From an uncultured Oscillospiraceae bacterium (GTDB taxonomy: Bacteria > Bacillota > Clostridia > Oscillospirales > Acutalibacteraceae), in contig CAOKRT010000006.1 of the NCBI GenBank assembly GCA_948471205.1, forward strand, positions 1 through 64,000: 64,000 bases of DNA, read 5' to 3'. The notes under the pieces were generated by a model that was not told the origin of the DNA, did not search any database, and saw only the letters and a list, made by a program, of their open reading frames with translations. Below are positions 1 to 64,000 of the stretch, one piece after another (within the stretch, counting starts at the first letter, position 1; each line of letters opens with the position of its first letter). Both the position numbers and the translations under genes were made by a program.

Positions 1-185
1 TTCTCTCGGCCTTCACTTTCGTGTCCCCCTCGCAAAGTGCTTGTTAATAATACCAAACAGTTTCACAAATGTCAACACTTTTTTCAAACTTTTTTCATAA
101 ACTTTCACACTGCACCGAGCGTTTCAATTTTAATACGATATACAGCGGGGCTGTATGCCCCGCTCTGTATTATATTATATATACA
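1..185. other. left-edge non-coding stretch with a GC-rich hairpin
   Basis: No convincing coding sequence was found here. At 142-168 there is a strong hairpin (arms GCGGGGC and GCCCCGC) just beyond the stop of the minus-strand gene at 186, so it could help end the gpr-spoIIP transcript. It has no clean U-run on that side. The outer 60 bases have a different, more GC-rich character that I could not assign to a known RNA. Confidence 0.35.
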
Positions 186-458
186 TTATATAATTAACTT
201 TCCGATTTCATCCACAATATATGGTCCTGTTGAATAGGTTTTATCCGGAATATACTTTTTGCTTTTAGTATAATATGTTTTTAAATCTTCATAATAGATT
301 TTATAATCAAACACCGTAATACCGTCTTCTTCCTGTTTAAAAATAACGGTATCTTCATCAAAACCGAAACTTTTTGTATTGTAATAAGCAACAGATGCCC
401 CTACCGAAACAATCATAACAGATACCAAAACCATGATGGCAACCGGATGTTTTTTCAT
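186..458 (-). CDS. small membrane-anchored protein downstream of SpoIIP
   Basis: A 90-residue protein that I do not recognise. Residues 1-5 are basic (MKKHP) and residues 6-25 form one hydrophobic helix. The remaining ~65 residues are hydrophilic and rich in Tyr, Lys and Asp, so an N-in single-pass protein with its C-terminus outside is likely. It starts four bases after the spoIIP stop, so it is almost certainly the third cistron of the gpr-spoIIP operon. A sporulation-time role at the forespore or mother-cell membrane is inference from position only. Confidence 0.6.
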   Translation of the reverse strand: MKKHPVAIMVLVSVMIVSVGASVAYYNTKSFGFDEDTVIFKQEEDGITVFDYKIYYEDLKTYYTKSKKYIPDKTYSTGPYIVDEIGKLII

Positions 459-462
459 TTTA

Positions 463-1617
463 TCATTCCTTTACATAATCCTTTAAAATTAAATCTGCAA
501 ATGCATCTGCAAACAATCTGCCGGAATAGCACGCTTCATCCAAGGTGTTTCCCTCTGTTCCGATTTCAAGCAAAAAAGAATTTTTTGTTAAGTCAAGATT
601 ATACTTTCGCTCTGAAAACAATATAGGACGCATAAGTTCGGGATATTTTTCATTTACAGCATTTGTAACTGCTGTTGAAAACCTGAGGTTATACTCCCAG
701 TCGGGAAAATTTGATATCCTACCGTGTTCACATCCGGATATAATCATCATTTTTGCAGCTTTTTTACCGTCAACAACGGTTGTGGGCTTAACCTTTGTTC
801 CGTCTTTATATGTAATACTGTCTCTGTGTACGTCAATCGTAATATCAATGGACGGATACTTTTCAAGATATTCACTTACGGATTTTCTTGAAGAGTCATA
901 AGCTTCATTATATGACAGATCGTGAATTTCCCTGTCATGTATAACATTGAAACCTTTGCTTTCGAGCACTTTACAGATTTCGTCCCCGACCCTTACCATA
1001 TTCCGTGAAATATCTTTGGTTTTAAGGTCGGTGGACTCTGTATAATAACCCACATCAAGAAGAGTAAAACATTCTGTGGTATGGCTGTGATAAATCAAAA
1101 CCGTAGGCTTAGACATATCCTTTATTTCAAGACTCGCCTTTTGCTTAATCAGATTTTCAATATCAAGTTTATAAAAGGACTCAGGAATTTTGCTTTGAAC
1201 CTGAACATTTCCGAAGGTTACGATTGTTCCGCCACCCGTGTAATTATCTTCGCTCGTTTTTCCTTTTACTTTTTCTGATTCGATATTCTTTTCAGCTTCA
1301 GCCATTAATTTCATAATGTCATCAGGAATTTTTTTTATATCCGTATCAACAGAGCTGTCCTCCGGCTTGATACTATTCATAACTTCCTTCGTCTCTTCCT
1401 GTGCGGTGTTATTATTATCTGTATTTTCACCTGAAATAATCATAGAAATTTGCGAAGATGTTTCTTTCATTTCGGAATATGGTTTTGAAACCTTGTCAAT
1501 GCCCTGCACAAACTGTGTTACATTTGAGGAAAGCCGTGGAGACAATCCTATAACAGCAGCAGTGAAAGCAAACAGCGCAACAATATTTGAAACAAAAAAA
1601 ATAATATCCCTTTTCAT
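463..1617 (-). CDS. spoIIP: stage II sporulation protein P (SpoIIP), peptidoglycan amidase/endopeptidase
   Basis: SpoIIP degrades septal peptidoglycan during forespore engulfment, working with SpoIID and SpoIIM. The 384-residue protein has an N-terminal membrane anchor (about residues 8-28), a Glu/Lys/Asn-rich linker, and the C-terminal hydrolase domain from about residue 165. The domain carries the expected metal/catalytic signatures: HSHTTE, VHRDS and, near the end, EIGTEGNT. The start is supported by the ribosome site AGGTGG a few bases upstream. It follows gpr by about 60 bp, the gpr-spoIIP order known from other spore formers. Length and motifs look intact. Confidence 0.93.
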   Translation of the reverse strand: MKRDIIFFVSNIVALFAFTAAVIGLSPRLSSNVTQFVQGIDKVSKPYSEMKETSSQISMIISGENTDNNNTAQEETKEVMNSIKPEDSSVDTDIKKIPDDIMKLMAEAEKNIESEKVKGKTSEDNYTGGGTIVTFGNVQVQSKIPESFYKLDIENLIKQKASLEIKDMSKPTVLIYHSHTTECFTLLDVGYYTESTDLKTKDISRNMVRVGDEICKVLESKGFNVIHDREIHDLSYNEAYDSSRKSVSEYLEKYPSIDITIDVHRDSITYKDGTKVKPTTVVDGKKAAKMMIISGCEHGRISNFPDWEYNLRFSTAVTNAVNEKYPELMRPILFSERKYNLDLTKNSFLLEIGTEGNTLDEACYSGRLFADAFADLILKDYVKE

Positions 1618-1677
1618 AATCCACCTGTTATATATAAAATAATTTTATACATTATATATATGAAAAGAAATTTTCAA

Positions 1678-2502
1678 TTATCCCACAAGTGCATACAAAT
1701 CACGTTCACTGATGTCCGGCTGCAGACAAACATTAATACTCATGCCGATAAGCTTGGCGCCCTGTTCGGTTACTTTGTCTATTTCCCTTGGGGTTACAAA
1801 CATGGAATTATCCTCTGCACCTTTTATTATACCGGTTGAAACTACCGTTGGAATGCCTATAGACACAACGGGAACACCCAGCGTTTTTTCGGAAATTTCA
1901 AACCGGTGGTTGCCAACACCTGATCCGGGAAATATGCCCGTATCCGATAACTGAACCGTAGTGCCAAGCCTTTCAGCCGAGGATGAAGCCAGCGCATCCA
2001 CTGCAATTACGCAGGCAGGATGAATTACATTTACAATGCCCTTAATAATTTCCGCACTTTCTATTCCTGTTTCACCAAGCACGCCGGTGCGCACGGTGGA
2101 AACGCTTTTCAAATTTTCAAAACCCATTTCCTTTTTCAGTTCTTTTGAAATATGCCGTGTTGCAAGAACATATGAATTTGTTTTCGGACCTAATGCATCT
2201 GCCGTTATTTCCATATTACCAAGACCTGCCACAAGAATATTGTCGCATTGCGCAGGAAGAAGATTTTTTAATATGGATGAAATCACTTTAAGCCGTCCGT
2301 CAAAAATATCCGTATCATTCACAAAAGAAGGAACATTAACCGTTATATAATTTCCAACGGGTTTTCCGATTGCTTTTTCACCGTTTCGGTTTAAAACAGA
2401 AACGGTGGTAATTCCCTGTTTTTCAGTAACCTTTATGCCGTTTATTTCTGTTTTTTTGTGTTCTTCATAGCATTCAACTGCTAAATCTGTGCGGTTTTCC
2501 AA
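1678..2502 (-). CDS. gpr: germination protease GPR
   Basis: GPR is the aspartic-type spore protease that degrades small acid-soluble DNA-binding proteins at germination. It is made as a zymogen in the forespore. The 274-residue sequence shows the family core GLGNMEITADALGP followed by the ATRHI segment, and the second conserved acidic block VIAVDALASSS. Those blocks contain the two proposed catalytic aspartates. It is shorter than Bacillus GPR. No ATG is available in frame near the start, and the best initiation codon is TTG at 2502 behind GGGTGAT. A sigma-G-like promoter lies about 35 bp upstream. Confidence 0.92.
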   Translation of the reverse strand: MENRTDLAVECYEEHKKTEINGIKVTEKQGITTVSVLNRNGEKAIGKPVGNYITVNVPSFVNDTDIFDGRLKVISSILKNLLPAQCDNILVAGLGNMEITADALGPKTNSYVLATRHISKELKKEMGFENLKSVSTVRTGVLGETGIESAEIIKGIVNVIHPACVIAVDALASSSAERLGTTVQLSDTGIFPGSGVGNHRFEISEKTLGVPVVSIGIPTVVSTGIIKGAEDNSMFVTPREIDKVTEQGAKLIGMSINVCLQPDISERDLYALVG

Positions 2503-2536
2503 AATAAATCACCCATTTTTTCAACATTTTCAATAA

Positions 2537-2566
2537 AAGTATGCCCAAAAATAAAAAAATACTTGC
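2537..2566 (-). promoter_or_regulatory. sigma-G-like promoter of gpr
   Basis: On the minus strand, GCAAG (2566-2562) is followed by an 18-nt spacer and CATACTT (2543-2537). This is close to the sigma-G/F consensus (GNATR, N18, CATNNTA). It fits forespore expression of gpr. The element overlaps the -35 of the divergent rpsT promoter. Confidence 0.5.
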
Positions 2567-2591
2567 ATTTTTGCAGAAGGTATGATACTAT
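2563..2591 (+). promoter_or_regulatory. sigma-A promoter of rpsT
   Basis: TTGCAT (2563-2568), 17-nt spacer, TACTAT (2586-2591), about 70 bp upstream of the rpsT start. Its -35 shares bases with the minus-strand sigma-G-like -35 for gpr. Confidence 0.7.
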
Positions 2592-2658
2592 GTTTAAGCA
2601 TTTAAAAGATATTGGGTGTATGCCCTTAAATTAATTATCCGCTAAAGGAGTGAAAAAC

Positions 2659-2916
2659 ATGCCAAATATTAAATCAGCTAAAAAAAGAGTTAAGGTTCAG
2701 GCCAAGAAGGCTGCAAACAACAAAGCAACAAACACTGCGCTTAAAACAGCTATTAAAAAAGCGAATGCCGCTATTGAAGCAAACGCTGAAAATAAAGACC
2801 TTGCAGTTAAAACAGCCGTTAAGAAGATTGACCAGGCTGCTGCTAAAAATCTTCTTCACAAAAATACAGCTGCAAGAAAGAAGAGCAATCTTGTTTCCAA
2901 GCTTAACAAAGCTTAA
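2659..2916 (+). CDS. rpsT: 30S ribosomal protein S20
   Basis: S20 is a primary 16S rRNA-binding protein of the small subunit. The 85-residue product is Lys/Ala-rich and helical, beginning MPNIKSAKKRVK, the standard S20 N-terminus. The ATG at 2659 was chosen over an in-frame GTG nine bases upstream because AAAGGAG (2644-2650) is correctly spaced for it and the family starts there. It is monocistronic, with its own promoter and a strong terminator, and is divergent from gpr, the arrangement common in Clostridia. Confidence 0.96.
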   Translation: MPNIKSAKKRVKVQAKKAANNKATNTALKTAIKKANAAIEANAENKDLAVKTAVKKIDQAAAKNLLHKNTAARKKSNLVSKLNKA

Positions 2917-2929
2917 TCTTACAAATTTA

Positions 2930-2963
2930 AACTCCTGTCAAAAACAGACAGGAGTTCATTTTT
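2930..2963 (+). terminator. rho-independent terminator of rpsT
   Basis: Perfect 10-bp stem AACTCCTGTC/GACAGGAGTT with a 7-nt loop, followed by CATTTTTTG. Confidence 0.9.
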
Positions 2964-2980
2964 TGTTCAATTTTTACTGC

Positions 2981-3009
2981 TTGACTTTGCTGTGCAATGT
3001 ATATATAAT
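2981..3009 (+). promoter_or_regulatory. sigma-A promoter of the 82-residue membrane protein
   Basis: TTGACT (2981-2986), 17-nt spacer, TATAAT (3004-3009), 36 bp upstream of the start at 3045. Confidence 0.85.
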
Positions 3010-3044
3010 AGATTTATAAAAATGTTAATTGGAGGGGTTAACCA

Positions 3045-3293
3045 ATGAATTTAAATAAAGTTTTAAAAATCATAGGCGCTGTTGTTGCCATAGCAGGCAT
3101 TGCAGCCGCAATTTATTTTGCTGTTAAAAAGCTTACAGACAAAAAAGAACCTGAGTATTTTGATGACAATGATTTCTTTGAATGCGACAATGATCTTGAA
3201 ATCATTGATGTTACAGAAGATGCACCTCAGGTTGAGGAAGCAATCGCTGACGAGGCTCCTAAGAAAAAAGCAGCAAAAAAAGCTGAAAAATAA
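3045..3293 (+). CDS. small single-pass membrane protein with acidic/basic tail
   Basis: 82 residues of unknown function. Residues 8-27 form one hydrophobic, Ala/Ile/Gly-rich helix. This is followed by a strongly acidic middle (residues 35-68) and a Lys/Ala-rich end (KKKAAKKAEK). The gene has its own strong promoter, a good ribosome site (GGAGGGG at 3031-3037) and its own terminator, so it is a genuine monocistronic gene. The bipolar charge pattern suggests an electrostatic tether or scaffold, but that is only inference. Confidence 0.75.
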   Translation: MNLNKVLKIIGAVVAIAGIAAAIYFAVKKLTDKKEPEYFDDNDFFECDNDLEIIDVTEDAPQVEEAIADEAPKKKAAKKAEK

Positions 3294-3306
3294 AACAGAA
3301 TTGTTT

Positions 3307-3337
3307 GGGGCAGTAAAAGCTGCCCCTTAATTTTTTT
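3307..3337 (+). terminator. rho-independent terminator
   Basis: 7-bp stem GGGGCAG/CTGCCCC with a 6-nt loop and a T-rich tail (3331-3337), just upstream of the patatin-like gene. Confidence 0.85.
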
Positions 3338-3356
3338 ACAGGAAGTGAATGATAAA

Positions 3357-4208
3357 ATGTACAGCAGCGGTCTTGTACTTGAGGGCGGCGGAAACCGCGG
3401 AATTTTTACAAGCGGTGTGCTTGATGCCTTTATGGAAAACGGAATAACCTTTCCGTATGTTATCGGCGTTTCCATGGGGTCCTGCAATGCCGCTTCCTTT
3501 TTGGGAAAAAATATGCGCAGGCAGCATGATTTTACTGTCAATTATGCAAACGATAAAAGATATATGGGCTTTTCCTCTTACAGAAAAACAGGGGAATACC
3601 TGAATATGGGCTGGCTTTTCGGCGAACTGAGTTATGATAAAATCCCGCTTAACCACGAGGAATTTGAAAACTGCGGTTCTGTTTTATGCGCCGTTCTTAC
3701 AAATGCACAGACCGGAAAAGCAGAATATTTTTATCCAAAAGATTTACGGGAATACGGATGTCCCATTCTGCGGGCAAGCTGTTCTATGCCACTTGTTACA
3801 AAAGGCGTTAAAATAGGCGGACTGCATTATTATGACGGCGGTGTTGCAGACTCCATTCCGCTGAAAAGAGCAATGGAGGACGGATGCAAAAAAACCGTAG
3901 TTATTTTAACGCAGGATAAAACATTTGTGAAACCGCCTGTTAAAGGGGCAAAAATAATGAAAAAACTTTACAAAAAATATCCTCTTCTAACAGATACACT
4001 TGTAAACCGCCACAACATATATAACGAACAGCGAAAATTTGTTGAAGAAGAAGAAAAAAAAGGAAGCACTTTTGTAATCTGCCCTCCCAAGCCGTTAAAC
4101 TGCACATCTATGGAAAGAGACGTTACAAAACTGGAAGCAATTTACCGCCTTGGCTATCTGCAGGGTCAAAAAAACATTGAAAACATAAAAAAGTTTTTAG
4201 CTGAATAA
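3357..4208 (+). CDS. patatin-like phospholipase/acyl hydrolase
   Basis: A cytoplasmic serine acyl hydrolase of the patatin family, probably acting on lipids or lysophospholipids. The 283-residue product has every hallmark: the oxyanion loop EGGGNRG (about residues 9-15), the nucleophile elbow GVSMGS, and the catalytic-dyad aspartate in YDGGVADS. There is no signal peptide. ATG at 3357 is preferred to an upstream in-frame GTG at 3345, which falls within the ribosome-binding region AGGAAGTG. The gene ends at a bidirectional terminator. The substrate is unknown. Confidence 0.88.
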   Translation: MYSSGLVLEGGGNRGIFTSGVLDAFMENGITFPYVIGVSMGSCNAASFLGKNMRRQHDFTVNYANDKRYMGFSSYRKTGEYLNMGWLFGELSYDKIPLNHEEFENCGSVLCAVLTNAQTGKAEYFYPKDLREYGCPILRASCSMPLVTKGVKIGGLHYYDGGVADSIPLKRAMEDGCKKTVVILTQDKTFVKPPVKGAKIMKKLYKKYPLLTDTLVNRHNIYNEQRKFVEEEEKKGSTFVICPPKPLNCTSMERDVTKLEAIYRLGYLQGQKNIENIKKFLAE

Positions 4209-4226
4209 GCATCCTACCAAAAAATT

Positions 4227-4262
4227 AAACGGGTAAACTCATATTTTGAGTTCACCCGTTTT
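4227..4262. terminator. bidirectional terminator between patatin gene and trmL
   Basis: Stem AAACGGGT-AACTCA paired with TGAGTTCACCCGTTT. It has a T-run on the plus side and an A-run upstream, so it can serve both converging genes. Confidence 0.85.
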
Positions 4263-4267
4263 TATTT

Positions 4268-4771
4268 TTATTCCCATTTTAAATTATGAAGCTGACCTTT
4301 CAAGGACAGTTCAGGATAATCCCACTGCCGCAAAACCTCGTAAACACCCACTGCCGCCGCATTGCTTAAATTGAGGCTTCTGATTATGCCACGCATTGGC
4401 AGACGAACACAATAATCATGGTTTTCTTTCAAAAGTTCTTCGGGAAGACCTTTTGTTTCCTTCCCGAAAACAAGATATGCATTGTTCGGATAGGTAACAT
4501 CCGTATGCGTTTGTTCTGCCTTGGTGGTAAAATAGAAAAATTTTCCGCCCTTGTTTTTTTCAAAAAATTCCTGTGTATTGCTGTAATATGTAATATCCAG
4601 CTTATCCCAATAATCAAGACCTGCGCGACGCACCTGTTTATCTGTTATCTGAAATCCCATCGGACCGACAAGATGCAGCCTTGCGCCTGTTGCGGCGCAG
4701 GTGCGTGAAATATTACCTGTATTTTGCGGGATTTCAGGTTCTATAAGCACAATGTTAAGCGAGTATTCCAT
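4268..4771 (-). CDS. trmL: tRNA (cytidine(34)-2'-O)-methyltransferase
   Basis: A SPOUT-superfamily methyltransferase of the TrmL/YibK/CspR type, which 2'-O-methylates the wobble base of leucine tRNAs using SAM. The 167-residue product is family length. It carries the N-terminal PEIPQNTGNISRTC block, the middle LVFGKETKGLPEEL motif and the C-terminal RSLNLSNAAAVGVYE segment that builds the SAM-binding knot. Its start overlaps the nagA stop by 17 bp, so it is the last cistron of dus-nagA-trmL and is probably translationally coupled. Confidence 0.92.
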   Translation of the reverse strand: MEYSLNIVLIEPEIPQNTGNISRTCAATGARLHLVGPMGFQITDKQVRRAGLDYWDKLDITYYSNTQEFFEKNKGGKFFYFTTKAEQTHTDVTYPNNAYLVFGKETKGLPEELLKENHDYCVRLPMRGIIRSLNLSNAAAVGVYEVLRQWDYPELSLKGQLHNLKWE

Positions 4772-5876
4772 TAATATATACTTCCTTTATGTTCATCTGC
4801 TCATCGACAAAGATGATATCTGCATCCTTATTCGGAGCAATACTTCCGATTTTATTCTGAAGCCCGATTGCCTTTGCCGGATTAATTGTACAGCTTTTAA
4901 GCGCAGATTTAAAATCAACGCCGAACGCAAGCAGATTTTTAAATTCATCAAAAACATTGGTTATGGACGCTGCAATTGTTCCGTCTTCAAGAACGGCAAA
5001 TTTTCCGCCCTCATAAACATACGTTTTCTGACCGCCCAGATCAAACTCGCCGGCGCCCAAACCGGCACCGCGCATGGAATCCGAAATGACGCAAACTCTG
5101 TTTTCGCCAAGAATTCTGAAAGTGTTTCTTACAACCGCCGGGCAAACATGTCCGCCGTCGCATACCAGTTCGCACATCACCTTTTCATTATCCATAACCG
5201 TGCCGACAACACCGGCTTCCCTGTGTGTCATGCCGGTCATAGCATTATAAAGATGTGTTGCGTGCGTTATTCCAAAATCTATTGCTTTCTGTGCCTGCTC
5301 TGCATTTGCCGATGTATGACCGATTGCAACCACGCATTTTTTGCTTGCCTCTTTGATAAATGCTTCACTTTCAAATGCTTCAGGCGCAATGGTAATCAAT
5401 TTAACCAGTTCCCCGCTTTCGATAAAAAGCTGATTGAATTCCTGCAGTGTGCCGGCTCTGACAAACGCACCGTTTTGTGCACCTTTTTTTGCATAAGAAA
5501 GAAACGGACCTTCCAGGTTAATACCTGCAAGTTTTGCACCGGACTCCCTACCCTTATATTCTTTTGCACATTTCACAATTTTAGTAAGTGTTTCATTATC
5601 CAGCGTCATAGAAGTTCCGCAAAATGATGTAACACCGCACTTTGCAAGATAACGGCTGATTTTATCAACCGCTTCTTCTGAAGCATCGGAAAAATCACCG
5701 CCGTTTCCGCCATGAATATGTATATCCACAAAGCCGGGAAAAGCTGTTAACCCGCTCATATCTCTGCCCGGTTCATCTATTACACCGATTTCGTCAATGA
5801 TTCCGTTTTCAATTCTTAAATCTGCAATCTCTTTTTCAAACACTTCATTGTAAAAGCAAACATTTTTTAAAATCAT
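4755..5876 (-). CDS. nagA: N-acetylglucosamine-6-phosphate deacetylase
   Basis: NagA removes acetate from GlcNAc-6-phosphate to give glucosamine-6-phosphate, feeding amino sugars to glycolysis or wall synthesis. The 373-residue amidohydrolase shows the metal site DIHIHGGNGGDFSD, the LEGPF acidic ligand, the HTSAN and HLYNAMTG histidine segments, and the catalytic aspartate in CVISDSMRG. The ribosome site AAAGGA precedes the ATG, which overlaps the dus stop by one base. No nagB is nearby, so the deaminase must be encoded elsewhere. Confidence 0.94.
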   Translation of the reverse strand: MILKNVCFYNEVFEKEIADLRIENGIIDEIGVIDEPGRDMSGLTAFPGFVDIHIHGGNGGDFSDASEEAVDKISRYLAKCGVTSFCGTSMTLDNETLTKIVKCAKEYKGRESGAKLAGINLEGPFLSYAKKGAQNGAFVRAGTLQEFNQLFIESGELVKLITIAPEAFESEAFIKEASKKCVVAIGHTSANAEQAQKAIDFGITHATHLYNAMTGMTHREAGVVGTVMDNEKVMCELVCDGGHVCPAVVRNTFRILGENRVCVISDSMRGAGLGAGEFDLGGQKTYVYEGGKFAVLEDGTIAASITNVFDEFKNLLAFGVDFKSALKSCTINPAKAIGLQNKIGSIAPNKDADIIFVDEQMNIKEVYINGILA

Positions 5877-6841
5877 TACGCATTTTCCTTTATTATTCTG
5901 AAAATTATTTCTTCAAGCTGTTCAAAGCTTTCAAGGCTTCCCATTTCTGCCCTGAATTTTGCACCGCCGCGAAGCCCCTTTGTATAATAAGCGGCATGAT
6001 GGCGTGCCTCTCTCATTGCAGTATATTCACCTTTGTATTCAATTATTTTCCTGATATGCTGCCGCATAACATTCATTTTTTCAATAAGCGACGGTTCGGG
6101 AATCACTATACAATCATGAATATATGCATTAATTCTTTGAAACAGCCACGGATTTCCCATTGCACCCCTGCCTATCATAAGCGCATCGCAGTTTGTTTTT
6201 TCAAGCATCACTGCGGCGCTCTGTTCATCCGTAACATCACCATTGCCGATTACCGGTATACCGACTGCAGCCTTTACCTGCCTGATTATATCATAATCAA
6301 CATTTCCGCTGTACATTTCCTTGCGTGTTCTGCCGTGAACAGCAATGGCACAGGCACCGTTCTTTTCCAGAATTTCCGCCATTTTAACAGCATTAATGCT
6401 GTTTTCATCCCATCCCTTTCTGATTTTTGCCGTTACGGGAATATCAACAGCCGAAGATACCGCCTTAACAATTTCACCTGCAAGAACAGGATTTTTCATA
6501 AGGCTTGCACCGCCGCCGTTCATTGCCACCTTTGGTGCAGGGCATCCCATATTTATATCAATTACTGCCGGATGAAATTCCAGACATTTAACCGCAGCTT
6601 CCGCCATAATTTCAGGATTGTCTCCGAAAATCTGCGCGCCTGCTGTTTTTTCACCGTTTCCTAAAGTTAAAAGCATGGCGCTTTTTTTATCTCCCATGGT
6701 AAGCCCTTTGGCGCTTACCATTTCAGTAACTGTATAAGCAGCGCCGAAACGCACGCAAAGTTCGCGAAAAGCCTTATCTGCAACCCCCGCCATAGGCGCA
6801 AGAAAAGCAATATTTTCAAATTCAATATCCTTAATTTTCAT
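5876..6841 (-). CDS. dusB: tRNA-dihydrouridine synthase
   Basis: This FMN enzyme reduces uridines in tRNA to dihydrouridine. The 321-residue product has the N-terminal FLAPMAGVADKAFR flavin-site motif, the Dus signature DINMGCPAPKV with its catalytic cysteine, the VTAKIRKGW lysine block, AVHGRTR and GNGDV. The ATG at 6841 (start MKIKDIEFE) was chosen because the longer frame upstream has no ribosome site, whereas AGAGGTA sits just before 6841. A TATACT-like -10 lies near 6860, so it may have its own promoter after the rpsR terminator. Assignment to DusB rather than another paralogue is by general likeness. Confidence 0.9.
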   Translation of the reverse strand: MKIKDIEFENIAFLAPMAGVADKAFRELCVRFGAAYTVTEMVSAKGLTMGDKKSAMLLTLGNGEKTAGAQIFGDNPEIMAEAAVKCLEFHPAVIDINMGCPAPKVAMNGGGASLMKNPVLAGEIVKAVSSAVDIPVTAKIRKGWDENSINAVKMAEILEKNGACAIAVHGRTRKEMYSGNVDYDIIRQVKAAVGIPVIGNGDVTDEQSAAVMLEKTNCDALMIGRGAMGNPWLFQRINAYIHDCIVIPEPSLIEKMNVMRQHIRKIIEYKGEYTAMREARHHAAYYTKGLRGGAKFRAEMGSLESFEQLEEIIFRIIKENA

Positions 6842-6905
6842 AAAAATACCTCTGTGAAGAGTATAGCATAAAAGAACAAAAAAAGAAACTGTTTTCATAA
6901 ACTGC

Positions 6906-6936
6906 AAAAAAAGAACTCTGTATAAAAACAGAGTTC
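6906..6936 (-). terminator. terminator of the rpsF-ssb-rpsR operon
   Basis: On the minus strand, a stem GAACTCTGT/ACAGAGTTC (6936-6913) is followed by a run of seven U. Confidence 0.9.
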
Positions 6937-6951
6937 CTGAAATAAATAAAC

Positions 6952-7188
6952 TTAGTCAGCGCTGTATGGAAGAAGAGCAATCTGACGGGCACGCTTGATA
7001 GCTGTTGTAAGCTCTCTCTGGTGCTTAGCGCATGTGCCGGTTACACGGCGAGGAAGAATTTTAGCTCTTTCAGATGTGTATCTGTTAAGCTTTGAAACAT
7101 CCTTGTAATCAATGCCTTCGCTCTTTTCTACGCAAAACTGGCAAACTTTTCTGCGACCTTTTCTTACGCCGCCTTTATTATATGCCAT
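6952..7188 (-). CDS. rpsR: 30S ribosomal protein S18
   Basis: S18 pairs with S6 on the platform of the small subunit. The 78-residue protein carries the family core [24 protein letters not shown] (only part quoted: [13 protein letters not shown]). It has an N-terminal extension with two cysteines (CQFCVEK), as in zinc-type S18 proteins. It is the last gene of the classic rpsF-ssb-rpsR operon. Confidence 0.96.
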
Positions 7189-7207
7189 AATTAGTTTCCT
7201 CCTTCAA

Positions 7208-7642
7208 TTAGAATGGTAAGTTGTCGTCGTCATCAATAATTTCTTCAAAATCACTGTTATCAGCAGAAGCATAGCTTGGAGCCGGCTGGCTGAAAGCAGG
7301 ATTGGAAGCTGTGCCGCTTTCTGCCTTTGAACCGCAGAAAGAAACATTGTTTGCAACAACACGAACTGTTTTTCTCTTATTTCCGTCCTTATCCGTAAAA
7401 TTATCTGTCTGGATAGAGCCTTCTATTGCAATCATAGAGCCCTTGCGGAAATAGCGGGAAATGAACTCAGCAGTCTGACGCCAAGCGGTAACATCAATAA
7501 AATCAGCCTTTCTGTCTTCGCCTGATCTTTGAAAATTTCTGTCGCATGCAACCTGAATCTGCACAACAGAAACACCGTTCGGTGTCGTTCTAAGCTCGGG
7601 ATCATAGGTTAATCTTCCCATGATAACAACTGAATTAATCAT
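7208..7642 (-). CDS. ssb: single-stranded DNA-binding protein
   Basis: SSB coats single-stranded DNA during replication and repair. The OB-fold occupies about residues 1-105, starting MINSVVIMGRLTYDPELR and including FIDVTAWRQTAEF and KGSMIAIEGSIQT. A flexible Ser/Pro/Ala-rich linker follows, then the acidic partner-binding tip DDDDNLPF. The gene lies between rpsF and rpsR and is co-transcribed with them, as in most Firmicutes. Confidence 0.96.
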   Translation of the reverse strand: MINSVVIMGRLTYDPELRTTPNGVSVVQIQVACDRNFQRSGEDRKADFIDVTAWRQTAEFISRYFRKGSMIAIEGSIQTDNFTDKDGNKRKTVRVVANNVSFCGSKAESGTASNPAFSQPAPSYASADNSDFEEIIDDDDNLPF

Positions 7643-7654
7643 TGTGTTCCTCCC

Positions 7655-7945
7655 TTATTCGCCTTTAGCAACGATTAAAGAACGAAGCACGCCGTCTGTA
7701 ATGTTGATAACACGGTCAATCTCTGCCGGGAAGTTTTCATCAGATTCAAACTGAGCAACGATGTAATAACCCTCTGTTTCGTAGTTGATTGGATATGCGA
7801 GCTTGCGCTTGCCCCACTCCTCTACTTCGCCAAGAGTGCCGTTAGCCTTAATTAAATCTGTGAATTTAACCTTAAGAGCTTCAACTGCTTCCTCACCCTT
7901 TGAGAGAGAGAAAACTAATACGATTTCGTATTTTTTTGATGCCAT
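7655..7945 (-). CDS. rpsF: 30S ribosomal protein S6
   Basis: S6 binds S18 and 16S rRNA. The 96-residue product begins MASKKYEIVLVFS and contains WGKRKLAYPI, the typical S6 beta-strand. The ATG at 7945 was chosen over a longer frame because a perfect AAGGAGGTG ribosome site lies 6 bases upstream. A strong promoter at 8028-8056 leaves a leader of about 75 nt. In Firmicutes such leaders can bind the S6:S18 complex for autoregulation. I cannot confirm that fold here. Confidence 0.95.
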   Translation of the reverse strand: MASKKYEIVLVFSLSKGEEAVEALKVKFTDLIKANGTLGEVEEWGKRKLAYPINYETEGYYIVAQFESDENFPAEIDRVINITDGVLRSLIVAKGE

Positions 7946-8027
7946 TCCTGTGCACCTCCTTCTGGTCTTTTGGCCCGAAAACCCTGTTTCGAGCAAGGAT
8001 TGCCGCCTTTTTCAAGGTAGCCTATGT

Positions 8028-8056
8028 ATTATAGCAGACAAGATATTATCTGTCAA
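8028..8056 (-). promoter_or_regulatory. consensus sigma-A promoter of rpsF-ssb-rpsR
   Basis: On the minus strand, TTGACA (8056-8051), exactly 17 nt, TATAAT (8033-8028). Both hexamers are perfect consensus. Confidence 0.93.
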
Positions 8057-8085
8057 GAAAAAACTGAGCCTTTTACCGCTGTATA

Positions 8086-8856
8086 CTATTTTTCAGCCGT
8101 AAAAAACAGCCTTGGAAAGCGAAAAATAACTTCGCCGTTTTGCTGAACAGGGTAATATTGCTTTATTTCTTCAAACACATCGTTTTCAAATTCCGCTTTT
8201 TTATCATCCGACAAAATTTCAAGATAAGGCTTCAGCCCTGTTGCACGGTACCATTCAATAATACCGAACTGCGACGGCATTCTGTGGAAATATACAGTTT
8301 TCCACATGGAAAAATCGGATGAAATTTCTGAAAGCAAATCAAAATATTCATTTTCCCGAAGAATATTAAAGACCTTTTCGAAAGGAATTAAACTTTTCCA
8401 TTTATCATTCGCAGCTATAGAAGCTATAGCTTTATGAACAGGCTGGTCAAACTGAAACGGAATCTGCACAGCCAAAACACCGCCCGGATTTAAAATTCCC
8501 ATCATTTCTGACAGAAGCTTTTTGTGATTCGGTATCCACTGAATACAGGCATTTGAAAATACAATATCGAATTTGCCATTGAGCTTATGAAAATCTTTTT
8601 CCGCATCAAACAGCATAAAATCCATATCCGGATAATCCGATTTTGCCTTTTCAATCATATTCGGTGAAAAATCAACACCAAGGATATAGGCATCCGGATA
8701 ATACTGTTTCAGCACGGCGGTGCTGTTTCCCGGTCCGCAGCCGATATCAATTATACGTTTGGGATGTTCAATTGCTATTCTTTTTACAAGATCAACAGAA
8801 GGTTGTGTTCTTTCATTTTTAAATTTTAAGTACTGGGCAGAATTCCAGTCGCTCAT
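8086..8856 (-). CDS. class I SAM-dependent methyltransferase, trans-aconitate methyltransferase-like
   Basis: A 256-residue cytoplasmic methyltransferase. The SAM-binding motif I is IDIGCGPGNST (about residues 36-46), followed by GVDFSPNMIEKA and the FSNACIQWIPNH block that is characteristic of Tam (trans-aconitate 2-methyltransferase) relatives. The C-terminal helical half (TGLKPYLE) also fits Tam. The ribosome site GGAGGG lies 7 bases before the ATG. It sits alone just downstream of the leuB terminator. Detoxification of trans-aconitate is the known role of the closest family, but the true substrate is not proven. Confidence 0.78.
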   Translation of the reverse strand: MSDWNSAQYLKFKNERTQPSVDLVKRIAIEHPKRIIDIGCGPGNSTAVLKQYYPDAYILGVDFSPNMIEKAKSDYPDMDFMLFDAEKDFHKLNGKFDIVFSNACIQWIPNHKKLLSEMMGILNPGGVLAVQIPFQFDQPVHKAIASIAANDKWKSLIPFEKVFNILRENEYFDLLSEISSDFSMWKTVYFHRMPSQFGIIEWYRATGLKPYLEILSDDKKAEFENDVFEEIKQYYPVQQNGEVIFRFPRLFFTAEK

Positions 8857-8868
8857 TAGAATCCCTCC

Positions 8869-8905
8869 AAAAAACGAAGCTGAAAATATTTAATTTTCAG
8901 CTTCG
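8869..8905 (-). terminator. terminator of leuA-leuB
   Basis: On the minus strand, stem CGAAGCTGAAAAT / ATTTTCAGCTTCG followed by six U. It ends a few bases before the ribosome site of the methyltransferase gene. Confidence 0.9.
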
Positions 8906-8938
8906 GGAAATTTAATATATACTTTAAAACAGAACAGA

Positions 8939-10009
8939 TTATAAAAGTGAAACAACCATATCTCCCATTTCGGAAGTTGTTGCCTTTGCAAAACCGTCTT
9001 CATAAATATCAGGTGTTCTGGCTTTTGTAAGAGCCATATCAACTGCTTTTTCAATTGCATCGGCAGCCTCTGCCTCGCCAAAGCTGTAGCGAAGCATCAT
9101 TGCACCCGAAAGAATTGTTGCAAGGGGATTGGCTTTTTGCTGACCCGCTATATCAGGCGCAGAACCGTGAATTGGCTCGTACAGTCCGAAAGTGCCTTCT
9201 GCAAGTGAAGCAGATGCAAGCATACCGATGGATCCGCTGATCATAGATGCCTCATCGGAAAGAATATCACCGAAAATATTTGAGGTAACAATGGTGTCAA
9301 ACTGTCCGGGATTGCGTACAAGCTGCATTGCGCAGTTATCAACATACATATAAGAAACTTCAACCTCCGGGTAATCGGCTTTTACCTCTTCCATTACTTT
9401 ACGCCACAGTCTTGAAGAATCCAGAACATTTGCTTTATCAACACATGTAAGCCTTTTTCCTCTTTTCATAGCATATTCAAAACCGGCTTTGACAATTCTT
9501 TTTATTTCCGGCACAGTGTACCGCTCTGTATCATAAGCTCCCACAATGCCGTTTTCTTCATAAGTTCCCCTGTCGCCGAAATAGATGCCGCCCGTAAGTT
9601 CGCGGACAATCAGAATATCCAAACCGCTGCCGATAATTTCTTCTTTAATAGGAGATGCATTTTTCAGCGGAGCAAAAATCTTTGCAGGACGCAGATTGGC
9701 AAACAGACCAAGCGCTTCACGTATTGCAAGCAAACCTTTTTCAGGACGGTTGCTTCCCGGCTGACTGTCCCATTTCGGACCGCCTACCGCACCCAAAAGC
9801 ACTGCATCCGAAGCCTTGCACGCTTCTTCTGTTTCCTTTGGAAACGGCACACCTGCCGCATCTATTGCGCAGCCGCCCAAAAGCTGATAATTATAATCTA
9901 TTTTGAAATTGAATTTTTCACCTGCCGCATCAAGTACTTTAATGCATTCATCAACGATTTCCGGACCGATACCGTCGCCCTTTAAAACCGTAACCTTATA
10001 GTTATTCAT
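8939..10009 (-). CDS. leuB: 3-isopropylmalate dehydrogenase
   Basis: LeuB oxidatively decarboxylates 3-isopropylmalate with NAD in leucine synthesis. The 356-residue protein begins [21 protein letters not shown] and shows [11 protein letters not shown], the substrate arginines around [10 protein letters not shown] and REL, the catalytic Lys/Asp region ([20 protein letters not shown]) and the nucleotide loop [12 protein letters not shown]. The ATG at 10009 has GAGGG upstream. The upstream extension overlaps leuA and was rejected. It follows leuA by 16 bp in a T-box-regulated operon. leuC and leuD are not in the window. Confidence 0.96.
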
Positions 10010-10025
10010 AAATTTCCCTCCGTAA

Positions 10026-11759
10026 TTATTTTTCAAAAATGCCCGGCATTGTATCGTCACGCACACAGTCATGCTGATCTCTGTTTACCGCACAGATAAT
10101 GCCTTTTAAGGAAGCATAGCCAATATTATGTGAAACACCTATACCGAAAATATCCTTTCCCTGCGGATTTTTAAGATGGATATAGGATATAGCCTTGGAA
10201 TCCGAACCGACTGCAATTGCATGCTCGCTGTAATCAACAAATTCATACCCTTCAATGCCAACCTGACCGAGTGCATTGAAAAATGCATCAATCGGGCCGC
10301 TTCCCTTGCCTTCAATTTTCACAAGGCTTTTATCCTTCATTCTGATTGTGCCTTCAAAATGAACGCGGGTAAGATATTCATTTTCTTCTTTTTCTTCATA
10401 TGTTTTATGATTAATAATTCTGTAAGGACCGGCAACATTCCGGTATTCCTTCTGAAACAAATCAAACACTTCACTGCTCAGAAGTTCTTTGCCCTTTTCA
10501 TCACAGGCATGCTTGACAATGCTGCCGAATTCCGTATGCATTGCCTTTGGCATATTAATGCCGTATTCCGATGCAAGCACAAATGCTGCGCCGCCTTTTC
10601 CGCTTTGTGAATTAATTCGGATAATCGGCTCATATTCCCTGCCGACATCTGCAGGGTCAATAGGAAGATACGGCACCTCCCACAAACCTGTGTCATGCTC
10701 TTTCATATACATCTTGCCCTTATTGATGGCATCCTGATGTGAACCCGAAAAAGCAGTGAACACCAGCTCTCCTGCATAAGGGTGCCTGGGATCAACCTTC
10801 ATTTTTGTGGTGCGCTCGTAAACCTCTTTAATTGCATTTATATTATGAAAATCCAATTTGGGGTCAACACCCTGTGTCCACATATTCAGCGCAACGGTAA
10901 TCATATCAACATTGCCTGTTCGTTCGCCGTTTCCGAAAAGTGTGCCTTCCACTCTGTCCGCACCGGCCATTAAAGCAAGATCTGTTGCCGCAACGCCCTC
11001 GCCTCTGTCATTATGCGGATGAACGGAAATAACAGCACAGTCCCTGTTTTTAATATGACGGCAAAAATATTCAATCTGGTCTGCATAGCCGTTCGGAGAT
11101 GAACCTTCAACAGTAGACGGAAGATTCAGAATAATGGGATTTTCCGGTGTAGGCTGCATAACATCCATAACCGCTTCACAGATTTTAACAGCATTATCAA
11201 TTTCCGTGCCTGTAAAGGATTCGGGCGAATATTCATATCTGATATTCATATCCGGATTTTCGGCAAGCTGTTTGTCTGTAAGTTCTTTAATAAGCTTTGC
11301 TCCGTTAACGGCAATGTCAATAACACCCTGCATATCTGTTTTAAACACAACCTTGCGCTGAAGCGTGGAGGTTGAATTATAAAAATGAACAATTACATTT
11401 TTTGCTCCCCTGATTGCTTCAAAGGTTTTCTTGATAAGGTGCTCTCTTGCCTGTACAAGCACCTGAATGGTTACATCATCGGGAATATAGTTTCCGTCTA
11501 TCAGTGTTCTTAAAATTTCATATTCCGTTTCGGAAGCAGAAGGAAAGCCCACCTCTATTTCCTTAACACCTATTTTTACAAGCGTACTGAAAAGTTCAAG
11601 TTTTTCCTGAAGATTCATTGGGTCTACCAAGGCCTGATTGCCGTCTCTCAGGTCAACAGAACACCATATCGGCGCTTTTGTGATTGTTTTATCCGGCCAT
11701 GTTCTGTCCGGAATGTTGATTGGGTTAAACGGAAGATATTTTTTGAAACCGTTTATCAT
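10026..11759 (-). CDS. leuA: 2-isopropylmalate synthase
   Basis: LeuA condenses 2-oxoisovalerate with acetyl-CoA, the committed step of leucine synthesis. The 577-residue product is the long LeuA2 type. It has the catalytic TIM barrel ([10 protein letters not shown] metal/arginine block near residue 48, [11 protein letters not shown] with metal-binding histidines, [10 protein letters not shown]) and a C-terminal regulatory LeuA dimer domain (residues ~430-577) for leucine feedback. ATG at 11759 follows AAAGGAG. Transcription is controlled by the leucine-type T-box leader immediately upstream. Confidence 0.96.
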
Positions 11760-11788
11760 AGTAATTTCTCCTTTCTGATAAGGGGTAT

Positions 11789-12064
11789 AAAAAAACACCC
11801 CTATATAGCATAGGGGTGTAGAATTCTACACGGTACCACCCTATTTCAGCAGAAAGCCTGCCCTTTAGCATCTAATAATGCCTTAACCTTTAACGCAGTT
11901 ATACGTCTGCTCCTATTGCCTTTCGGTTTTTCAGAACAGCAACTCCACAGAGAGCTATACATTATAATTTCCGTATCGGCTTGCACCTTCCGCCGACTCT
12001 CTGCAACTGAAAATCATAATCTTTTTCTGTTTCACAGTATTTTATGGGTACTATTTAATTTAGT
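11789..12064 (-). promoter_or_regulatory. T-box leader controlling leuA-leuB
   Basis: A T-box riboswitch senses uncharged tRNA and permits read-through when the amino acid is scarce. On the minus strand, the T-box sequence AGGGTGGTACCGTG (11842-11829) is near-perfect. It is followed by a terminator stem ACACCCCTAT/ATAGGGGTGT with a T-run (11820-11789). The 5' half folds into a Stem I with AGAGAG pairing CTCTCT and a GGTGC-type distal loop. A leucine CUC triplet at 11954-11952 is a candidate specifier. This is tentative, but it agrees with the leucine genes downstream. Confidence 0.93.
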
Positions 12065-12070
12065 AAAATC

Positions 12071-12099
12071 ATTATATGCCTTAAATCTGAAATTGTCAA
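12071..12099 (-). promoter_or_regulatory. consensus sigma-A promoter of the T-box/leuAB transcript
   Basis: On the minus strand, TTGACA (12099-12094), 17 nt, TATAAT (12076-12071). Both hexamers are perfect. Confidence 0.93.
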
Positions 12100-12210
12100 G
12101 CACAAATTATTCTATAATAATTGCCTGAGGATACAACTGCTTGAGCATTTGTTTACGGATACAACCCTGTTATCCCTTTTTCAGTATAATAAATATTAAT
12201 GAAGCTCGGA

Positions 12211-12253
12211 AAACAAAAACCTGCCTGTCAGCTTTCAGCCGACAGACAGGTTT
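12211..12253 (-). terminator. terminator of the PRTase-like gene
   Basis: On the minus strand, AAACCTGTCTGTC / GACAGGCAGGTTT stem followed by TTGTTTT. Confidence 0.88.
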
Positions 12254-12274
12254 AACCCCTTCAAATTAAATTGA

Positions 12275-12916
12275 TTACAGCTTTGAATAGCCGTAGCCGT
12301 TTGCAATTGCATCCACAGCCTTGCCCTGCTTGCAAAGCGGACAGCTTTGTGCATCGTAAACTTCATAGCCCGGCAAATCTTCTTCTGTAAAAATGGAATT
12401 GACTTCAATGCCGTTTATATTTTTTGTTGCGCTGAACGCTGCTGAAATACCAACAACCTTGCCTCCGTAATAACCAATACTTTCAATTGCCTTTTCAACA
12501 GTTTTACCGCTTGTAATACAGGAAATAAGAATAATTACTCTTTTATTTCTTATCATTCTCTGAAGATTATCACGGAAAATAATATTTCCCTGCACATCAT
12601 ATTCAGGACCGATAACATAGATATTCGGATCCGGATTGGGCGACATCATAGACGGTCTTGCAAGTTCATGTGCAAGATAAGCACCAAGTGCCTGTGTTTC
12701 ATAAAGACAAAGCACCGTATCAACCTCTATGCCGCGTGTATTATAATATTCAGCCATAAGCATAGCCGTATCTGTTGAAACAATATGATTATGCTTTATA
12801 TCAGATGTTCCTACATAATAATTAATGTGAGCATTTGCAGTTACAAAATGACCGTGTGTAACCCTTATGAATACTCTTTCATCTCTTGGAGATGTTATTG
12901 AAATAACGCTATCCAT
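12275..12916 (-). CDS. phosphoribosyltransferase-like protein (orotate PRTase-like), probably non-catalytic
   Basis: A 213-residue protein with the type I phosphoribosyltransferase fold pattern: LCLYETQALGAYLAHEL, then a beta-strand-loop at residues 127-139 (VIILISCITSGKT) in the position of the PRPP-binding motif. In active enzymes that loop carries two acidic residues (DD before the TTG turn). Here they are Ser-Cys, so PRPP catalysis is doubtful. A Cys pair, CPLCKQG, lies near the C-terminus. The gene is monocistronic with its own terminator. A regulatory or nucleotide-sensing role is inferred, not shown. Confidence 0.7.
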   Translation of the reverse strand: MDSVISITSPRDERVFIRVTHGHFVTANAHINYYVGTSDIKHNHIVSTDTAMLMAEYYNTRGIEVDTVLCLYETQALGAYLAHELARPSMMSPNPDPNIYVIGPEYDVQGNIIFRDNLQRMIRNKRVIILISCITSGKTVEKAIESIGYYGGKVVGISAAFSATKNINGIEVNSIFTEEDLPGYEVYDAQSCPLCKQGKAVDAIANGYGYSKL

Positions 12917-13229
12917 TATTCATCAGCCCTTTTTCTTTTAATTTTACATCAATATGAACCGAATTTCAATATTGCCCTATGTAGAAAAGTTTCTTCATAT
13001 TTTAGTTATTTTAAACAAATCATAATAAAATATACCAAGTAATATTCTTTCCGTAATTATTCACTGTGTTATATTTTCCGAATTTTTGCTTGTTCTGAAT
13101 ATATCTTCATGGCTCTGTTTATCAGACAAACGCATTTTTATTTTACTGCAGCGTTTTTTGTAAAGGCGTGCATTCATACATGTTTTGCAGTGTAAAAGCA
13201 AAGTAAAAACAGAGATACATTTGAAAAAC
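12917..13229. other. AT-rich intergenic stretch, no gene seen
   Basis: About 310 bp between the PRTase-like gene and the gpmI terminator. No open frame with a ribosome site was found on either strand. It should contain the promoter of the minus-strand PRTase-like gene, but I see no clear -35/-10 pair. Confidence 0.4.
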
Positions 13230-13278
13230 AACAAAAGAGGTAAGCTAACACCCTAAAAAGGTTACGTTATCTTACCTC
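13230..13278 (-). terminator. terminator of the glycolytic cluster
   Basis: Long imperfect stem on the minus strand: GAGGTAAGATAAC.. pairs ..GTTAGCTTACCTC (13278-13237), followed by TTTTGTTGTTTTT. It lies just downstream of gpmI. Confidence 0.85.
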
Positions 13279-13314
13279 AACAATTTCCTGTATTTTTTAT
13301 ATATTTAATTTTTA

Positions 13315-14841
13315 TTATTTAATAATGCTTTCGCCTGTCATTTCCTTTGGCTGCGGAAGATTCATAACCTTCAGCATTGTAGGCGCAATATCGCAAAGCT
13401 TTCCGCCCTCTCTTACCTCGCACGGATAATTAACAATAATAAACGGAACCGGATTTGTTGTGTGTGCAGTAAACGGCTCACCGTTTTCATCCAGCATTTT
13501 ATCCGCATTACCGTGGTCTGCCGTAACAAAAAGCACGCCGTCCATATCTTTAACCGCCTGTGTAAGCGTGCCCACACATTTATCAACTGTTTCAACCGCA
13601 CTTACAGCCGCAGGAATAATACCTGTATGACCAACCATATCACAGTTGGCGAAATTTACAATTACAGCATCATATTTTCCGCTTCTGACTGCTTCGTCAA
13701 GCTTTTCGGAAACTTCCGGTGCACTCATTTCAGGCATTAAATCAAAGGTTGAAATTTTTGGCGAATCAACAAGAATTCTGTCCTCACCGTCATACTGCTT
13801 TTCCTCTCCGCCGTTAAAGAAAAAGGTTACATGGGCATACTTCTGCGTTTCGGCAATGCGAAGCTGTGTTTTGCCCTGCGCAGAAAGATATTCGCCAAGT
13901 GTATTTGTAAGCGCTTCCGGACCAAAAGCAACCTCTACATTCGGCATTTCCGCATCATACTGTGTCATACAAACATAATTAAGCGGGAAAAAGCCATTTT
14001 TTCTTTCAAAGCCTTTAAAATCCGGATCAACAAATGTTCTTGTGATTTCTCTTGCCCGGTCAGGACGGAAATTGAAGAATATAACACTGTCGTTTTCCTT
14101 AACTCTGCCGGCGCCGCCGATTACAGTCGGCAAAACAAATTCATCTGTTAAATGCTTTCCGTCTTCATCAATGGTTTCATAAGATGCTTTCACTGCATCA
14201 ACAGCATTCTCTGCCTGTATTCCTTCGCCGTAAACAATAGCGGCATATGCTTTTTCAACACGGTCCCAGATATTATCACGGTCCATCGCATAAAATCTTC
14301 CCATAACAGAAGCTATTTTTCCTGCGCCGATTTCCTGCATTTTTGTTTCAAGCTCTGCAAGATATTCAACTGCTGACGATGGCGGAACATCGCGGCCGTC
14401 AAGAAGTGCATGCACATAAACATTTTTTACGCCGTTTTTCTTTGCCATTTCTATAAGTGCATACAGATGATCTGTATGGCTGTGCACACCGCCCGGTGAA
14501 ACAAGACCGATAAGATGAAGTGCCTTATCCGCAGCATTTTTCATAGCTTTGCAAAGAGCAGGATTTTCATAAGCCTCTCCGTCTGCAAAAGCCTTTGTAA
14601 TACGGGTAAGCGGCTGATAAACAACCCGTCCTGCACCCATATTTGTATGCCCTACTTCGCTGTTGCCCATCTGTCCGTCCGGCAGACCGACATCCATGCC
14701 GGATGCGCCGATATATGTCATAGGGCATTCTGCCATAAGCTTATCAAGGTTCGGTGTTTTTGCCATGGAAATTGCATTGCCGTAATCGGACTCGTTTTTT
14801 CCGAATCCGTCCATAATACATAATACAACCGGTTTTTTCAT
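13315..14841 (-). CDS. gpmI: 2,3-bisphosphoglycerate-independent phosphoglycerate mutase
   Basis: GpmI interconverts 3- and 2-phosphoglycerate in glycolysis with two metal ions. The 508-residue protein is the usual length. It shows the metal/phosphoserine site (LCIMDGFGKN, then GQMGNSEVGHTNMGAGR with the catalytic serine), the substrate region LDGRDVPPSSA, and the C-terminal metal ligands NFANCDMVGHTG and VTADHGNAD. It is the last gene of pgk-tpiA-gpmI. A second, unrelated-subfamily ApgM-like protein is encoded at 59942-61150. Confidence 0.97.
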   Translation of the reverse strand: MKKPVVLCIMDGFGKNESDYGNAISMAKTPNLDKLMAECPMTYIGASGMDVGLPDGQMGNSEVGHTNMGAGRVVYQPLTRITKAFADGEAYENPALCKAMKNAADKALHLIGLVSPGGVHSHTDHLYALIEMAKKNGVKNVYVHALLDGRDVPPSSAVEYLAELETKMQEIGAGKIASVMGRFYAMDRDNIWDRVEKAYAAIVYGEGIQAENAVDAVKASYETIDEDGKHLTDEFVLPTVIGGAGRVKENDSVIFFNFRPDRAREITRTFVDPDFKGFERKNGFFPLNYVCMTQYDAEMPNVEVAFGPEALTNTLGEYLSAQGKTQLRIAETQKYAHVTFFFNGGEEKQYDGEDRILVDSPKISTFDLMPEMSAPEVSEKLDEAVRSGKYDAVIVNFANCDMVGHTGIIPAAVSAVETVDKCVGTLTQAVKDMDGVLFVTADHGNADKMLDENGEPFTAHTTNPVPFIIVNYPCEVREGGKLCDIAPTMLKVMNLPQPKEMTGESIIK

Positions 14842-14864
14842 AAAGTATCTTCCTCCGAATATTC

Positions 14865-14896
14865 CTAAAAAATCCCTCTCGCACCAGCAAGAGGGG
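14865..14896 (-). terminator. hairpin with U-run between tpiA and gpmI
   Basis: On the minus strand, CCCCTCTTGC / GCGAGAGGG stem followed by six U. It could attenuate transcription from tpiA into gpmI rather than fully stop it. Confidence 0.75.
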
Positions 14897-14907
14897 TTTG
14901 TTTTTTA

Positions 14908-15675
14908 TTATTTGCTTGCTGCTTTAACAATGATTGAAAAATCTTCTGCTTTAAGAGATGCTCCGCCGATAAGTCCGCCGTCAACGTTCTCTTTTGAAAG
15001 AAGCTCATCTGCATTCTTTGCATTCATGGAACCGCCGTACTGAACAACAAATGCATCAGCAGCAGCCTTGCCGTAAAGCTCTTCAATTACTGAACGGATA
15101 TAGCCGTTCACCTCGTCTGCCTGATCAGCAGTTGCGGTTTTGCCTGTACCGATAGCCCAAACAGGCTCATAAGCGATAATAACATTTTTAAGTTCCTCTT
15201 CGGTTACACCCTGAAGCGCAATCTTTGTCTGAAGACCTACAACCTCAAATGTTACACCCTGTTCTCTTTCAGCAAGAACTTCACCAACGCAAAGAATAAC
15301 TTTAAGTCCGTTATCAAGCGCTGCACGAACACGTTTATTTACGGTTTCATCTGTTTCGCCGAAATACTGACGGCGTTCCGAATGACCGATGATTACATAA
15401 GGCACACCCATTGCTTTAAGCATAGGAGCGGAAACCTCTGCTGTGAAAGCGCCGCTTTCTGCCCAGTGGCAGTTTTCAGCGCCAACCATAATATTGGAAC
15501 CTGCTGTTGCATCCAGCGCAGCCTGAAGATCAACAAAAGGAGCGCAGATAATAACATCACAGTCTGCATCTGCAACAAGCGGCTTCATTTCATTCAGAAG
15601 CGCAGTTGTTTCAGCCGGTGTGTTATTCATTTTCCAGTTTCCGGCAATAACTGCTTTACGAAGATTTTTATTCAT
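14908..15675 (-). CDS. tpiA: triosephosphate isomerase
   Basis: TpiA interconverts dihydroxyacetone phosphate and glyceraldehyde-3-phosphate. The 255-residue TIM barrel has the substrate lysine in AGNWKMN, the catalytic histidine in IIGHSERRQYFGE, the catalytic glutamate in IIAYEPVWAIGTGKTA and the phosphate loop YGGSMNAKNA and GLIGGASL. Everything needed for activity is present. It lies between pgk and gpmI with hairpins in both gaps, so relative expression of the three may be tuned by partial termination. Confidence 0.97.
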   Translation of the reverse strand: MNKNLRKAVIAGNWKMNNTPAETTALLNEMKPLVADADCDVIICAPFVDLQAALDATAGSNIMVGAENCHWAESGAFTAEVSAPMLKAMGVPYVIIGHSERRQYFGETDETVNKRVRAALDNGLKVILCVGEVLAEREQGVTFEVVGLQTKIALQGVTEEELKNVIIAYEPVWAIGTGKTATADQADEVNGYIRSVIEELYGKAAADAFVVQYGGSMNAKNADELLSKENVDGGLIGGASLKAEDFSIIVKAASK

Positions 15676-15708
15676 AGTATAAACCTCTTTTACTAAAATA
15701 TTTTATAT

Positions 15709-15737
15709 GGGAGGGCAGTAATGAACAGAACCCTCCC
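15709..15737 (-). terminator. hairpin between pgk and tpiA (attenuator or processing site)
   Basis: Inverted repeat GGGAGGG/CCCTCCC with a long loop. The U-run is poor (ATATAAAAT), so a partial terminator or mRNA-stabilising stem is more likely than full termination. Confidence 0.55.
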
Positions 15738-15754
15738 TTCATTTTTTAAACGAA

Positions 15755-16954
15755 TCAGTCTTTATCATTAAGAGCAACGATTCCCGGAAGCTCCTTGCCC
15801 TCAAGGAATTCAAGGGAAGCACCGCCGCCTGTGGAAATATGGCTCATTTTATCACTGTAGCCAAGTTTAGTAACAGCAGCAACGGAATCACCGCCGCCTA
15901 CAATAGAAATTGCGCCGGAAGCAGCAACTGCATTTGCAACGGCAATTGTGCCTGCTGCAAAATTATCCCATTCTGAAACGCCCATCGGTCCGTTCCAGAT
16001 AATGGTTCCTGCCCCCTTGATTGCATCAGAGAAAATTTCCTGTGTTTTCGGACCGATATCAAGACCCATCCAGCCATCAGGAATTTTGCTGCTTTCCACA
16101 ACCATAGCTTCTGTGTTTTCATCATATTCCTTACCAACCTTGTTATCAACCGGAATAAGGAATTTAACACCCTTTGCTTCTGCATCCTTCATCATTTTGC
16201 CTGCATTTTCAACCTGCTCTTCTTCAAGAAGAGATGTGCCGATATTGTAGCCGAGAGATTTCATAAATGTATAAGCCATACCGCCGCCGATAATAAGGGT
16301 ATCGCACTTATCAAGAAGGTTTGTAATTACACCGATTTTATCTGAAACCTTTGCACCGCCGAGAATGGCAACAAGAGGACGCTTAGGCTCTGCAAGAGCG
16401 CCGCCCATGAATTCAATTTCTTTCTGAATAAGATAGCCGCATACAGCAGGAAGATATGCTGCAACACCTGTGGTTGAGCAGTGGGCTCTGTGTGCTGTGC
16501 CGAAAGCATCGTTAACAAATATATCTGCAAGAGAAGCAAGCTCTTTGGAAAAGTTTTCTTCGTTCTTTGTTTCTTCTTTTCTGTAACGAACATTTTCAAG
16601 AAGCATAACATCGCCGTCTTCAAGTGCGTCTGCCATAGCCTTTGCATTTTCGCCTACAACATTTTCGTCTTCAGCAAGCTTAACTTCCTTGCCAAGATAT
16701 TCTGAAAGTCTTGCGGCAACAGGAGCAAGGCTGAATTCAGGCTTATATTCGCCCTTTGGTCTGCCGAGATGTGAGCAAAGAATTACCTTTGCGCCGTTTT
16801 CTGCAAGATATTTGATAGTAGGAAGTGCTGCAACGATTCTTTTATCATTTGTAATTTCACCGTCTTTAAGCGGAACATTAAAATCACAGCGGGCAAGAAC
16901 TTTTTTGCCTTTTACATCAATATCTTCAATGGTTTTCTTATTTAATGCGTTCAT
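15755..16954 (-). CDS. pgk: phosphoglycerate kinase
   Basis: Pgk makes ATP from 1,3-bisphosphoglycerate. The 399-residue protein has the N-terminal substrate domain ([33 protein letters not shown]) and the C-terminal nucleotide domain ([46 protein letters not shown]). A strong promoter lies 50 bp upstream. In most Firmicutes gap precedes pgk, but here the upstream neighbour is an unrelated glycosyltransferase. Confidence 0.97.
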
Positions 16955-17002
16955 TTTAATACCTCTCCTGTTAAAATAAAAGTTAAATTTTTTACGATAA
17001 AT

Positions 17003-17031
17003 ATTATATGATATAATTTTATTAAAATCAA
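17003..17031 (-). promoter_or_regulatory. sigma-A promoter of pgk-tpiA-gpmI
   Basis: On the minus strand, TTGATT (17031-17026), 17 nt, TATAAT (17008-17003). Confidence 0.85.
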
Positions 17032-17090
17032 TACATATTTTTCCACAGAGTTAACTTCATTATTCGTTAATATTTTGTCAATGTTCATCA

Positions 17091-17120
17091 AAAAAAGAAG
17101 CAGGCAGGCTGCTTCTTTTT
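17091..17120 (-). terminator. terminator of the tandem glycosyltransferase gene
   Basis: On the minus strand, AAAGAAGCAG / CTGCTTCTTT stem with U-run. The stem overlaps the stop codon of the gene. Confidence 0.85.
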
Positions 17121-19287
17121 AATCTAATACAGATTGCAAAATTTTTACGGGTTTTCTTAAAATCAGCTTTATCATTTTCTTCATTTTTTTGATAAAGGAA
17201 TCTTTTTCTTGCACTTTTGCCGAAGCATTAAGCATGCGGCATCTTTCCTTGTGCCTGTCCATCAATGCTTTTTCATCTGCAATCGTTTGTTTGGAAATTT
17301 CATTATTGCCGTAATCTCTTGATAAAAGAATATAATAGTCCGTACCAACATCTTCCGGCAACGTATAAATGTACTCCAGCAGTTCATCTATACTTAAATC
17401 TTTTACAAAATTACGGCTTAATTTATAGGTTCTTTCAAGCTGCAGCAAAAATGCTTTATAAAATTCCGTATCTTCATGAAAGCTGTGTTTTGCGGCAAGT
17501 TTCTGAAAGGCTTTTACAATAAGATAGTAATTATACGAACTTCTGACGCCGGCCGCAGTTGTTATAATTGAATTTTCCCTTAATCTGCGGTTATAAAGCT
17601 CAATATTCTCAAATCTGACTCTCTGTGAAAGCGAAAGACATTCCATTGTAAACGGGTTATCCTCATAAATTAATCCTTTTATAAACTGAATACCGTTTTC
17701 GGTAAGAAAACTTCTTTTTATAAGCTGCAAACATGCAGACGGCTTGAACTCTGCATTTTCACTCATGATAACAAACATTTTGCGACCGGTCATTACGCCG
17801 TTATAATCTGCTTTTCTTGCATAATACGAATAATATTTATCAAACTGATCCGCAACGCAGTCTTCCTTGTCATAAAATGATTTTGCAATGAAAAAAAGCT
17901 GATCCAGATTATCTTTTTTTGCTTCTGCATAAAGATATTCCAATGCTTTGGGTTCAATATAATCATCGCTGTCCAGAAAAACAATATATTCGCCTGTTGC
18001 TGCAGCCACGCCGGCATTTCTTGCTGAAGAAAGCCCCCCGTTTTCTTTACGGATTACAACAATGCGGCTGTCTGCTTTTTCATATTGCGCAAGAATTTCC
18101 GAAGACCTGTCTGTTGAACCGTCATCCACACATATAATTTCAATATCCTTTAATGTATTGTTTATAACAGAATCCACGCATTCATTAAGATATAATTCAA
18201 CATTATAAACAGGAATAATAACGGAAACTTTAACAATACCGTCATTTGCAATCTCAACAGGACATTCCCACTTGCTTATATCAACCTTCGGCTTTTCGGC
18301 AGGAACAACTGCCCTGCTGTCCCATAATGCAGCAGACGTGCTTTCCAGAATTTCCGCCAGCTTTTCAAAGTCGCTTTTATTATAAAAATATCCTCTTGAA
18401 TGCCCAAGAACATCTAAATGATAAAAAAACGAATCACGAAGAAAATCCGCAACCGATAAATAGTTTTCTTTGTTTGTAATTTTATTCAGTGCATAAAGAC
18501 AGGTGCTCAAAGACCTGTTTACAAAACTTTGTTCAAATGCTGTGAAAATCTTTTTTTTCTGAAGTTCTTCTTTTAAGGCAAAAAGCGCTTTGTAAAAATC
18601 TGTTGAAAGCTCTGCTGTTGTTCCCTGAAGACTGCTGCTGTTTTCAATTCTGTAATTTACAAAAGGTTTATTTATATAAGTTATTCTTTCGGCACAGGCA
18701 AGCGCCGTATAAACAAAAAATAAATCATTTGTTTTTTTCAGCGGCTGAAACTGAAATCCGTTATCAACAATATAATCTTTTCTGAAAAGTTTAGTCCACG
18801 GCGCAGGGCTTACGGCATTAAAAATTCTGCGGCTGATTTCTGCAGCGGAAAACGGTGTTTCGGCAGGCAGAAAATCTGTGTTCAGATAATGTGCAGGCCA
18901 CGTATATTCACCGGTTTTTTCGTTAAAATTTTTGGCAGAACAAATGCATATCTGCGCATGATCACTCTCTGCCTTTTCATACATGGAAAGCAGCATATCG
19001 GGGGCAAAAAAATCATCTGCATCAAGAAAAACAACATATTTTCCCTTGGCATATTTAAGCCCGGTGTTTCTTGCAACACCCGCATAGCTGTTTTTCTGCC
19101 GAACAAGCGAAATGCGGCTGTCTTTTTTGCAAAAATCATTTATGATTTCAACAGAATTATCACTTGAACCGTCATCCACACATATAATTTCTATTTCTCC
19201 AAGCGTCTGTTGTAAAAGACTGCCGATACACTGCTCAATATACTTTTCCGCATTATAAACAGGAATAATAGCTGAAACCTTAACCAT
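17119..19287 (-). CDS. tandem family-2 glycosyltransferase (two GT-A domains)
   Basis: A 722-residue cytoplasmic glycosyltransferase with two complete GT2 catalytic domains in series. Domain 1 (from residue 3) has SAIIPVYNAEKYIEQ, CVDDGSSDNS and VFLDADDFF. Domain 2 (from about residue 348) has SVIIPVYNVELYLNE, CVDDGSTDRS and VFLDSDDYI. Both keep the DXD metal motif, so a bifunctional or processive polymerase that alternates two sugars is plausible. Such enzymes build wall teichoic acid-like or capsular glycans. The ATG at 19287 follows CGGAGG. The substrate is unknown. No other capsule genes are adjacent. Confidence 0.88.
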   Translation of the reverse strand: MVKVSAIIPVYNAEKYIEQCIGSLLQQTLGEIEIICVDDGSSDNSVEIINDFCKKDSRISLVRQKNSYAGVARNTGLKYAKGKYVVFLDADDFFAPDMLLSMYEKAESDHAQICICSAKNFNEKTGEYTWPAHYLNTDFLPAETPFSAAEISRRIFNAVSPAPWTKLFRKDYIVDNGFQFQPLKKTNDLFFVYTALACAERITYINKPFVNYRIENSSSLQGTTAELSTDFYKALFALKEELQKKKIFTAFEQSFVNRSLSTCLYALNKITNKENYLSVADFLRDSFFYHLDVLGHSRGYFYNKSDFEKLAEILESTSAALWDSRAVVPAEKPKVDISKWECPVEIANDGIVKVSVIIPVYNVELYLNECVDSVINNTLKDIEIICVDDGSTDRSSEILAQYEKADSRIVVIRKENGGLSSARNAGVAAATGEYIVFLDSDDYIEPKALEYLYAEAKKDNLDQLFFIAKSFYDKEDCVADQFDKYYSYYARKADYNGVMTGRKMFVIMSENAEFKPSACLQLIKRSFLTENGIQFIKGLIYEDNPFTMECLSLSQRVRFENIELYNRRLRENSIITTAAGVRSSYNYYLIVKAFQKLAAKHSFHEDTEFYKAFLLQLERTYKLSRNFVKDLSIDELLEYIYTLPEDVGTDYYILLSRDYGNNEISKQTIADEKALMDRHKERCRMLNASAKVQEKDSFIKKMKKMIKLILRKPVKILQSVLD

Positions 19288-19408
19288 AATACCTGCCTCC
19301 GATCTCATACATATGTTTATTTAGTATAATACTTAAAACATTATATGTCAACACACGCCGGAACAACAAAATGAAAACATGTAATTTATTACAAAAAATG
19401 AAATTTCG

Positions 19409-19437
19409 TTGACAATACGGTTACTAAATGTTATTAT
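19409..19437 (+). promoter_or_regulatory. sigma-A promoter of the FN3-repeat glucosaminidase
   Basis: TTGACA (19409-19414), 17 nt, TATTAT (19432-19437), with AGGAGG at 19462-19467 before the start at 19481. Confidence 0.85.
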
Positions 19438-19480
19438 TTGTATAACCTTGATTAAATTAAACAGGAGGATGAAATAAAGT

Positions 19481-22400
19481 ATGAAAAAACGAATACTCAG
19501 TCTTGTTTTATCTTTTTTTGTAATATTAATGATATTGCCCGCTTTCCCTCCCAATGCACAGGCAGTGGATTATGCGGCAGAACTGAAAAGCAAGGGTTTT
19601 CCGGCATCTTATATACCGGCCCTAGTTTCACTTCACAATAAATACCCAAAATGGAAATTTGAACCGTTTATCGTAAACGAAGATTTCAGCTATGCTGTTT
19701 CGCAGGAAAGAATTCCGCACTCGCAGCAGCTTATACAAATTTACTCAGGCAATAACGGAAAAGGTTATTACTGTGAATGTTCAGCCTGCTTTAAAAACGG
19801 AAATTACGTGGTGCACGAGGGCAGCAACTGGGTTTCCGCCTCACAAAAGGCTGTTGAATATTATATGGATCCAAGAAATTTCCTTGACGAAAAACATATT
19901 TTTCAGTTTGAATCCATATTCAGAAACACCAGCCAGACACAGACCGGTGTTGAAGGAATACTTGCGGGCACATGGATGCACAACGCAAATATTACCTATA
20001 AAGACGCAAACGGAAAAACAGTAACGTATTCACCTACTAAAAAATATTCGCAGGCTATTATGGAGGCTTCCTCCGCAAGCGGTCTTTCCGCATACTATAT
20101 CGCAGCAAAAATCGTGCAGGAGGTTGGCGGCGCCACCAACTCGGCAGGGGGCGCAAGCGGCACATTCAAAGGCTATCCCGGCATTTATAACTACTATAAT
20201 ATAGCTGCATATACCGGCGCCAAAGACGGAATAGAATGGGCTTCCTATCAGGCAAACGGTCCTCATATTCAAACCAGCTCGGGTGTAAGCGTAAATATGA
20301 GAAGCGGTCCGTCAACATCAACAAGCATTGTTGTATCTGTTCCAAGCGGAACAGCAGCAAGGGATTATTCTTACACTGCTGTACAGGCTGACGGCTACAA
20401 ATGGGTTAAGCTTACAGCAACAGTAAACGGAAAAGCATATACCGGATATGTACGTTCCGACTATTTCTTCGAAGGCACCGATAAATACAACCGTCCCTGG
20501 ACAAACCCGTATCTTTCAATTTACAACGGCGCCAAATGGATTAAAAACAATTTTGAAGATCAGTTCACAGGCTATCTGCAGAAATTTAATGTAAATGCCG
20601 CATCTAACCAAATGCACAGCCACGAATATATGGCAAATGTGCAGGCTGCGGCAACAGAAGCAGTAAAAAAATATAACGGTTATAACAAGGCCGGCACGCT
20701 CAGCGATGCAATGACCTTTTCCATTCCCGTTTACAAAAACATGCCGAATGATATTTCAAAGGTTTCCAATGTTAAAACAGAACTTGTTACGGCAGATACC
20801 GTAAAAATCAGCTATAACAAAATATCTTCCGCAACAGGCTATCAGATTCAGATTAAAGAAAGCGGCGGAGACTGGAAGCATTACGTTCACACCACATACA
20901 CCTCTAAAAACTGGCAGTTTGAAGAGGGCAAAACCTATCAGATGAGAATACGGACATATGATCTTATTAACGGTAAATATTCTTATCATGATAACTGGTC
21001 TGATACCGTTACATTCTCAACCAAACGCACATCGGCAAACATTCCGCAGGTTAAAAACTTCCGCGTTACAAATGTTAAATCCACAGGATATGCAACCGTT
21101 TCCTGCACAAAAGACCCGCTTGCAAGCGGCTATCAGATTCAAACCAGCAAAGACGGCGGCAAAACCTGGCAGCATTATGTGCATACAGGTTACTGGACAA
21201 AGGAATGGCAGTTTGAACTGGGCTATGATTATAAGATAAGAATGCGTGCTTATGATCTTATTAACGGTAAATACACCTATTCCGGCAAATGGTCCGAAAT
21301 CTTATCTTTCTCAACAAAGAGTACCGGAAATAACCTGCAGAAAGTTAAAAATTTCTCCGTTACCAACGTTAAGTCAAACGGCATGGCAACCGTTTCCTGT
21401 ACAAAAGACCCTGCTGCAAGCGGCTATCAGATTCAAATCAGCAAAGACGGCGGCAAAACCTGGCAGCATTATGTGCATACAGGTTACTGGACAAAAGAAT
21501 GGCAGTTTGAAACAGGCTATGATTATAAAATAAGAATGAGAAGTTATCTGTATACAAACGGAAAATATTCTTATTCAACTTATTGGTCAGACACCTTGTC
21601 TTTCTCTACCAAGCCAACGCTTCAGAAGGTGAAAAACTTTTCTGTAACAAATGTAAAAGCAAACGGTTCGGCAACCGTTTCCTGCTCAAAAGACCCGCTT
21701 GCAAGCGGCTATCAGATTCAGGTAAGCAAGGACGGCGGCAAAACCTGGCAGCATTATGTGCATACAGGCTACTGGACAAAGGAATGGAAATTTGATAAAA
21801 ATACCAATTATAAAATAAGAATGAGAAGTTATCTGTATACAAACGGAAAATATTCTTATTCATCCTATTGGTCTGACACCTTATCATTCTCTACCAAAAC
21901 AAATCTTCAGAAGGTTAAAAATTTCTCTGTTACAAATGTTAAGCCAAACGGCACAGCAACCGTTTCCTGCTCAAAAGATACTGCCGCAAGCGGTTATCAG
22001 ATTCAGATTAAAGAAAACGGCGGAAGCTGGAAACATTATGTTCACACAGGTTACTGGACAAAAACATGGCAGTTTGAACCCAATAAAGATTATCAGGTAA
22101 GAATGAGAAGCTATCTTATCATAAACGGCGAATACTGCTATTCGGAATACTGGTCAGACACCTTATCTTTTTCAACAAAAAACAAACTTGCCCAGGTTAA
22201 GAATTTTTCCGTTACAAATAATAAGTACGACGGAAACGTTACTGTTTCCTGTGCGAAAGACAACGCCGCAAGCGGATACCAGATTCAGATTAAAGAAAAC
22301 GGCGGAAGCTGGAAGCATTATGTTCACACAGGCTACTGGACAAAAACATGGAGCTTTGACAGAAATAAAGATTATCAGATTAGAATGAGAAGTTATCTGC

Positions 22401-22756
22401 TTATTGACGGCAAATACTATTATTCAAATTACTGGTCCAATGTTATTTCATTTACAACAAAGCGTCCTGCCGAATCTATTCCGAAGGTGAAAAATTTCTC
22501 TGTTACCAATATAAAAACAAACGGTTCGGCAACCGTTTCCTGTGCAAAAGACCCACTTGCAAGCGGCTATCAGATTCAGGTGAGCAAGGACGGCGGCAAA
22601 ACCTGGCAGCATTATGTGCATACAGGCTACTGGACAAAGGAATGGAAATTCGATAAAAACACCAATTACAAAATAAGAATGCGCGCTTATGATCTTATCG
22701 GCGGCGGATATTCATATTCATCAAACTGGTCGGACATTCTTTCGTTTTCCACCTGA
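19481..22756 (+). CDS. secreted N-acetylglucosaminidase-like wall hydrolase with SH3 domain and seven FN3-like repeats
   Basis: A 1091-residue exported protein. Residues 1-28 are a signal peptide (cleavage after NAQA). Residues ~30-245 resemble the LytD/Auto-type endo-beta-N-acetylglucosaminidase fold (GVEGILAGTWMHNANI and AKIVQEVGG, likely catalytic glutamate). Residues ~255-330 form a bacterial SH3 domain (VNMRSGPSTSTSIV). From residue ~425 to the end there are seven ~95-residue FN3-like repeats, each with the block GYQIQ, HYVHTGYWTK and a closing YWSDTLSFST. There is no C-terminal anchor, so binding to the wall is presumably through SH3. It probably acts in septal wall turnover or surface adhesion. 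Confidence 0.85.
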   Translation: MKKRILSLVLSFFVILMILPAFPPNAQAVDYAAELKSKGFPASYIPALVSLHNKYPKWKFEPFIVNEDFSYAVSQERIPHSQQLIQIYSGNNGKGYYCECSACFKNGNYVVHEGSNWVSASQKAVEYYMDPRNFLDEKHIFQFESIFRNTSQTQTGVEGILAGTWMHNANITYKDANGKTVTYSPTKKYSQAIMEASSASGLSAYYIAAKIVQEVGGATNSAGGASGTFKGYPGIYNYYNIAAYTGAKDGIEWASYQANGPHIQTSSGVSVNMRSGPSTSTSIVVSVPSGTAARDYSYTAVQADGYKWVKLTATVNGKAYTGYVRSDYFFEGTDKYNRPWTNPYLSIYNGAKWIKNNFEDQFTGYLQKFNVNAASNQMHSHEYMANVQAAATEAVKKYNGYNKAGTLSDAMTFSIPVYKNMPNDISKVSNVKTELVTADTVKISYNKISSATGYQIQIKESGGDWKHYVHTTYTSKNWQFEEGKTYQMRIRTYDLINGKYSYHDNWSDTVTFSTKRTSANIPQVKNFRVTNVKSTGYATVSCTKDPLASGYQIQTSKDGGKTWQHYVHTGYWTKEWQFELGYDYKIRMRAYDLINGKYTYSGKWSEILSFSTKSTGNNLQKVKNFSVTNVKSNGMATVSCTKDPAASGYQIQISKDGGKTWQHYVHTGYWTKEWQFETGYDYKIRMRSYLYTNGKYSYSTYWSDTLSFSTKPTLQKVKNFSVTNVKANGSATVSCSKDPLASGYQIQVSKDGGKTWQHYVHTGYWTKEWKFDKNTNYKIRMRSYLYTNGKYSYSSYWSDTLSFSTKTNLQKVKNFSVTNVKPNGTATVSCSKDTAASGYQIQIKENGGSWKHYVHTGYWTKTWQFEPNKDYQVRMRSYLIINGEYCYSEYWSDTLSFSTKNKLAQVKNFSVTNNKYDGNVTVSCAKDNAASGYQIQIKENGGSWKHYVHTGYWTKTWSFDRNKDYQIRMRSYLLIDGKYYYSNYWSNVISFTTKRPAESIPKVKNFSVTNIKTNGSATVSCAKDPLASGYQIQVSKDGGKTWQHYVHTGYWTKEWKFDKNTNYKIRMRAYDLIGGGYSYSSNWSDILSFST
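20758..22756 (+). repeat. seven tandem ~285-bp coding repeats (FN3-like units)
   Basis: The repeats begin near 20758 and run to the stop. Units 4 (about 21620-21900) and 7 (about 22480-22756) are nearly identical over the KDGGKTWQHYVHTGYWTKEW segment, more alike than to adjacent units. This suggests recent duplication or gene conversion. The first unit is the most divergent. Confidence 0.85.
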
Positions 22757-22780
22757 TTTAAACAAAAATAAAAGATTATA

Positions 22781-22813
22781 AAAAGCAGACAGCAAAATGT
22801 CTGCTTTTTCTTT
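22781..22813 (+). terminator. terminator of the FN3-repeat gene
   Basis: Stem AAAAGCAGACA/TGTCTGCTTTT followed by a T-rich tail. Confidence 0.9.
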
Positions 22814-22834
22814 TTTAAAACCGTTAAAATATGC

Positions 22835-22863
22835 TTGTAAAAATATGATAATTATTATATTAT
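22835..22863 (+). promoter_or_regulatory. sigma-A promoter of the GH95 gene
   Basis: TTGTAA (22835-22840), 17 nt, TATTAT (22858-22863), 36 bp before the start. Confidence 0.65.
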
Positions 22864-22898
22864 TAAATTACACAAAATAGATTTTGGGGTATAACTCT

Positions 22899-24989
22899 AT
22901 GAAAAACACATTATTTTACACAAAAAAAGCAAAACACTTTGAAGAAGCGCTTCCTGTCGGAAACGGAAGGATGGGCGCAATGGTTTACGGAAACTTGAGT
23001 AACGAAAAAATTTCTCTTAACGAAGATACTTTATGGAGCGGTTATCCAAAGGATTTAAACACAAAGGATGCACATACTTACCTTGAAGAAATACGGCAGA
23101 ACATTTTCAGCGGTAATTATGAAAAAGCCGAAGCACTTGCAAATTCTAAATTTCACGGACATTGGTGCGAAAGCTATCTGCCGTTCGGAAATATTGAAAT
23201 CAGCTTTACATCGAAAATTTCAAAAAAAGGATATAAAAGAACGCTTGATATTTCAAAAGGCATTGCCGTTACGGAATGCAAAGGCATAACAGAAACTGTT
23301 TTTGCAAGCCATCCTGCCAATCTTATCGTAATAAATCTTAAATCGGACAGCAACTTTTCCTGCCGCATATCTTTCAGCAGCCAGCTTCAGAATAAGGTTT
23401 ATACAAACGATAACATGCTTATTATGGAAGGCTCAGCTCCTGAAATATGCCAGCCGCCTTATCATACAGACGGCACACCGGTTGTTTACGGTGACAAGGC
23501 AATGAAATTTGCAGGCGCCGCCAAAGTGCTTGGAACAGCAGCATTTGAAAACGGAAATATCCTTGTTTCAAATCAAAAAGAAATCACAGTATTGATAAGC
23601 CTTGCCACATCGTTTATAGATTTTAAAACTATGCCGACGGCAAATGCACTTGAAAGGGTAATGAAACCTTTACAGCATATTAAATCTTATAACGAACTTC
23701 TTGAAGAGCATATAAATGACTTTTCGGCTCTTTTCAACAGAGTTGATTTTACGCTTGACGGCGGAAAATCCGATATGCCTACCAACAAACGCCTGAAATC
23801 ACTCAGAAGCGGTTCTGCTGATAATGAACTGGTTGCCCTTCTGTTCCAGTTCGGAAGATATTTAACCATTTCGGCATCCAGAAAAGGTACTGCCGCAATG
23901 AATCTTCAGGGAATATGGAACGAGCATCTGCGTGCGCCGTGGAGTTCCAATTATACAATTAATATTAACACCCAAATGAATTATTGGTGCACAGATATAT
24001 GCAATCTTTCCGAATGCTTTGAACCGCTTACAGAGCTTGTTAAAAAGCTTGCCGAAAAAGGTACGGTAACTGCAAAGGATTATTACGGCTGCGGCGGATT
24101 CTGCGCACATCATAATTCCGACATCTGGGGAAATACAAATCCGGCAGGTCACCCTAATGGCGACGGAGACGATTCTTCGTTTTCAATTTGGCAGGCAAGC
24201 GCCCCATGGCTTCTTGTTATGCTTTATGACCATTATCTTTATACCGGCAGCCAAGATTATCTGGAAGAGATTAAACCTCTTTTCAAGGCAAATCTGGATT
24301 TTTACAAGGATTTCCTTGTTGAACATAACGGCGAACCCGTTACCTGCCCATCTCTTTCTCCCGAAAATACATATTTAAGCCAAAACGGCGCACACTGCCT
24401 TACTTACATGCCAAGTATGGACAGGGGCATTCTGTTTGATTTCTTCCATATCTGCCGTGAATTGGGATTTGACGCACCCGAGATTGAGCAGATTAAGCCC
24501 GCATCTGACGGAAGAGTGCCCGAATGGTGTGAGGAATTCGGAGAAAAAGAACCGCAGCACCGCCATGTGAGCCACCTTTATTCTATTTACCCATCACCGT
24601 TTGAATGTTCGGATGAACTGAAAAAGGCGGCAGAAAAATCCCTGTATAAACGGGGATTCGGCGGAACCGGCTGGAGTCTTGGATGGAAAGTATGCCTTTG
24701 GGCAAGACTGAAAAACGGCGAAAATGCTTATAAGCTGATTATAAATCAGTTAAGACCTATGCATCCTAAAAAAATCATTCTGTTTTACGGCGGCGGTTCC
24801 TATCCGAATTTGTTTGATGCGCATCCGCCTTTCCAGATAGACGGTAATTTCGGTGTTACCGCCGGCATTGCCGAAATGATTAAAAACAATGCCATGCCGA
24901 AAAACTGGAACGGCAGTATAAAAGGCATTAAGCTGAAAGACGGCACAGAACTGAATGCTAAAATAGAGAACGGAAAACTGGTATTCTGA
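22899..24989 (+). CDS. GH95 family alpha-L-fucosidase (1,2-alpha-fucosidase-like), cytoplasmic
   Basis: A 696-residue glycoside hydrolase with the GH95 landmarks: LPVGNGRMGAMVYG and SLNEDTLWSG at the N-terminal beta-domain, NYTININTQMNYW (the paired asparagines of the active site), SPENTY (acid glutamate region) and FQIDGNFG (aspartate region). Family members cleave Fuc-alpha-1,2-Gal of H-antigen and mucin or milk glycans, though some prefer alpha-L-galactose. There is no signal peptide, so it would act on imported oligosaccharides. ATG at 22899 was chosen over an in-frame TTG at 22884 because GGGG lies at the right distance. Confidence 0.9.
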   Translation: MKNTLFYTKKAKHFEEALPVGNGRMGAMVYGNLSNEKISLNEDTLWSGYPKDLNTKDAHTYLEEIRQNIFSGNYEKAEALANSKFHGHWCESYLPFGNIEISFTSKISKKGYKRTLDISKGIAVTECKGITETVFASHPANLIVINLKSDSNFSCRISFSSQLQNKVYTNDNMLIMEGSAPEICQPPYHTDGTPVVYGDKAMKFAGAAKVLGTAAFENGNILVSNQKEITVLISLATSFIDFKTMPTANALERVMKPLQHIKSYNELLEEHINDFSALFNRVDFTLDGGKSDMPTNKRLKSLRSGSADNELVALLFQFGRYLTISASRKGTAAMNLQGIWNEHLRAPWSSNYTININTQMNYWCTDICNLSECFEPLTELVKKLAEKGTVTAKDYYGCGGFCAHHNSDIWGNTNPAGHPNGDGDDSSFSIWQASAPWLLVMLYDHYLYTGSQDYLEEIKPLFKANLDFYKDFLVEHNGEPVTCPSLSPENTYLSQNGAHCLTYMPSMDRGILFDFFHICRELGFDAPEIEQIKPASDGRVPEWCEEFGEKEPQHRHVSHLYSIYPSPFECSDELKKAAEKSLYKRGFGGTGWSLGWKVCLWARLKNGENAYKLIINQLRPMHPKKIILFYGGGSYPNLFDAHPPFQIDGNFGVTAGIAEMIKNNAMPKNWNGSIKGIKLKDGTELNAKIENGKLVF

Positions 24990-25026
24990 TTTACTTTCCG
25001 TGTTTATCAAAACAAAAAATGCAATA

Positions 25027-25062
25027 AAAAAGCACCATAGGGATAACCCCCGTGGTGCTTTT
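25027..25062. terminator. bidirectional terminator between GH95 and DUF975 genes
   Basis: Stem AAAAGCACCA/TGGTGCTTTT with flanking A- and T-runs, serving the converging genes. Confidence 0.85.
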
Positions 25063-25078
25063 AATATTTATCTTAGCC

Positions 25079-26479
25079 TTAGGATTTTGTAACGTCATTT
25101 TCAGCAGCAGATTCCGGTTCGGCAGGCATATCAGATGGCGGTTCATTGACTGCCGGTTCTTCAAAAATCTGTTCCTGTGCTGTTTCCTGCACAGGTATTT
25201 CAGTTTCCGGTTGCTGCTCCGTTTCCTGAATCGGTGCAGTTTCCTGCTCAACCGGCGCAGCACCTTCATTCTGCGGAGCATAATTCGGCTGCGGAGCTGC
25301 ATTATTCATATTATAAGGCTGCTGATAAGGATTTGCATATGGATTATACGGCTGATTCACATTACCGTATGACTGGTTATTTCCGTTAGGTGCATACTGC
25401 GGTGCATCTGTATATCCATAAGCAGTATTCTGCGGATACTGGTTTGCATAATAAGGATTCTGTACATTACCATACGGCTGATTCTGCGGATTAAAACCGT
25501 TAGCATACATTTGCGCATATTTGGCATAACGCTGTGCATCTGAAAGAAAATCATCCTCGGTAACCCTTCCCTCTTGGAGTGCACGAATGCGGAAATTTTC
25601 ATAGTAAAGCGCATTCGTTGCCGAAAAATACGGCAATACATAAATATAAGGTATGCCTAAACATAATGAACTAAGAAGGAACCACGGGAAAAAGCTTAAA
25701 TTCATAACAAAAAGCTCCCAGCGGTTTCCCTTTACCATTTTCTTGCTTACATCAAGCGCCTGACTTGGAGAAATATCAGGATTGTCGCACATAATCTGGA
25801 ATGCAAAATACGAACTGAAATAATAAACAATACCCGGTATGATGAAAAGCCAGCAAAGGAAGTATACACATAAACCTCTTAGCAAAACAACACCGAGTTT
25901 TTTGCCGTAATTCACCTTAAACGCATTTCTGAAAACGGTGCTTATTCCGCTGCCGGCATCAAATCTTTGTCCTCTTATGAAAGAAACATACAGTCCCGAA
26001 AGAGAAACCTCAAGCGGCGACAGAAAAACATAAGCAATCATGCCCAGCATATATATAAGCCAAAATATTACCATAAAGGCTGCATATTCAAAAAAGAAAT
26101 CGTCGGTATTATACGGCACGCGTTCATAATAATCATACTCCGGATTATCCGCGCCGAAATTATAAAAATCATGACCGTCCGGATTATCGCTGTATGCATC
26201 TGAACCGAAATTGTAAAAATCGTTTTCGCCGCTTTCCCCAAAATGATTGAAATCATCGTCTATACCGAAATCTTCAGGGTTATCATAAAAATTATTTTCT
26301 ATACTCTCGGTAAACGGAACAACGAAGGAAAAGAATTTATTCATAACAGAACCGTATCCAATATAAATAATGCCGCCCATGCAAACCATAACAGCAAGCT
26401 GAATTACAAACAGCTTGAACACATTATTTCTGATAAGGTCTTTTGCCTGTTGTTTTATTAAAGGTCTGTTTAAATTCAT
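25079..26479 (-). CDS. DUF975 family integral membrane protein with disordered C-terminal tail
   Basis: A 466-residue membrane protein of unknown function. It begins MNLNRPLIKQQAKDLIRNN, the typical DUF975 start, followed by a first helix (residues ~20-45). A long acidic loop (~50-115) contains a twice-repeated DFYNFG motif. Several further helices up to residue ~310 include the conserved FRNAFKVNYGKKLGVV and ISPSQALDVSKKMVKGNRWELF blocks. The last ~140 residues are rich in Asn, Gln, Pro, Tyr and Glu and look disordered. ATG at 26479 has GAGGGG upstream. It follows glyS by 28 bp and is probably co-transcribed. Confidence 0.8.
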   Translation of the reverse strand: MNLNRPLIKQQAKDLIRNNVFKLFVIQLAVMVCMGGIIYIGYGSVMNKFFSFVVPFTESIENNFYDNPEDFGIDDDFNHFGESGENDFYNFGSDAYSDNPDGHDFYNFGADNPEYDYYERVPYNTDDFFFEYAAFMVIFWLIYMLGMIAYVFLSPLEVSLSGLYVSFIRGQRFDAGSGISTVFRNAFKVNYGKKLGVVLLRGLCVYFLCWLFIIPGIVYYFSSYFAFQIMCDNPDISPSQALDVSKKMVKGNRWELFVMNLSFFPWFLLSSLCLGIPYIYVLPYFSATNALYYENFRIRALQEGRVTEDDFLSDAQRYAKYAQMYANGFNPQNQPYGNVQNPYYANQYPQNTAYGYTDAPQYAPNGNNQSYGNVNQPYNPYANPYQQPYNMNNAAPQPNYAPQNEGAAPVEQETAPIQETEQQPETEIPVQETAQEQIFEEPAVNEPPSDMPAEPESAAENDVTKS

Positions 26480-26506
26480 AATTACCCCTCTTTTTTTCAA
26501 ATTCAA

Positions 26507-27886
26507 TTAAAATCTGATTTTTTCCTCAATAAAGGATGCAAGCTCCGAAATAGGAAGTCTTACCTGCTCCATTGTATCTCTGTCTCTTACTGTTACACAG
26601 CCGTCTGTTTCAGAATCAAAATCATAGGTGATGCAATACGGTGTGCCGATTTCATCCTGGCGGCGGTAACGCTTTCCGATTGAACCTGTTTCATCAAAAT
26701 CTGTCATAAAGGACTTGCTTAACTGCTCGCAAACCTCCCATGCTTTATCTGAAAGCTTCTTGGAAAGCGGAAGCACGGCTGCTTTATAAGGTGCAACTGC
26801 CGGGCTGAGATGCAGCACAACTCTTGTGTCGTTCTTTTCTTCATCAAGCACTTCTTCATCATATGCTTCACAGAGAAGCGCAAGAACCGTTCTGTCAAGT
26901 CCGTAAGTGGATTCAATAATATACGGAATAAACTTTTCATTTGTTGCAGGATCAAGGTAATCCATTTTCTGACCGCTGTATTCCTGGTGTCTTGTAAGGT
27001 CAAAATCCGTTCTGTTGTGCGTGCCATTGATTTCTCCCCAGCCGAACGGGAAAAGGAATTCTATATCACATGCCGCCTTTGCATAATGCGCCAGCTTTTC
27101 ATGGTCATGATAACGAAGATGATCTTCTGCAATGCCTAAATCTTCAAAATACTTTCTTCCGTATTCCTTAAAGTAATTATACAGATCGCTGTCTGTTCCT
27201 TCTTTGCAGAAGGTCTGGAATTCCATCTGCTCAAATTCAATGGTTCTGAATGTGAAGTTACCGGGGGTAATTTCATTTCTGAAAGCCTTTCCGATCTGAC
27301 CTATGCTGAACGGAAGTTTTGCCCTCATTGTGCGCTGAACATTTACAAAGTTTACATATTCTCCCTGTGCATTTTCGGGACGGAGATAAATAACACTTTT
27401 ACTGTCATTTGTAACACCCCTGAAAGTCTGGAACATCAGATTAAATTCTCTTATATCGGTAAAATTATGCTTGCCGCAATTAGGACACGGAATGCTGTTA
27501 TCCTTAATATACTGAAACATTTCTTCTTTTGTCATTCCGTCGGCATGTGCATCCGGATTAAAATCATCAATCAGATTATCTGCTCTGTGACGCATTTTGC
27601 ATTCTTTACAATCTAAAAGCGGATCTGAGAAAGACTGAACATGACCGCTTGCCTCCCAAACTCTCGGATGCATAAGAATATCGGCATCTACCTCGTAGCT
27701 GTTTTTTCTTTCCTGAATAAATCTTTTTCTCCAGGTTTCTTTAACATTATTTTTAAGCCTTGCACCAAGCGGGCCGTAATCCCATGTATTTGCAAGTCCG
27801 CCGTAAATATCGCTTCCGGGAAAAATAAATCCTCTGCTTTTGCAAAGCGCAACAATTTTTTCCATTGTTTTCTGTGTGTTATCCAT
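26507..27886 (-). CDS. glyS: glycyl-tRNA synthetase, homodimeric type
   Basis: This class II synthetase charges tRNA-Gly. The 459-residue alpha2-type (eukaryote-like, not the alpha2-beta2 type) has [20 protein letters not shown] at the N-terminus, a Cys4 zinc-like pair (CKECK and CPNCGKHNF), motif 2 [33 protein letters not shown] (motif 3) and a C-terminal anticodon-binding domain. A good promoter sits 50 bp upstream. No T-box was found in the short leader. A tRNA-Gly gene is in the same window at 32738-32813. Confidence 0.96.
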
Positions 27887-27935
27887 AATTAGTCCTCCGT
27901 TTGAACAGTTTACACCTGGTAATTATATATAATTT

Positions 27936-27964
27936 ATATTATCATATAAGAAAAGAAAGGTCAA
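27936..27964 (-). promoter_or_regulatory. sigma-A promoter of glyS-DUF975
   Basis: On the minus strand, TTGACC (27964-27959), 17 nt, TAATAT (27941-27936). Confidence 0.7.
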
Positions 27965-27977
27965 TAAAATATTAAAA

Positions 27978-28002
27978 TAAGGGAGAGCCGAAACTCCCCC
28001 TT
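27978..28002 (-). terminator. probable terminator of the 3D/G5 protein gene
   Basis: On the minus strand, AAGGGGGAG / CTCTCCCTT stem. The tail TATTTTAATATTTT is only moderately U-rich. Confidence 0.6.
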
Positions 28003-28015
28003 AAAATCATTTTAT

Positions 28016-29239
28016 TTACCAGCCTAAGCGCAGAATTTTGATTGATGCGGAACCTCTGCCGTATTTTTTAGCCGCTTCGTGTCCATCCGGTGTAAAGATA
28101 TCAATTCTGCCGGTTTTTGAAAGACCGCTGCCGCCTCTGTCCGCAACCGTATAGGTTACACCGTCAACTTCTATAACAGAACCCAGCGGAAGCCAGTTGC
28201 ACGCAACATAATAAGGATTTTCCATACCGTTTTGCACTTTGTTGCCGGACGCGGTTATTCCCGTATCCTTGCCGCAGCAAATAGAACAGGAGCAATAATA
28301 GGTATAGCTTCCGTTAATTACGCTTCCAACCTCTTTATTATTATATTTATCAACACCGTTGTTTTTGATAACAACCGTTTTTGTGCCTGTTCGTTTTACT
28401 TCTGTTACAGGCTCTTTAAGCACAGTTGAAGCAACCTCTCTTTTTTCTGTTTCGGCGCCGTTTACATATGTGATTCTGTAAGTGGCGGACCTTTTGCCGT
28501 CCTCACCCTTTGTTTCAATCTTGGTTTTTCCCTTATCAAGATTACTGTCTTTGATAAGTTTTGTTTCATGGGCAATTTTCTCTTCCTTGGTAACGGTTTT
28601 AATCTCTACTCTGAAAACGTTTATTTCCATTCCGTCTTCAGCATAAACATTGGCCGCCGGTTCAATATAATCATTGTCGCCAAGCACAATGCCGGCTTCT
28701 GCCACCAGTTCGCCTACAGTGGAATTTGCAGTACCCATGTTGTGTGTTTTTCCGTCTGCATTTATTGTAATAATTTTCGGTGAATCCACGGTTATTACCA
28801 TTCCGTCTTTAATGGGGGTATCCTCATCATAATTAACAACCAAACCGTCCCTGTAAACACCCGCTTCATCAAGAGCAGCGCCGACCGTTTGGGAATACAC
28901 GCTGTAATGCTTAACCACATCATTAAATTTAATGTAAACCTCATTAAATCTGCTGATAATGATCTTACCGCCGATTCCAGCATTGAACGATGCAATATTA
29001 AGTTTATCTTTTGCTCCAAGCTTAATGCTTGCTTCATTGAGGATTTCGATAGGTTCCGTTTCCTTTGTTGCAATTGTGTATTCATAGCCGTTATCGTTGA
29101 TAACAACATTATAGCGGTCCGCTTCGCCTGCAAACGCATTTACAGTGAAAGCACACACCATAAGAAGAAACACAACTACCGTTGCCAGCACAACACGTGA
29201 AATACGCCTTACTGATGCAACGCCTGATTCGTTAATCAT
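28016..29239 (-). CDS. YabE-like secreted wall protein (DUF348, G5, 3D domains)
   Basis: A 407-residue exported protein related to YabE/resuscitation-promoting factors, predicted to bind or cleave peptidoglycan. After a membrane signal (residues ~14-38) come DUF348-type repeats (~40-215), a G5 domain (~215-295, including VTKEEKIAHETKLI and KREVASTVLKEPVTE) and a C-terminal 3D domain with the aspartates in YTVADRGGSGL and GRIDIFT. The 3D domain has the expected TASG strand, preceded by an unusual cysteine cluster, CSCSICCGK. It is monocistronic behind a strong promoter and a ~150-nt structured leader. Confidence 0.87.
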   Translation of the reverse strand: MINESGVASVRRISRVVLATVVVFLLMVCAFTVNAFAGEADRYNVVINDNGYEYTIATKETEPIEILNEASIKLGAKDKLNIASFNAGIGGKIIISRFNEVYIKFNDVVKHYSVYSQTVGAALDEAGVYRDGLVVNYDEDTPIKDGMVITVDSPKIITINADGKTHNMGTANSTVGELVAEAGIVLGDNDYIEPAANVYAEDGMEINVFRVEIKTVTKEEKIAHETKLIKDSNLDKGKTKIETKGEDGKRSATYRITYVNGAETEKREVASTVLKEPVTEVKRTGTKTVVIKNNGVDKYNNKEVGSVINGSYTYYCSCSICCGKDTGITASGNKVQNGMENPYYVACNWLPLGSVIEVDGVTYTVADRGGSGLSKTGRIDIFTPDGHEAAKKYGRGSASIKILRLGW

Positions 29240-29391
29240 CTTAATCTCCTTTTTAATTGCAGAAAACCACAGGCTGAAAATGCACTGTTATTTTCTGTCT
29301 GTAACAATATTGGCTTGCCGTTTTTTACAGATAAATTACCTGAATTAGCAGAAGCAAATATTCTGCCTTTACCTTTAGTATTGCTAAAGCA
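29240..29391 (-). ncRNA. structured 5' leader of the 3D/G5 gene
   Basis: Between the mapped promoter and the start codon there are three consecutive hairpins on the minus strand. They are CTTTAG/CTAAAG (29389-29373), GCAGAA/TTCTGC (29366-29348) and TCTGTAA/TTACAGA (29331-29298). The last has a short GGC/GCC stem in its loop. I could not match it to the c-di-AMP, c-di-GMP, SAM or cobalamin consensus. A cis-regulatory RNA is plausible but unproven. Confidence 0.45.
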
Positions 29392-29397
29392 CTTCGA

Positions 29398-29426
29398 ATT
29401 ATAGGAATAATTGCATAAGATGTCAA
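29398..29426 (-). promoter_or_regulatory. consensus sigma-A promoter of the 3D/G5 gene
   Basis: On the minus strand, TTGACA (29426-29421), 17 nt, TATAAT (29403-29398). Both hexamers are perfect. Confidence 0.93.
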
Positions 29427-29752
29427 ACCACCCAAATTTGTTTTTTTGTGCAAAATTCACAAATGGCAAAAAGCAAAAAAAGTCGAATATTTTTCTTAAA
29501 TCAAGATATAGTGTATATTTCAATTTATCAATGCAATGTGTTAAAGCGTTTTTTTGTAAAAAACTTAGAAAATACGCATAAAAAATTTAACTTTTGTAAC
29601 TTTTAAGCCAAAATATTACAAAAAATATCAATATATAGTATTAAATTTTAATATTTTCGTAAATTTCACCAATGGATTGACAGGATATGCTTTTTATTTT
29701 TCATTGGCTGAAAACACATTTTTGCTATACATATTATATAGATAAATTATGA
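29427..29752. other. AT-rich intergenic stretch, no gene seen
   Basis: About 325 bp between the 3D/G5 promoter and the tRNA-Arg promoter. It is very AT-rich, with no coding frame that has a ribosome site and no strong hairpin. Confidence 0.4.
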
Positions 29753-29781
29753 TTGACAAGAAAACCGCCTTACTATATAAT
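29753..29781 (+). promoter_or_regulatory. consensus sigma-A promoter of tRNA-Arg
   Basis: TTGACA (29753-29758), 17 nt, TATAAT (29776-29781), ending 19 bp before the tRNA. Confidence 0.93.
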
Positions 29782-29800
29782 ATGATAGCAAATGAATAAT

Positions 29801-29875
29801 GCCCTCATAGTTCAACGGATAGAATAAGCCCCTCCTAAGGGTTAGATGTAGGTTCGATTCCCACTGAGGGTGCCA
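29801..29875 (+). tRNA. tRNA-Arg (anticodon CCT)
   Basis: A cloverleaf can be drawn. The acceptor stem is GCCCTCA/TGAGGGT with encoded CCA, the anticodon loop is CTCCTAA between AGCCC and GGGTT, and the T loop is GGTTCGATTCC. Anticodon CCT reads AGG. It has its own promoter and terminator. Confidence 0.95.
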
Positions 29876-29878
29876 AAC

Positions 29879-29907
29879 AAAAAGCAGCACACGAGTGCTG
29901 CTTTTTT
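29879..29907 (+). terminator. terminator of tRNA-Arg
   Basis: Stem AAAGCAGCAC/GTGCTGCTTT with a 4-nt loop and T-run. Confidence 0.92.
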
Positions 29908-29994
29908 ACATTTATAAAAAAATTGTATCACTTTTTTACAAAACATGATACTATATAAATGAAGGAATGTTTCTGTTATTATCACTTTGCACAA

Positions 29995-30028
29995 ACCATT
30001 TTAAGAAAGGGTTGTTTCCGATGGTTTT
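29995..30028 (+). terminator. terminator-like hairpin in the leader of the NlpC/P60-like gene
   Basis: AAACCAT ... ATGGTTT with an inner GAAA/TTTC pairing and a run of six T, about 55 bp before the start at 30084. It could be an attenuator or a leftover terminator. Confidence 0.4.
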
Positions 30029-30083
30029 TTAAGCCTTTACAAAAACATAATTTTACTATTTTATTATAAAGGAGTTTATAACT

Positions 30084-30712
30084 ATGACAAAGTCTAAAAA
30101 ATTTTTATCATTTTTCTTATCTTGTTGATGTGTTTATCCTGTTTTGCTACTGCTTTTACTGCTTTAGCGGCAGACACAATTAAATACGAAGAAGACATTG
30201 AGGCAGCAGTTGCACTTGCAGAATCGCAGCCTGTTGTTTCTGACAAAGGATCTAAAATTTCAACATTTGCTACAACCGGAACTTATCCGACAAGAAAAGG
30301 TGTAATACTTGCAACAGATACAAATGACAGTTTGGGTGGCAAAACCTTTGTTGGTCATGCAGCAATTATCTATAGTGAACAGATTGTTGTTGAAGCATTA
30401 AAGAAGGTTTCTTTAGGTAAAAATAACTGGAATATCTCAAAAACAAGATGCTGGGGTGTAACTGTAAAAGGAACTACTATGGGGCAGGATGCGGCTGCAG
30501 CTGATTGGTGCTATAGACAAATAGGTAAATCATACAACTATAACTTTGCGAATGTATCTACACGAAACAGTTTTTATTGTTCACAATTCGTTTGGGCAAG
30601 CTTCAAGGATTTGTATGGTATTGATTTAAATACCGGCACACTCGGTGCAATTGTTACACCTATGGAACTGGTAAATACAGATAAAACAAGCGTTATTTAC
30701 AGTAAAACATAA
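30084..30712 (+). pseudogene. frameshifted secreted permuted NlpC/P60 (YiiX/YebB-like) cysteine hydrolase
   Basis: A start ATG with a perfect AAAGGAG site at 30084 opens a signal peptide (MTKSKKFLSFFLS), but that frame stops at 30128. The remainder of the signal peptide (LMCLSCFATAFTALAA) and the mature domain continue in another frame to 30712. One lost base in the A6T5/T5 tracts restores a ~209-residue protein. The mature part shows histidine first (VGHAAIIYS) and cysteine later (FYCSQFVWASF), the order of permuted papain-like NlpC/P60 enzymes that hydrolyse peptide or lipid amide bonds. It is broken, phase-variable, or a sequencing error. Confidence 0.75.
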
Positions 30713-30729
30713 TTACAGAAAGGTTTTTT

Positions 30730-32068
30730 ATGAAGGTAAAGTTTTTTATATTTGTATTATTATTCATAACAAGTGTTCTTGCCTTTACAGGATACGAAAG
30801 CAAGAATATACCGCATAATAAAAACATGCAAAAACCTGAAATCGGCATCATTGAAACAACCGGCTATAAAAACAAATCCTATATTCATTTTTATGACAGT
30901 GATTTGAATTTTTTGTTCAGGAAAGAAAATAATTATGCTTCCATGAGCGAAAGCTGGGATGATCCCATATGCCGGGATTACATTTTATTTTCCATTCCAA
31001 GAGGAAAATTCGGAACGCAAAATGAACAATGCATTGTAGAGTATAATATAACCGCTGACAAATACAAAGAATATGACATGGATTTGTATTCTATGAATGA
31101 GCTTGCTGTTTCAGAAAATTATGTATTCGGAGTAAATACGCTTGATTTCAGTTCAACAATTTCAAGAAAAACAATCGGTCGGTCTGATGAAAAACCGCTG
31201 ATGAAAGAATATCCTGATGAATACATTTTTGAAATGATTGTGATGGATGAGGATTTATATTGTTTTTCATTATTCATTAAAGAAAATACAACACACTTTA
31301 AACGAATATCCATTAACGACTTATCGGTAATGGAGGATTATGACATAACCGAATTCGGAAGCCCTGCCGACATGCTAAAGGCAGGCAGTGATATTTATTT
31401 CACAAATCAATACACAAATGAAGAATCTATACCCAGCAACAAGATTACCGTATTTAATAGTGAAAAAAAGAGCTTTTCTCAAATTAAATTAAGCGAAAAC
31501 TTTCCGAATGATATTCTTAAACATAATAATTTGCTGATTATTTCCCACTATGACAGAGTACAGGTAACCGGCAATAAAATCACATTATACAATCTTTCAG
31601 AACATAAAACAGAAAAAGTAATTGATTTAAAACACGAAGCAGTTCAATGTATACTTAAGGATAATTTTCTTTATGTTTTAGGTCTTAATTCCGTTTCAAA
31701 ATATCTTATAACAGATAATGATTTAAAAGAAATCAGCACAGCAAAGGTTGATATGCAAACCGGAAAAACTTATTTTTATCTGTCTTCTGTTTTCTCATGT
31801 AACTAAAAGCTTGACATCATACTTAATTAACAGTTTTATCCGGTTTGAAGACGGTTCTTATCTTATGGTGCCCGGAAAAAATGTGAGTGAAAGCAATGCA
31901 ATCATGACACATAAATTCAACACCGAAAGAGATTGGTTTTTAAGTCTTAATCCTAAAAGCGCACTTAACAAAGGATGCGATGCCTGGGGTTATATAAAAA
32001 CGCCTGATTTATTTATGCCTTATCAGCACAGTTGTGCTGATAAGGCATACGAGGTATTGTTAAAATGA
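30730..32068 (+). pseudogene. frameshifted secreted beta-propeller-like protein, lipobox cysteine replaced
   Basis: The first frame (30730-31806) gives 358 residues: an N-terminal hydrophobic signal, then many short beta-strand-like repeats, suggesting a propeller. Its end (LSSVFSCN) is abrupt. The coding pattern resumes one base over (SHVTKSLTSYLINSFIRFEDGSYLMVPGK) to 32068, so one extra base near the GTTTTC tract at ~31790 explains the break. The signal ends LAFTGYESKN. A cysteine in place of that tyrosine (TGC instead of TAC) would be a normal lipobox. The end overlaps the next gene by ATGA, so the two were a coupled operon. Function unknown. Confidence 0.65.
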
Positions 32069-32807
32069 GTAATTTTAAACTTTTATTAAAAACATTTGAA
32101 AGAAACAAATTTCAAAGAAATTTAATTATTGCAGTTACCGCAGCTTTTACCGTTTATGAGATATATCTTTTTATATCTTCAATAACAGATGGCTATACGG
32201 ACTCTTTGTTTTTCATGCAAATTACTTTGTTCATACTGTATTTTTTAACTGTTTTTCTGATGTTTTTTCGTATGAAAGCTTTTTCCAAATCAAAGCATAT
32301 AAAGAATCCGTTTCCATCTGTAAAAAAAGCATCACTTCCGTTTATAAAACCGAATTACTGTTGTTTTTCTGTTACATAGGAATCCTTACAGCAGAAGCAA
32401 TCATATTTAATGTTATATTTATAATTGCAAATTCTCAGTTTTCTTTTACATTATTATTTTATACGGTCACAAACCTGCTGTGTTATTATTGCCTGTGCCT
32501 GCTGACTGCTGTGTTTATCGGTTTACTGCTTTCGGGCATAGGCAAAAAATATATTGCTTACATATTAATGATGATTTTTGCCTTTTCCGAAACAGAATTC
32601 ATTCATATCGCATCCAAACGTATGCTGGAAAGCAGCGGCAAAATAATTTCAGAAAAACAGAATCGCTGTATAACAAACACAGAATTCATAAAACGGCAAT
32701 TACAAAAAAACAAGCCATTCACAAAGAATGGCTTGAATGGAGCGGATTACGAGACTCGAACTCGCCACCTCCACCTTGGCAAGGTGGCGCTCTACCGGAT
32801 GAGCTAA
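32065..32807 (+). pseudogene. frameshifted polytopic membrane protein (ABC-2 permease-like), runs into tRNA-Gly
   Basis: Frame 1 (32065-32379) has two hydrophobic helices. The sequence then continues best in another frame (SYESFFQIKAYKESV, then KTELLLFFCYIGILTAEAII and two or three more helices). Loss of one T in the T6 tract near 32270 accounts for this. The helix arrangement resembles a small ABC-2-type export permease, but no ATPase partner is present. The last ~22 residues of the open frame are antisense of the tRNA-Gly gene, so the true 3' end is missing or lies before 32737. Confidence 0.55.
32704..32735 (-). terminator. terminator of tRNA-Gly
   Basis: On the minus strand, CAAGCCATTC / GAATGGCTTG stem (32735-32711) followed by seven U. 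Confidence 0.92.
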
Positions 32808-32813
32808 ATCCGC
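32738..32813 (-). tRNA. tRNA-Gly (anticodon GCC)
   Basis: On the minus strand: acceptor GCGGATT/AATCCGC with encoded CCA, D loop, anticodon loop CTTGCCAA, T loop GAGTTCGAGTCTC. GCC reads GGC/GGT. It is convergent with the broken membrane-protein gene. Confidence 0.95.
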
Positions 32814-32915
32814 AAGTTGTAATAGAATTATAATAAAAATGCCTGCCGTTGTCAATACCTAAATTGAATTTTTTATTATCAAATGCAGCCGGAAGATAAT
32901 TCTAAAATTTATCTG

Positions 32916-32944
32916 TTTACAACATATGTTTTTTTTGGTAGAAT
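32916..32944 (+). promoter_or_regulatory. sigma-A promoter of dnaD-dnaI
   Basis: TTTACA (32916-32921), 17 nt, TAGAAT (32939-32944), 28 bp before the dnaD start. Confidence 0.8.
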
Positions 32945-32971
32945 GAAAGTTACGAAAGAAGAGGATTTTTA

Positions 32972-33985
32972 ATGGATTACAGCATTGTGCCTATCGGCGG
33001 CATCTGGAGCAGCGGCAGTTTTAACATTCCGCTGGCACTTGCCGATAAATATATAAAACTTGCAAGTGAATATCAGATTAAGGCACTGCTTATCATATTA
33101 AGCACAAACGGCAGAAACACATCGGGTGAAATTGCAAAAAGGCTTGGCATTACCGCATCAGACGCAGAAGAGCTTATGGAATTCTGGATTTCGGAGGGCG
33201 TTGTTTTTGCAGACGGCGCTGTTCCCGTACAGACCGCCCCCATGCAAACAGAAAAAGCAAAAGAAAATGCCGAACCCGTAAAAAAAATTCAGATAACTGC
33301 CCCTGTACTTACTCCCAAGGATATTATTTCCGCAGCGCAGGAAAACGGCGAAATCGGCGAACTTCTTAACGAAGCGCAGATTGTGCTTGGAAGAACCCTG
33401 AGCCACAGCGAGCGTGAAATGCTTGTTAACATGGTTAATTTTTACGGAATGAAAACGGAAATCGTGCTTATGATACTTCAGTACTGGCGCAGTGTTAACG
33501 AAAAAGAACACGGCAGAGTAAAAGGCGTTGCCTATGTACTGAAAATTGCACAAAACTGGATGGAAGACGGCATTCAAACAATTGAAGACGCCGAAGAGAA
33601 ACTGAAATCACTTGAAAGAAGCGACAGATTATGGGCAGAAATTACAGCCATTGCCGGTATATCACATAAAAAGCCAACGCTTAAACAAAGTGAAATGGTG
33701 CTTGAATGGAGCAAGGATTTCAGCATAGAAATGATTTCCTATGCAATAGAGCAGATGCGGGAAAACACGGCTGCGCCGTCGCTTCCCTATGTTAATAAAA
33801 TTTTAAAACAATGGAAGAAAAAAGGCATCAAAACTTTGCAGGATATTGCCGAAGAAAATGAACGCTTTGAAAAAAGCAAATCTGCAAAGCAGGTTAAACC
33901 CGATGATAAAATCACCGGCACACCATCATACAATCTTGACGAAATAATGAAAAATGCACTTAATAACACAGATATTAAGTTTTAA
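32972..33985 (+). CDS. dnaD: DnaD-domain replication initiation protein
   Basis: A Firmicutes primosome protein that remodels the origin and helps load the replicative helicase with DnaI. The 337-residue product has an N-terminal winged-helix-like DDBH1 region (~1-90, with TSGEIAKRLGITASDAEELMEF as the recognition-helix pattern). It has two C-terminal DnaD/DDBH2 domains (residues ~130-205 and ~215-285), each ending in the WMEDGIQTIEDAE / WKKKGIKTLQDI signature. The ribosome site AGAGG precedes the ATG. It is 11 bp upstream of the dnaI gene and clearly co-transcribed. Confidence 0.92.
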   Translation: MDYSIVPIGGIWSSGSFNIPLALADKYIKLASEYQIKALLIILSTNGRNTSGEIAKRLGITASDAEELMEFWISEGVVFADGAVPVQTAPMQTEKAKENAEPVKKIQITAPVLTPKDIISAAQENGEIGELLNEAQIVLGRTLSHSEREMLVNMVNFYGMKTEIVLMILQYWRSVNEKEHGRVKGVAYVLKIAQNWMEDGIQTIEDAEEKLKSLERSDRLWAEITAIAGISHKKPTLKQSEMVLEWSKDFSIEMISYAIEQMRENTAAPSLPYVNKILKQWKKKGIKTLQDIAEENERFEKSKSAKQVKPDDKITGTPSYNLDEIMKNALNNTDIKF

Positions 33986-33996
33986 GGTGAATTGTT

Positions 33997-34968
33997 ATGG
34001 CATATAAAAGCGCCGCCTATCAAAAGGCAATAAACATTCTGGAACGCAGACGCGAAAAGGCTGTGCTGGATGCAAATATACGCAGACAGGAAATCCGGCA
34101 GAAACTGCCTGAAATTGATGAAATTCAGACAAAGCTTTCCGCAATCGGCATTTCTGTTTCCAAATATTTTTTTGATAAAAAGAATAATGAAGCAGAACTG
34201 AAAAAACTGGAAGCCGCAAGCCTGGCACTGCAAAAGAAGAGAGCTGAAATATTAAAGGAAAACGGATATGATGAAAATGCGCTTTCCGAAAAATATTTTT
34301 GCGCTGCATGCAAGGACACCGGATATTTTAACAACCGTATGTGTTCCTGCCACAAGGAAATTCTGAAAGAAAACGAAAGAAATATGCTTCGCCGCAATGC
34401 GCCGCTTGATGAATGCACCTTTGAAACCTTTGATGTGCGCTATTATCCGGAAACTGTAATGGAAAATGCCATTTCACCAAGACAAAAGGCGGAAAAAATT
34501 TTGGAATCCTGCCGAAAATATGCGCAAACCTTTTATGAACATTCACCCAATCTGATGTTTATGGGAAAAACGGGACTTGGCAAAACACATTTAAGCCTTG
34601 CCATTGCAAATGCCGCCATAAACAAAGGTTATTCTGTTGTTTACGGTTCCAGCCAGAATATTCTTTCTGATTTGCAAAGTGAAAACTTCGGAAGAACGGA
34701 AAATATTTATTATAACGAATATGATGTTTTAAGCACCGATTTGCTGATTTTGGATGATTTGGGCACCGAATACAAAAACAGCTATTCCATTGCATGTCTT
34801 TATAACATAATAAACACACGCATTCTGAAAAAGAAACCCACCATTATCAGCACAAATTATGATTTCGGTCAGTTCAATGAAATTTACGATATGAGAATAA
34901 CAAGCCGCATTGCCGGCGAATATTCAACTCTTATTTTAGAAGGCCAGGATATAAGATACATAAAATAA
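33997..34968 (+). CDS. dnaI: DnaI/DnaC-type helicase-loader ATPase
   Basis: An AAA+ ATPase that loads the replicative helicase. The 323-residue protein has an N-terminal helical region, a zinc-binding cluster (CAACKDTG ... MCSCHKE) and the AAA+ module with Walker A GKTGLGKTHLS, Walker B LLILDDLG and the sensor region IISTNYDFGQF. The ribosome site AAGGTG lies before the ATG. It works with the upstream DnaD. A strong terminator follows. Confidence 0.93.
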   Translation: MAYKSAAYQKAINILERRREKAVLDANIRRQEIRQKLPEIDEIQTKLSAIGISVSKYFFDKKNNEAELKKLEAASLALQKKRAEILKENGYDENALSEKYFCAACKDTGYFNNRMCSCHKEILKENERNMLRRNAPLDECTFETFDVRYYPETVMENAISPRQKAEKILESCRKYAQTFYEHSPNLMFMGKTGLGKTHLSLAIANAAINKGYSVVYGSSQNILSDLQSENFGRTENIYYNEYDVLSTDLLILDDLGTEYKNSYSIACLYNIINTRILKKKPTIISTNYDFGQFNEIYDMRITSRIAGEYSTLILEGQDIRYIK

Positions 34969-34978
34969 CAAACATAAG

Positions 34979-35010
34979 AACCCTTTCTTATATAAAGAAA
35001 GGGTTTTCTT
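34979..35010 (+). terminator. terminator of dnaD-dnaI
   Basis: Stem AACCCTTTCTT/AAGAAAGGGTT with a 5-nt loop and TTTTCTT tail. It lies between converging genes and may act both ways. Confidence 0.9.
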
Positions 35011-35024
35011 ATGCAGCAAACTGT

Positions 35025-35729
35025 TTAATCCTTTGCAGAGGTAATATAATACCATTCAATAACATCGCCGTCATTCAAAATATATTTTGATGCAGGCTTG
35101 GGCGGGCGCTTGCCGTTCACGCTGTACATCCAGCCGCTTGCCGCACCGCAGTCTTTTTCCGAAAGTCCGTTAATAGACTGAATATAATTTTCGGATTTAT
35201 ATTGAAGCGAGATTCCTTTTTCCCTGCACTGCTGTTTTAATATATCAAAAGCCGTTATGCCTCTGTTTACGAAAACCGAAGACGGCATTATGAAATACCG
35301 GGGCACATCCTTTCCGTAATCGGCGGCCCTTGCACAATTAATGGAAAATGTAACCGAAATCTGCTGTTTTTCGGTTTCTGCGGCATGTTCTGTTTCAGAC
35401 AGAGCTGCAGCCGGCTTTTTTTGCGTTGTTTTTTCCTTAACTGAATTGGGCAGGGTGCTTTTTTCTTTTACCGTACTTTTTTCGATTATTTTTTCTTTTT
35501 GTGTATCTGTAGTTTTATCAGACACATTTGCCGCATCTGCATTTTCTCTTTCGGTCACGGTAACTGTTGCTTGGTCCGTAACCGTTTTTTCTGTTGTATG
35601 GATTGAATCCGATGCATAAGATTCTGAAAGTTCTGTTTGATTTCTGTTTTTAACATGCTGAAAAATTCCTGTAAATATACAAACCGCTGTTAAAACACAG
35701 ACAATCATAATTATTATTTTCTTATTCAT
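35025..35729 (-). CDS. membrane-anchored DUF4430 (transcobalamin C-terminal-like) protein
   Basis: 234 residues. Residues 6-24 are a membrane anchor, ~30-120 a Thr/Glu/Lys-rich stalk, and ~125-234 a DUF4430 domain (ITAFDILKQQC, GAASGWMYSVNGKRP, YILNDGDVIEWYY). DUF4430 is the beta-domain found at the C-terminus of animal intrinsic factor and transcobalamin, where it closes over bound cobalamin. It is divergent from the cobalamin-riboswitch gene at 35981. No ribosome site is visible: a plausible -10 lies only eight bases before the ATG, suggesting a leaderless or near-leaderless mRNA. Confidence 0.85.
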   Translation of the reverse strand: MNKKIIIMIVCVLTAVCIFTGIFQHVKNRNQTELSESYASDSIHTTEKTVTDQATVTVTERENADAANVSDKTTDTQKEKIIEKSTVKEKSTLPNSVKEKTTQKKPAAALSETEHAAETEKQQISVTFSINCARAADYGKDVPRYFIMPSSVFVNRGITAFDILKQQCREKGISLQYKSENYIQSINGLSEKDCGAASGWMYSVNGKRPPKPASKYILNDGDVIEWYYITSAKD

Positions 35730-35736
35730 ATTTTAT

Positions 35737-35765
35737 ATAATAACAAATTCATTTCTATTTGACAA
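35737..35765 (-). promoter_or_regulatory. promoter of the DUF4430 gene
   Basis: On the minus strand, TTGTCA (35765-35760), 17 nt, TATTAT (35742-35737). The -35 coincides base for base with the -35 of the opposite promoter. Confidence 0.6.
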
Positions 35766-35788
35766 CAAATATAATCATATTGTATAAT
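35759..35788 (+). promoter_or_regulatory. sigma-A promoter of the riboswitch-controlled gene
   Basis: TTGACA (35759-35764), 18 nt, TATAAT (35783-35788), placing transcription start near 35795 at the 5' end of the riboswitch. Confidence 0.85.
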
Positions 35789-35792
35789 TTTT

Positions 35793-35947
35793 CAGTGCCG
35801 AGAAAAAGATGCTGACTTTTTCACGGGGAATACGGTGAAAATCCGTAACAGCTCACTCTACTGTAAGCAGGTGCAAGCTCCATAAGCCACTCGGTATCGG
35901 GGAAGGCGGAGCAAGGTTAACACCGCAAGTCAGGATATCCGTCTGAG
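35793..35947 (+). promoter_or_regulatory. cobalamin (B12) riboswitch
   Basis: The conserved aptamer blocks occur in order: GGGAATACGGTGAAAATCCG, then CTCTACTGTAAGCAGG, GCCACTCGG, GGGGAAGGC, and the 3' B12-box region CCGCAAGTCAGGATATCCGTC. No terminator hairpin with T-run lies between it and the start at 35981. Repression is therefore probably translational, by masking the GAGGTAAAGG ribosome site. A CCGT (35939-35942) is complementary to the ACGG just before that site. Confidence 0.92.
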
Positions 35948-35980
35948 GCATAAATAAATTTTTACGGTGAGGTAAAGGAA

Positions 35981-37057
35981 ATGAAAAAATTTTTATCAGC
36001 GCTCCTCGCAGGAATGCTTATTATGTGCACATCTGTAACAGCATTCGGAGCAACAGCAAACGATGTGAAAAAACAAATGACAACCGCCGTACAGTATCTT
36101 TACGGTGAAAAGGAAAGCTTTTCGGCAGAAGAAGCAAAAGATTTTTATTTATATCTTACTTCCGGCTCCGATGCAGCGCATTATAAAGAAGCATGGTGCG
36201 ATTCTGTTACAAAAGCTGTTGAACAAGGCACACTTTCGGGAATCGGCAATATTGCGCTTGTCATTTACGATACAATCATGCTGGGTATGAATCCTTATGA
36301 TTTTAACGGCATAAATCTTGTGGAAATCTTTTCCGAAACCCCTTTAAACGAATCAGACAGCCCATATACAGATATGTATGCGGCAGATATTGCGTTTGCT
36401 TTTGAACTTGATGAGCTTGGCAGAAAAATATGCAGCAGGCTTGCAGAAAAATACACAATTGGAAAAGGCACGGACTTTTGGGGCGGTTACGGAACAAGTC
36501 CGGATGATTTAAGCGTGTTTATTATTGCTCTTTCAAACTATGCGGATGATTATACCGAGTATTTGGAAGATGCTTTCAAACTTCTGAAAACCTTTAACAC
36601 AGAAGAAGGCTACGACAATTACGGACCGAATGCAAATTCAACAGCGTATGCACTTGCCGCCGCTGTTTGCGCAGGCGATAAAAACACCGCAGATGATGCA
36701 TACAATAAATTAATTCGCTTTTATAATAAGGAAACAGGCGGTTTTATCGGTTCTTATGACGATATAATCTCAACACAGGATGCTGTTTTCGGACTTGGCT
36801 ATTACCTTTCTTTTGCAGAAGAGGATGAACCTGCCGGTAAACCCGAAACAGACGTTTCAACAACAGAAATACCGCCTGAAGAAGACACAACCAAAACTGA
36901 AACTGCGCCTGAAACAACCACTGAAAAAGAGTTGTCCGAAAACAACGGCAAACCCGCAAAATCGCCGGCAACAGGTGCCCCTGCAGCAGCTTTTTCCGTT
37001 ATTGCAATGCTTGCCGCAGGATCGGTAATGATTTTTGCAAAGAAAACCAGAGATTAA
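35981..37057 (+). CDS. secreted alpha/alpha-barrel, transcobalamin/prenyltransferase-like protein with sortase-type C-terminus
   Basis: 358 residues. A signal peptide (1-24, ending AFGA) precedes a helical domain (~25-285) with repeats of the alpha6/alpha6 toroid kind, such as GYDNYGPNANSTAYALAAAV and a final TGGFIGSYDDIISTQDAVFGLGYYL. This is the fold of the cobalamin-binding N-terminal domain of intrinsic factor/transcobalamin. A Thr/Glu/Pro-rich stalk follows. The C-terminus has SPATG, a hydrophobic helix and KKTRD, i.e. a sortase-like sorting signal. The B12 riboswitch upstream and the divergent DUF4430 gene point to surface cobalamin capture, which is inferred. Confidence 0.8.
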   Translation: MKKFLSALLAGMLIMCTSVTAFGATANDVKKQMTTAVQYLYGEKESFSAEEAKDFYLYLTSGSDAAHYKEAWCDSVTKAVEQGTLSGIGNIALVIYDTIMLGMNPYDFNGINLVEIFSETPLNESDSPYTDMYAADIAFAFELDELGRKICSRLAEKYTIGKGTDFWGGYGTSPDDLSVFIIALSNYADDYTEYLEDAFKLLKTFNTEEGYDNYGPNANSTAYALAAAVCAGDKNTADDAYNKLIRFYNKETGGFIGSYDDIISTQDAVFGLGYYLSFAEEDEPAGKPETDVSTTEIPPEEDTTKTETAPETTTEKELSENNGKPAKSPATGAPAAAFSVIAMLAAGSVMIFAKKTRD

Positions 37058-37079
37058 TTCTTATACTTTACTATAAAAC

Positions 37080-37110
37080 AAGGGAGGGCTGACGCCCTCC
37101 CTTTGCTGTT
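37080..37110. terminator. bidirectional terminator
   Basis: Perfect 10-bp stem AAGGGAGGGC/GCCCTCCCTT with 4-nt loop between converging genes. The minus side has the better U-run (TTGTTTT). Confidence 0.88.
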
Positions 37111-37117
37111 TACAGTA

Positions 37118-37705
37118 TTAAGACTGCTTTATGATTTTTCCAATGGTATTCGGTGCCATTCCGGCAGCGTTTGATTCATCAGTATCAATATGCATTGCAA
37201 GACCTGCCGTTTTTGATACTCTAACAAGCACATCCCCGAAAATCAGTGTTCTTTCCAGCGCAGACGGGATTTCCACATTTACAATTTCCCTGTCTGTTAA
37301 ATTCATACGCTGCGCATCTTCCGGTGTTGCATGAATATGGCGTCTTGCAATAATAACGCCCTTTGTAATTTCAATTTCTCCGCGCGGACCGACTATTCTG
37401 CAGCCGCCCGAACCTTCCAAATCGCCGCTTTCCCTGATAGGTGCCTTAATGCCTATTGAACGTGCATCTCCAAGCGACAGCTCAACCTGGGTATACGGTC
37501 TTACCGGACCTAAAATAGACATTGCCGGAAATTCACCCTTGGGCCCGATAACACGCACCCGTTCCTCACTTGCAAACTGCCCCGGCTGTGTTAGCGCCTT
37601 TTTAAATGTAAGCTCATAGCCCTTTCCGTAAAGAGTATCAAGATCTTCTCTTGTTAAATGAACATGGCGTGCTGAAACTTCAACAACAATTTCATCATTT
37701 TTCAT
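37118..37705 (-). CDS. pduL: phosphate propanoyltransferase / phosphotransacylase PduL
   Basis: PduL-type phosphotransacylase exchanges CoA and phosphate on acetyl or propionyl groups. The 195-residue product has both beta-barrel halves with the zinc-binding histidines: VSARHVHLTREDL near the N-terminus and ARRHIHATPEDA in the second half, plus GPRGEIEITKGV. There is no encapsulation-type N-terminal extension and no microcompartment shell gene is near. A free cytosolic role in acetate or propionate production is therefore likely. The gene is monocistronic. Confidence 0.92.
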   Translation of the reverse strand: MKNDEIVVEVSARHVHLTREDLDTLYGKGYELTFKKALTQPGQFASEERVRVIGPKGEFPAMSILGPVRPYTQVELSLGDARSIGIKAPIRESGDLEGSGGCRIVGPRGEIEITKGVIIARRHIHATPEDAQRMNLTDREIVNVEIPSALERTLIFGDVLVRVSKTAGLAMHIDTDESNAAGMAPNTIGKIIKQS

Positions 37706-37756
37706 ATGAAAACTCCTTAATATTGTAATTCTGATTATATTTTATACCAAATCACA

Positions 37757-37785
37757 TTGTTTTTCAATACAGAATTTGATATACT
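37757..37785 (+). promoter_or_regulatory. probable promoter of the uracil-DNA glycosylase gene
   Basis: TTGTTT (37757-37762), 17 nt, TATACT (37780-37785). Confidence 0.55.
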
Positions 37786-37802
37786 GTTAATCGGTGATTA
37801 AA

Positions 37803-38366
37803 ATGACGTTAAATGAATTAAAAGAAAAATGTTCAGACTGCACAAAATGCGGTTTATGCGAAGGCAGAACCAATGTTGTTTTCGGCTATGGAAAAGAGGA
37901 TGCCGATATTATGCTGATCGGTGAAGGACCGGGAGAAAACGAGGACTTGCAGGGCATGCCTTTTGTGGGCAGAAGCGGTCAGCTTCTTGATAAATTTCTT
38001 GCCGCTGTGGATTTAAGCCGCGAAAAAAATGTTTACATAGCAAATATGGTAAAATGCCGTCCGCCGAAAAACAGAGACCCTAAGCCGGAGGAACAGGAAA
38101 TCTGCATTGCCTGGTTAAGAGAACAGTTTAAGGTTATCCGACCGAAAATTATTGTTTGCGTAGGAAGAATTTCTGCACAAAAACTTATCAGCCCCGATTT
38201 CAGAGTAACAAAAGAGCACGGTGTTTTTATTGAAAAGAACGGCGTTCTGTTTATGGGCACCTTTCATCCTGCCGCAATACTCAGAAACCCAAACAATAAA
38301 GAGCTTGCTTTTCAGGACTGGCTTGCATTAAGAGAAAAAATAAAAGAACTGAACATAAACATATAA
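37803..38366 (+). CDS. family 4 uracil-DNA glycosylase (Fe-S type)
   Basis: Removes uracil from DNA as the first step of base-excision repair. The 187-residue protein has N-terminal cysteines CSDCTKCGLC, which with later cysteines hold a [4Fe-4S] cluster, motif 1 GEGPGENEDLQG (catalytic region) with PFVGRSGQLLD, and the C-terminal GTFHPAAILRN helix. ATG at 37803 was preferred to an in-frame GTG at 37794, which lies almost on the predicted transcription start. It is followed 11 bp later by the GH110-like gene, with which it probably shares a transcript. Confidence 0.92.
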   Translation: MTLNELKEKCSDCTKCGLCEGRTNVVFGYGKEDADIMLIGEGPGENEDLQGMPFVGRSGQLLDKFLAAVDLSREKNVYIANMVKCRPPKNRDPKPEEQEICIAWLREQFKVIRPKIIVCVGRISAQKLISPDFRVTKEHGVFIEKNGVLFMGTFHPAAILRNPNNKELAFQDWLALREKIKELNINI

Positions 38367-38377
38367 AGGTATAATTT

Positions 38378-40009
38378 ATGATTATAAACGCTGCAGATTA
38401 CGGAGTAAAACCCGAAGGCAATGCCGGAAAAGAGCTTGCCGCGCTTTTTAATAAAATTTCCGAAATAAAAGAAGAAAAAGTACTTTTCTTTGAAAAAGGG
38501 AACTATTATATTAATGCCGCAGACTGCGAAGAACAGATGCTTTATATTACAAATACCGCCGGAGACAAGGAATACCGCCGCGGTGAAACCCCGCATCTTT
38601 CAAGGGCTGTTTTTAATATAAAAAACACCAACAACTTAAAAATAGAGGGAAACGGCGCAAAATTTATTATCAACGGAAAAGCAACAAATGCTGCTATACA
38701 AAACTGTGAAAACATTGAAATTAGCAATATTGAAATTGATTCCGAAAATCCCGACCTGCATGAATTAAAAGTTATCGGCATGGGAAAGCATTATGTTGAT
38801 TTTGAGGTTGATAAAAACAGCCGGTACCTATTTGAAAACGGGTCTCTTTATTTTACAGGCGCAGACTATAAAGTAAATCCTATAAAGAAATACAGAACAG
38901 CATGGCATCTTTCAAGAGTAAGAGAAAATAATGCAAACAAAATGGAAAGAACGCATAATCTTTTTGCACTTGCCATAAAAGCAAAAGATCTTAAAAACGG
39001 AAAAATAAGAATTTATTATTTCAGTACCGCAGGCTTTCAACCGGGCGACAGATACTGCCTGTTTGACAACAGACGGCAGTATGTGGGAATTTTTGCAGAT
39101 AAAAGTAAAAATATCACACTGAACAATGTTGCCCAGCATTTTAATTATGCACTTGCTTTTGTTGCACAGAATACTGAAAACATTACACTTAACGGTCTTA
39201 CCTTTGCACCTGACAGAAAAACCGGCAGGCTTATGGCATCGCTGGCAGATTTTCTGCAGATATGTATGTGCAGGGGCACGGTTTCCATTGAAAACAGCCA
39301 TTTTGAAGGTGCCTGTGACGACTGCCTGAATGTGCACGGTGTTCATTTTAAAATAGACGATATTATAGACAATAAAATCACAGTAAAATTTATGCATCCC
39401 CAGACGCACGGGTATAACCCTGTAAGAAAAGGAGATGAAATTGCGTTTATAGACAAAAAATCATTGCTTGAAGTAGGAAAAACAACGGTGCTTTCATCCA
39501 GACTTATCGGTGAATATCATATTGAACTTGAGGTTGACAGCACGGAAAAGGCTGTTTTAGGCGATGTAATTGAAAATATATCCGCATGCCCCGATATTTA
39601 TTTTAAAAACAACACTGTAAACAGAATTGCCACAAGAGCCATTCTTATTACAAACAGAGGAAAAACCGTTATTGAGGGAAACAGATTTATCAGCAATTCC
39701 ATGAGCGGTATTCTGCTTTCCGATGACGCTTTAAACTGGTATGAAAGCGGAATGTGCAAAGATGTTGTTATAAAAAATAATATTTTTGAGCATTGCGGCG
39801 AAACGGCAATAAGAATTCTTCCCGAAAACAAAGAACATATGGGATATGTTCACAGCAACATAAAAATTATCAACAATGATTTCAGAGATTATAACGGCAC
39901 ATGCATCACAGCAAAATCTTCTGAAAACATTGAAATTACAGGCAATTGTTTTGCTGATGAAAACAAGCTTGAATTGAAAAACTGTGAAAATGTAAAAACA
40001 GATTTTTAA
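38378..40009 (+). CDS. GH110-like right-handed beta-helix alpha-galactosidase, cytoplasmic
   Basis: A 543-residue parallel beta-helix protein. It begins with the pectate-lyase-like INAADYGVKPEGN turn and has many N/I-rich rungs (NLKIEGNGAKFIING, NITLNNVAQHFNY, IEGNRFISNSMSG). The GACDDCLNVHG acidic pair matches the active-site area of GH110 exo-alpha-1,3-galactosidases, which remove the terminal Gal of blood group B and related glycans. There is no signal peptide, so it would act inside the cell. GH110 is the best match, but another beta-helix glycosidase family cannot be excluded. Confidence 0.75.
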   Translation: MIINAADYGVKPEGNAGKELAALFNKISEIKEEKVLFFEKGNYYINAADCEEQMLYITNTAGDKEYRRGETPHLSRAVFNIKNTNNLKIEGNGAKFIINGKATNAAIQNCENIEISNIEIDSENPDLHELKVIGMGKHYVDFEVDKNSRYLFENGSLYFTGADYKVNPIKKYRTAWHLSRVRENNANKMERTHNLFALAIKAKDLKNGKIRIYYFSTAGFQPGDRYCLFDNRRQYVGIFADKSKNITLNNVAQHFNYALAFVAQNTENITLNGLTFAPDRKTGRLMASLADFLQICMCRGTVSIENSHFEGACDDCLNVHGVHFKIDDIIDNKITVKFMHPQTHGYNPVRKGDEIAFIDKKSLLEVGKTTVLSSRLIGEYHIELEVDSTEKAVLGDVIENISACPDIYFKNNTVNRIATRAILITNRGKTVIEGNRFISNSMSGILLSDDALNWYESGMCKDVVIKNNIFEHCGETAIRILPENKEHMGYVHSNIKIINNDFRDYNGTCITAKSSENIEITGNCFADENKLELKNCENVKTDF

Positions 40010-40032
40010 ATATCTTTAAAACACAAAAAGGT

Positions 40033-40070
40033 ACCGGCAGTTCTTTTTAGGAACTGCCGGTTTGTTTTTT
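40033..40070. terminator. bidirectional terminator between the GH110-like gene and malQ
   Basis: Stem ACCGGCAGTTC / GAACTGCCGGT with a T-run on the plus side and an A-run on the other. Confidence 0.92.
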
Positions 40071-40073
40071 ATA

Positions 40074-41561
40074 TTACAGATTACGCTGATACAGCTTTGT
40101 ATAATCCAGCAGTTTTTCGGCAATTTCGCTTGTAAACGCTCCGTCTTTGGCACGCCACACCCAATTGCCTCCGATGGTTGACGGGGTATTCATTCTTGCT
40201 TTGCCGTCCAGAGAAAGTATATCCTGTGCTGTAATAACCGCAGTTGCACTTACACTTGAAACCGCCGCACGTATCATTCCCCAGTTAAATCCCTCTGCTC
40301 TGCTGAGCAAAAGATATTTTTTTGCAAGCTCAACATCCTGTTCGGGCGCCGCTTTTATCCAGCCGATAACTGTATCATTATCATGTGTGCCCGTATAAAC
40401 AACCGAGTTTTTATTATAATTATGCGGCATATAATCACTTGCCTCTCGGCTGTCAAACGCAAACTGAAGCACCTTCATTCCCGGAAAGCCCGTGTTTTCA
40501 AGCAGTTGTTTTACAGATGGGGTAAGATAACCTAAATCCTCGGCAATAATCGGTATACTGCCAAGCTGTTCCCTGACCGAATCAAAAAAATCCATTTTGG
40601 GTCCTTCCCGCCAGATGCCGTTTTTGGCTGTTTTTTCCTTTGCCGGTATCGCATAATAAGAATCAAAGCCCCGGAAATGGTCTATTCTTATAATATCATA
40701 AAGACGCATGTTATGTGCGATTCTTTTTATCCACCAGGAATAATTATCTTTTTTCATATATTCCCAGTCAAACAGCGGATTGCCCCAAAGCTGCCCATCC
40801 TCCGTAAATTTATCAGGCGGACATCCTGCCACTTCAATGGCATTATAATTTTCATCAAGCTGGAAGTTCTGCGGAGAGGACCATACGTCTGCACTGTCGG
40901 AAGCAACATAAATCGGTATATCACCGATTATTTTAATATTTTCGGAATTAACATAAGCCTTCAGTTCATTCCACTGTTTATAAAAAAAATACTGCAGCAT
41001 TTTATGATACTGAATTTCCGCCTTAAATTTTTCTTTTTCTGCTTCAACTGTAATAGGCTTGCGTTTTTTTATATCATTATTCCAGTAAACCCACGGCATG
41101 CCGAAGCGCGCTTCCTTTTCTGCCATGAAAAGAGAAAAATCAGACAGCCAGTAGTCCTGCGCTTCACAGAATTCATAAAATTCGGTTGGTATATTTTTTA
41201 CAAAATTCCTGTACAGAATATCGAAAACGATTTTTCTGCCCCTGTAAACCTTTTCATAATCCACTTTTTCCGGATGACTGCCCCAGTTTATATCTGCATA
41301 ATCACTTTTTTTCAGCAGATTTTCCTTTCTGAGCAAATCAAAATCAATAAAAAACGGATTTCCGGCAAAAGAGGAAAAGCTCTGATACGGAGAATCTCCG
41401 AAAGAAGTGGGGCAGAGCGGCAGAATCTGCCACAGGCTCTGACCCGACGCTTTAAGAAAATCCGCAAATTCATATGCTTTTTCACCAAGCGTTCCTATTC
41501 CGTACTCCGAAGAAAGCGATGAAATGTGCATTAAAATACCGCACTGCCGTTTATCAGTCAC
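40074..41561 (-). CDS. malQ: 4-alpha-glucanotransferase (amylomaltase)
   Basis: MalQ disproportionates maltodextrins, releasing glucose. The 495-residue GH77 enzyme begins with QCGILMHISSLSSEYGIGTLG and has catalytic blocks IRIDHFRGFDSYYAIPA (nucleophile), IIAEDLGYL (acid/base) and YTGTHDNDTVIGW. The start is a GTG at 41561 with AGGAG nine bases upstream. The longer frame was rejected. It overlaps the ABC ATPase stop by 8 bp, making it the last gene of the sugar importer operon and implying imported alpha-glucans. Confidence 0.95.
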   Translation of the reverse strand: MTDKRQCGILMHISSLSSEYGIGTLGEKAYEFADFLKASGQSLWQILPLCPTSFGDSPYQSFSSFAGNPFFIDFDLLRKENLLKKSDYADINWGSHPEKVDYEKVYRGRKIVFDILYRNFVKNIPTEFYEFCEAQDYWLSDFSLFMAEKEARFGMPWVYWNNDIKKRKPITVEAEKEKFKAEIQYHKMLQYFFYKQWNELKAYVNSENIKIIGDIPIYVASDSADVWSSPQNFQLDENYNAIEVAGCPPDKFTEDGQLWGNPLFDWEYMKKDNYSWWIKRIAHNMRLYDIIRIDHFRGFDSYYAIPAKEKTAKNGIWREGPKMDFFDSVREQLGSIPIIAEDLGYLTPSVKQLLENTGFPGMKVLQFAFDSREASDYMPHNYNKNSVVYTGTHDNDTVIGWIKAAPEQDVELAKKYLLLSRAEGFNWGMIRAAVSSVSATAVITAQDILSLDGKARMNTPSTIGGNWVWRAKDGAFTSEIAEKLLDYTKLYQRNL

Positions 41562-42651
41562 AAATAAGCTCTCCTGAATCCTTATCAAATATATGAATTT
41601 TATCCGTATCAGCAAACAGCGTTATGCTTTTTCCGTCTTCAATTTTGGAATCGGAGGCAAGTCTTGCAATGATTTTATTTTCTCCGATATGAGAATAGAT
41701 ATTTATCTCCGCACCTGTCATTTCACAGTTTTCTGAAACAATCGTTATGCCCGTTCCGTTACGGTACGATTCTTCAAAATGAAAGTCCTCGGGTCTGATT
41801 CCAAAAATAACTTCTTTGCCGATATAATCGGAAAGTGCCTTTTCCATTCTGTCCGGAACACAGATTCTGTTATTTCCAAACACAAGCTCTGTTTTAATTC
41901 CGTTTTTTTCTGCATGGGATTGAATAAAATTCATCTGCGGCGTTCCGATAAAACCGGCAACAAACATATTTGCCGGATGGTTGTAAAGCACGGACGGTGT
42001 ATCTGTCTGCTGAATGACGCCGTCTTTCATAACAACAATTCTGTCTGCCATCGTCATAGCCTCTGTCTGATCATGCGTAACATAAACAAACGTGGTTTGC
42101 AGTTCCTTGTGCAGAGCGGATATTCTGCTTCTCATTTCCGTCCGCAGCTTCGCATCCAGATTTGAAAGCGGTTCGTCAAGCAAAAATACTTCGGGTTCGC
42201 GAACCATTGCCCTGCCAAGCGCCACACGCTGACGCTGTCCGCCCGAAAGCGCTTTCGGTTTGCGTGAAAGATATTTTTCAATATCCAGCATTTTTGCGGC
42301 AGCATGCACCTTTTCATCTATTTCGGCTTTGGGCAGCTTACGCAGCTTAAGTGCAAACGCCATGTTTCTATACACCGTCATATGCGGATAAAGCGCATAG
42401 CTTTGAAACACCATAGCAATATCCCTGTCCTTGGGCGATACATGATTAACAACCTTTTCGCCGATTAACAGTTCACCTGCTGACACATCTTCCAGCCCTG
42501 CAATCATACGCAGGGTTGTTGATTTGCCGCAGCCTGAAGGACCGACAAGTATAACAAATTCCTTATCTTTTATTTCCAGATTAAGATTTTCAATAACCGT
42601 TGTTTTTCCGTCGTATATCTTTGAAACATTTTTAAATTTTATTGATGCCAT
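41554..42651 (-). CDS. sugar ABC transporter ATP-binding protein (MsmX/UgpC type)
   Basis: Energises carbohydrate import. The 365-residue ATPase has Walker A GPSGCGKST, Q-loop FQSYALYPHM, signature LSGGQRQRVALGRAMV, Walker B VFLLDEPLSNLD and the H-loop THDQTEAM. It has a ~120-residue C-terminal regulatory TOBE-type domain. It follows the permease genes by 8 bp and is in the same operon as malQ. MsmX-type ATPases can serve several importers. Confidence 0.95.
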   Translation of the reverse strand: MASIKFKNVSKIYDGKTTVIENLNLEIKDKEFVILVGPSGCGKSTTLRMIAGLEDVSAGELLIGEKVVNHVSPKDRDIAMVFQSYALYPHMTVYRNMAFALKLRKLPKAEIDEKVHAAAKMLDIEKYLSRKPKALSGGQRQRVALGRAMVREPEVFLLDEPLSNLDAKLRTEMRSRISALHKELQTTFVYVTHDQTEAMTMADRIVVMKDGVIQQTDTPSVLYNHPANMFVAGFIGTPQMNFIQSHAEKNGIKTELVFGNNRICVPDRMEKALSDYIGKEVIFGIRPEDFHFEESYRNGTGITIVSENCEMTGAEINIYSHIGENKIIARLASDSKIEDGKSITLFADTDKIHIFDKDSGELICD

Positions 42652-42659
42652 TTATTTTT

Positions 42660-43499
42660 TTACCCCTTTACCGCCCCTGCCGCTACACCTTTAATGATGT
42701 ATTTCTGGCAGGCAATATAAAAGATTATAATCGGTATAATTGCAAGCACAAGCATTGCCATAAATCCGCCCCAATCCACTGAACCGTATGCACCCTGCAT
42801 GGCAAGCTGAATGGCAACGGGCATAGTTTTATCCGATGTTCCGAGTATGAGATAAGGAAGAAGATAATCATTCCATATCCACATAGCATTCAAAATAGAA
42901 ACCGTTATGGCAGTTGGCTTTAAAACCGGAAAAACAACCAAAAAGAAGGTTTGAATCGGATTGCAGCCGTCTATCATTGCCGCTTCTTCAATTTCATGCG
43001 GTATGCTTTTTATAAATCCGCTCATCATAAAAACACTCATTCCCGCACCGAAGCCCAAATAAACAAGTATAATACCGATAAGATTATTCAGCCTGAGTGT
43101 TGTAACGGTAAAGGTCATTGAAAACATAACCATCTGAAACGGCACAATCATACTGAACACAAAAAGATAATACATAATCTTGGTGAATTTTGATTTTACC
43201 CTTACAATAAACCATGCAGCCATTGCCGTGCAGACGGCAAGCACAATAACAGAAAGCACCGTAATGAAAACAGACCTGAGAAATGCCTGAAGAATACCTG
43301 AAGAGCTGATACCGTTTATATAATTCTGTATGCCGGCAAAGGTTTCACTGTTCGGCAGTGAAAACGGATTTGAAATGATATTGAATTTTGTTTTGAACGA
43401 ATTGATAAAAACAATTATAATCGGTGTAATAAATAAAACAGCCAGTATTGCCATAAAAAATGAAAGTGAGCCGTTTAACACCGTTTTTCTTCTATTCAT
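42660..43499 (-). CDS. sugar ABC transporter permease (MalG-like)
   Basis: A 279-residue inner-membrane permease with six predicted helices. The cytoplasmic EAA loop that contacts the ATPase reads EIEEAAMIDGCNPIQTFFLVVFP. The C-terminal YIIKGVAAGAVKG tail is typical of the MalG subfamily. It shares a one-base junction with the upstream MalF-like gene, so translation is coupled. Confidence 0.94.
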   Translation of the reverse strand: MNRRKTVLNGSLSFFMAILAVLFITPIIIVFINSFKTKFNIISNPFSLPNSETFAGIQNYINGISSSGILQAFLRSVFITVLSVIVLAVCTAMAAWFIVRVKSKFTKIMYYLFVFSMIVPFQMVMFSMTFTVTTLRLNNLIGIILVYLGFGAGMSVFMMSGFIKSIPHEIEEAAMIDGCNPIQTFFLVVFPVLKPTAITVSILNAMWIWNDYLLPYLILGTSDKTMPVAIQLAMQGAYGSVDWGGFMAMLVLAIIPIIIFYIACQKYIIKGVAAGAVKG

Positions 43500-44344
43500 C
43501 AGTGTTCAACCTCTCTTTCAGAAGTAAGCCTTAACTGGATGAAGGCAATTACTGCAACAATGATAAAGAAAACAACTGCTTTTGCCTGACCGACACCCTG
43601 CCAGCCCGACCTGCCGTAAAACGTGTTGAAAATATTAAGCGCCAGCATTTCCGTTTCCCTTGCAGGCGCACCTGCTGTAAGCGCAAGGTTTTGGTCAAAC
43701 AGTTTAAAAGAATTTGACAGCGTTAAAAATGCGCATATCGTTACGGAAGGCATAATCATCGGTATGGTAATATATCTCAATGTCTGAAGCGGTCCCGCAC
43801 CGTCTATCATTGCCGCTTCATTCAGATCATGCGGAATATTTTGCAGTCCGGCGATATAAATAACCATCATATACCCGATCATCTGCCAGTTCATAAGCAC
43901 AACCAAACCCCAAAAGCCGTATTTTGCGGCAAAGGTAATATCCACACCGAAGTGTTCAAGCACACCGTTTATAATTAAATTCCATATATATCCCAGTACA
44001 ATTCCGCCAATTAAATTCGGCATAAAAAACACCGTTCTGAAAAGATTGGTTCCCTTTATGCCTCTTGTAAGCACAAGTGCAAGCAAAAAAGCCAGAATAT
44101 TTACGGATAAAACCGAAACCACCGTAAATTTCACCGTGAACCACAGGGAATTCAAAAAAGTTTCATCTGTTGTAAATGCTTTGATATAATTATCCAGCCC
44201 TGCCCACTCTGCATTTGTAACGGTGGTGAAATTTGTAAACGACAGATAAAGCCCTATAATAAACGGAATAAAAAACGATATAAGAAAACAGATAAGCGTT
44301 GGAAATGCAAACAGCGGAAAATATTTTTTTAAAGTATTGTTCAT
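43499..44344 (-). CDS. sugar ABC transporter permease (MalF-like)
   Basis: A 281-residue permease with six predicted helices. The EAA loop is DLNEAAMIDGAGPLQTLRYIT. It pairs with the MalG-like protein to form the channel. The start follows the binding-protein gene by about 25 bp. Confidence 0.94.
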   Translation of the reverse strand: MNNTLKKYFPLFAFPTLICFLISFFIPFIIGLYLSFTNFTTVTNAEWAGLDNYIKAFTTDETFLNSLWFTVKFTVVSVLSVNILAFLLALVLTRGIKGTNLFRTVFFMPNLIGGIVLGYIWNLIINGVLEHFGVDITFAAKYGFWGLVVLMNWQMIGYMMVIYIAGLQNIPHDLNEAAMIDGAGPLQTLRYITIPMIMPSVTICAFLTLSNSFKLFDQNLALTAGAPARETEMLALNIFNTFYGRSGWQGVGQAKAVVFFIIVAVIAFIQLRLTSEREVEH

Positions 44345-44368
44345 TTGATATTCTCCTGTTTCGCCGAT

Positions 44369-45742
44369 TTATTTTGTGGCAGCGCTTTCTGCTTCCCATC
44401 TTGCCGTAAACGTATTTTTTACATCGTCATACGTTTTTGTGCCCTGAACATACTGCAGCAGCACTGCGCCAAGGTCATCCTTAAAGGTTTGGCTTGGGAA
44501 AACGGTAAACTGCCACGGAATATTGGTTACATTGTCATTATTCATCCATTCAACAACCTGCTTTGCAAGAGGATCTGTCGGTGTTTCATTATCGTTAAAG
44601 GTATCAAACGGTGCAATGAAGCCAAGGTCATTCAACACATAGCTCTTTCCTTTTTCACTTGAATACAGCCAGTAAAGAAAATCTGCCGCAGCCTTTTGCT
44701 CTGCTTCACTTGCTTTGCTGTTTATGGCAAGAAAGTTTTCTGTGCCTATGCAGATACCCTGTTTTTCTTCTCCTTCAACCCCTGTATATATCGGAAGAAA
44801 TTTTATATTGCTTTCCTGAACGGTGTTTCCGGAAATATCTCTTATCTGTCCCCATGCCCAGTTGCCGTTCTGCACCATAGCGGATTTACCCAGTGCAAAT
44901 TCAGCCATGGATTCATCCACAATTTTTTTGCCGAGTTCTTTTTTATCGGAAACAGAATTCTCTGTATACAAATCAAATATATTTTTATAATTTTCTGCGA
45001 ATTCAAAGCTTATTTTCTTTGCTGCATCAGAAGTTAAATCAATGTTATTCTTTTTGAATTCATAATACACAGGAATATTTGCAAGATGCGTCTGCCAGCG
45101 CCAGTCTTCGCCTGCTTTCAGTGATGTTGAAGAAAATACACCTTCAATTCCAAGTGCATCTGCGTGCTTTTGCATATCCTGAACCAGTGCCGAAAGGGCA
45201 GCAAAATTATTTATATCTGCCATAGAAGTATATTTAGTTGCTTTGTCCTGAAGGGCAAAATATTTATCTGTTATTTCACTGTTATATATAATTCCATAGC
45301 CTTCAACAACATACGGAATGCCGTAAACACCGCCGTTTGCCGTTACAGCCATATCCTTATCCGTAAGATGCTTATAAATATCTGTTGATGATAATTCGGC
45401 ACAGTAATCTTTCCAGTTATTATAGCCGTGCGGGCCGTTTATCTGAAAAATAGTAGGTGCATCATCCGTTGCCATTTTTGCTGTTAAGGTTTGTTCATAC
45501 GTGTTGTTGGCAGCCGTTTCCACAATCACCTTAATACCTGTTTCTTTTTCATATTCTTCGGAAATTTTCTGATATTTATCTGCTATTTCCGGTTTAAAAT
45601 TTAGATAACGTATTGTTTTTACAGCAGTATTTTGTGTATTGCTGCCGTCATTTGTATCTTTATCGCTTTTGCAGGCTGTAAATAACGCCGAAACAATAAC
45701 ACAAACCGTTAAAACAGCCATAAACTTTTTAAGAATTTTCAT
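44369..45742 (-). CDS. sugar ABC transporter substrate-binding lipoprotein
   Basis: A 457-residue extracellular solute receptor of the MalE-like cluster. The signal peptide ends in the lipobox LFTAC (cysteine at residue 24), which anchors it to the membrane. The mature part has a bacterial sugar-binding fold with VEGYGIIYN and KSAMVQNGNWAWGQI, aromatic residues that usually stack on sugars. ATG at 45742 has TGGAGGA upstream. It is first in the operon. With malQ at the end, malto-oligosaccharides are the likely ligand. This is inferred. Confidence 0.93.
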   Translation of the reverse strand: MKILKKFMAVLTVCVIVSALFTACKSDKDTNDGSNTQNTAVKTIRYLNFKPEIADKYQKISEEYEKETGIKVIVETAANNTYEQTLTAKMATDDAPTIFQINGPHGYNNWKDYCAELSSTDIYKHLTDKDMAVTANGGVYGIPYVVEGYGIIYNSEITDKYFALQDKATKYTSMADINNFAALSALVQDMQKHADALGIEGVFSSTSLKAGEDWRWQTHLANIPVYYEFKKNNIDLTSDAAKKISFEFAENYKNIFDLYTENSVSDKKELGKKIVDESMAEFALGKSAMVQNGNWAWGQIRDISGNTVQESNIKFLPIYTGVEGEEKQGICIGTENFLAINSKASEAEQKAAADFLYWLYSSEKGKSYVLNDLGFIAPFDTFNDNETPTDPLAKQVVEWMNNDNVTNIPWQFTVFPSQTFKDDLGAVLLQYVQGTKTYDDVKNTFTARWEAESAATK

Positions 45743-45821
45743 AATAAATTCCTCCAATTTTTATTCCTTTTTTGATTATTGGTTATTTCTTCGTTTTTAT
45801 GCGTTTTTGAAAAAAATATAT

Positions 45822-45864
45822 AAAAAAACAGCGCCGGCAATTATAAAAATATAAATTGCCGGCA
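45822..45864 (-). terminator. terminator of the ecf operon
   Basis: On the minus strand, GCCGGCAATTTATA / TATAATTGCCGGC stem followed by seven U after CGCTG. Confidence 0.9.
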
Positions 45865-45888
45865 CCTTGCGAAAGCGTATAAATTTTA

Positions 45889-46680
45889 TTAAAAAACAAA
45901 AATCTGCAGTGCACACAGCGCTGCACATACACAGAATGATATAATTTCAATTTTTCCCATATGGAATTTTTTTCTTATTTTATTATTTTTATCCAAACAG
46001 CAGCCCCTTGCCTCCATCGCAAGCGCAAGCTCGTCCGCCCGCCTGAATGCAGATATAAAAACCGGAACAAGCATGGGCAAAACCGCTTTCGCTCTGGAAA
46101 AAATCCGTTTGCTGTCAAAACCTGCACCCCGTGCCGTTTGCACCTTTTTAATCATTTGCGCTTCAAATGTTAAAACAGGAATAAACTGAACGGCGGCGGA
46201 AATAATCAGCGCCGCCTGACCGACAGGCACTTTAAATACCGAAAGCGGCGAAAGAAAATTTTCTATTGCATCTGTAAGCCCTGCAGGCGGTGTTGTTGAA
46301 TTCAGAATATTTGAAAACAGTACAAACAGAGTAACCCGCACCACCACTTTCATTCCCTGCAGCATTCCGGCATAGGAAGGACTGAATATCCAAAGGCGAA
46401 TCCATGCATGATCGGCATCAAAAAACAAAAGATTCATTATAAATATAACAATAAAAAACCATAAAAGCGCCGGAATGCCGCCGATTGCCTGCCTGAATCC
46501 GATGCGGGACAGCAACAGCACAAAAAGCACAAATACAATCATTACTGCATATCCCACAGGTGAATGTGCCGCAGAAACAGCGGCGGCAAGTATTAAAAAC
46601 AAAACCAGCTTTACAGTTATATCCATACGGTGAATCACCGAATTTCCATACTGATACATACCGTTCGGAAGATTTTTCAT
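45889..46680 (-). CDS. ecfT: ECF transporter transmembrane component EcfT
   Basis: EcfT couples the ATPases to vitamin-binding S components. The 263-residue protein has about five helices and two Ala-Arg-Gly signatures (ARGAGFDSK and AMEARGC), which dock on EcfA. ATG at 46680 has GGGAGGAAAG upstream and overlaps the ecfA2 stop by four bases. Confidence 0.95.
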   Translation of the reverse strand: MKNLPNGMYQYGNSVIHRMDITVKLVLFLILAAAVSAAHSPVGYAVMIVFVLFVLLLSRIGFRQAIGGIPALLWFFIVIFIMNLLFFDADHAWIRLWIFSPSYAGMLQGMKVVVRVTLFVLFSNILNSTTPPAGLTDAIENFLSPLSVFKVPVGQAALIISAAVQFIPVLTFEAQMIKKVQTARGAGFDSKRIFSRAKAVLPMLVPVFISAFRRADELALAMEARGCCLDKNNKIRKKFHMGKIEIISFCVCAALCALQIFVF

Positions 46681-47522
46681 TTTTCTTTCCTCCCGTATAC
46701 TCTGCATATTTCATCTATAAGCTGATTAAACGTGACAGTACCCGGCGATATATCGGCGCCGTTTTCCCTGAGCATTTCGGCAATTTCACAAACCTGCCCC
46801 GCACCAATGCCGTTTTGTTTCAAAAAAGGATACTCTGCCAGTACATTTTCTGTTTTTCCGTCTTTTAACACCTGTCCGTTTTTCATAATGATCAGCCGCC
46901 GGGTATATTCTGCAAGAAAATCTGTATTATGAGAAACAATAATGATTGTTTTCCCCTGTTTGTTTAAATCCGAAACAAGCTTTTCAAACCATTCTCTGTT
47001 CTCACAATCCAGCCCGGAAACAGGTTCGTCAAATATAAATATTTCCGGATTTGCTGCCAGAATGCCGGCTATAGCAATACGGCGTTTTTCACCGCCGGAA
47101 AAACTGAGCGGAGACCGATTTTTTACCTTTTCATAATCAAAGCCTGTATCTGCCAGTGCTTTTTTAACAGCATTTTTCCTTTCACTTCGCCTGAAGCCTG
47201 CTTGTTTCAGACCGAATGCAACATCCCTTTCAACCGTTGTTTCAAAAAGCTGATAATCCGGAAACTGAAAAACAACACCTATCCCTGCGCGTAGAATGCT
47301 TCGGTCAAAATTTACAGCATGTATATCCTGTCCGTTAAGCAACACTGTGCCCTCATATGGCTTCAGAAGCCCGTCCATCATCTGTATCAGCGTTGTTTTG
47401 CCGCTTCCCGTTTCACCCATTATTCCAATAAATTCGCCCTGTTCAATTTGCAGGCTTACCTTATTCAAAGCGTCTGATTCGGGCGAATATTTATATGAAA
47501 CGGATTTTAATTCAAGGCGCAT
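46677..47522 (-). CDS. ecfA2: ECF transporter ATPase EcfA2
   Basis: A 281-residue ATPase of the energy-coupling module. Walker A GETGSGKTT, Q-loop FQFPDYQLFETTVERDVAFG (the long Q-helix typical of EcfA), signature FSGGEKRRIAIAG and Walker B IFIFDEPVSGLD are all intact. It overlaps the ecfA1 end by 16 bp. Confidence 0.95.
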   Translation of the reverse strand: MRLELKSVSYKYSPESDALNKVSLQIEQGEFIGIMGETGSGKTTLIQMMDGLLKPYEGTVLLNGQDIHAVNFDRSILRAGIGVVFQFPDYQLFETTVERDVAFGLKQAGFRRSERKNAVKKALADTGFDYEKVKNRSPLSFSGGEKRRIAIAGILAANPEIFIFDEPVSGLDCENREWFEKLVSDLNKQGKTIIIVSHNTDFLAEYTRRLIIMKNGQVLKDGKTENVLAEYPFLKQNGIGAGQVCEIAEMLRENGADISPGTVTFNQLIDEICRVYGRKEK

Positions 47523-48346
47523 AATTCACCCGCCAGTTCTTTATTGGTTAAAGGACATCTTTGAAGCTTAATGCCTCTTTTTTCAAGTTCATAATATACG
47601 CTTACTGCCATCGGCGGCCGTATGCCGGCACGGTTCAGCAAGTTTATATCTGTTAAAATATCATACGGTGTTCCTTCAGCCAAAACCGTTCCGTTTTTTA
47701 AAAGGATTATCCTGTCTGAATACACAGCCTCTTCAACATAATGCGTGGTCATGATAACGGTATGCCCCATACTGTGAAGCTTTTGTATAACGGAAAGGAT
47801 TTCCTGTCTGCTGTTTGGATCAAGCATTGCCGTTGCTTCGTCAAAAAGAATAATATTCGGCTGAATGGCAAGAACGCCGGCAATTGCGATACGCTGTTTC
47901 TGACCGCCGGAAAGAGAATAGACCGATTTCTTTTCATATCCGTTCATTCCGACTGCTTCAAGCGCAGCTTTGATTCTTAATGCTGTCTCCTCCTCTGAAA
48001 CACCAAAATTTTGAGGACCGAAAGCCAAATCTTCTTCAACAAGCGAAGAAACAAACTGATTATCGGGATTCTGAAAAACCATTGCACATTTGCTTCGGAT
48101 TTTTTGCACAGCGCTTTTGTCCGAAACATCCAGTCCGGCAACACGCAGACGACCGCTCTGAAGCAAAATCAGCATATTCAAATGCCTTGCAAGTGTTGTT
48201 TTTCCGCTGCCGTTTTCTCCGAGCACAGAAATAAATTCACCTTTTTTAATATCAAAGCTTACACCGTTAAGCGAACGGCATTGTGCGCCGTTCAAAAAAT
48301 AAGTATGTATTAAATTTTCGGCTGAAACAGAATTCAGAAAACTCAC
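47507..48346 (-). CDS. ecfA1: ECF transporter ATPase EcfA1
   Basis: A 279-residue ATPase with Walker A GENGSGKTT, Q-helix FQNPDNQFVSSLVEEDLAFG, signature LSGGQKQRIAIAG and Walker B IILFDEATAMLD. It starts with GTG at 48346, with GAGGA upstream. It forms the heterodimer with EcfA2. It is divergent from a dedicated S-component gene. Confidence 0.94.
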   Translation of the reverse strand: MSFLNSVSAENLIHTYFLNGAQCRSLNGVSFDIKKGEFISVLGENGSGKTTLARHLNMLILLQSGRLRVAGLDVSDKSAVQKIRSKCAMVFQNPDNQFVSSLVEEDLAFGPQNFGVSEEETALRIKAALEAVGMNGYEKKSVYSLSGGQKQRIAIAGVLAIQPNIILFDEATAMLDPNSRQEILSVIQKLHSMGHTVIMTTHYVEEAVYSDRIILLKNGTVLAEGTPYDILTDINLLNRAGIRPPMAVSVYYELEKRGIKLQRCPLTNKELAGELCALN

Positions 48347-48505
48347 CGCCGTTCCTCTATTTTAAATTTATATTATATGAAAAAGAAGCAGAATGCAAGT
48401 TTCCGGATAAAATATCGGAAAATTATTATTAAGCGGCATCTTGAAAACAGAAAAGCAGTATGTTATTTTATATCTATAACTTTTTCTGATGGGATATAAA
48501 TATAA

Positions 48506-49087
48506 ATGAATACTATGACCGCTGTTAAAAAATCAATCATTACTGCTGTGTGCGCGGCACTGTGCGTTGTTTTGCCGCAGGCATTTCACGCAATACCCAA
48601 TGCCGCTTTGGTTTACAGCCCTATTCATATTCCGGTATTGCTCTGCGGTATTCTGTGCGGACCGTATCTCGGCGCTGTGTGCGGAATTGCCGGTCCCGTT
48701 CTTTCAAGTCTGTTTACCGGAATGCCTGCCGCCGCCATTCTGCCGCAAATGATGATAGAGTGCGGCGTTTACGGCCTTATATCCGGGCTTATGATGAAAT
48801 TTGTATCAACAAAAAACATGTATGCCGATTTGTATATCAGCCTGATTACTGCTATGCTTTTCGGCCGTATTATTGCCGGACTTGCAAAGGCTTTCATTTT
48901 TGCAAAAGGTGAATATACCATAGCTGCGTGGGCTACTGTTTATTTTGCAACAGCGCTTCCCGGCATTGCCGTGCATCTGATTTTAATTCCCGCTGTTGTT
49001 TTTGCGCTTGCAAAAGCCGGGCTTGTTCCGTTAAAATATTCTGCAAAAACAAATGAACCGCCGACGGAAAATATAACCGTACAGTAA
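48506..49087 (+). CDS. ECF transporter S component, substrate unknown
   Basis: A 193-residue integral membrane protein with six predicted helices. The block HIPVLLCGILCGPYLGAVCG (about residues 37-56) and SSLFTGMPAAAILPQMM are typical of vitamin-binding S subunits of the ECF_trnsprt family. It is divergent from ecfA1-ecfA2-ecfT, with a ~160-bp gap. No riboswitch was recognised upstream, so the vitamin cannot be deduced. Candidates include pantothenate, folate or cobalamin carriers in this broad family. Confidence 0.85.
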   Translation: MNTMTAVKKSIITAVCAALCVVLPQAFHAIPNAALVYSPIHIPVLLCGILCGPYLGAVCGIAGPVLSSLFTGMPAAAILPQMMIECGVYGLISGLMMKFVSTKNMYADLYISLITAMLFGRIIAGLAKAFIFAKGEYTIAAWATVYFATALPGIAVHLILIPAVVFALAKAGLVPLKYSAKTNEPPTENITVQ

Positions 49088-49089
49088 AC

Positions 49090-49118
49090 AAGGGAGAGCA
49101 TATGCTCTCCCTTTAATA
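49090..49118. terminator. bidirectional terminator
   Basis: Near-palindrome AAGGGAGAGCATATGCTCTC continuing to CCTT, between converging genes. Confidence 0.85.
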
Positions 49119-49151
49119 ATTGCAATATAAAATCCAATCTGTTTACCTGTA

Positions 49152-50048
49152 TTATTTTATGTACTTCTTAAAAAAATCAGCCATTTCTTTTATTACCACT
49201 TCTGCAGGTCTGGACGCTGAATCAAGCACAGCAAAACAATGCGGCAGTCTTTTTCCTTTGTATCGGAACTGCCAGTCACGCAGTTTGTTCGGCACGCCCA
49301 ATTCATCAAGCACCTTTTTCAGCTTATAGCTTTGTGCATGAACAAAATCTCCGCTTGATGTTAAAATATAAAATGGCGGCATTTCGGCAGATGCAATATT
49401 GTCAAATTTCATATACTTATAAAACGGTGATTTTTTCAGATTGCTGCCAAGCAGCATTCTCAGATTAACATTCAGAATAATATTCGGGCTTAGCAAATCC
49501 ACAACAGGAGACGTTGCACCAACTGCATTGAACTGAAGCGGATTATCTTCTATATCAAATTCCCTGCGAAGTTTCCCGCTTTTTGTGAGCGCTGTGCACA
49601 CGCAGGCAAAATGACCGCCGGCTGAATCTCCTGTCAAAAAAACATTGTTCATATCGGCAGGATAGCTTTTCATATTTTCATGAATCCATTTGAAAGCGGC
49701 AAAAATATCTTTAATCTGATCTTTAAACAAAACGGTTCCCGCAAGATTATAGTTTATTCCAACAACAATAAAACCCTGCTGAGCAAGCCTGTGGCAATAG
49801 CACTTGTTGATTTCCTTTGTGCCGTACATCCAGCCGCCGCCGTGAATATCTATCAGAACAGGCAGGCTTGTTCCTGCGTTTTCCGGCATATAAATATCCA
49901 GCAAATGGTAAACATCGGAATCTTCTGCATAAGGAATATCCTTAAACTCCTTAATTCCGCCCGGATATTTTTCGGTTTTCATTCTTTTTGCGTCAATTCG
50001 CCTTGTTCGTTCCCAAACAATTTTCAAAACAGGTCTGAAAGCGTCCAT
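49152..50048 (-). CDS. alpha/beta hydrolase, carboxylesterase (HSL/BD-FAE type)
   Basis: A 298-residue cytoplasmic esterase. It has the oxyanion motif IDIHGGGWMYG, the nucleophile elbow GDSAGG, an aspartate in TSSGDFVH and a histidine in PHCFAV. Related enzymes deacetylate sugars or hydrolyse short acyl esters. ATG at 50048 was chosen because AGAGG is six bases upstream, whereas the ATG at 50054 directly abuts the ribosome site. It is monocistronic. Confidence 0.85.
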   Translation of the reverse strand: MDAFRPVLKIVWERTRRIDAKRMKTEKYPGGIKEFKDIPYAEDSDVYHLLDIYMPENAGTSLPVLIDIHGGGWMYGTKEINKCYCHRLAQQGFIVVGINYNLAGTVLFKDQIKDIFAAFKWIHENMKSYPADMNNVFLTGDSAGGHFACVCTALTKSGKLRREFDIEDNPLQFNAVGATSPVVDLLSPNIILNVNLRMLLGSNLKKSPFYKYMKFDNIASAEMPPFYILTSSGDFVHAQSYKLKKVLDELGVPNKLRDWQFRYKGKRLPHCFAVLDSASRPAEVVIKEMADFFKKYIK

Positions 50049-50120
50049 AAACATCCTCTTTTCCTGACAGGTTAATTTAATATTATCACAAATATCAGCA
50101 AAATCAAGATAAAAGGTTTG

Positions 50121-51047
50121 TTAATTGAATATTTCTTCTTTGAAAACAGTTGAAATTTCCTTGGGCGCATTCGCAGTTGAATAATCAAAACGGTCAATAT
50201 GGTCCGAATGAATAAAATATGTAAGTTCACCGTTCATTTGAGCTTCTCCGAATGCTTCCACAATAACAAGTTTGATTTTCATTTTATCAGGAAGAACAGA
50301 TTTTATATATACGGCTACCTGCTGTCCTTCAAAAAGATAATCGCACGGTTCTGCCAAACCTGCCAGATTCGGCATAAGCTCAACAAACACGCCATACGGC
50401 TCTATGCTTCTTACAATGCCCGTTACCGTTTCACCGGGTGAAAAAAGCATGGCATTTTCTTTCCACGTACCAAGCAGTTCTTTAAGTGAAAATGTTAATT
50501 TTTCAGGTTCTTTCTTTCTGAGAACCACCTTAATATTTTCACCTTCAACCAATCTTTCCCTTGGATGATTTATTCTTGAAACAGAAAGCATATCTATCGG
50601 AATAAGCGCATTTATTCCTGCACCGATATCAATAAAGGCACCGAATTTTTCAAGATGTGTTACCCTTGCATTTATAATATCGCCCACATTCAGTTTATCA
50701 ATAAAATTTCTTTTGCAGCCAAGCTGAACGGCCTTTCGGGAAAGAATGGCGCTGATATTTCCGAAATCATCCCGCTGAAAACCTAAAATTGTAAAACACA
50801 CATATTTGTTTACCTTTGAAATCAGCGCAATATCCCTTGTTGTGCCGTCATCTATGCCCACGGCGCCCTCTTCACGCGGAATTACACCTCTTATAATTCC
50901 CAGATCAACATGCAGATTATGCTCACTGTCACAAAGAAGAACACGTGATTCAATAACCGTTCCGTTCATCATAGCTGTTTTAACCTCGTCAAGAGAATCA
51001 AACTTTCTCTGCAAGGCTTCGTTCTGCCCTTCCGGGTAAAAAATCAT
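50121..51047 (-). CDS. S1 RNA-binding domain protein (three S1-like domains)
   Basis: A 308-residue protein with a divergent S1 domain (~25-110), a canonical S1 domain (~118-190, NVGDIINARVTHLEKFGAFIDIG) and another (~203-260, SPGETVTGIVRSIEPYGVFVEL). It resembles short Firmicutes RpsA-like proteins that bind mRNA or the ribosome. It is divergent from the DUF951-prfA operon, which hints at a translation-related role. Confidence 0.82.
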   Translation of the reverse strand: MIFYPEGQNEALQRKFDSLDEVKTAMMNGTVIESRVLLCDSEHNLHVDLGIIRGVIPREEGAVGIDDGTTRDIALISKVNKYVCFTILGFQRDDFGNISAILSRKAVQLGCKRNFIDKLNVGDIINARVTHLEKFGAFIDIGAGINALIPIDMLSVSRINHPRERLVEGENIKVVLRKKEPEKLTFSLKELLGTWKENAMLFSPGETVTGIVRSIEPYGVFVELMPNLAGLAEPCDYLFEGQQVAVYIKSVLPDKMKIKLVIVEAFGEAQMNGELTYFIHSDHIDRFDYSTANAPKEISTVFKEEIFN

Positions 51048-51113
51048 AACATCACTCTCTTTAAATACATTTCGTTTTACAACTATTTATATGCGTTTAT
51101 CAAAGCAATTATG

Positions 51114-51142
51114 TTGTAAACCGGCCATAATTGTGCTACAAT
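51114..51142 (+). promoter_or_regulatory. sigma-A promoter of DUF951-prfA
   Basis: TTGTAA (51114-51119), 17 nt, TACAAT (51137-51142), 28 bp before the DUF951 start. Confidence 0.75.
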
Positions 51143-51170
51143 ATAGCATATTAACAAAAACGGTGATATT

Positions 51171-51350
51171 ATGGATTTAAAGCTTCACGATATTATTATT
51201 ATGAAAAAGCCTCACCCCTGCGGCTGCAGGGAATTTGAACTGCTTCGCCTTGGAGTAGACTATAAAATCAAATGCACCAAATGCGGCAGAGAAGTAATGG
51301 TGCCGAGAATTAAGGCAGAAAAAAATATAAAAGGTGTTAAAAATGTTTGA
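51171..51350 (+). CDS. DUF951 family small protein
   Basis: A 59-residue protein that is conserved but functionally unknown in Firmicutes. It begins [18 protein letters not shown] and has two cysteine pairs, CGC and CTKCGRE, suggestive of a zinc or nucleic-acid-binding ribbon, then MVPR, the family ending. Its stop overlaps the prfA start by eight bases, so the two are translationally coupled. Confidence 0.9.
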
Positions 51351-52416
51351 TAAATTACTTGAAGTTGAAAAAAGATTTGAAGAAGTAAATGAAATGGTGT
51401 GCCGCCCTGAAATTGTTACGGATCAGGAGCAGTATACAAAACTGATGAAAGAAATGAAGCAGCTTTCTCCTGTTGTTGAAAAATTCCGCGAATATAAAAC
51501 GGCAAAGGAAACAAATGAGGAAAGCCGCGCCATGCTGGATGAGGGCGGAATGGATGCCGATTTTGCTGAAATGGTGAAAGAAGAATTTGAGCAAAGCAAA
51601 GCAGATATTGAAAGAATTGCCGAAGAACTTAAAATTTTGCTTCTTCCGAGAGACCCGAATGACGACAGAAACGTTATAATAGAAATAAGAGGCGGTGCAG
51701 GCGGGGAAGAAAGTGCACTTTTTGCCGGTGTGCTTTACCGTATGTATTCCATGTATGCCGAAACAAAAGGATTTAAAACCGAGATTCTGAATGCAAATGA
51801 AACCGGACTGGGAGGATATAAGGAAATCAGTTTTTCTGTGGAAGGTGACGGCGCCTACAGCCGATTTAAATTTGAAAGCGGTGTTCACAGAGTACAGCGT
51901 GTGCCCGAAACCGAAAGCCAGGGGCGTATACACACTTCAACCGTTACAGTTGCCGTTTTGCCGGAGGCAGAGGATATTGATTTTGAACTGAATGAAAAGG
52001 ATTTGCAGATAGATACCTTCCGTTCAAGCGGAGCCGGCGGTCAGCATATCAACAAAACCTCTTCTGCTATCAGAATCACGCATCTGCCCACGGGCACGGT
52101 TGTGGAATGCCAGGATGAAAGAAGCCAGCATAAAAATAAGGAAAAGGCTATGAAGGTGCTTCGTTCAAGACTTTACGATGCGGAAAAGGCCAAGCATGAC
52201 GCTGAAATTGCCGGTGAACGCAAAGCACAGGTAGGCACAGGAGACAGAAGCGAAAGAATACGCACGTACAATTATCCCCAGGGCAGAATTTCAGACCACA
52301 GAATCGGACTTACATTATATAAAATAGAGCAGATGCTGAACGGCGATATTGATGAACTGATTGATGCACTTATTACTGCAGATACTGCTGAAAAACTGAA
52401 AGCAAGCGAGGGTTAA
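51343..52416 (+). CDS. prfA: peptide chain release factor 1
   Basis: RF1 terminates translation at UAA and UAG. The 357-residue protein has the codon-recognition region ([17 protein letters not shown], with PET in the PxT anticodon-like position) and the catalytic loop [16 protein letters not shown] containing GGQ. ATG at 51343 was chosen for the AAAGGTG site and fit to family length. The usual partner prmC does not follow directly. The next gene is the TsaC-CoaE fusion. Confidence 0.96.
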
Positions 52417-52572
52417 TTGTTTTCAGTTTTACAAAATGATAAAACCTTCCGCTGCTGCGGAGAGCATTATGTATTACTTAACGAAAAAACAATCATTATT
52501 CTTTGATAGGATACAATACCGCACCGCACACCATTCAATGCAAACGATAAACGGATAATAAAAGGACTTTTT

Positions 52573-54141
52573 ATGGAAACAAAGATTTTATCTACAAGTG
52601 AATATGATATTGCCCTTGCAGGTGAAATACTGAAAAACGGCGGTTTGGTTGCTTTTCCGACAGAAACGGTTTACGGTCTGGGCGCAGATGCACTGAATGA
52701 CGAGTCGGTTAAAAAAATATATATAGCAAAGGGAAGACCAAGCGATAATCCGCTGATTGTTCACATTGCGGAAAAAAACGATATTTTTCCGCTTGTGAAA
52801 GAGGTAACGCCTGCTGCAAAGGCACTGATTGATTATTTTTTTCCGGCACCATTAACCATTATTCTGCCAAAAAGCGATAAAATCGGAAATACGGTAAGCG
52901 GCGGATTGAAAACCGTGGCAGTTCGTATGCCGCAGAATGAAACAGCGCGGGCACTGATTAAAGCAGCAGGAACACCGATTGCCGCACCAAGCGCAAACAC
53001 CAGCGGGCTTCCCAGCCCCACAAAAGCAAAACATGTTATTGACGATATGGAAGGAAAAATTGACGCTGTAATCAACGGTGAAGACTGCGATTTCGGCATT
53101 GAATCCACCGTTATCACACTTGCATCGGATGTTCCCACTATTTTAAGACCCGGTGCCGTTACCAAAGAAATGCTTGAAGCTGTAATAGGCAGAGTTGAAA
53201 TAGATTCTGCTGTGCTTGAGGGTATGAAAAACAATGAAACAGCGGCATCTCCCGGTATGAAATACAAGCATTACGCACCCAAAGCCAAAATTATGCTTGT
53301 TCATGCTTCAGGGGAAAAATACGAGCGCTTTGTCAATGCTAAAAAGGACGCTTTTGCACTTTGCTTTGAAGAAGATAATATCACTATACCGAAAGTAACT
53401 TTCGGCAGAAAAAGCGACGATGCGTCACAGGCAAAGGAATTGTTTGATGCGTTAAGACAGCTTGATGAACGAGGTGCAAAAAAAGTTTATGCAAGAATTC
53501 CGAACAAAAACGGAGTAGGAATGGCAGTTTACAACAGACTGATTCGTGCCGCTGCTTTCTGCATTATTGACCTTGAAAAACCTTTCACCATCGGCTTGAC
53601 AGGACCGACAGGTGCCGGTAAAGGACATGTTGGCAAATATCTTGCCGAACTTGGATTTCATATTCTGGACACAGATATTTATGCAAGAAAAGTATGCGAA
53701 AAAAATTCACCTTATCTGTCTGTATTAGCAGATGAATTTGGAAATGATATTATAGAAAACGGCATTTTAAACAGACAGCTTCTTGCCGACAGAGCCTTTT
53801 GTTCTGCCGAAAAAACAGCGCAGCTTAATGCGATTCTGCACCCGGCAATTCTTGAATTATGCCGAAAAGATGCCGAATTTCCCAGTATTCTTGATGCGCC
53901 GCTGCTTTTTGAATGCAGGGGAAACGAAATGTGTTATAAAACAATTGCTGTTATAGCTTGTGCTGAAATACGAAAAAAAAGAATTATGCATAGGGATAAT
54001 ATTTCAGCCGAACAGGCGCAGGCAAGAATGCGTGCGCAAAAAAGCGAAGAATATTACAAAGCAAATTCCGATTTTATTATTATGAATGACGGCAGCGATA
54101 TAAAAACACAAATTAATACAATTCTGGAGGAAATACTATGA
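52573..54141 (+). CDS. threonylcarbamoyl-AMP synthase (TsaC/Sua5) fused to dephospho-CoA kinase (CoaE)
   Basis: A 522-residue fusion. Residues 1-205 are the YrdC/TsaC domain (GGLVAFPTETVYGLGADA, KGRPSDNPLIVHI, SANTSGLPSPT), which makes threonylcarbamoyl-AMP for the t6A tRNA modification. Residues ~235-330 are the Sua5 C-terminal domain. Residues ~337-522 are a full CoaE kinase (GLTGPTGAGKGHVG Walker A, DTDIYARKV, LDAPLLFE, HRDNISAEQAQARM), the last step of CoA synthesis. Both halves look active. The stop overlaps the next start by ATGA. Confidence 0.92.
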   Translation: METKILSTSEYDIALAGEILKNGGLVAFPTETVYGLGADALNDESVKKIYIAKGRPSDNPLIVHIAEKNDIFPLVKEVTPAAKALIDYFFPAPLTIILPKSDKIGNTVSGGLKTVAVRMPQNETARALIKAAGTPIAAPSANTSGLPSPTKAKHVIDDMEGKIDAVINGEDCDFGIESTVITLASDVPTILRPGAVTKEMLEAVIGRVEIDSAVLEGMKNNETAASPGMKYKHYAPKAKIMLVHASGEKYERFVNAKKDAFALCFEEDNITIPKVTFGRKSDDASQAKELFDALRQLDERGAKKVYARIPNKNGVGMAVYNRLIRAAAFCIIDLEKPFTIGLTGPTGAGKGHVGKYLAELGFHILDTDIYARKVCEKNSPYLSVLADEFGNDIIENGILNRQLLADRAFCSAEKTAQLNAILHPAILELCRKDAEFPSILDAPLLFECRGNEMCYKTIAVIACAEIRKKRIMHRDNISAEQAQARMRAQKSEEYYKANSDFIIMNDGSDIKTQINTILEEIL

Positions 54142-55541
54142 GCGAAAAAAAAGCAAAAGAGCTTAAAGAAAAGCTTTTTTACAAAAAGGAAAACGGTATC
54201 GATTTTTTAACGGAAGATGAACTGAATACCTGCGACCGATTCTGCGATGGTTACAAAGATTTTCTTTTTTCCTGCAAAACAGAACGTGAAGTTGCCTGCT
54301 GGGCAGAAGAAACCGCAAAAAAAGCAGGTTTTCTTCCGTTTGATGCTTTCGGCAAACCGCTGAATACCGGAGATAAGGTTTATCTGATGAACAGAGGAAA
54401 AGCCATTATCCTGTGCGTAAAAGGCAAAAAGCCGATTAATGAGGGTGTGAGAATATCCGCCGCCCACATTGATTCACCGCGCATTGACTTAAAACAGAAC
54501 CCTGTTTTTGAGGACAGTTCCATTGCTTATTTCAAAACCCATTATTACGGCGGTGTAAAAAAATACCAGTGGGTAGCCGTTCCGCTTTCCCTGCACGGAA
54601 GAATATGCAAAAACGACGGTTCGTTTATTGATATCACCATCGGCGAAAAAGACGGAGAACCCAAATTTTGCATTACCGATATACTGCCGCACCTTGCAGC
54701 CGAGCAATATACAAGAAAACCAAACGAGCTTGTTAAGGGCGAAGAACTGAATGTGCTTATCGGTTCACGCCCGTTCAGAGATGATTCGGAAAGCGAACGT
54801 GTGAAGCTGAATATTCTGAATCTGCTTTATGAAAAATACGGAATTGTTGAACGTGATTTCACATCGGCAGAACTTGAGCTTGTTCCTGCTTTCACAGTTG
54901 ACGACATAGGCTTTGACAGAAGCCTTATCGGCGGATACGGACATGACGACAGAGTTTGTGCATATCCTGCTTTTGAAGCCATTTTAAATATAAATGAAAT
55001 ACCGGAATATACGGCAATAACCGTGCTGACCGATAAAGAAGAAATCGGAAGTGACGGAAACACCGGACTGAATTCCTCCTATATGAAATATTTTATAGAA
55101 GACCTTGCACGCCTTGAAGGCTTTGAAGGCAGAGATGTGTTCAAAAACAGCAAGTGCCTTTCTGCTGATGTGAATGCAGCATATGACCCGACATGGGCTT
55201 CTGTTTTTGAAAAAAACAATGCAAGTGTTATAAACGGCGGTGTTTGCGTAACAAAGTACACCGGTTCAAGGGGAAAAAGCGGCACAAGTGATGCCAGCGC
55301 AGAATATGTAAGCTGGGTTAAAAACCTTCTTGAAAGCAACCATGTTTTATGGCAGAGCGGTGAGCTTGGAAAAGTTGACGCAGGCGGCGGCGGTACGGTT
55401 GCCATGTATGTTGCAAACCTGGATATAGATACAATTGATGTAGGCGTGCCTGTGCTTTCTATGCATGCACCATATGAAATTGTAAGCAAAATTGATGTTT
55501 ATATGGCATATAAAGCTTTTGTTACTTTCTTTACAAAATAA
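54138..55541 (+). CDS. M18 family aminopeptidase
   Basis: A 467-residue cytoplasmic zinc aminopeptidase that trims N-terminal residues, often acidic ones, from peptides. The metal and catalytic residues are visible in ISAAHIDSPRIDLK, GYGHDDRVCAYPAF, VLTDKEEIGSDG and the C-terminal VLSMHAPYE histidine. It lies in an operon with prfA and the TsaC-CoaE fusion, coupled by an ATGA overlap. Confidence 0.93.
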   Translation: MSEKKAKELKEKLFYKKENGIDFLTEDELNTCDRFCDGYKDFLFSCKTEREVACWAEETAKKAGFLPFDAFGKPLNTGDKVYLMNRGKAIILCVKGKKPINEGVRISAAHIDSPRIDLKQNPVFEDSSIAYFKTHYYGGVKKYQWVAVPLSLHGRICKNDGSFIDITIGEKDGEPKFCITDILPHLAAEQYTRKPNELVKGEELNVLIGSRPFRDDSESERVKLNILNLLYEKYGIVERDFTSAELELVPAFTVDDIGFDRSLIGGYGHDDRVCAYPAFEAILNINEIPEYTAITVLTDKEEIGSDGNTGLNSSYMKYFIEDLARLEGFEGRDVFKNSKCLSADVNAAYDPTWASVFEKNNASVINGGVCVTKYTGSRGKSGTSDASAEYVSWVKNLLESNHVLWQSGELGKVDAGGGGTVAMYVANLDIDTIDVGVPVLSMHAPYEIVSKIDVYMAYKAFVTFFTK

Positions 55542-55575
55542 AAAAAACGGGAGAAATAAATTCTCCCGTTTTTTT
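55542..55575. terminator. bidirectional terminator
   Basis: Stem AACGGGAGAA/TTCTCCCGTT with A- and T-runs, between the M18 and sleB genes. Confidence 0.92.
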
Positions 55576-55598
55576 ATTCCTTCTTTTCAAACACAAAA

Positions 55599-56306
55599 TT
55601 ATTTGCAGAATTTATGACTGCCGATCACCTTTGTTACAGGCCGGGAATGCATAAATTTATCATTGGTTTTTGCCGGATTGAAATAATATATGGCGCCTCC
55701 GGTCGGGTCCCATCCGTTCAGCGCATCTTTGGCGGCCTTTCTGGAAGTATCAGAAATAGGCTGATACCAGTTGCTGTCGTTTACACAGGAAAAAGCACCG
55801 TTCTGATAAACAACACCGCTTATTGAATCGGGAAAGGAACTGTGTGCAACTCTGTTGAGTATTACTGCACCTACCGCAACCTGCCCTTCATAGCTTTCTC
55901 CCCTTGCTTCTGCCGAAATAACCTTTCCGAGAAGCTGGACATCCGCATCACTGTATGCACCGGAGCCTGATGAACTGCCGCCGCTCAGACCGAGATAAAG
56001 CAGCGTTGCCTGACCTACAATACCGTCTGCCGTTAAGCCTACATTTCTTTGGAAACTTTTAACGGCCTTTTGTGTGTTTGAACCGAAAATACCGTCTACA
56101 TTGTCTTTATAATAGCCAAGCTCCTGAAGCTTTTTCTGAATTCTTCTGACCTCATCACCACTTGAACCGTATCGTGAAACCGCATAAACTGCGTTTTCCT
56201 TATAATAAAGCTCATATCCTGCGATTCCTGCCATTGTACCGCCTGCAGCGATTGCAACAACAAGCAGAAAAATATAAAAATTCCGGAAGGCTTTATAAAC
56301 TGTCAT
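55599..56306 (-). CDS. sleB: spore cortex-lytic enzyme SleB
   Basis: SleB hydrolyses spore cortex peptidoglycan at germination. The 235-residue product has an N-terminal membrane/signal helix (~10-32), a PG_binding_1 domain (~45-105, GDEVRRIQKKLQELGYY and FGSNTQKAVKSFQ) and the Hydrolase_2 catalytic domain (LLGKVISAEARGESYEGQVAVG; the glutamate in SAEARGE is likely catalytic). ATG at 56306 has AAAGGAGAG upstream. It follows a small membrane-protein gene by 30 bp. No ypeB is seen. Confidence 0.92.
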   Translation of the reverse strand: MTVYKAFRNFYIFLLVVAIAAGGTMAGIAGYELYYKENAVYAVSRYGSSGDEVRRIQKKLQELGYYKDNVDGIFGSNTQKAVKSFQRNVGLTADGIVGQATLLYLGLSGGSSSGSGAYSDADVQLLGKVISAEARGESYEGQVAVGAVILNRVAHSSFPDSISGVVYQNGAFSCVNDSNWYQPISDTSRKAAKDALNGWDPTGGAIYYFNPAKTNDKFMHSRPVTKVIGSHKFCK

Positions 56307-56336
56307 ACCAATCTCTCCTTTTATCAAATTAAACAA

Positions 56337-56603
56337 TTAAACTATAACATTAAGCAGAAAGGTAATCGCCGCGCCTGCGCCAAGACAAAGAATTGCCTGT
56401 GCAATTATATAGCGGATTTCTTTTCTTGTTTTTCTGCTTTTCGGCGGCTTATGTGCTTTTAAAGCAAAGTTTTCCGCTTCTTTTTTTAATTTTGCCCTGT
56501 CTGCCGCTGTGTATTCAGGCTTTACAAAAAAAATTATTCTTTCAAAATACGGATTTTCCGTGTTGGTAATTTCCAACACCTGTCTGTTTACACCCTTTAT
56601 CAT
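56337..56603 (-). CDS. small C-tail-anchored membrane protein upstream of sleB
   Basis: An 88-residue protein with no recognised family. The N-terminal ~60 residues are hydrophilic, with basic stretches (KPPKSRKTRKEIR), and the last ~22 residues form one membrane helix. I chose ATG at 56603 because AAAGGA lies 11 bases upstream. The longer frame starting at 56666 has no ribosome site. Co-transcription with sleB suggests a spore-related accessory role, which is inferred. Confidence 0.65.
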   Translation of the reverse strand: MIKGVNRQVLEITNTENPYFERIIFFVKPEYTAADRAKLKKEAENFALKAHKPPKSRKTRKEIRYIIAQAILCLGAGAAITFLLNVIV

Positions 56604-57011
56604 CGTTTGCCTAATCCTTTCAAAATTATACAAATAGTGTTGGATTTTCCTTTGTAAAATATTCATGTTTTTAAAAATGATTTTTAGCTATTTTTGCCAC
56701 AAAATTTATCTTGACAGGCGTATAAAATAACAATTTGTATATCAACTTTTACAGTTTAAAATTGTTCAAAACTTTGTTGAAAATGTTAAAAACCCCTTTC
56801 AAACATCGCATATTCAGCCATTTTTTACTGTTCAAAAGTATTTTAAAAGATAATTTTTCAAGTTTTGAATAGTTTACACAGAGTTTTCAACAATTTGTAA
56901 AGTTACAAATTATTACAAAATGTTTTAGCTATTTTGCTATTTTTAATATTCACTATTGACACAAAATATGTTATAATTCAGATAGAAAATAAAAAGGAAA
57001 TTATACTGACA
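56604..57011. other. very AT-rich divergent intergenic stretch
   Basis: About 400 bp holding the promoters of the sleB operon (minus) and the OGG gene (plus). It has many TTACA/TTTACA and CAAAA words, and no coding frame I could support. A TTGACA (56956) and TATAAT (56972) occur only 10 nt apart, too close to be one promoter. Confidence 0.45.
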
Positions 57012-57833
57012 ATGATAATGACCGAAGATAAAAACAGTATTATTTTAAAGGACATAAAATGTCTGAATCTTGCACTTACGCTTGACTGCGGACAGGCTTT
57101 CAGATGGGAAAAACAAAAAGACGGTTCCTGGAGCGGAGCCGCATACGGAAAATTTTTAAATATCAGGCAAAACGACGCCGGCGATTTTATTTTAAAAACC
57201 ACAGCGGCTGATTTTGAAAAAGTATGGAAGCATTATTTTGATTTAAACAGAGATTACGAAAACATATGCAGCAAACTTAAGGAAGACAGCCTTGTTTCTT
57301 CTACGATTGATGCATATTACGGTATACGTATTTTGAATCAGGACCCGTGGGAAGCGCTTGTCTCTTTTGTAATAAGCCAGCAGAACAATATAAAGCGCAT
57401 TAAGGGCATTATTAAAAAACTTTGCTGTACATATGGGAAAGAAATCTGTGACGGATGGTATTCTTTTCCCGATGCAGAAACACTCAGCCGTTTATCTGTT
57501 TCTGATTTTGAAGCCCTGGGCACAGGATACAGAGGAAAATATTTAAAAAAGCTTGCTGATGACACAGTAAGCGGCAAAATTAACCTTTATGAAATTAAAA
57601 ATATGCCATTGGAACAGGCAAGAACAGCTTTGCTGGACATTTACGGCGTTGGAATAAAAGTGGCAAACTGTGCTTTGCTTTTCGGTTTCCGGTTTACAGA
57701 ATGCTTTCCTGTTGACGTTTGGATGAAGCGGGTGCTGGATTTTTACCCTGACGGTCTGCCGGAGTGCTTCAAAGGATACGAAGGAATTGCCCAGCAGTAT
57801 CTTTTCCACTGGGCACGAAATAATTTAAAATAA
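57012..57833 (+). CDS. 8-oxoguanine DNA glycosylase (OGG1 type)
   Basis: A base-excision repair enzyme removing oxidised guanine. The 273-residue protein has the OGG N-terminal domain (LTLDCGQAFRWEK) and the HhH-GPD domain (FVISQQNNIKRIKGII; LLDIYGVGIKVANCALLFG with the catalytic lysine; then PVDVWMKRVL with the catalytic aspartate). The ATG at 57012 is favoured over earlier starts, which lie in AT-rich DNA before AAAAAGGA. It is followed 13 bp later by rsmE. Confidence 0.92.
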   Translation: MIMTEDKNSIILKDIKCLNLALTLDCGQAFRWEKQKDGSWSGAAYGKFLNIRQNDAGDFILKTTAADFEKVWKHYFDLNRDYENICSKLKEDSLVSSTIDAYYGIRILNQDPWEALVSFVISQQNNIKRIKGIIKKLCCTYGKEICDGWYSFPDAETLSRLSVSDFEALGTGYRGKYLKKLADDTVSGKINLYEIKNMPLEQARTALLDIYGVGIKVANCALLFGFRFTECFPVDVWMKRVLDFYPDGLPECFKGYEGIAQQYLFHWARNNLK

Positions 57834-57846
57834 GCAGGATTTTATT

Positions 57847-58572
57847 ATGCAGAAATTATTTATTGATTATGAATTTGATGACAAAATTGTTCTTAACGAG
57901 GAACAAAGCCGCCATATTTCAAAAAGCCTCAGAATGAAAACGGGCGATATGATAACCGTATGCAACGGAAACGGCACGGATTACGGCTGTATGATTGAAG
58001 ATATTACAAAAAGCAGTGTAACGCTTTCTGTTTGTTACCGGCAGGCTTCTGACAGCGAGCCAAACATTAAGGTATCCCTTTATCAGGGCGTGCCTAAGGG
58101 CGATAAAATGGAAGATATTATTCAGAAATGCGTTGAACTTGGCGTGCACAGCATTACACCCGTACTTACGAAACGCAGTATAAGCCGCCCTGATGAAAAA
58201 CAGGCGGCAAAAAAGAAAATAAGATACAATAAAATAGCGCTTGAAGCGGCACAGCAGAGCGGACGCGGAATTGTGCCTGAAATAAAGGCAATGACCGGCT
58301 TTAAACAGGCAGTTGAAACATGTTGTGCAGATTTAATTATTCTTTTTTATGAGGGCGGCGGAAAAAGCCTTAAAAATATCATCGAAACCGAAAACGCCGA
58401 AACAATAGCTGTTTTTATAGGACCGGAAGGCGGTTTCGAAAAAGAAGAAGTTGAAACCGTGCTCAAAAAAGGCGGAATCAATGCAACGCTTGGAAAAAGA
58501 ATACTTCGAACACAAACTGCGCCTGTTGCCGCGCTTTCATCCATCATGCTTTTAACCGGCAATCTGGAATAA
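57847..58572 (+). CDS. rsmE: 16S rRNA (uracil(1498)-N(3))-methyltransferase
   Basis: A SPOUT methyltransferase that modifies U1498 of 16S rRNA. The 241-residue product shows SRHISKSLRMKTGD, LYQGVPKGDKMEDIIQKCVE, the IGPEGGFEKEEV SAM-binding loop and LGKRILRTQTAPVAALS knot. Length and motifs are complete. It is probably co-transcribed with the OGG gene. Confidence 0.95.
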   Translation: MQKLFIDYEFDDKIVLNEEQSRHISKSLRMKTGDMITVCNGNGTDYGCMIEDITKSSVTLSVCYRQASDSEPNIKVSLYQGVPKGDKMEDIIQKCVELGVHSITPVLTKRSISRPDEKQAAKKKIRYNKIALEAAQQSGRGIVPEIKAMTGFKQAVETCCADLIILFYEGGGKSLKNIIETENAETIAVFIGPEGGFEKEEVETVLKKGGINATLGKRILRTQTAPVAALSSIMLLTGNLE

Positions 58573-58612
58573 GCAAAATCATATACTATTATATTGTTAC
58601 ACAAATAAAAGG

Positions 58613-58645
58613 AAAGGAGGGCAAATGCCCTCCTTTTCTTTATAC
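58613..58645. terminator. bidirectional terminator
   Basis: Stem AAAGGAGGGC/GCCCTCCTTT between converging rsmE and metY. Confidence 0.9.
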
Positions 58646-58656
58646 ATATTTTTCTT

Positions 58657-59925
58657 TTAAATCTGATCAAGTGCCTGCTGAATATCCTCTATAATATCCT
58701 CTGCCGCTTCAATACCGCAGGAAAAACGGATTAAATCAGGCGTAACCCCTGCTTCGGCAAGCTCTGCATCCGTAAGCTGACGGTGTGTGGAGGACGCAGG
58801 ATGCAGACAGCATGTGCGTGCATCGGCAACATGTGTAACAATTGCCGCAAGCTTCAAACTGTCCATAAACTGAATGCCGGCTTCCCTGCCGCCCTTAATT
58901 CCAAAGGAAACTACGCCGCAGGTACCGTTTGGCATATATTTTTTTGCAATTTCATACTGCTCGTCGCTTTCAAGCATCGGGCATTTAACCCAAGTGATTT
59001 TTTCATTGTTTTTAAGATATTCTGCCACTTTTTTTGCATTTTCACAGTGACGTGCCATTCTTAAATGAAGCGATTCAAGCCCCACATTCAGAAGAAATGC
59101 ATTATGCGCCGCCGGAATGGAGCCAAGATCTCTCATAAGCTGAACCGTTGCTTTTGTAATATAAGCAGCTTCGCCGAAATCTTTTGCATAAGTCAGCCCA
59201 TGGTAGCTTTCGTCCGGTGTTGTAAGCCCCGGAAATTTATCGTTCTGCTCCCAATTGAATTTGCCGCTGTCTACAATTGCGCCGCCGATTGTGGTTGCAT
59301 GACCTTCCATATATTTTGTTGTAGCATGCGTAACAATATCGCATCCGAAATCAAACGGACGGCAGTTTACCGGTGTTGCAAATGTATTGTCTATAATAAG
59401 CGGAATGCCGTTTTTATGTGCAACATCTGCAAAAAGTTCAATATCCAGTACATCCAAACTGGGATTGGAAATAGTCTCCCCGAAAATGCACTTTGTATTC
59501 GGCTTTATTGCTGCCTGAATTTCATCTGCCGATGCATGCGGAGAAACAAAGGTAAAATCAAGACCCAGCTTTCTTAAAGTAACATTAAAAAGATTGAATG
59601 TACCGCCGTAAATTGCAGAACTGGAAACAATATGATCGCCTGCCTGCGCAATATTGAGCACAGCATAAAAATTCGCAGCCTGACCCGATGACGTGAGCAT
59701 ACCTGCCACACCGCCCTCCAAAAGTGCAATTTTTGCCGCAGCATAATCGCAGGTTGGGTTTTGAAGACGTGAATAAAAATAACCCGAAGCCTTTAAATCA
59801 AACAAATCGCCCATTGCTTCACTGGAATCATATTTAAAAGTTGTGCTCTGCACAATCGGAATCACTCTCGGCTCGCCGCTTTTCGGCTTATATGCACCCT
59901 GAACACAAATTGTATCTAAACGCAT
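58657..59925 (-). CDS. metY: O-acetylhomoserine sulfhydrylase (aminocarboxypropyltransferase)
   Basis: A PLP enzyme of the Cys/Met metabolism family that makes homocysteine from O-acetylhomoserine and sulfide. The 422-residue protein shows YSRLQNPTCDYAAAKIALLE, the SGQAANFYAVL PLP-phosphate loop, the IDNTFATP aspartate region and the Schiff-base lysine in THATTKYMEGH. The C-terminal SCGIEAAEDIIEDIQQAL is typical. It is downstream of the ApgM-like gene by 16 bp and in the same operon. Confidence 0.93.
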   Translation of the reverse strand: MRLDTICVQGAYKPKSGEPRVIPIVQSTTFKYDSSEAMGDLFDLKASGYFYSRLQNPTCDYAAAKIALLEGGVAGMLTSSGQAANFYAVLNIAQAGDHIVSSSAIYGGTFNLFNVTLRKLGLDFTFVSPHASADEIQAAIKPNTKCIFGETISNPSLDVLDIELFADVAHKNGIPLIIDNTFATPVNCRPFDFGCDIVTHATTKYMEGHATTIGGAIVDSGKFNWEQNDKFPGLTTPDESYHGLTYAKDFGEAAYITKATVQLMRDLGSIPAAHNAFLLNVGLESLHLRMARHCENAKKVAEYLKNNEKITWVKCPMLESDEQYEIAKKYMPNGTCGVVSFGIKGGREAGIQFMDSLKLAAIVTHVADARTCCLHPASSTHRQLTDAELAEAGVTPDLIRFSCGIEAAEDIIEDIQQALDQI

Positions 59926-59941
59926 AATATATCACCTTTCT

Positions 59942-61150
59942 TTAATCTTTTATAAAATGAAGCATAATACCCGGTCCGAAATCAATAAAGTTTCCTGTTT
60001 CCCCGGCAGTTTCTTCGTTAATTGTTTCCACACCCTCTATCTCCTTATTTTTATGATAAATAAGATAAGGAACCGGGTCCGACGCATGTGTTCTTGTAAC
60101 TATCGGAGTCGGATGGTCCGGAAGAATCATAATTTTATAATCATCATATTTTTTAAGACCTTCAAACAATATCGGCAATACCCTCTCATCTATCATTTCA
60201 ATAGACTTCACTTTGTTCTCCGGCTCGTTTCTATGTCCGCATTCATCAGGCGCTTCAAAATGGATATATACAAGATCGTTTCTTTCAAGAATATCAAGAG
60301 CAGCGTTTGCCTTTCCTTCAAAATTCGTATCAATATATCCTGTAGCACCCGGAACCTCGGCAACCTCCATTTTTGCACAACCGCCGATTCCCTTAATAAG
60401 ATCCACAGCGGAAACAACACCGCCTTTCAGTCCGGTTACTGCTTCAAAAGAACTGAATGCCGGCCGTGTGCCCTCGCCCCAAAGCCAGATTGAATTTGCA
60501 GGCCGCTTTCCCTGCGCCTTTCTGGAAATGTTTACCGGATGGTTTTTAAGAATTTCATAAGATTTCTTCATCATTTCAATAAGCGGTTTTGCATGCTCGC
60601 TTTCGGAAAGATATTTTGTAATCACTTTTCCCGTAATATCGTGAGGCGGAGTCATTTTGCCAAGATCCGTTGTTCCGTTTGACCAAATAAGGCAGTGACG
60701 GTAGGAAACACCGGCATAAAATTTAAAAATATCATTGCCAAGCTTTTCTTCAACCGTTTTAATAATTTCCTCTGCCTCTTCCGTTGAAATATCATCCGCA
60801 CAATAATCTTCAATGGTTTTTTCCTCATAAGGCTTATCATCCTCAGAAAGCGTAACAAGATTACACCTTAACGAAACATCCGTAGGGAGCATATCAATTC
60901 CTATGGAAGCCGCTTCAAGCGGACTTCTGCCTGTATAATACTTCATGGGATCAAAGCCCATAACACTCATATTGGCAACATCAGAACCGGGGTTTAAGCC
61001 CTCAGCAACCGTGCGGATTAAACCCACCTCTGCACGCTGTGCAAGGTAATCCATATTCGGCTTAACGGCAGCCATCATCGGTGTTTTGCCGCCAAGCGCA
61101 GGCACGGGATAATCTGCCATGCCATCGTAAAGAACAACTGCATATTTCAT
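59942..61150 (-). CDS. apgM: ApgM-family phosphoglycerate mutase-like protein, possible homoserine kinase
   Basis: A 402-residue alkaline-phosphatase-superfamily protein of the archaeal-type cofactor-independent phosphoglycerate mutase family. It shows metal-site blocks VVLYDGMADYPV, NPGSDVANMSVMG (catalytic serine), FEAPDECGHRNEP and ILPDHPTPI. Bacterial members of this family have been proposed to be homoserine kinases. The window already encodes a standard GpmI, and this gene is operonic with metY of homoserine metabolism, both of which favour the kinase idea. Confidence 0.85.
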   Translation of the reverse strand: MKYAVVLYDGMADYPVPALGGKTPMMAAVKPNMDYLAQRAEVGLIRTVAEGLNPGSDVANMSVMGFDPMKYYTGRSPLEAASIGIDMLPTDVSLRCNLVTLSEDDKPYEEKTIEDYCADDISTEEAEEIIKTVEEKLGNDIFKFYAGVSYRHCLIWSNGTTDLGKMTPPHDITGKVITKYLSESEHAKPLIEMMKKSYEILKNHPVNISRKAQGKRPANSIWLWGEGTRPAFSSFEAVTGLKGGVVSAVDLIKGIGGCAKMEVAEVPGATGYIDTNFEGKANAALDILERNDLVYIHFEAPDECGHRNEPENKVKSIEMIDERVLPILFEGLKKYDDYKIMILPDHPTPIVTRTHASDPVPYLIYHKNKEIEGVETINEETAGETGNFIDFGPGIMLHFIKD

Positions 61151-61171
61151 ATTTTCTGTCCTCCAAAATAT

Positions 61172-61193
61172 GTGAAAGGGTTTCCCCTTTCAC
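61172..61193 (-). terminator. hairpin after purL
   Basis: Stem GTGAAAGGG/CCCTTTCAC on the minus strand. The following U-run is weak (ATATTTT). Confidence 0.6.
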
Positions 61194-61204
61194 CGTTATA
61201 TTTA

Positions 61205-64000
61205 TTATTTAAAATATTTTACGCCGCTTTCAAATATTTTCATATCCTTTTCAAAAGGAACATTTGCATAAAGGTTTGTTCCCTTTCTTTCGCTGTGACC
61301 CATTTTACCGAATACTCTGCCGTCCGGTGAAGTAATACCCTCTACTGCGCAAACGGAACCGTTTGGATTAAACGGCATATCAGCCACAGGATTTCCGTTC
61401 GGATCCACATACTGTGTTGCAACCTGACCGTTTTCAATCAGTTTTTTCATTACTTCGTTATTTGCAACAAATCTGCCTTCACCGTGTGAAATCGGAATTG
61501 CAAACATATCGCCTGCTTCCACACCGGCAAGCCATGGTGATTTTGTGCTTGCAACACGGGTATATGCCATGGAAGATATATGCCTGCCGATTGTATTGAA
61601 TGTAAGCGTAGGATCATCCGGCTTGATTTCAACAATTTCGCCGTACGGAACAAGACCGAGTTTTATAAGCGCCTGGAAGCCGTTGCATATACCGAGCATA
61701 AGTCCGTCTCTGCAGTTAAGAAGCTTGGAAACCGCTTCACGCACCTTTGGATTGCGGAAAGTGGTTGCAATGAATTTACCTGAACCTTCCGGTTCATCAC
61801 CGCCCGAAAATCCGCCGGGAAGCATAATAATCTGGCTTTCTTCTATGGATTTTACCATTTTATCAATTGTTTCATTAATTGCAGATGAGGAAAGGTTATT
61901 AACAACAAGAATTTCTGTTTCTGCGCCGGCTTTTTCAAATGCCCTTGCAGAATCAACCTCGCAGTTTGTGCCCGGGAATGCAGGAATGAACACTTTTGGC
62001 TTTGCAACCTTATTTTTGGCAATGAAGATGGAACGCTCTTTATAAAGAGGAACATCGTAAGGCATTGCCGCCTGCGTTCTGCTGTCGGTAGGAAATACGC
62101 TTTCCAGCTTTCCTGCCCATGCTTCAATAAGCTCATCTGCCGTAAGAACCTCGCCGTCTATAATAAACACGCCGTTATCGTTTACTGTGCCGAGTTCAAC
62201 AGCATTCTCAAGTTCTGTGCCTGCTGCAAGTTCTGCAACAATATCGCCCTGTTTTGCAGCAAAAAGTGTTTCTTTGCTAAGATTCTGTGCAAAAGTAAAG
62301 CCCATTTTATCACCGAATGCCATTTTGCACACGCAGGCAGCCGAACCGCCTTCCTTAACCACACTTGCCGAAAGAATACTGCCGTTTCTTACACCTTCAT
62401 AAATATGCATCATAAATGTCATTGCTTTTTCATAGTCAGGCATTCCTGTTTCTTCATTAACGGGAAGCGGCGCCATAACAACCTTTGAACCCGCACGTTT
62501 AAACTGCGCAGAAACAGTTTTTGACGCTTCACTCATACCTACTGCAAAGGAAACAAGCGTAGGCGGAACATCCAACTCATTGAAAGAGCCGCTCATACTG
62601 TCTTTTCCGCCGATAGACGGTGTGCCGTAGCCAACCTGGGCAGAAATTGCACCGAGAAGAGCAGCAGCCGGCTTTCCCCATCGCTTCGGATCACTGTTTA
62701 ATCTTTCAAAATATTCCTGGAATGTAAGCCTTGCTTCGCTTGGATTACAGCCCACACAAGCAAGCTTTGCAAGAGATTCCGTTACGGCAAAAGCAGAGGA
62801 ATGGAACGGACTCCAGCGGGAAAGCTTTGGAATGAAACCGTAAGACATAACCGTTGCCGTATCGGTTTCGCCGTCGAGAAGCGGAATTTTTGCAACCATT
62901 GCTTCTTCGGGGGTAAGCTGATATTTGCCTGCATACGGCATAAGAACAGTTGCTGCGCCGATGGATGAATCAAATCTTTCAACAAGTCCCTTTTGGCTGC
63001 ATACCTCCAGTCTTGAAAGATTTGCTTTAAGCGCCTGCGCATTTGACTGATTCTGCAGTTCGGCAGGCACGGCATTTCTGTAGTTTTCTTTTTCATCAAC
63101 AGCGCTGATTACCGCATCTGCATGCTGTGTTACGCCGTTGGTATTAAGAAAATCACGACTTATATCCACAATTTTATCGCCGCGCCATGTCATAACAAGG
63201 CGGTTTGTATCTGTTACAACAGCAACAGGCGTTGCTTCAAGATTTTCCTGATTGGAAAGTGCAATAAATTTATCAACATCATTTTTATCCAGCACAACTG
63301 CCATTCTTTCCTGTGATTCGGAAATAGCAAGCTCTGTACCGTCAAGCCCGTCATATTTCTTAGGAACTTTATCAAGGTCTATATTGAGTCCGTCTGCAAG
63401 TTCACCGATAGCAACCGATACACCGCCCGCACCGAAATCGTTGCATCTTTTAATCATTTTTGATACAGCGGGATTACGGAATAATCTTTGAATTTTTCTT
63501 TCAGTGGGCGGATTTCCCTTCTGCACTTCTGCACCGCAGGTTTCGATGGATGAACTGTTGTGCGCCTTTGACGATCCTGTTGCACCGCCGCAGCCGTCAC
63601 GGCCTGTACGACCGCCGAGAAGCACAATAATATCACCGTCATCCGGAACTTCACGTATTACGTTTTCTTTTGGAGATGCACCGATAACAGCGCCGATTTC
63701 CATACGCTTTGCCACATAGCCGTCATCATAAAGCTCCGTAACCTGACCGGTTGCCAAACCAATCTGGTTTCCGTAGCTGGAATAGCCCTGTGCAGCGCCT
63801 GTTGTAATCTTCTTCTGAGGAAGCTTTGCATCAAGCGTTTCCTCAAACGGCGTTGTAGGGTCGCCCGAGCCGGTTACACGCATTGCCTGATAAACATATG
63901 CTCTGCCCGAAAGCGGATCACGGATTGCGCCGCCGAGACAGGTTGCCGCACCGCCGAAAGGTTCAATTTCCGTGGGATGGTTATGCGTTTCGTTTTTAAA
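61205..64000 (-). CDS. purL: phosphoribosylformylglycinamidine synthase, single-chain (5' end beyond the window)
   Basis: The large PurL converts FGAR to FGAM in purine synthesis, taking ammonia from glutamine. The visible 931 residues begin within the synthase domain (FKNETHNHPTEIEPFGG, GGAIRDPLSG) and include the second ATP-grasp-like half (GKDSMSG). They end in the glutaminase domain (IPAFPGTNCEVD, LPGGFSGGDEP, GICNGFQALIKLG with the nucleophile cysteine, HGEGRF). The coding frame stays open to base 64000, so about 300 N-terminal residues are missing from view. Confidence 0.96.
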   Translation of the reverse strand, partial: FKNETHNHPTEIEPFGGAATCLGGAIRDPLSGRAYVYQAMRVTGSGDPTTPFEETLDAKLPQKKITTGAAQGYSSYGNQIGLATGQVTELYDDGYVAKRMEIGAVIGASPKENVIREVPDDGDIIVLLGGRTGRDGCGGATGSSKAHNSSSIETCGAEVQKGNPPTERKIQRLFRNPAVSKMIKRCNDFGAGGVSVAIGELADGLNIDLDKVPKKYDGLDGTELAISESQERMAVVLDKNDVDKFIALSNQENLEATPVAVVTDTNRLVMTWRGDKIVDISRDFLNTNGVTQHADAVISAVDEKENYRNAVPAELQNQSNAQALKANLSRLEVCSQKGLVERFDSSIGAATVLMPYAGKYQLTPEEAMVAKIPLLDGETDTATVMSYGFIPKLSRWSPFHSSAFAVTESLAKLACVGCNPSEARLTFQEYFERLNSDPKRWGKPAAALLGAISAQVGYGTPSIGGKDSMSGSFNELDVPPTLVSFAVGMSEASKTVSAQFKRAGSKVVMAPLPVNEETGMPDYEKAMTFMMHIYEGVRNGSILSASVVKEGGSAACVCKMAFGDKMGFTFAQNLSKETLFAAKQGDIVAELAAGTELENAVELGTVNDNGVFIIDGEVLTADELIEAWAGKLESVFPTDSRTQAAMPYDVPLYKERSIFIAKNKVAKPKVFIPAFPGTNCEVDSARAFEKAGAETEILVVNNLSSSAINETIDKMVKSIEESQIIMLPGGFSGGDEPEGSGKFIATTFRNPKVREAVSKLLNCRDGLMLGICNGFQALIKLGLVPYGEIVEIKPDDPTLTFNTIGRHISSMAYTRVASTKSPWLAGVEAGDMFAIPISHGEGRFVANNEVMKKLIENGQVATQYVDPNGNPVADMPFNPNGSVCAVEGITSPDGRVFGKMGHSERKGTNLYANVPFEKDMKIFESGVKYFK

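Follow-up and report, generated by a model that had tools for sequence, protein, structure and literature searches.

A predicted split, transcobalamin-like cobalamin scavenging locus in an uncultured Oscillospiraceae bacterium

Results

The divergent gene pair and its products

Two divergent genes for predicted surface proteins flank a short control region with a cobalamin riboswitch in the 64 000-nucleotide stretch of Oscillospiraceae DNA analysed here as a whole (the window). Their features, in window coordinates, are:

35025..35729, minus strand: gene for a membrane-anchored DUF4430 (transcobalamin C-terminal-like beta-grasp) protein, 234 aa (PF14478)
35043..35261, minus strand: PF14478 profile match, including the family-conserved SGWxYxVNG stretch
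35364..35651, minus strand: Thr/Lys/Glu-rich stalk from the anchor to the DUF4430 domain (composition)
35737..35765, minus strand: promoter-like sequence TTGTCA-17-TATTAT for the DUF4430 gene, the -10 being preceded by TG; layout kept in 12 of 12 loci
35759..35788, plus strand: promoter-like sequence TTGACA-18-TATAAT for the riboswitch-toroid transcript, agreeing with the consensus at 12 of 12 bases
35777..35960, plus strand: cobalamin riboswitch aptamer (RF00174 model match)
35852..35856, plus strand: CUCAC in a small hairpin loop of the aptamer (RF00174 model alignment)
35961..35976, plus strand: hairpin UUUAC-GGUGAG-GUAAA with Shine-Dalgarno-like bases in its loop, a predicted translational expression platform
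35981..37057, plus strand: gene for a predicted secreted, wall-anchored toroid protein, 358 aa (open reading frame, signal peptide, profiles)
36059..36811, plus strand: alpha/alpha-toroid domain, about residues 27-277 (hhalign, profile A3 against A5)
36824..36955, plus strand: Thr/Glu/Pro-rich stalk (composition)
36956..37054, plus strand: SPATG-type sorting signal, hydrophobic stretch and basic tail (sequence, weak sortase-signal models)

An earlier note on this DNA had described the plus-strand product as a secreted, stalked protein with a SPATG-type end, and this was borne out. A signal peptide leads into a domain of ~250 residues; next come a stalk of 44 residues, among them 10 T, 10 E and 6 P, and a C-terminal sorting-like signal, in which AKSPATG precedes a hydrophobic stretch and KKTRD. 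Sortase-signal models match the protein weakly, under their cut-offs, and its searches also returned a weak match to the IsdC sorting region; the organism's own genome contains three sortase-family matches. The divergent product likewise proved to be the membrane-anchored, stalked DUF4430 protein that had been proposed: PF14478 scores 72.3 bits, the only DUF4430 match in the genome, and a hydrophobic N-terminal anchor precedes a stalk of 96 residues (17 T, 13 K, 13 E). Between 82 and 136 residues separate the hydrophobic stretch from the domain in all 29 homologues aligned. With the DUF4430 profile (A2), no transcobalamin or intrinsic factor was retrieved from the PDB, the matches being weak and mostly to the stalk.

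A diverged toroid family

Searched as a single sequence, the toroid protein had no match in Pfam and nothing usable in NCBIfam or the PDB. At E 0.1, matches to PF01122 and to the toroid families are also missing from all 27 members of its family profile (A3). A3 was aligned by hhalign to A5, a profile of 29 clostridial DUF4430-linked toroids (27 of the class loci L140-L169, 30 in all, leaving out L144, L148 and L165, together with those of the genus members L097 and L110). The probability was 98.6% (E 1.2e-15), against at most 10.5% for 40 shuffled controls and 0.3% for the reversed one. A5 itself matches squalene-hopene cyclase structures (E 3.9e-14, summed over repeats that are individually weak), and Pfam Prenyltrans matches 25 of its 29 members at E <=0.01. 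We conclude that, by profile homology, the 35981 product is a predicted member of the alpha/alpha-toroid (prenyltransferase/cyclase-like) fold, which upholds the earlier claim at the profile level, and that it appears to represent a new, diverged toroid family that Pfam does not match.

The earlier note had also likened the two products to the PF01122 and PF14478 halves of human intrinsic factor. The PF14478 half of this comparison holds for the divergent protein, whereas PF01122 is absent from the window toroid as from A3; it matches 2 of the 29 related toroids in A5 (best E 0.0058). Another toroid profile (A1) gave only a weak squalene-hopene cyclase match in the PDB (E 0.068), and neither A1 nor A5 retrieved transcobalamin or intrinsic factor chains there. 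T166, Q217 and Q270 (as in the first A5 row), which are invariant polar positions of the broad toroids, align to other residues in the window family, so its cavity may bind differently. An alignment of the full A3 with DUF4430 (24.7%) was rejected, as it covers 23 leader-peptide columns and falls to 0.1% for the domain only.

The riboswitch and the divergent control region

The riboswitch of the earlier note was confirmed. RF00174 matches over model positions 1-189 of 189 with 78.5 bits (gathering score 31.5; E 1.2e-17), the 3' end lies 20 nt before the toroid gene, and this is the single match in the whole genome. The note had placed the pair as a whole under the riboswitch; this is so for the toroid transcript, which alone carries it, but not for the DUF4430 gene, which is preceded by its own divergent promoter-like site. 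The DUF4430 ATG stands 7 nt after the -10, from which we predict a leaderless mRNA, and the gene is apparently leaderless in all 12 divergent-type loci. The two promoter-like sites overlap at their -35 elements.

The aptamer loop holding CUCAC, which we take to be L5, is complementary to GUGAG in the loop of the downstream hairpin. CUCAC is part of AGCUCACUC in each of the 12 loci, and the Shine-Dalgarno-bearing hairpin loop with its L5 complementarity is present in the same number. When the hairpin was measured in the divergent-type loci except L124 (11 of 12), it occurred in the minimum-energy fold of six, and was absent from that of the window itself. Two expression-platform classes cover the window and 24 of 29 loci; four others (L121, L128, L137 and L139) have no RF00174 match in their stretches, and L126 has a riboswitch with no class assigned. 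From the hairpin and the loop complement we predict that the toroid gene is regulated by cobalamin. The conserved combination of overlapping divergent promoters, L5-complementary hairpin and apparently leaderless DUF4430 gene appears to be new.

Linkage in the genus and the class

The toroid search took in 72 of the 80 genomes of the genus. A riboswitch lies <=2.5 kb upstream of 52 of the 60 toroid matches, and DUF4430 is present in each of the 58 genomes with a toroid match. By a coordinate test 12 of 76 riboswitch matches lack a toroid link, five of these being in genomes outside the toroid search; of four inspected, two are upstream of toroid proteins and two are not. Two genus members have the domains fused, as DUF4430-toroid proteins of 2613 aa (L097, with a riboswitch upstream) and 611 aa (L110, in which the window-family profile matches the toroid at E 1.7e-8, and on whose contig no riboswitch was found).

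These data bear on whether the two proteins might bind corrinoids independently and in series, one storing them at the wall and the other receiving them at the membrane, and never form one sandwich. Their anchors do differ (sortase-type and membrane), the two genes are separately controlled, and 19 of the 76 genus riboswitch matches have a downstream toroid match but no DUF4430 match within the distances tested, some contigs being short. Nevertheless, we think binding in series unlikely, given the constant company of DUF4430 in toroid-carrying genomes and the fusion of both domains into one chain, in the two genus members as in the animal proteins, where they sandwich one B12 according to Burroughs et al. 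(2007; PMC1796856).

In the Clostridia, toroid and DUF4430 commonly occur as separate genes lying side by side. The earlier note's claim of two separate proteins stands for this locus but the split is not peculiar to the window organism; DUF4430 is found in the stretch examined for 23 of 30 toroid loci. Other class-locus counts rest on 14 stretches: the CbrT-like S-component family is present in 12 and RF00174 in 10, and six of the seven loci mapped gene by gene read toroid and DUF4430, then EcfT, EcfA-A and S. ECF genes also adjoin toroid/DUF4430 in L097 and L110. It could be argued from this that the locus is entirely ordinary, belonging with the transcobalamin-like B12 scavengers that were proposed for bacteria in 2007 and new in its gene order alone. 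PMC1796856 indeed proposes B12 scavenging for this clade, whose surface SLBB proteins it places next to CbiO/CbiQ genes; a toroid may be present or missing, and a second paralogue often occurs as well. We find that reading somewhat unlikely, because Pfam fails to recognise the diverged toroid family of the window, and because the open-licence literature gave, among the matches listed, no description of the divergent riboswitch/leaderless region.

Cobalamin transport and use in the host

The host genome (1.85 Mb, 98.9% complete) has an EcfT/EcfA-A/S cluster at C1 (L199), unlinked to the toroid/DUF4430 pair and with no RF00174 match nearby. A profile of its S family (A6, own protein first, 11 rows) matches 6fnp_A with E 1.3e-13 and 54.3 bits; PDB 6FNP is the B12 transporter ECF-CbrT, as stated in PMC5997447. 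The C1 S-component is thus a candidate CbrT-like B12 transporter. The ECF genes within the window (45889-49087) were rejected for this role: their S-component has only weak folate/riboflavin-type matches and, though in the searched set, was unmatched by CbrT-like S queries. A BtuC-type importer was likewise rejected, the own-genome search having found no FecCD/BtuC-type permease.

The genome encodes a MetH-type protein with B12-binding domains, and at its 98.9% completeness has no match for MetE or for CbiD, the single corrin-ring marker searched. The host is probably a B12 auxotroph; carriers of the clade are bacteria usually without key B12 synthesis enzymes, according to PMC1796856. By genomic context, the pair and its riboswitch appear to be tied to B12 scavenging.

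It could still be that only expression is tied to cobalamin, and that the pair works in adhesion or takes up something else, be it a cobamide precursor (cobinamide, for instance) or a different ligand. In PMC1796856 both the authors and a referee allow other ligands in the clade, the toroid cavity positions have diverged, and a stalked, sortase-type architecture suits adhesins too. We regard this as quite improbable in view of the CbrT-like ECF linkage in relatives, the position here of the genome's single riboswitch match, and a MetH-type enzyme with no MetE match beside it.

Discussion

We believe that the locus probably encodes a transcobalamin-like system, split into two proteins, by which a probable B12 auxotroph scavenges cobalamin. 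This supports part of the overall reading of the earlier note: a separate toroid, a separate DUF4430 protein and a link to B12 are well supported (through homology, fusions, riboswitch linkage, the CbrT-like ECF transporter, and the presence of a MetH-type enzyme where CbiD had no match), and the wall-to-membrane relay is something that we infer. At low cellular cobalamin, the riboswitch would keep the ribosome-binding loop accessible, and synthesis of the toroid protein, its export and its attachment to the wall would follow. The DUF4430 protein, presumably translated from a leaderless mRNA that escapes direct riboswitch control, would stand in the membrane on its long stalk. Together with the DUF4430 beta-domain, the toroid cavity may hold cobalamin at the surface, from where it could be handed to the unlinked ECF transporter with the CbrT-like S-component, the imported cobalamin then presumably serving the MetH-type methionine synthase.

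A more specific version, which we put forward tentatively and at rather less than even chances, is that of a non-covalent intrinsic factor. Wall and membrane proteins would close round one cobalamin; a kissing-loop translational riboswitch would hide the toroid ribosome-binding site, the other half being constitutive, leaderless and driven from the shared -35 region; and the loaded pair would dock on the unlinked CbrT-type ECF transporter.

To our knowledge, surface capture of B12 by Gram-positive gut bacteria that lack BtuCDF is poorly understood, and we know of no classical soluble binding protein for ECF transporters. In this locus a riboswitch ties transcobalamin-like surface proteins to B12, and relatives add a tie to a CbrT-like transporter. 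With these ties, the 2007 proposal can be tested directly on two small soluble domains. If our interpretation is right, the architecture of the animal B12 carriers exists as two separable bacterial parts, with a compact divergent control region that places the two halves under different expression logic.

Comparison with known systems

Among the matches listed from the open-licence literature, we recognised none that describes toroid and DUF4430 as a split pair with a cobalamin riboswitch. The Isd-type haem relay of Gram-positives is a wall-to-membrane cofactor relay; the present system shares that idea, the sorting region alone is alike, and Pfam and NCBIfam searches of the window proteins reported no NEAT domain. 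Bacteroidetes BtuH-type proteins, as described in PMC8941943 and set beside ours by description, are also extra surface B12 binders of gut bacteria, those being Gram-negative. With ECF-CbrT of Lactobacillus delbrueckii (PMC5997447), the host shares an S-component family alike by profile and has no BtuC-type permease that we could find, whereas its own T-AA-S cluster is unlinked to the pair and has a specificity predicted from the profile.

The animal transcobalamin, intrinsic factor and haptocorrin (PF01122 with a C-terminal DUF4430-like domain) have in common with the pair a toroid, a DUF4430-type beta-grasp, an extracellular location and a B12 context; in the window, by contrast, these are two separate anchored polypeptides, the toroid is without PF01122 and cobalamin binding is a prediction. 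The bacterial transcobalamin-like SLBB proteins of PMC1796856 resemble the pair in a surface DUF4430 recognised by sequence, a toroid partner and predicted B12 scavenging. CbiO/CbiQ-type ECF genes adjoin those systems but are unlinked (C1) in the window genome, and the window pair differs from them in being split and divergent, with the riboswitch on the toroid gene and a toroid that is highly diverged.

A probable toroid gene and a divergent DUF4430 gene beside a cobalamin riboswitch

The earlier note read this locus, from its sequence, as a split transcobalamin-like capture system relaying B12 from wall to membrane. The riboswitch, sorting signal and DUF4430 domain that it named all lie where it had placed them:

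35025-35729, minus strand: DUF4430 ORF (PF14478, 72.3 bits), with an N-terminal hydrophobic anchor, then a Thr/Lys/Glu stalk ahead of the domain
35777-35960, plus strand: cobalamin riboswitch (RF00174, 78.5 bits, whole model covered)
35981-37057, plus strand: secreted toroid ORF, starting with a signal peptide, continuing with a ~250-residue domain and a Thr/Glu/Pro stalk, and ending in a SPATG-hydrophobic-KK tail

The DUF4430 match is the only one in the window's own 1.85 Mb genome, and a search of that genome found no second RF00174 copy. A phosphate propanoyltransferase (PTAC) gene (37118-37705, minus strand) is convergent with the toroid gene. Elsewhere in the window, a T-box leader (11809-12044, minus strand, 114.7 bits) lies directly upstream of a gene that, by eye, looks like 2-isopropylmalate synthase.

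As a single sequence, the toroid protein convincingly matched neither a toroid family in Pfam nor a chain in the PDB. We then compared two alignments: A3, containing the window protein and 26 relatives, and A5, containing 29 toroid domains from two toroid/DUF4430 fusions (L097 and L110) and 27 clostridial loci. They matched in hhalign with a probability of 98.6% (E 1.2e-15, 255 columns). When the comparison was repeated with controls, the true pairing scored 98.7%, as against at most 10.5% for 40 column-shuffled profiles, 0.3% for a reversed profile and 0.1% for a DUF4430 alignment. A5 in turn matched squalene-hopene cyclase structures (E 3.9e-14, added up from repeats that individually match weakly), and 27 of its 29 members matched SQHop_cyclase_C and 25 Prenyltrans at E 0.01 or better. 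Because of these profile matches, we consider the window domain very likely to be an alpha/alpha toroid. At the same threshold PF01122 (Cobalamin_bind) was matched by 2 of the 29 (best E 0.0058), so that any relationship to that family is probably remote; neither A5 nor another toroid profile, A1, retrieved a transcobalamin or intrinsic factor chain. Several polar positions that are invariant in A5 align to other residues in the window family, and cavity chemistry may therefore differ between the two groups.

Fusions, transporter-linked loci and probable B12 use by the host

Both domains occur in one polypeptide at two loci. At L097 the gene behind the riboswitch encodes 2613 residues, with DUF4430 spanning 1953-2029 and a toroid roughly 2240-2530; the divergent DUF4430 gene of this locus is itself followed by EcfT and a fused EcfA-A-S. 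The 611-residue protein of L110 carries DUF4430 at 66-142 (slightly below the Pfam cut-off) and a toroid at 266-459 that is detected by the window family's own profile (E 1.7e-8); its gene is followed by those for a DUF4430 protein, EcfT and EcfA-A-S, and an RF00174 search found no riboswitch on the contig.

Within the class, a toroid of this type occurs in 73 of 245 genomes. Of 30 loci retrieved, 23 had DUF4430 in the same short stretch, usually as an ORF of its own. Among 14 longer loci, RF00174 was within the stretch in 10 and the same S-component family in 12, and six of the seven loci laid out gene by gene had toroid and DUF4430, then EcfT, EcfA-A and S; at L184 the order is riboswitch, toroid, DUF4430, EcfT, EcfA-A-S. 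We conclude that the split is a common clostridial arrangement, of which the pair in the window is a rearranged version, unlinked from the transporter.

An EcfT/EcfA-A/S cluster of the class-locus type is present on contig C1 of the window's own genome. The profile of its S family (A6, 11 rows) matched 6FNP with E 1.3e-13; this structure is ECF-CbrT, described as a vitamin B12 transporter (PMC5997447). The window's own ECF genes (45889-49087: a separate EcfT, two EcfA genes and a divergent PF12822 S-component) were rejected as a CbrT-like set, since that S-component belongs to another S type. FecCD/BtuC, CbiD and MetE had no match in the genome, and a MetH-type protein of 795 residues has both B12-binding domains; a second PF02310 match fell below the cut-off. 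Judged by the single synthesis marker CbiD, the host is likely to be a B12 auxotroph, and it likely needs cobalamin for methionine, imported via the ECF system.

Distribution and layouts within the genus

At E 1e-5 the toroid protein was found in 58 of 118 relatives. Every one of these belongs to the same genus, which supplied 72 of the genomes; the other 46 gave no match. DUF4430 was present in 73 and RF00174 in 72 of 80 genus genomes, and in 58 and 56, respectively, of the 58 with a toroid. A same-strand riboswitch lay within 2.5 kb upstream of 52 of 60 genus toroid matches. The genome search that the earlier note had proposed recovered the divergent layout at 15 of 76 genus riboswitch matches. 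The order riboswitch-DUF4430-toroid was found at 18, a toroid only at 19 and DUF4430 only at 10; one had DUF4430 downstream and another divergent, and one had just a divergent DUF4430. The remaining 12 had neither gene, and five of them lie in the eight of 80 genomes omitted from the toroid search. Four of the 12 were inspected: two (L087, L089) precede toroid proteins missed or unlinked by the single-sequence search, and two (L063, L068) precede different large secreted proteins.

At the latter two (L063/L098, G070:C9; L068/L100, G028:C14) the gene behind a second cobalamin riboswitch encodes a secreted protein of 747-803 aa outside the toroid family; that of L098 has a carboxypeptidase-regulatory-like domain, and the toroid profile matches its sorting region only. 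The riboswitch of L109 (G033:C1, ~5350-5525, minus strand) adjoins a DUF4430 gene, the downstream ORFs listed are all on the opposite strand, and the toroid match of that genome is on a separate contig, C8; this looks like a rearrangement that left the riboswitch orphaned. L108 (G122, 4569-6448) is a window-type divergent pair in a genome with no RF00174 match. Four toroid proteins of 620-760 aa (L103, L104, L106, L107) are extended at the N-terminus by ~230 aa, a segment that on visual inspection looks like a degenerate DUF4430 domain; in L103 and L104 Pfam found no DUF4430 match there.

Two apparent switch modes and divergent promoter-like sites

In all 12 divergent-type loci GGUGAG, with its Shine-Dalgarno-like bases, shortly precedes the toroid ATG (by 8-10 nt at the 11 loci measured), and the aptamer contains AGCUCACUC, whose CUCAC is complementary to GUGAG. 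In the RF00174 model alignment CUCAC makes up the loop of a small hairpin in the aptamer, a loop that we take to be L5. Kissing loops are a feature of cobalamin riboswitches. Nine of 11 loci have a completely paired stem around GGUGAG. Of its cells 96.4% are paired, with eight compensatory cells and a covariation score of 0.36; none of 500 shuffles, which ignore kinship, reached any of these values. The two double-change pairs and three pair types were not above shuffles (reached by 444 and 110 of 500). Minimum-energy folding produces the hairpin at 6 of the 11 loci; the window is not one of them.

The 12 divergent-type loci showed no terminator in the short interval from aptamer to toroid ATG, whereas at 12 of 13 operon-type loci a terminator hairpin lies within a 140-base region around the end of the aptamer and beyond it (3 of 1300 mononucleotide shuffles yield one), and none of the 13 has GGUGAG in that region. 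Because of this difference between layouts, one genus appears to keep the same system under a translational switch in the divergent layout and a transcriptional switch in the operon layout.

The two genes diverge from promoter-like sites whose -35 boxes overlap:

toroid side, plus strand: TTGACA-18-TATAAT, 12/12 consensus bases
DUF4430 side, minus strand: TTGTCA-17-TATTAT, 10/12 consensus bases, TG before the -10

The scan gave nine such sites in 2.3 kb, with 5.4 expected from shuffles. In 12/12 divergent-type loci (window 35729-35765) the DUF4430 ATG falls 6 or 7 nt after the TG-extended -10 and no Shine-Dalgarno-like bases precede it. The mRNA is thus predicted to be leaderless, a trait apparently conserved over these loci; the mechanically called ORF begins further upstream in L119 and L124.

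Proposed mechanism and comparison with known systems

Under B12 shortage, the toroid protein would be translated and, after export, attached to the wall, and the DUF4430 protein would be held at the membrane on its stalk of ~100 residues. Together they would hold cobalamin and hand it over to the CbrT-like ECF transporter; the order of this relay, the affinity and the docking on the transporter are steps that we infer.

No description of a riboswitch-controlled split pair was recognised in the open-licence literature searched. In animal transcobalamin, as outlined in PMC1796856, two domains of a single chain sandwich B12, and it is the fusions that support a comparable, predicted sandwich in the bacterial pair. 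Burroughs et al. (2007; PMC1796856) proposed B12 scavenging for transcobalamin-like surface proteins of bacteria, whether or not these carry toroids; such proteins co-occur with CbiO/CbiQ genes in hosts that usually lack key B12 synthesis enzymes. The reading as split B12 capture was thus right at its core and overstated in its novelty, since the split form is widespread and B12 scavenging had already been proposed in 2007.
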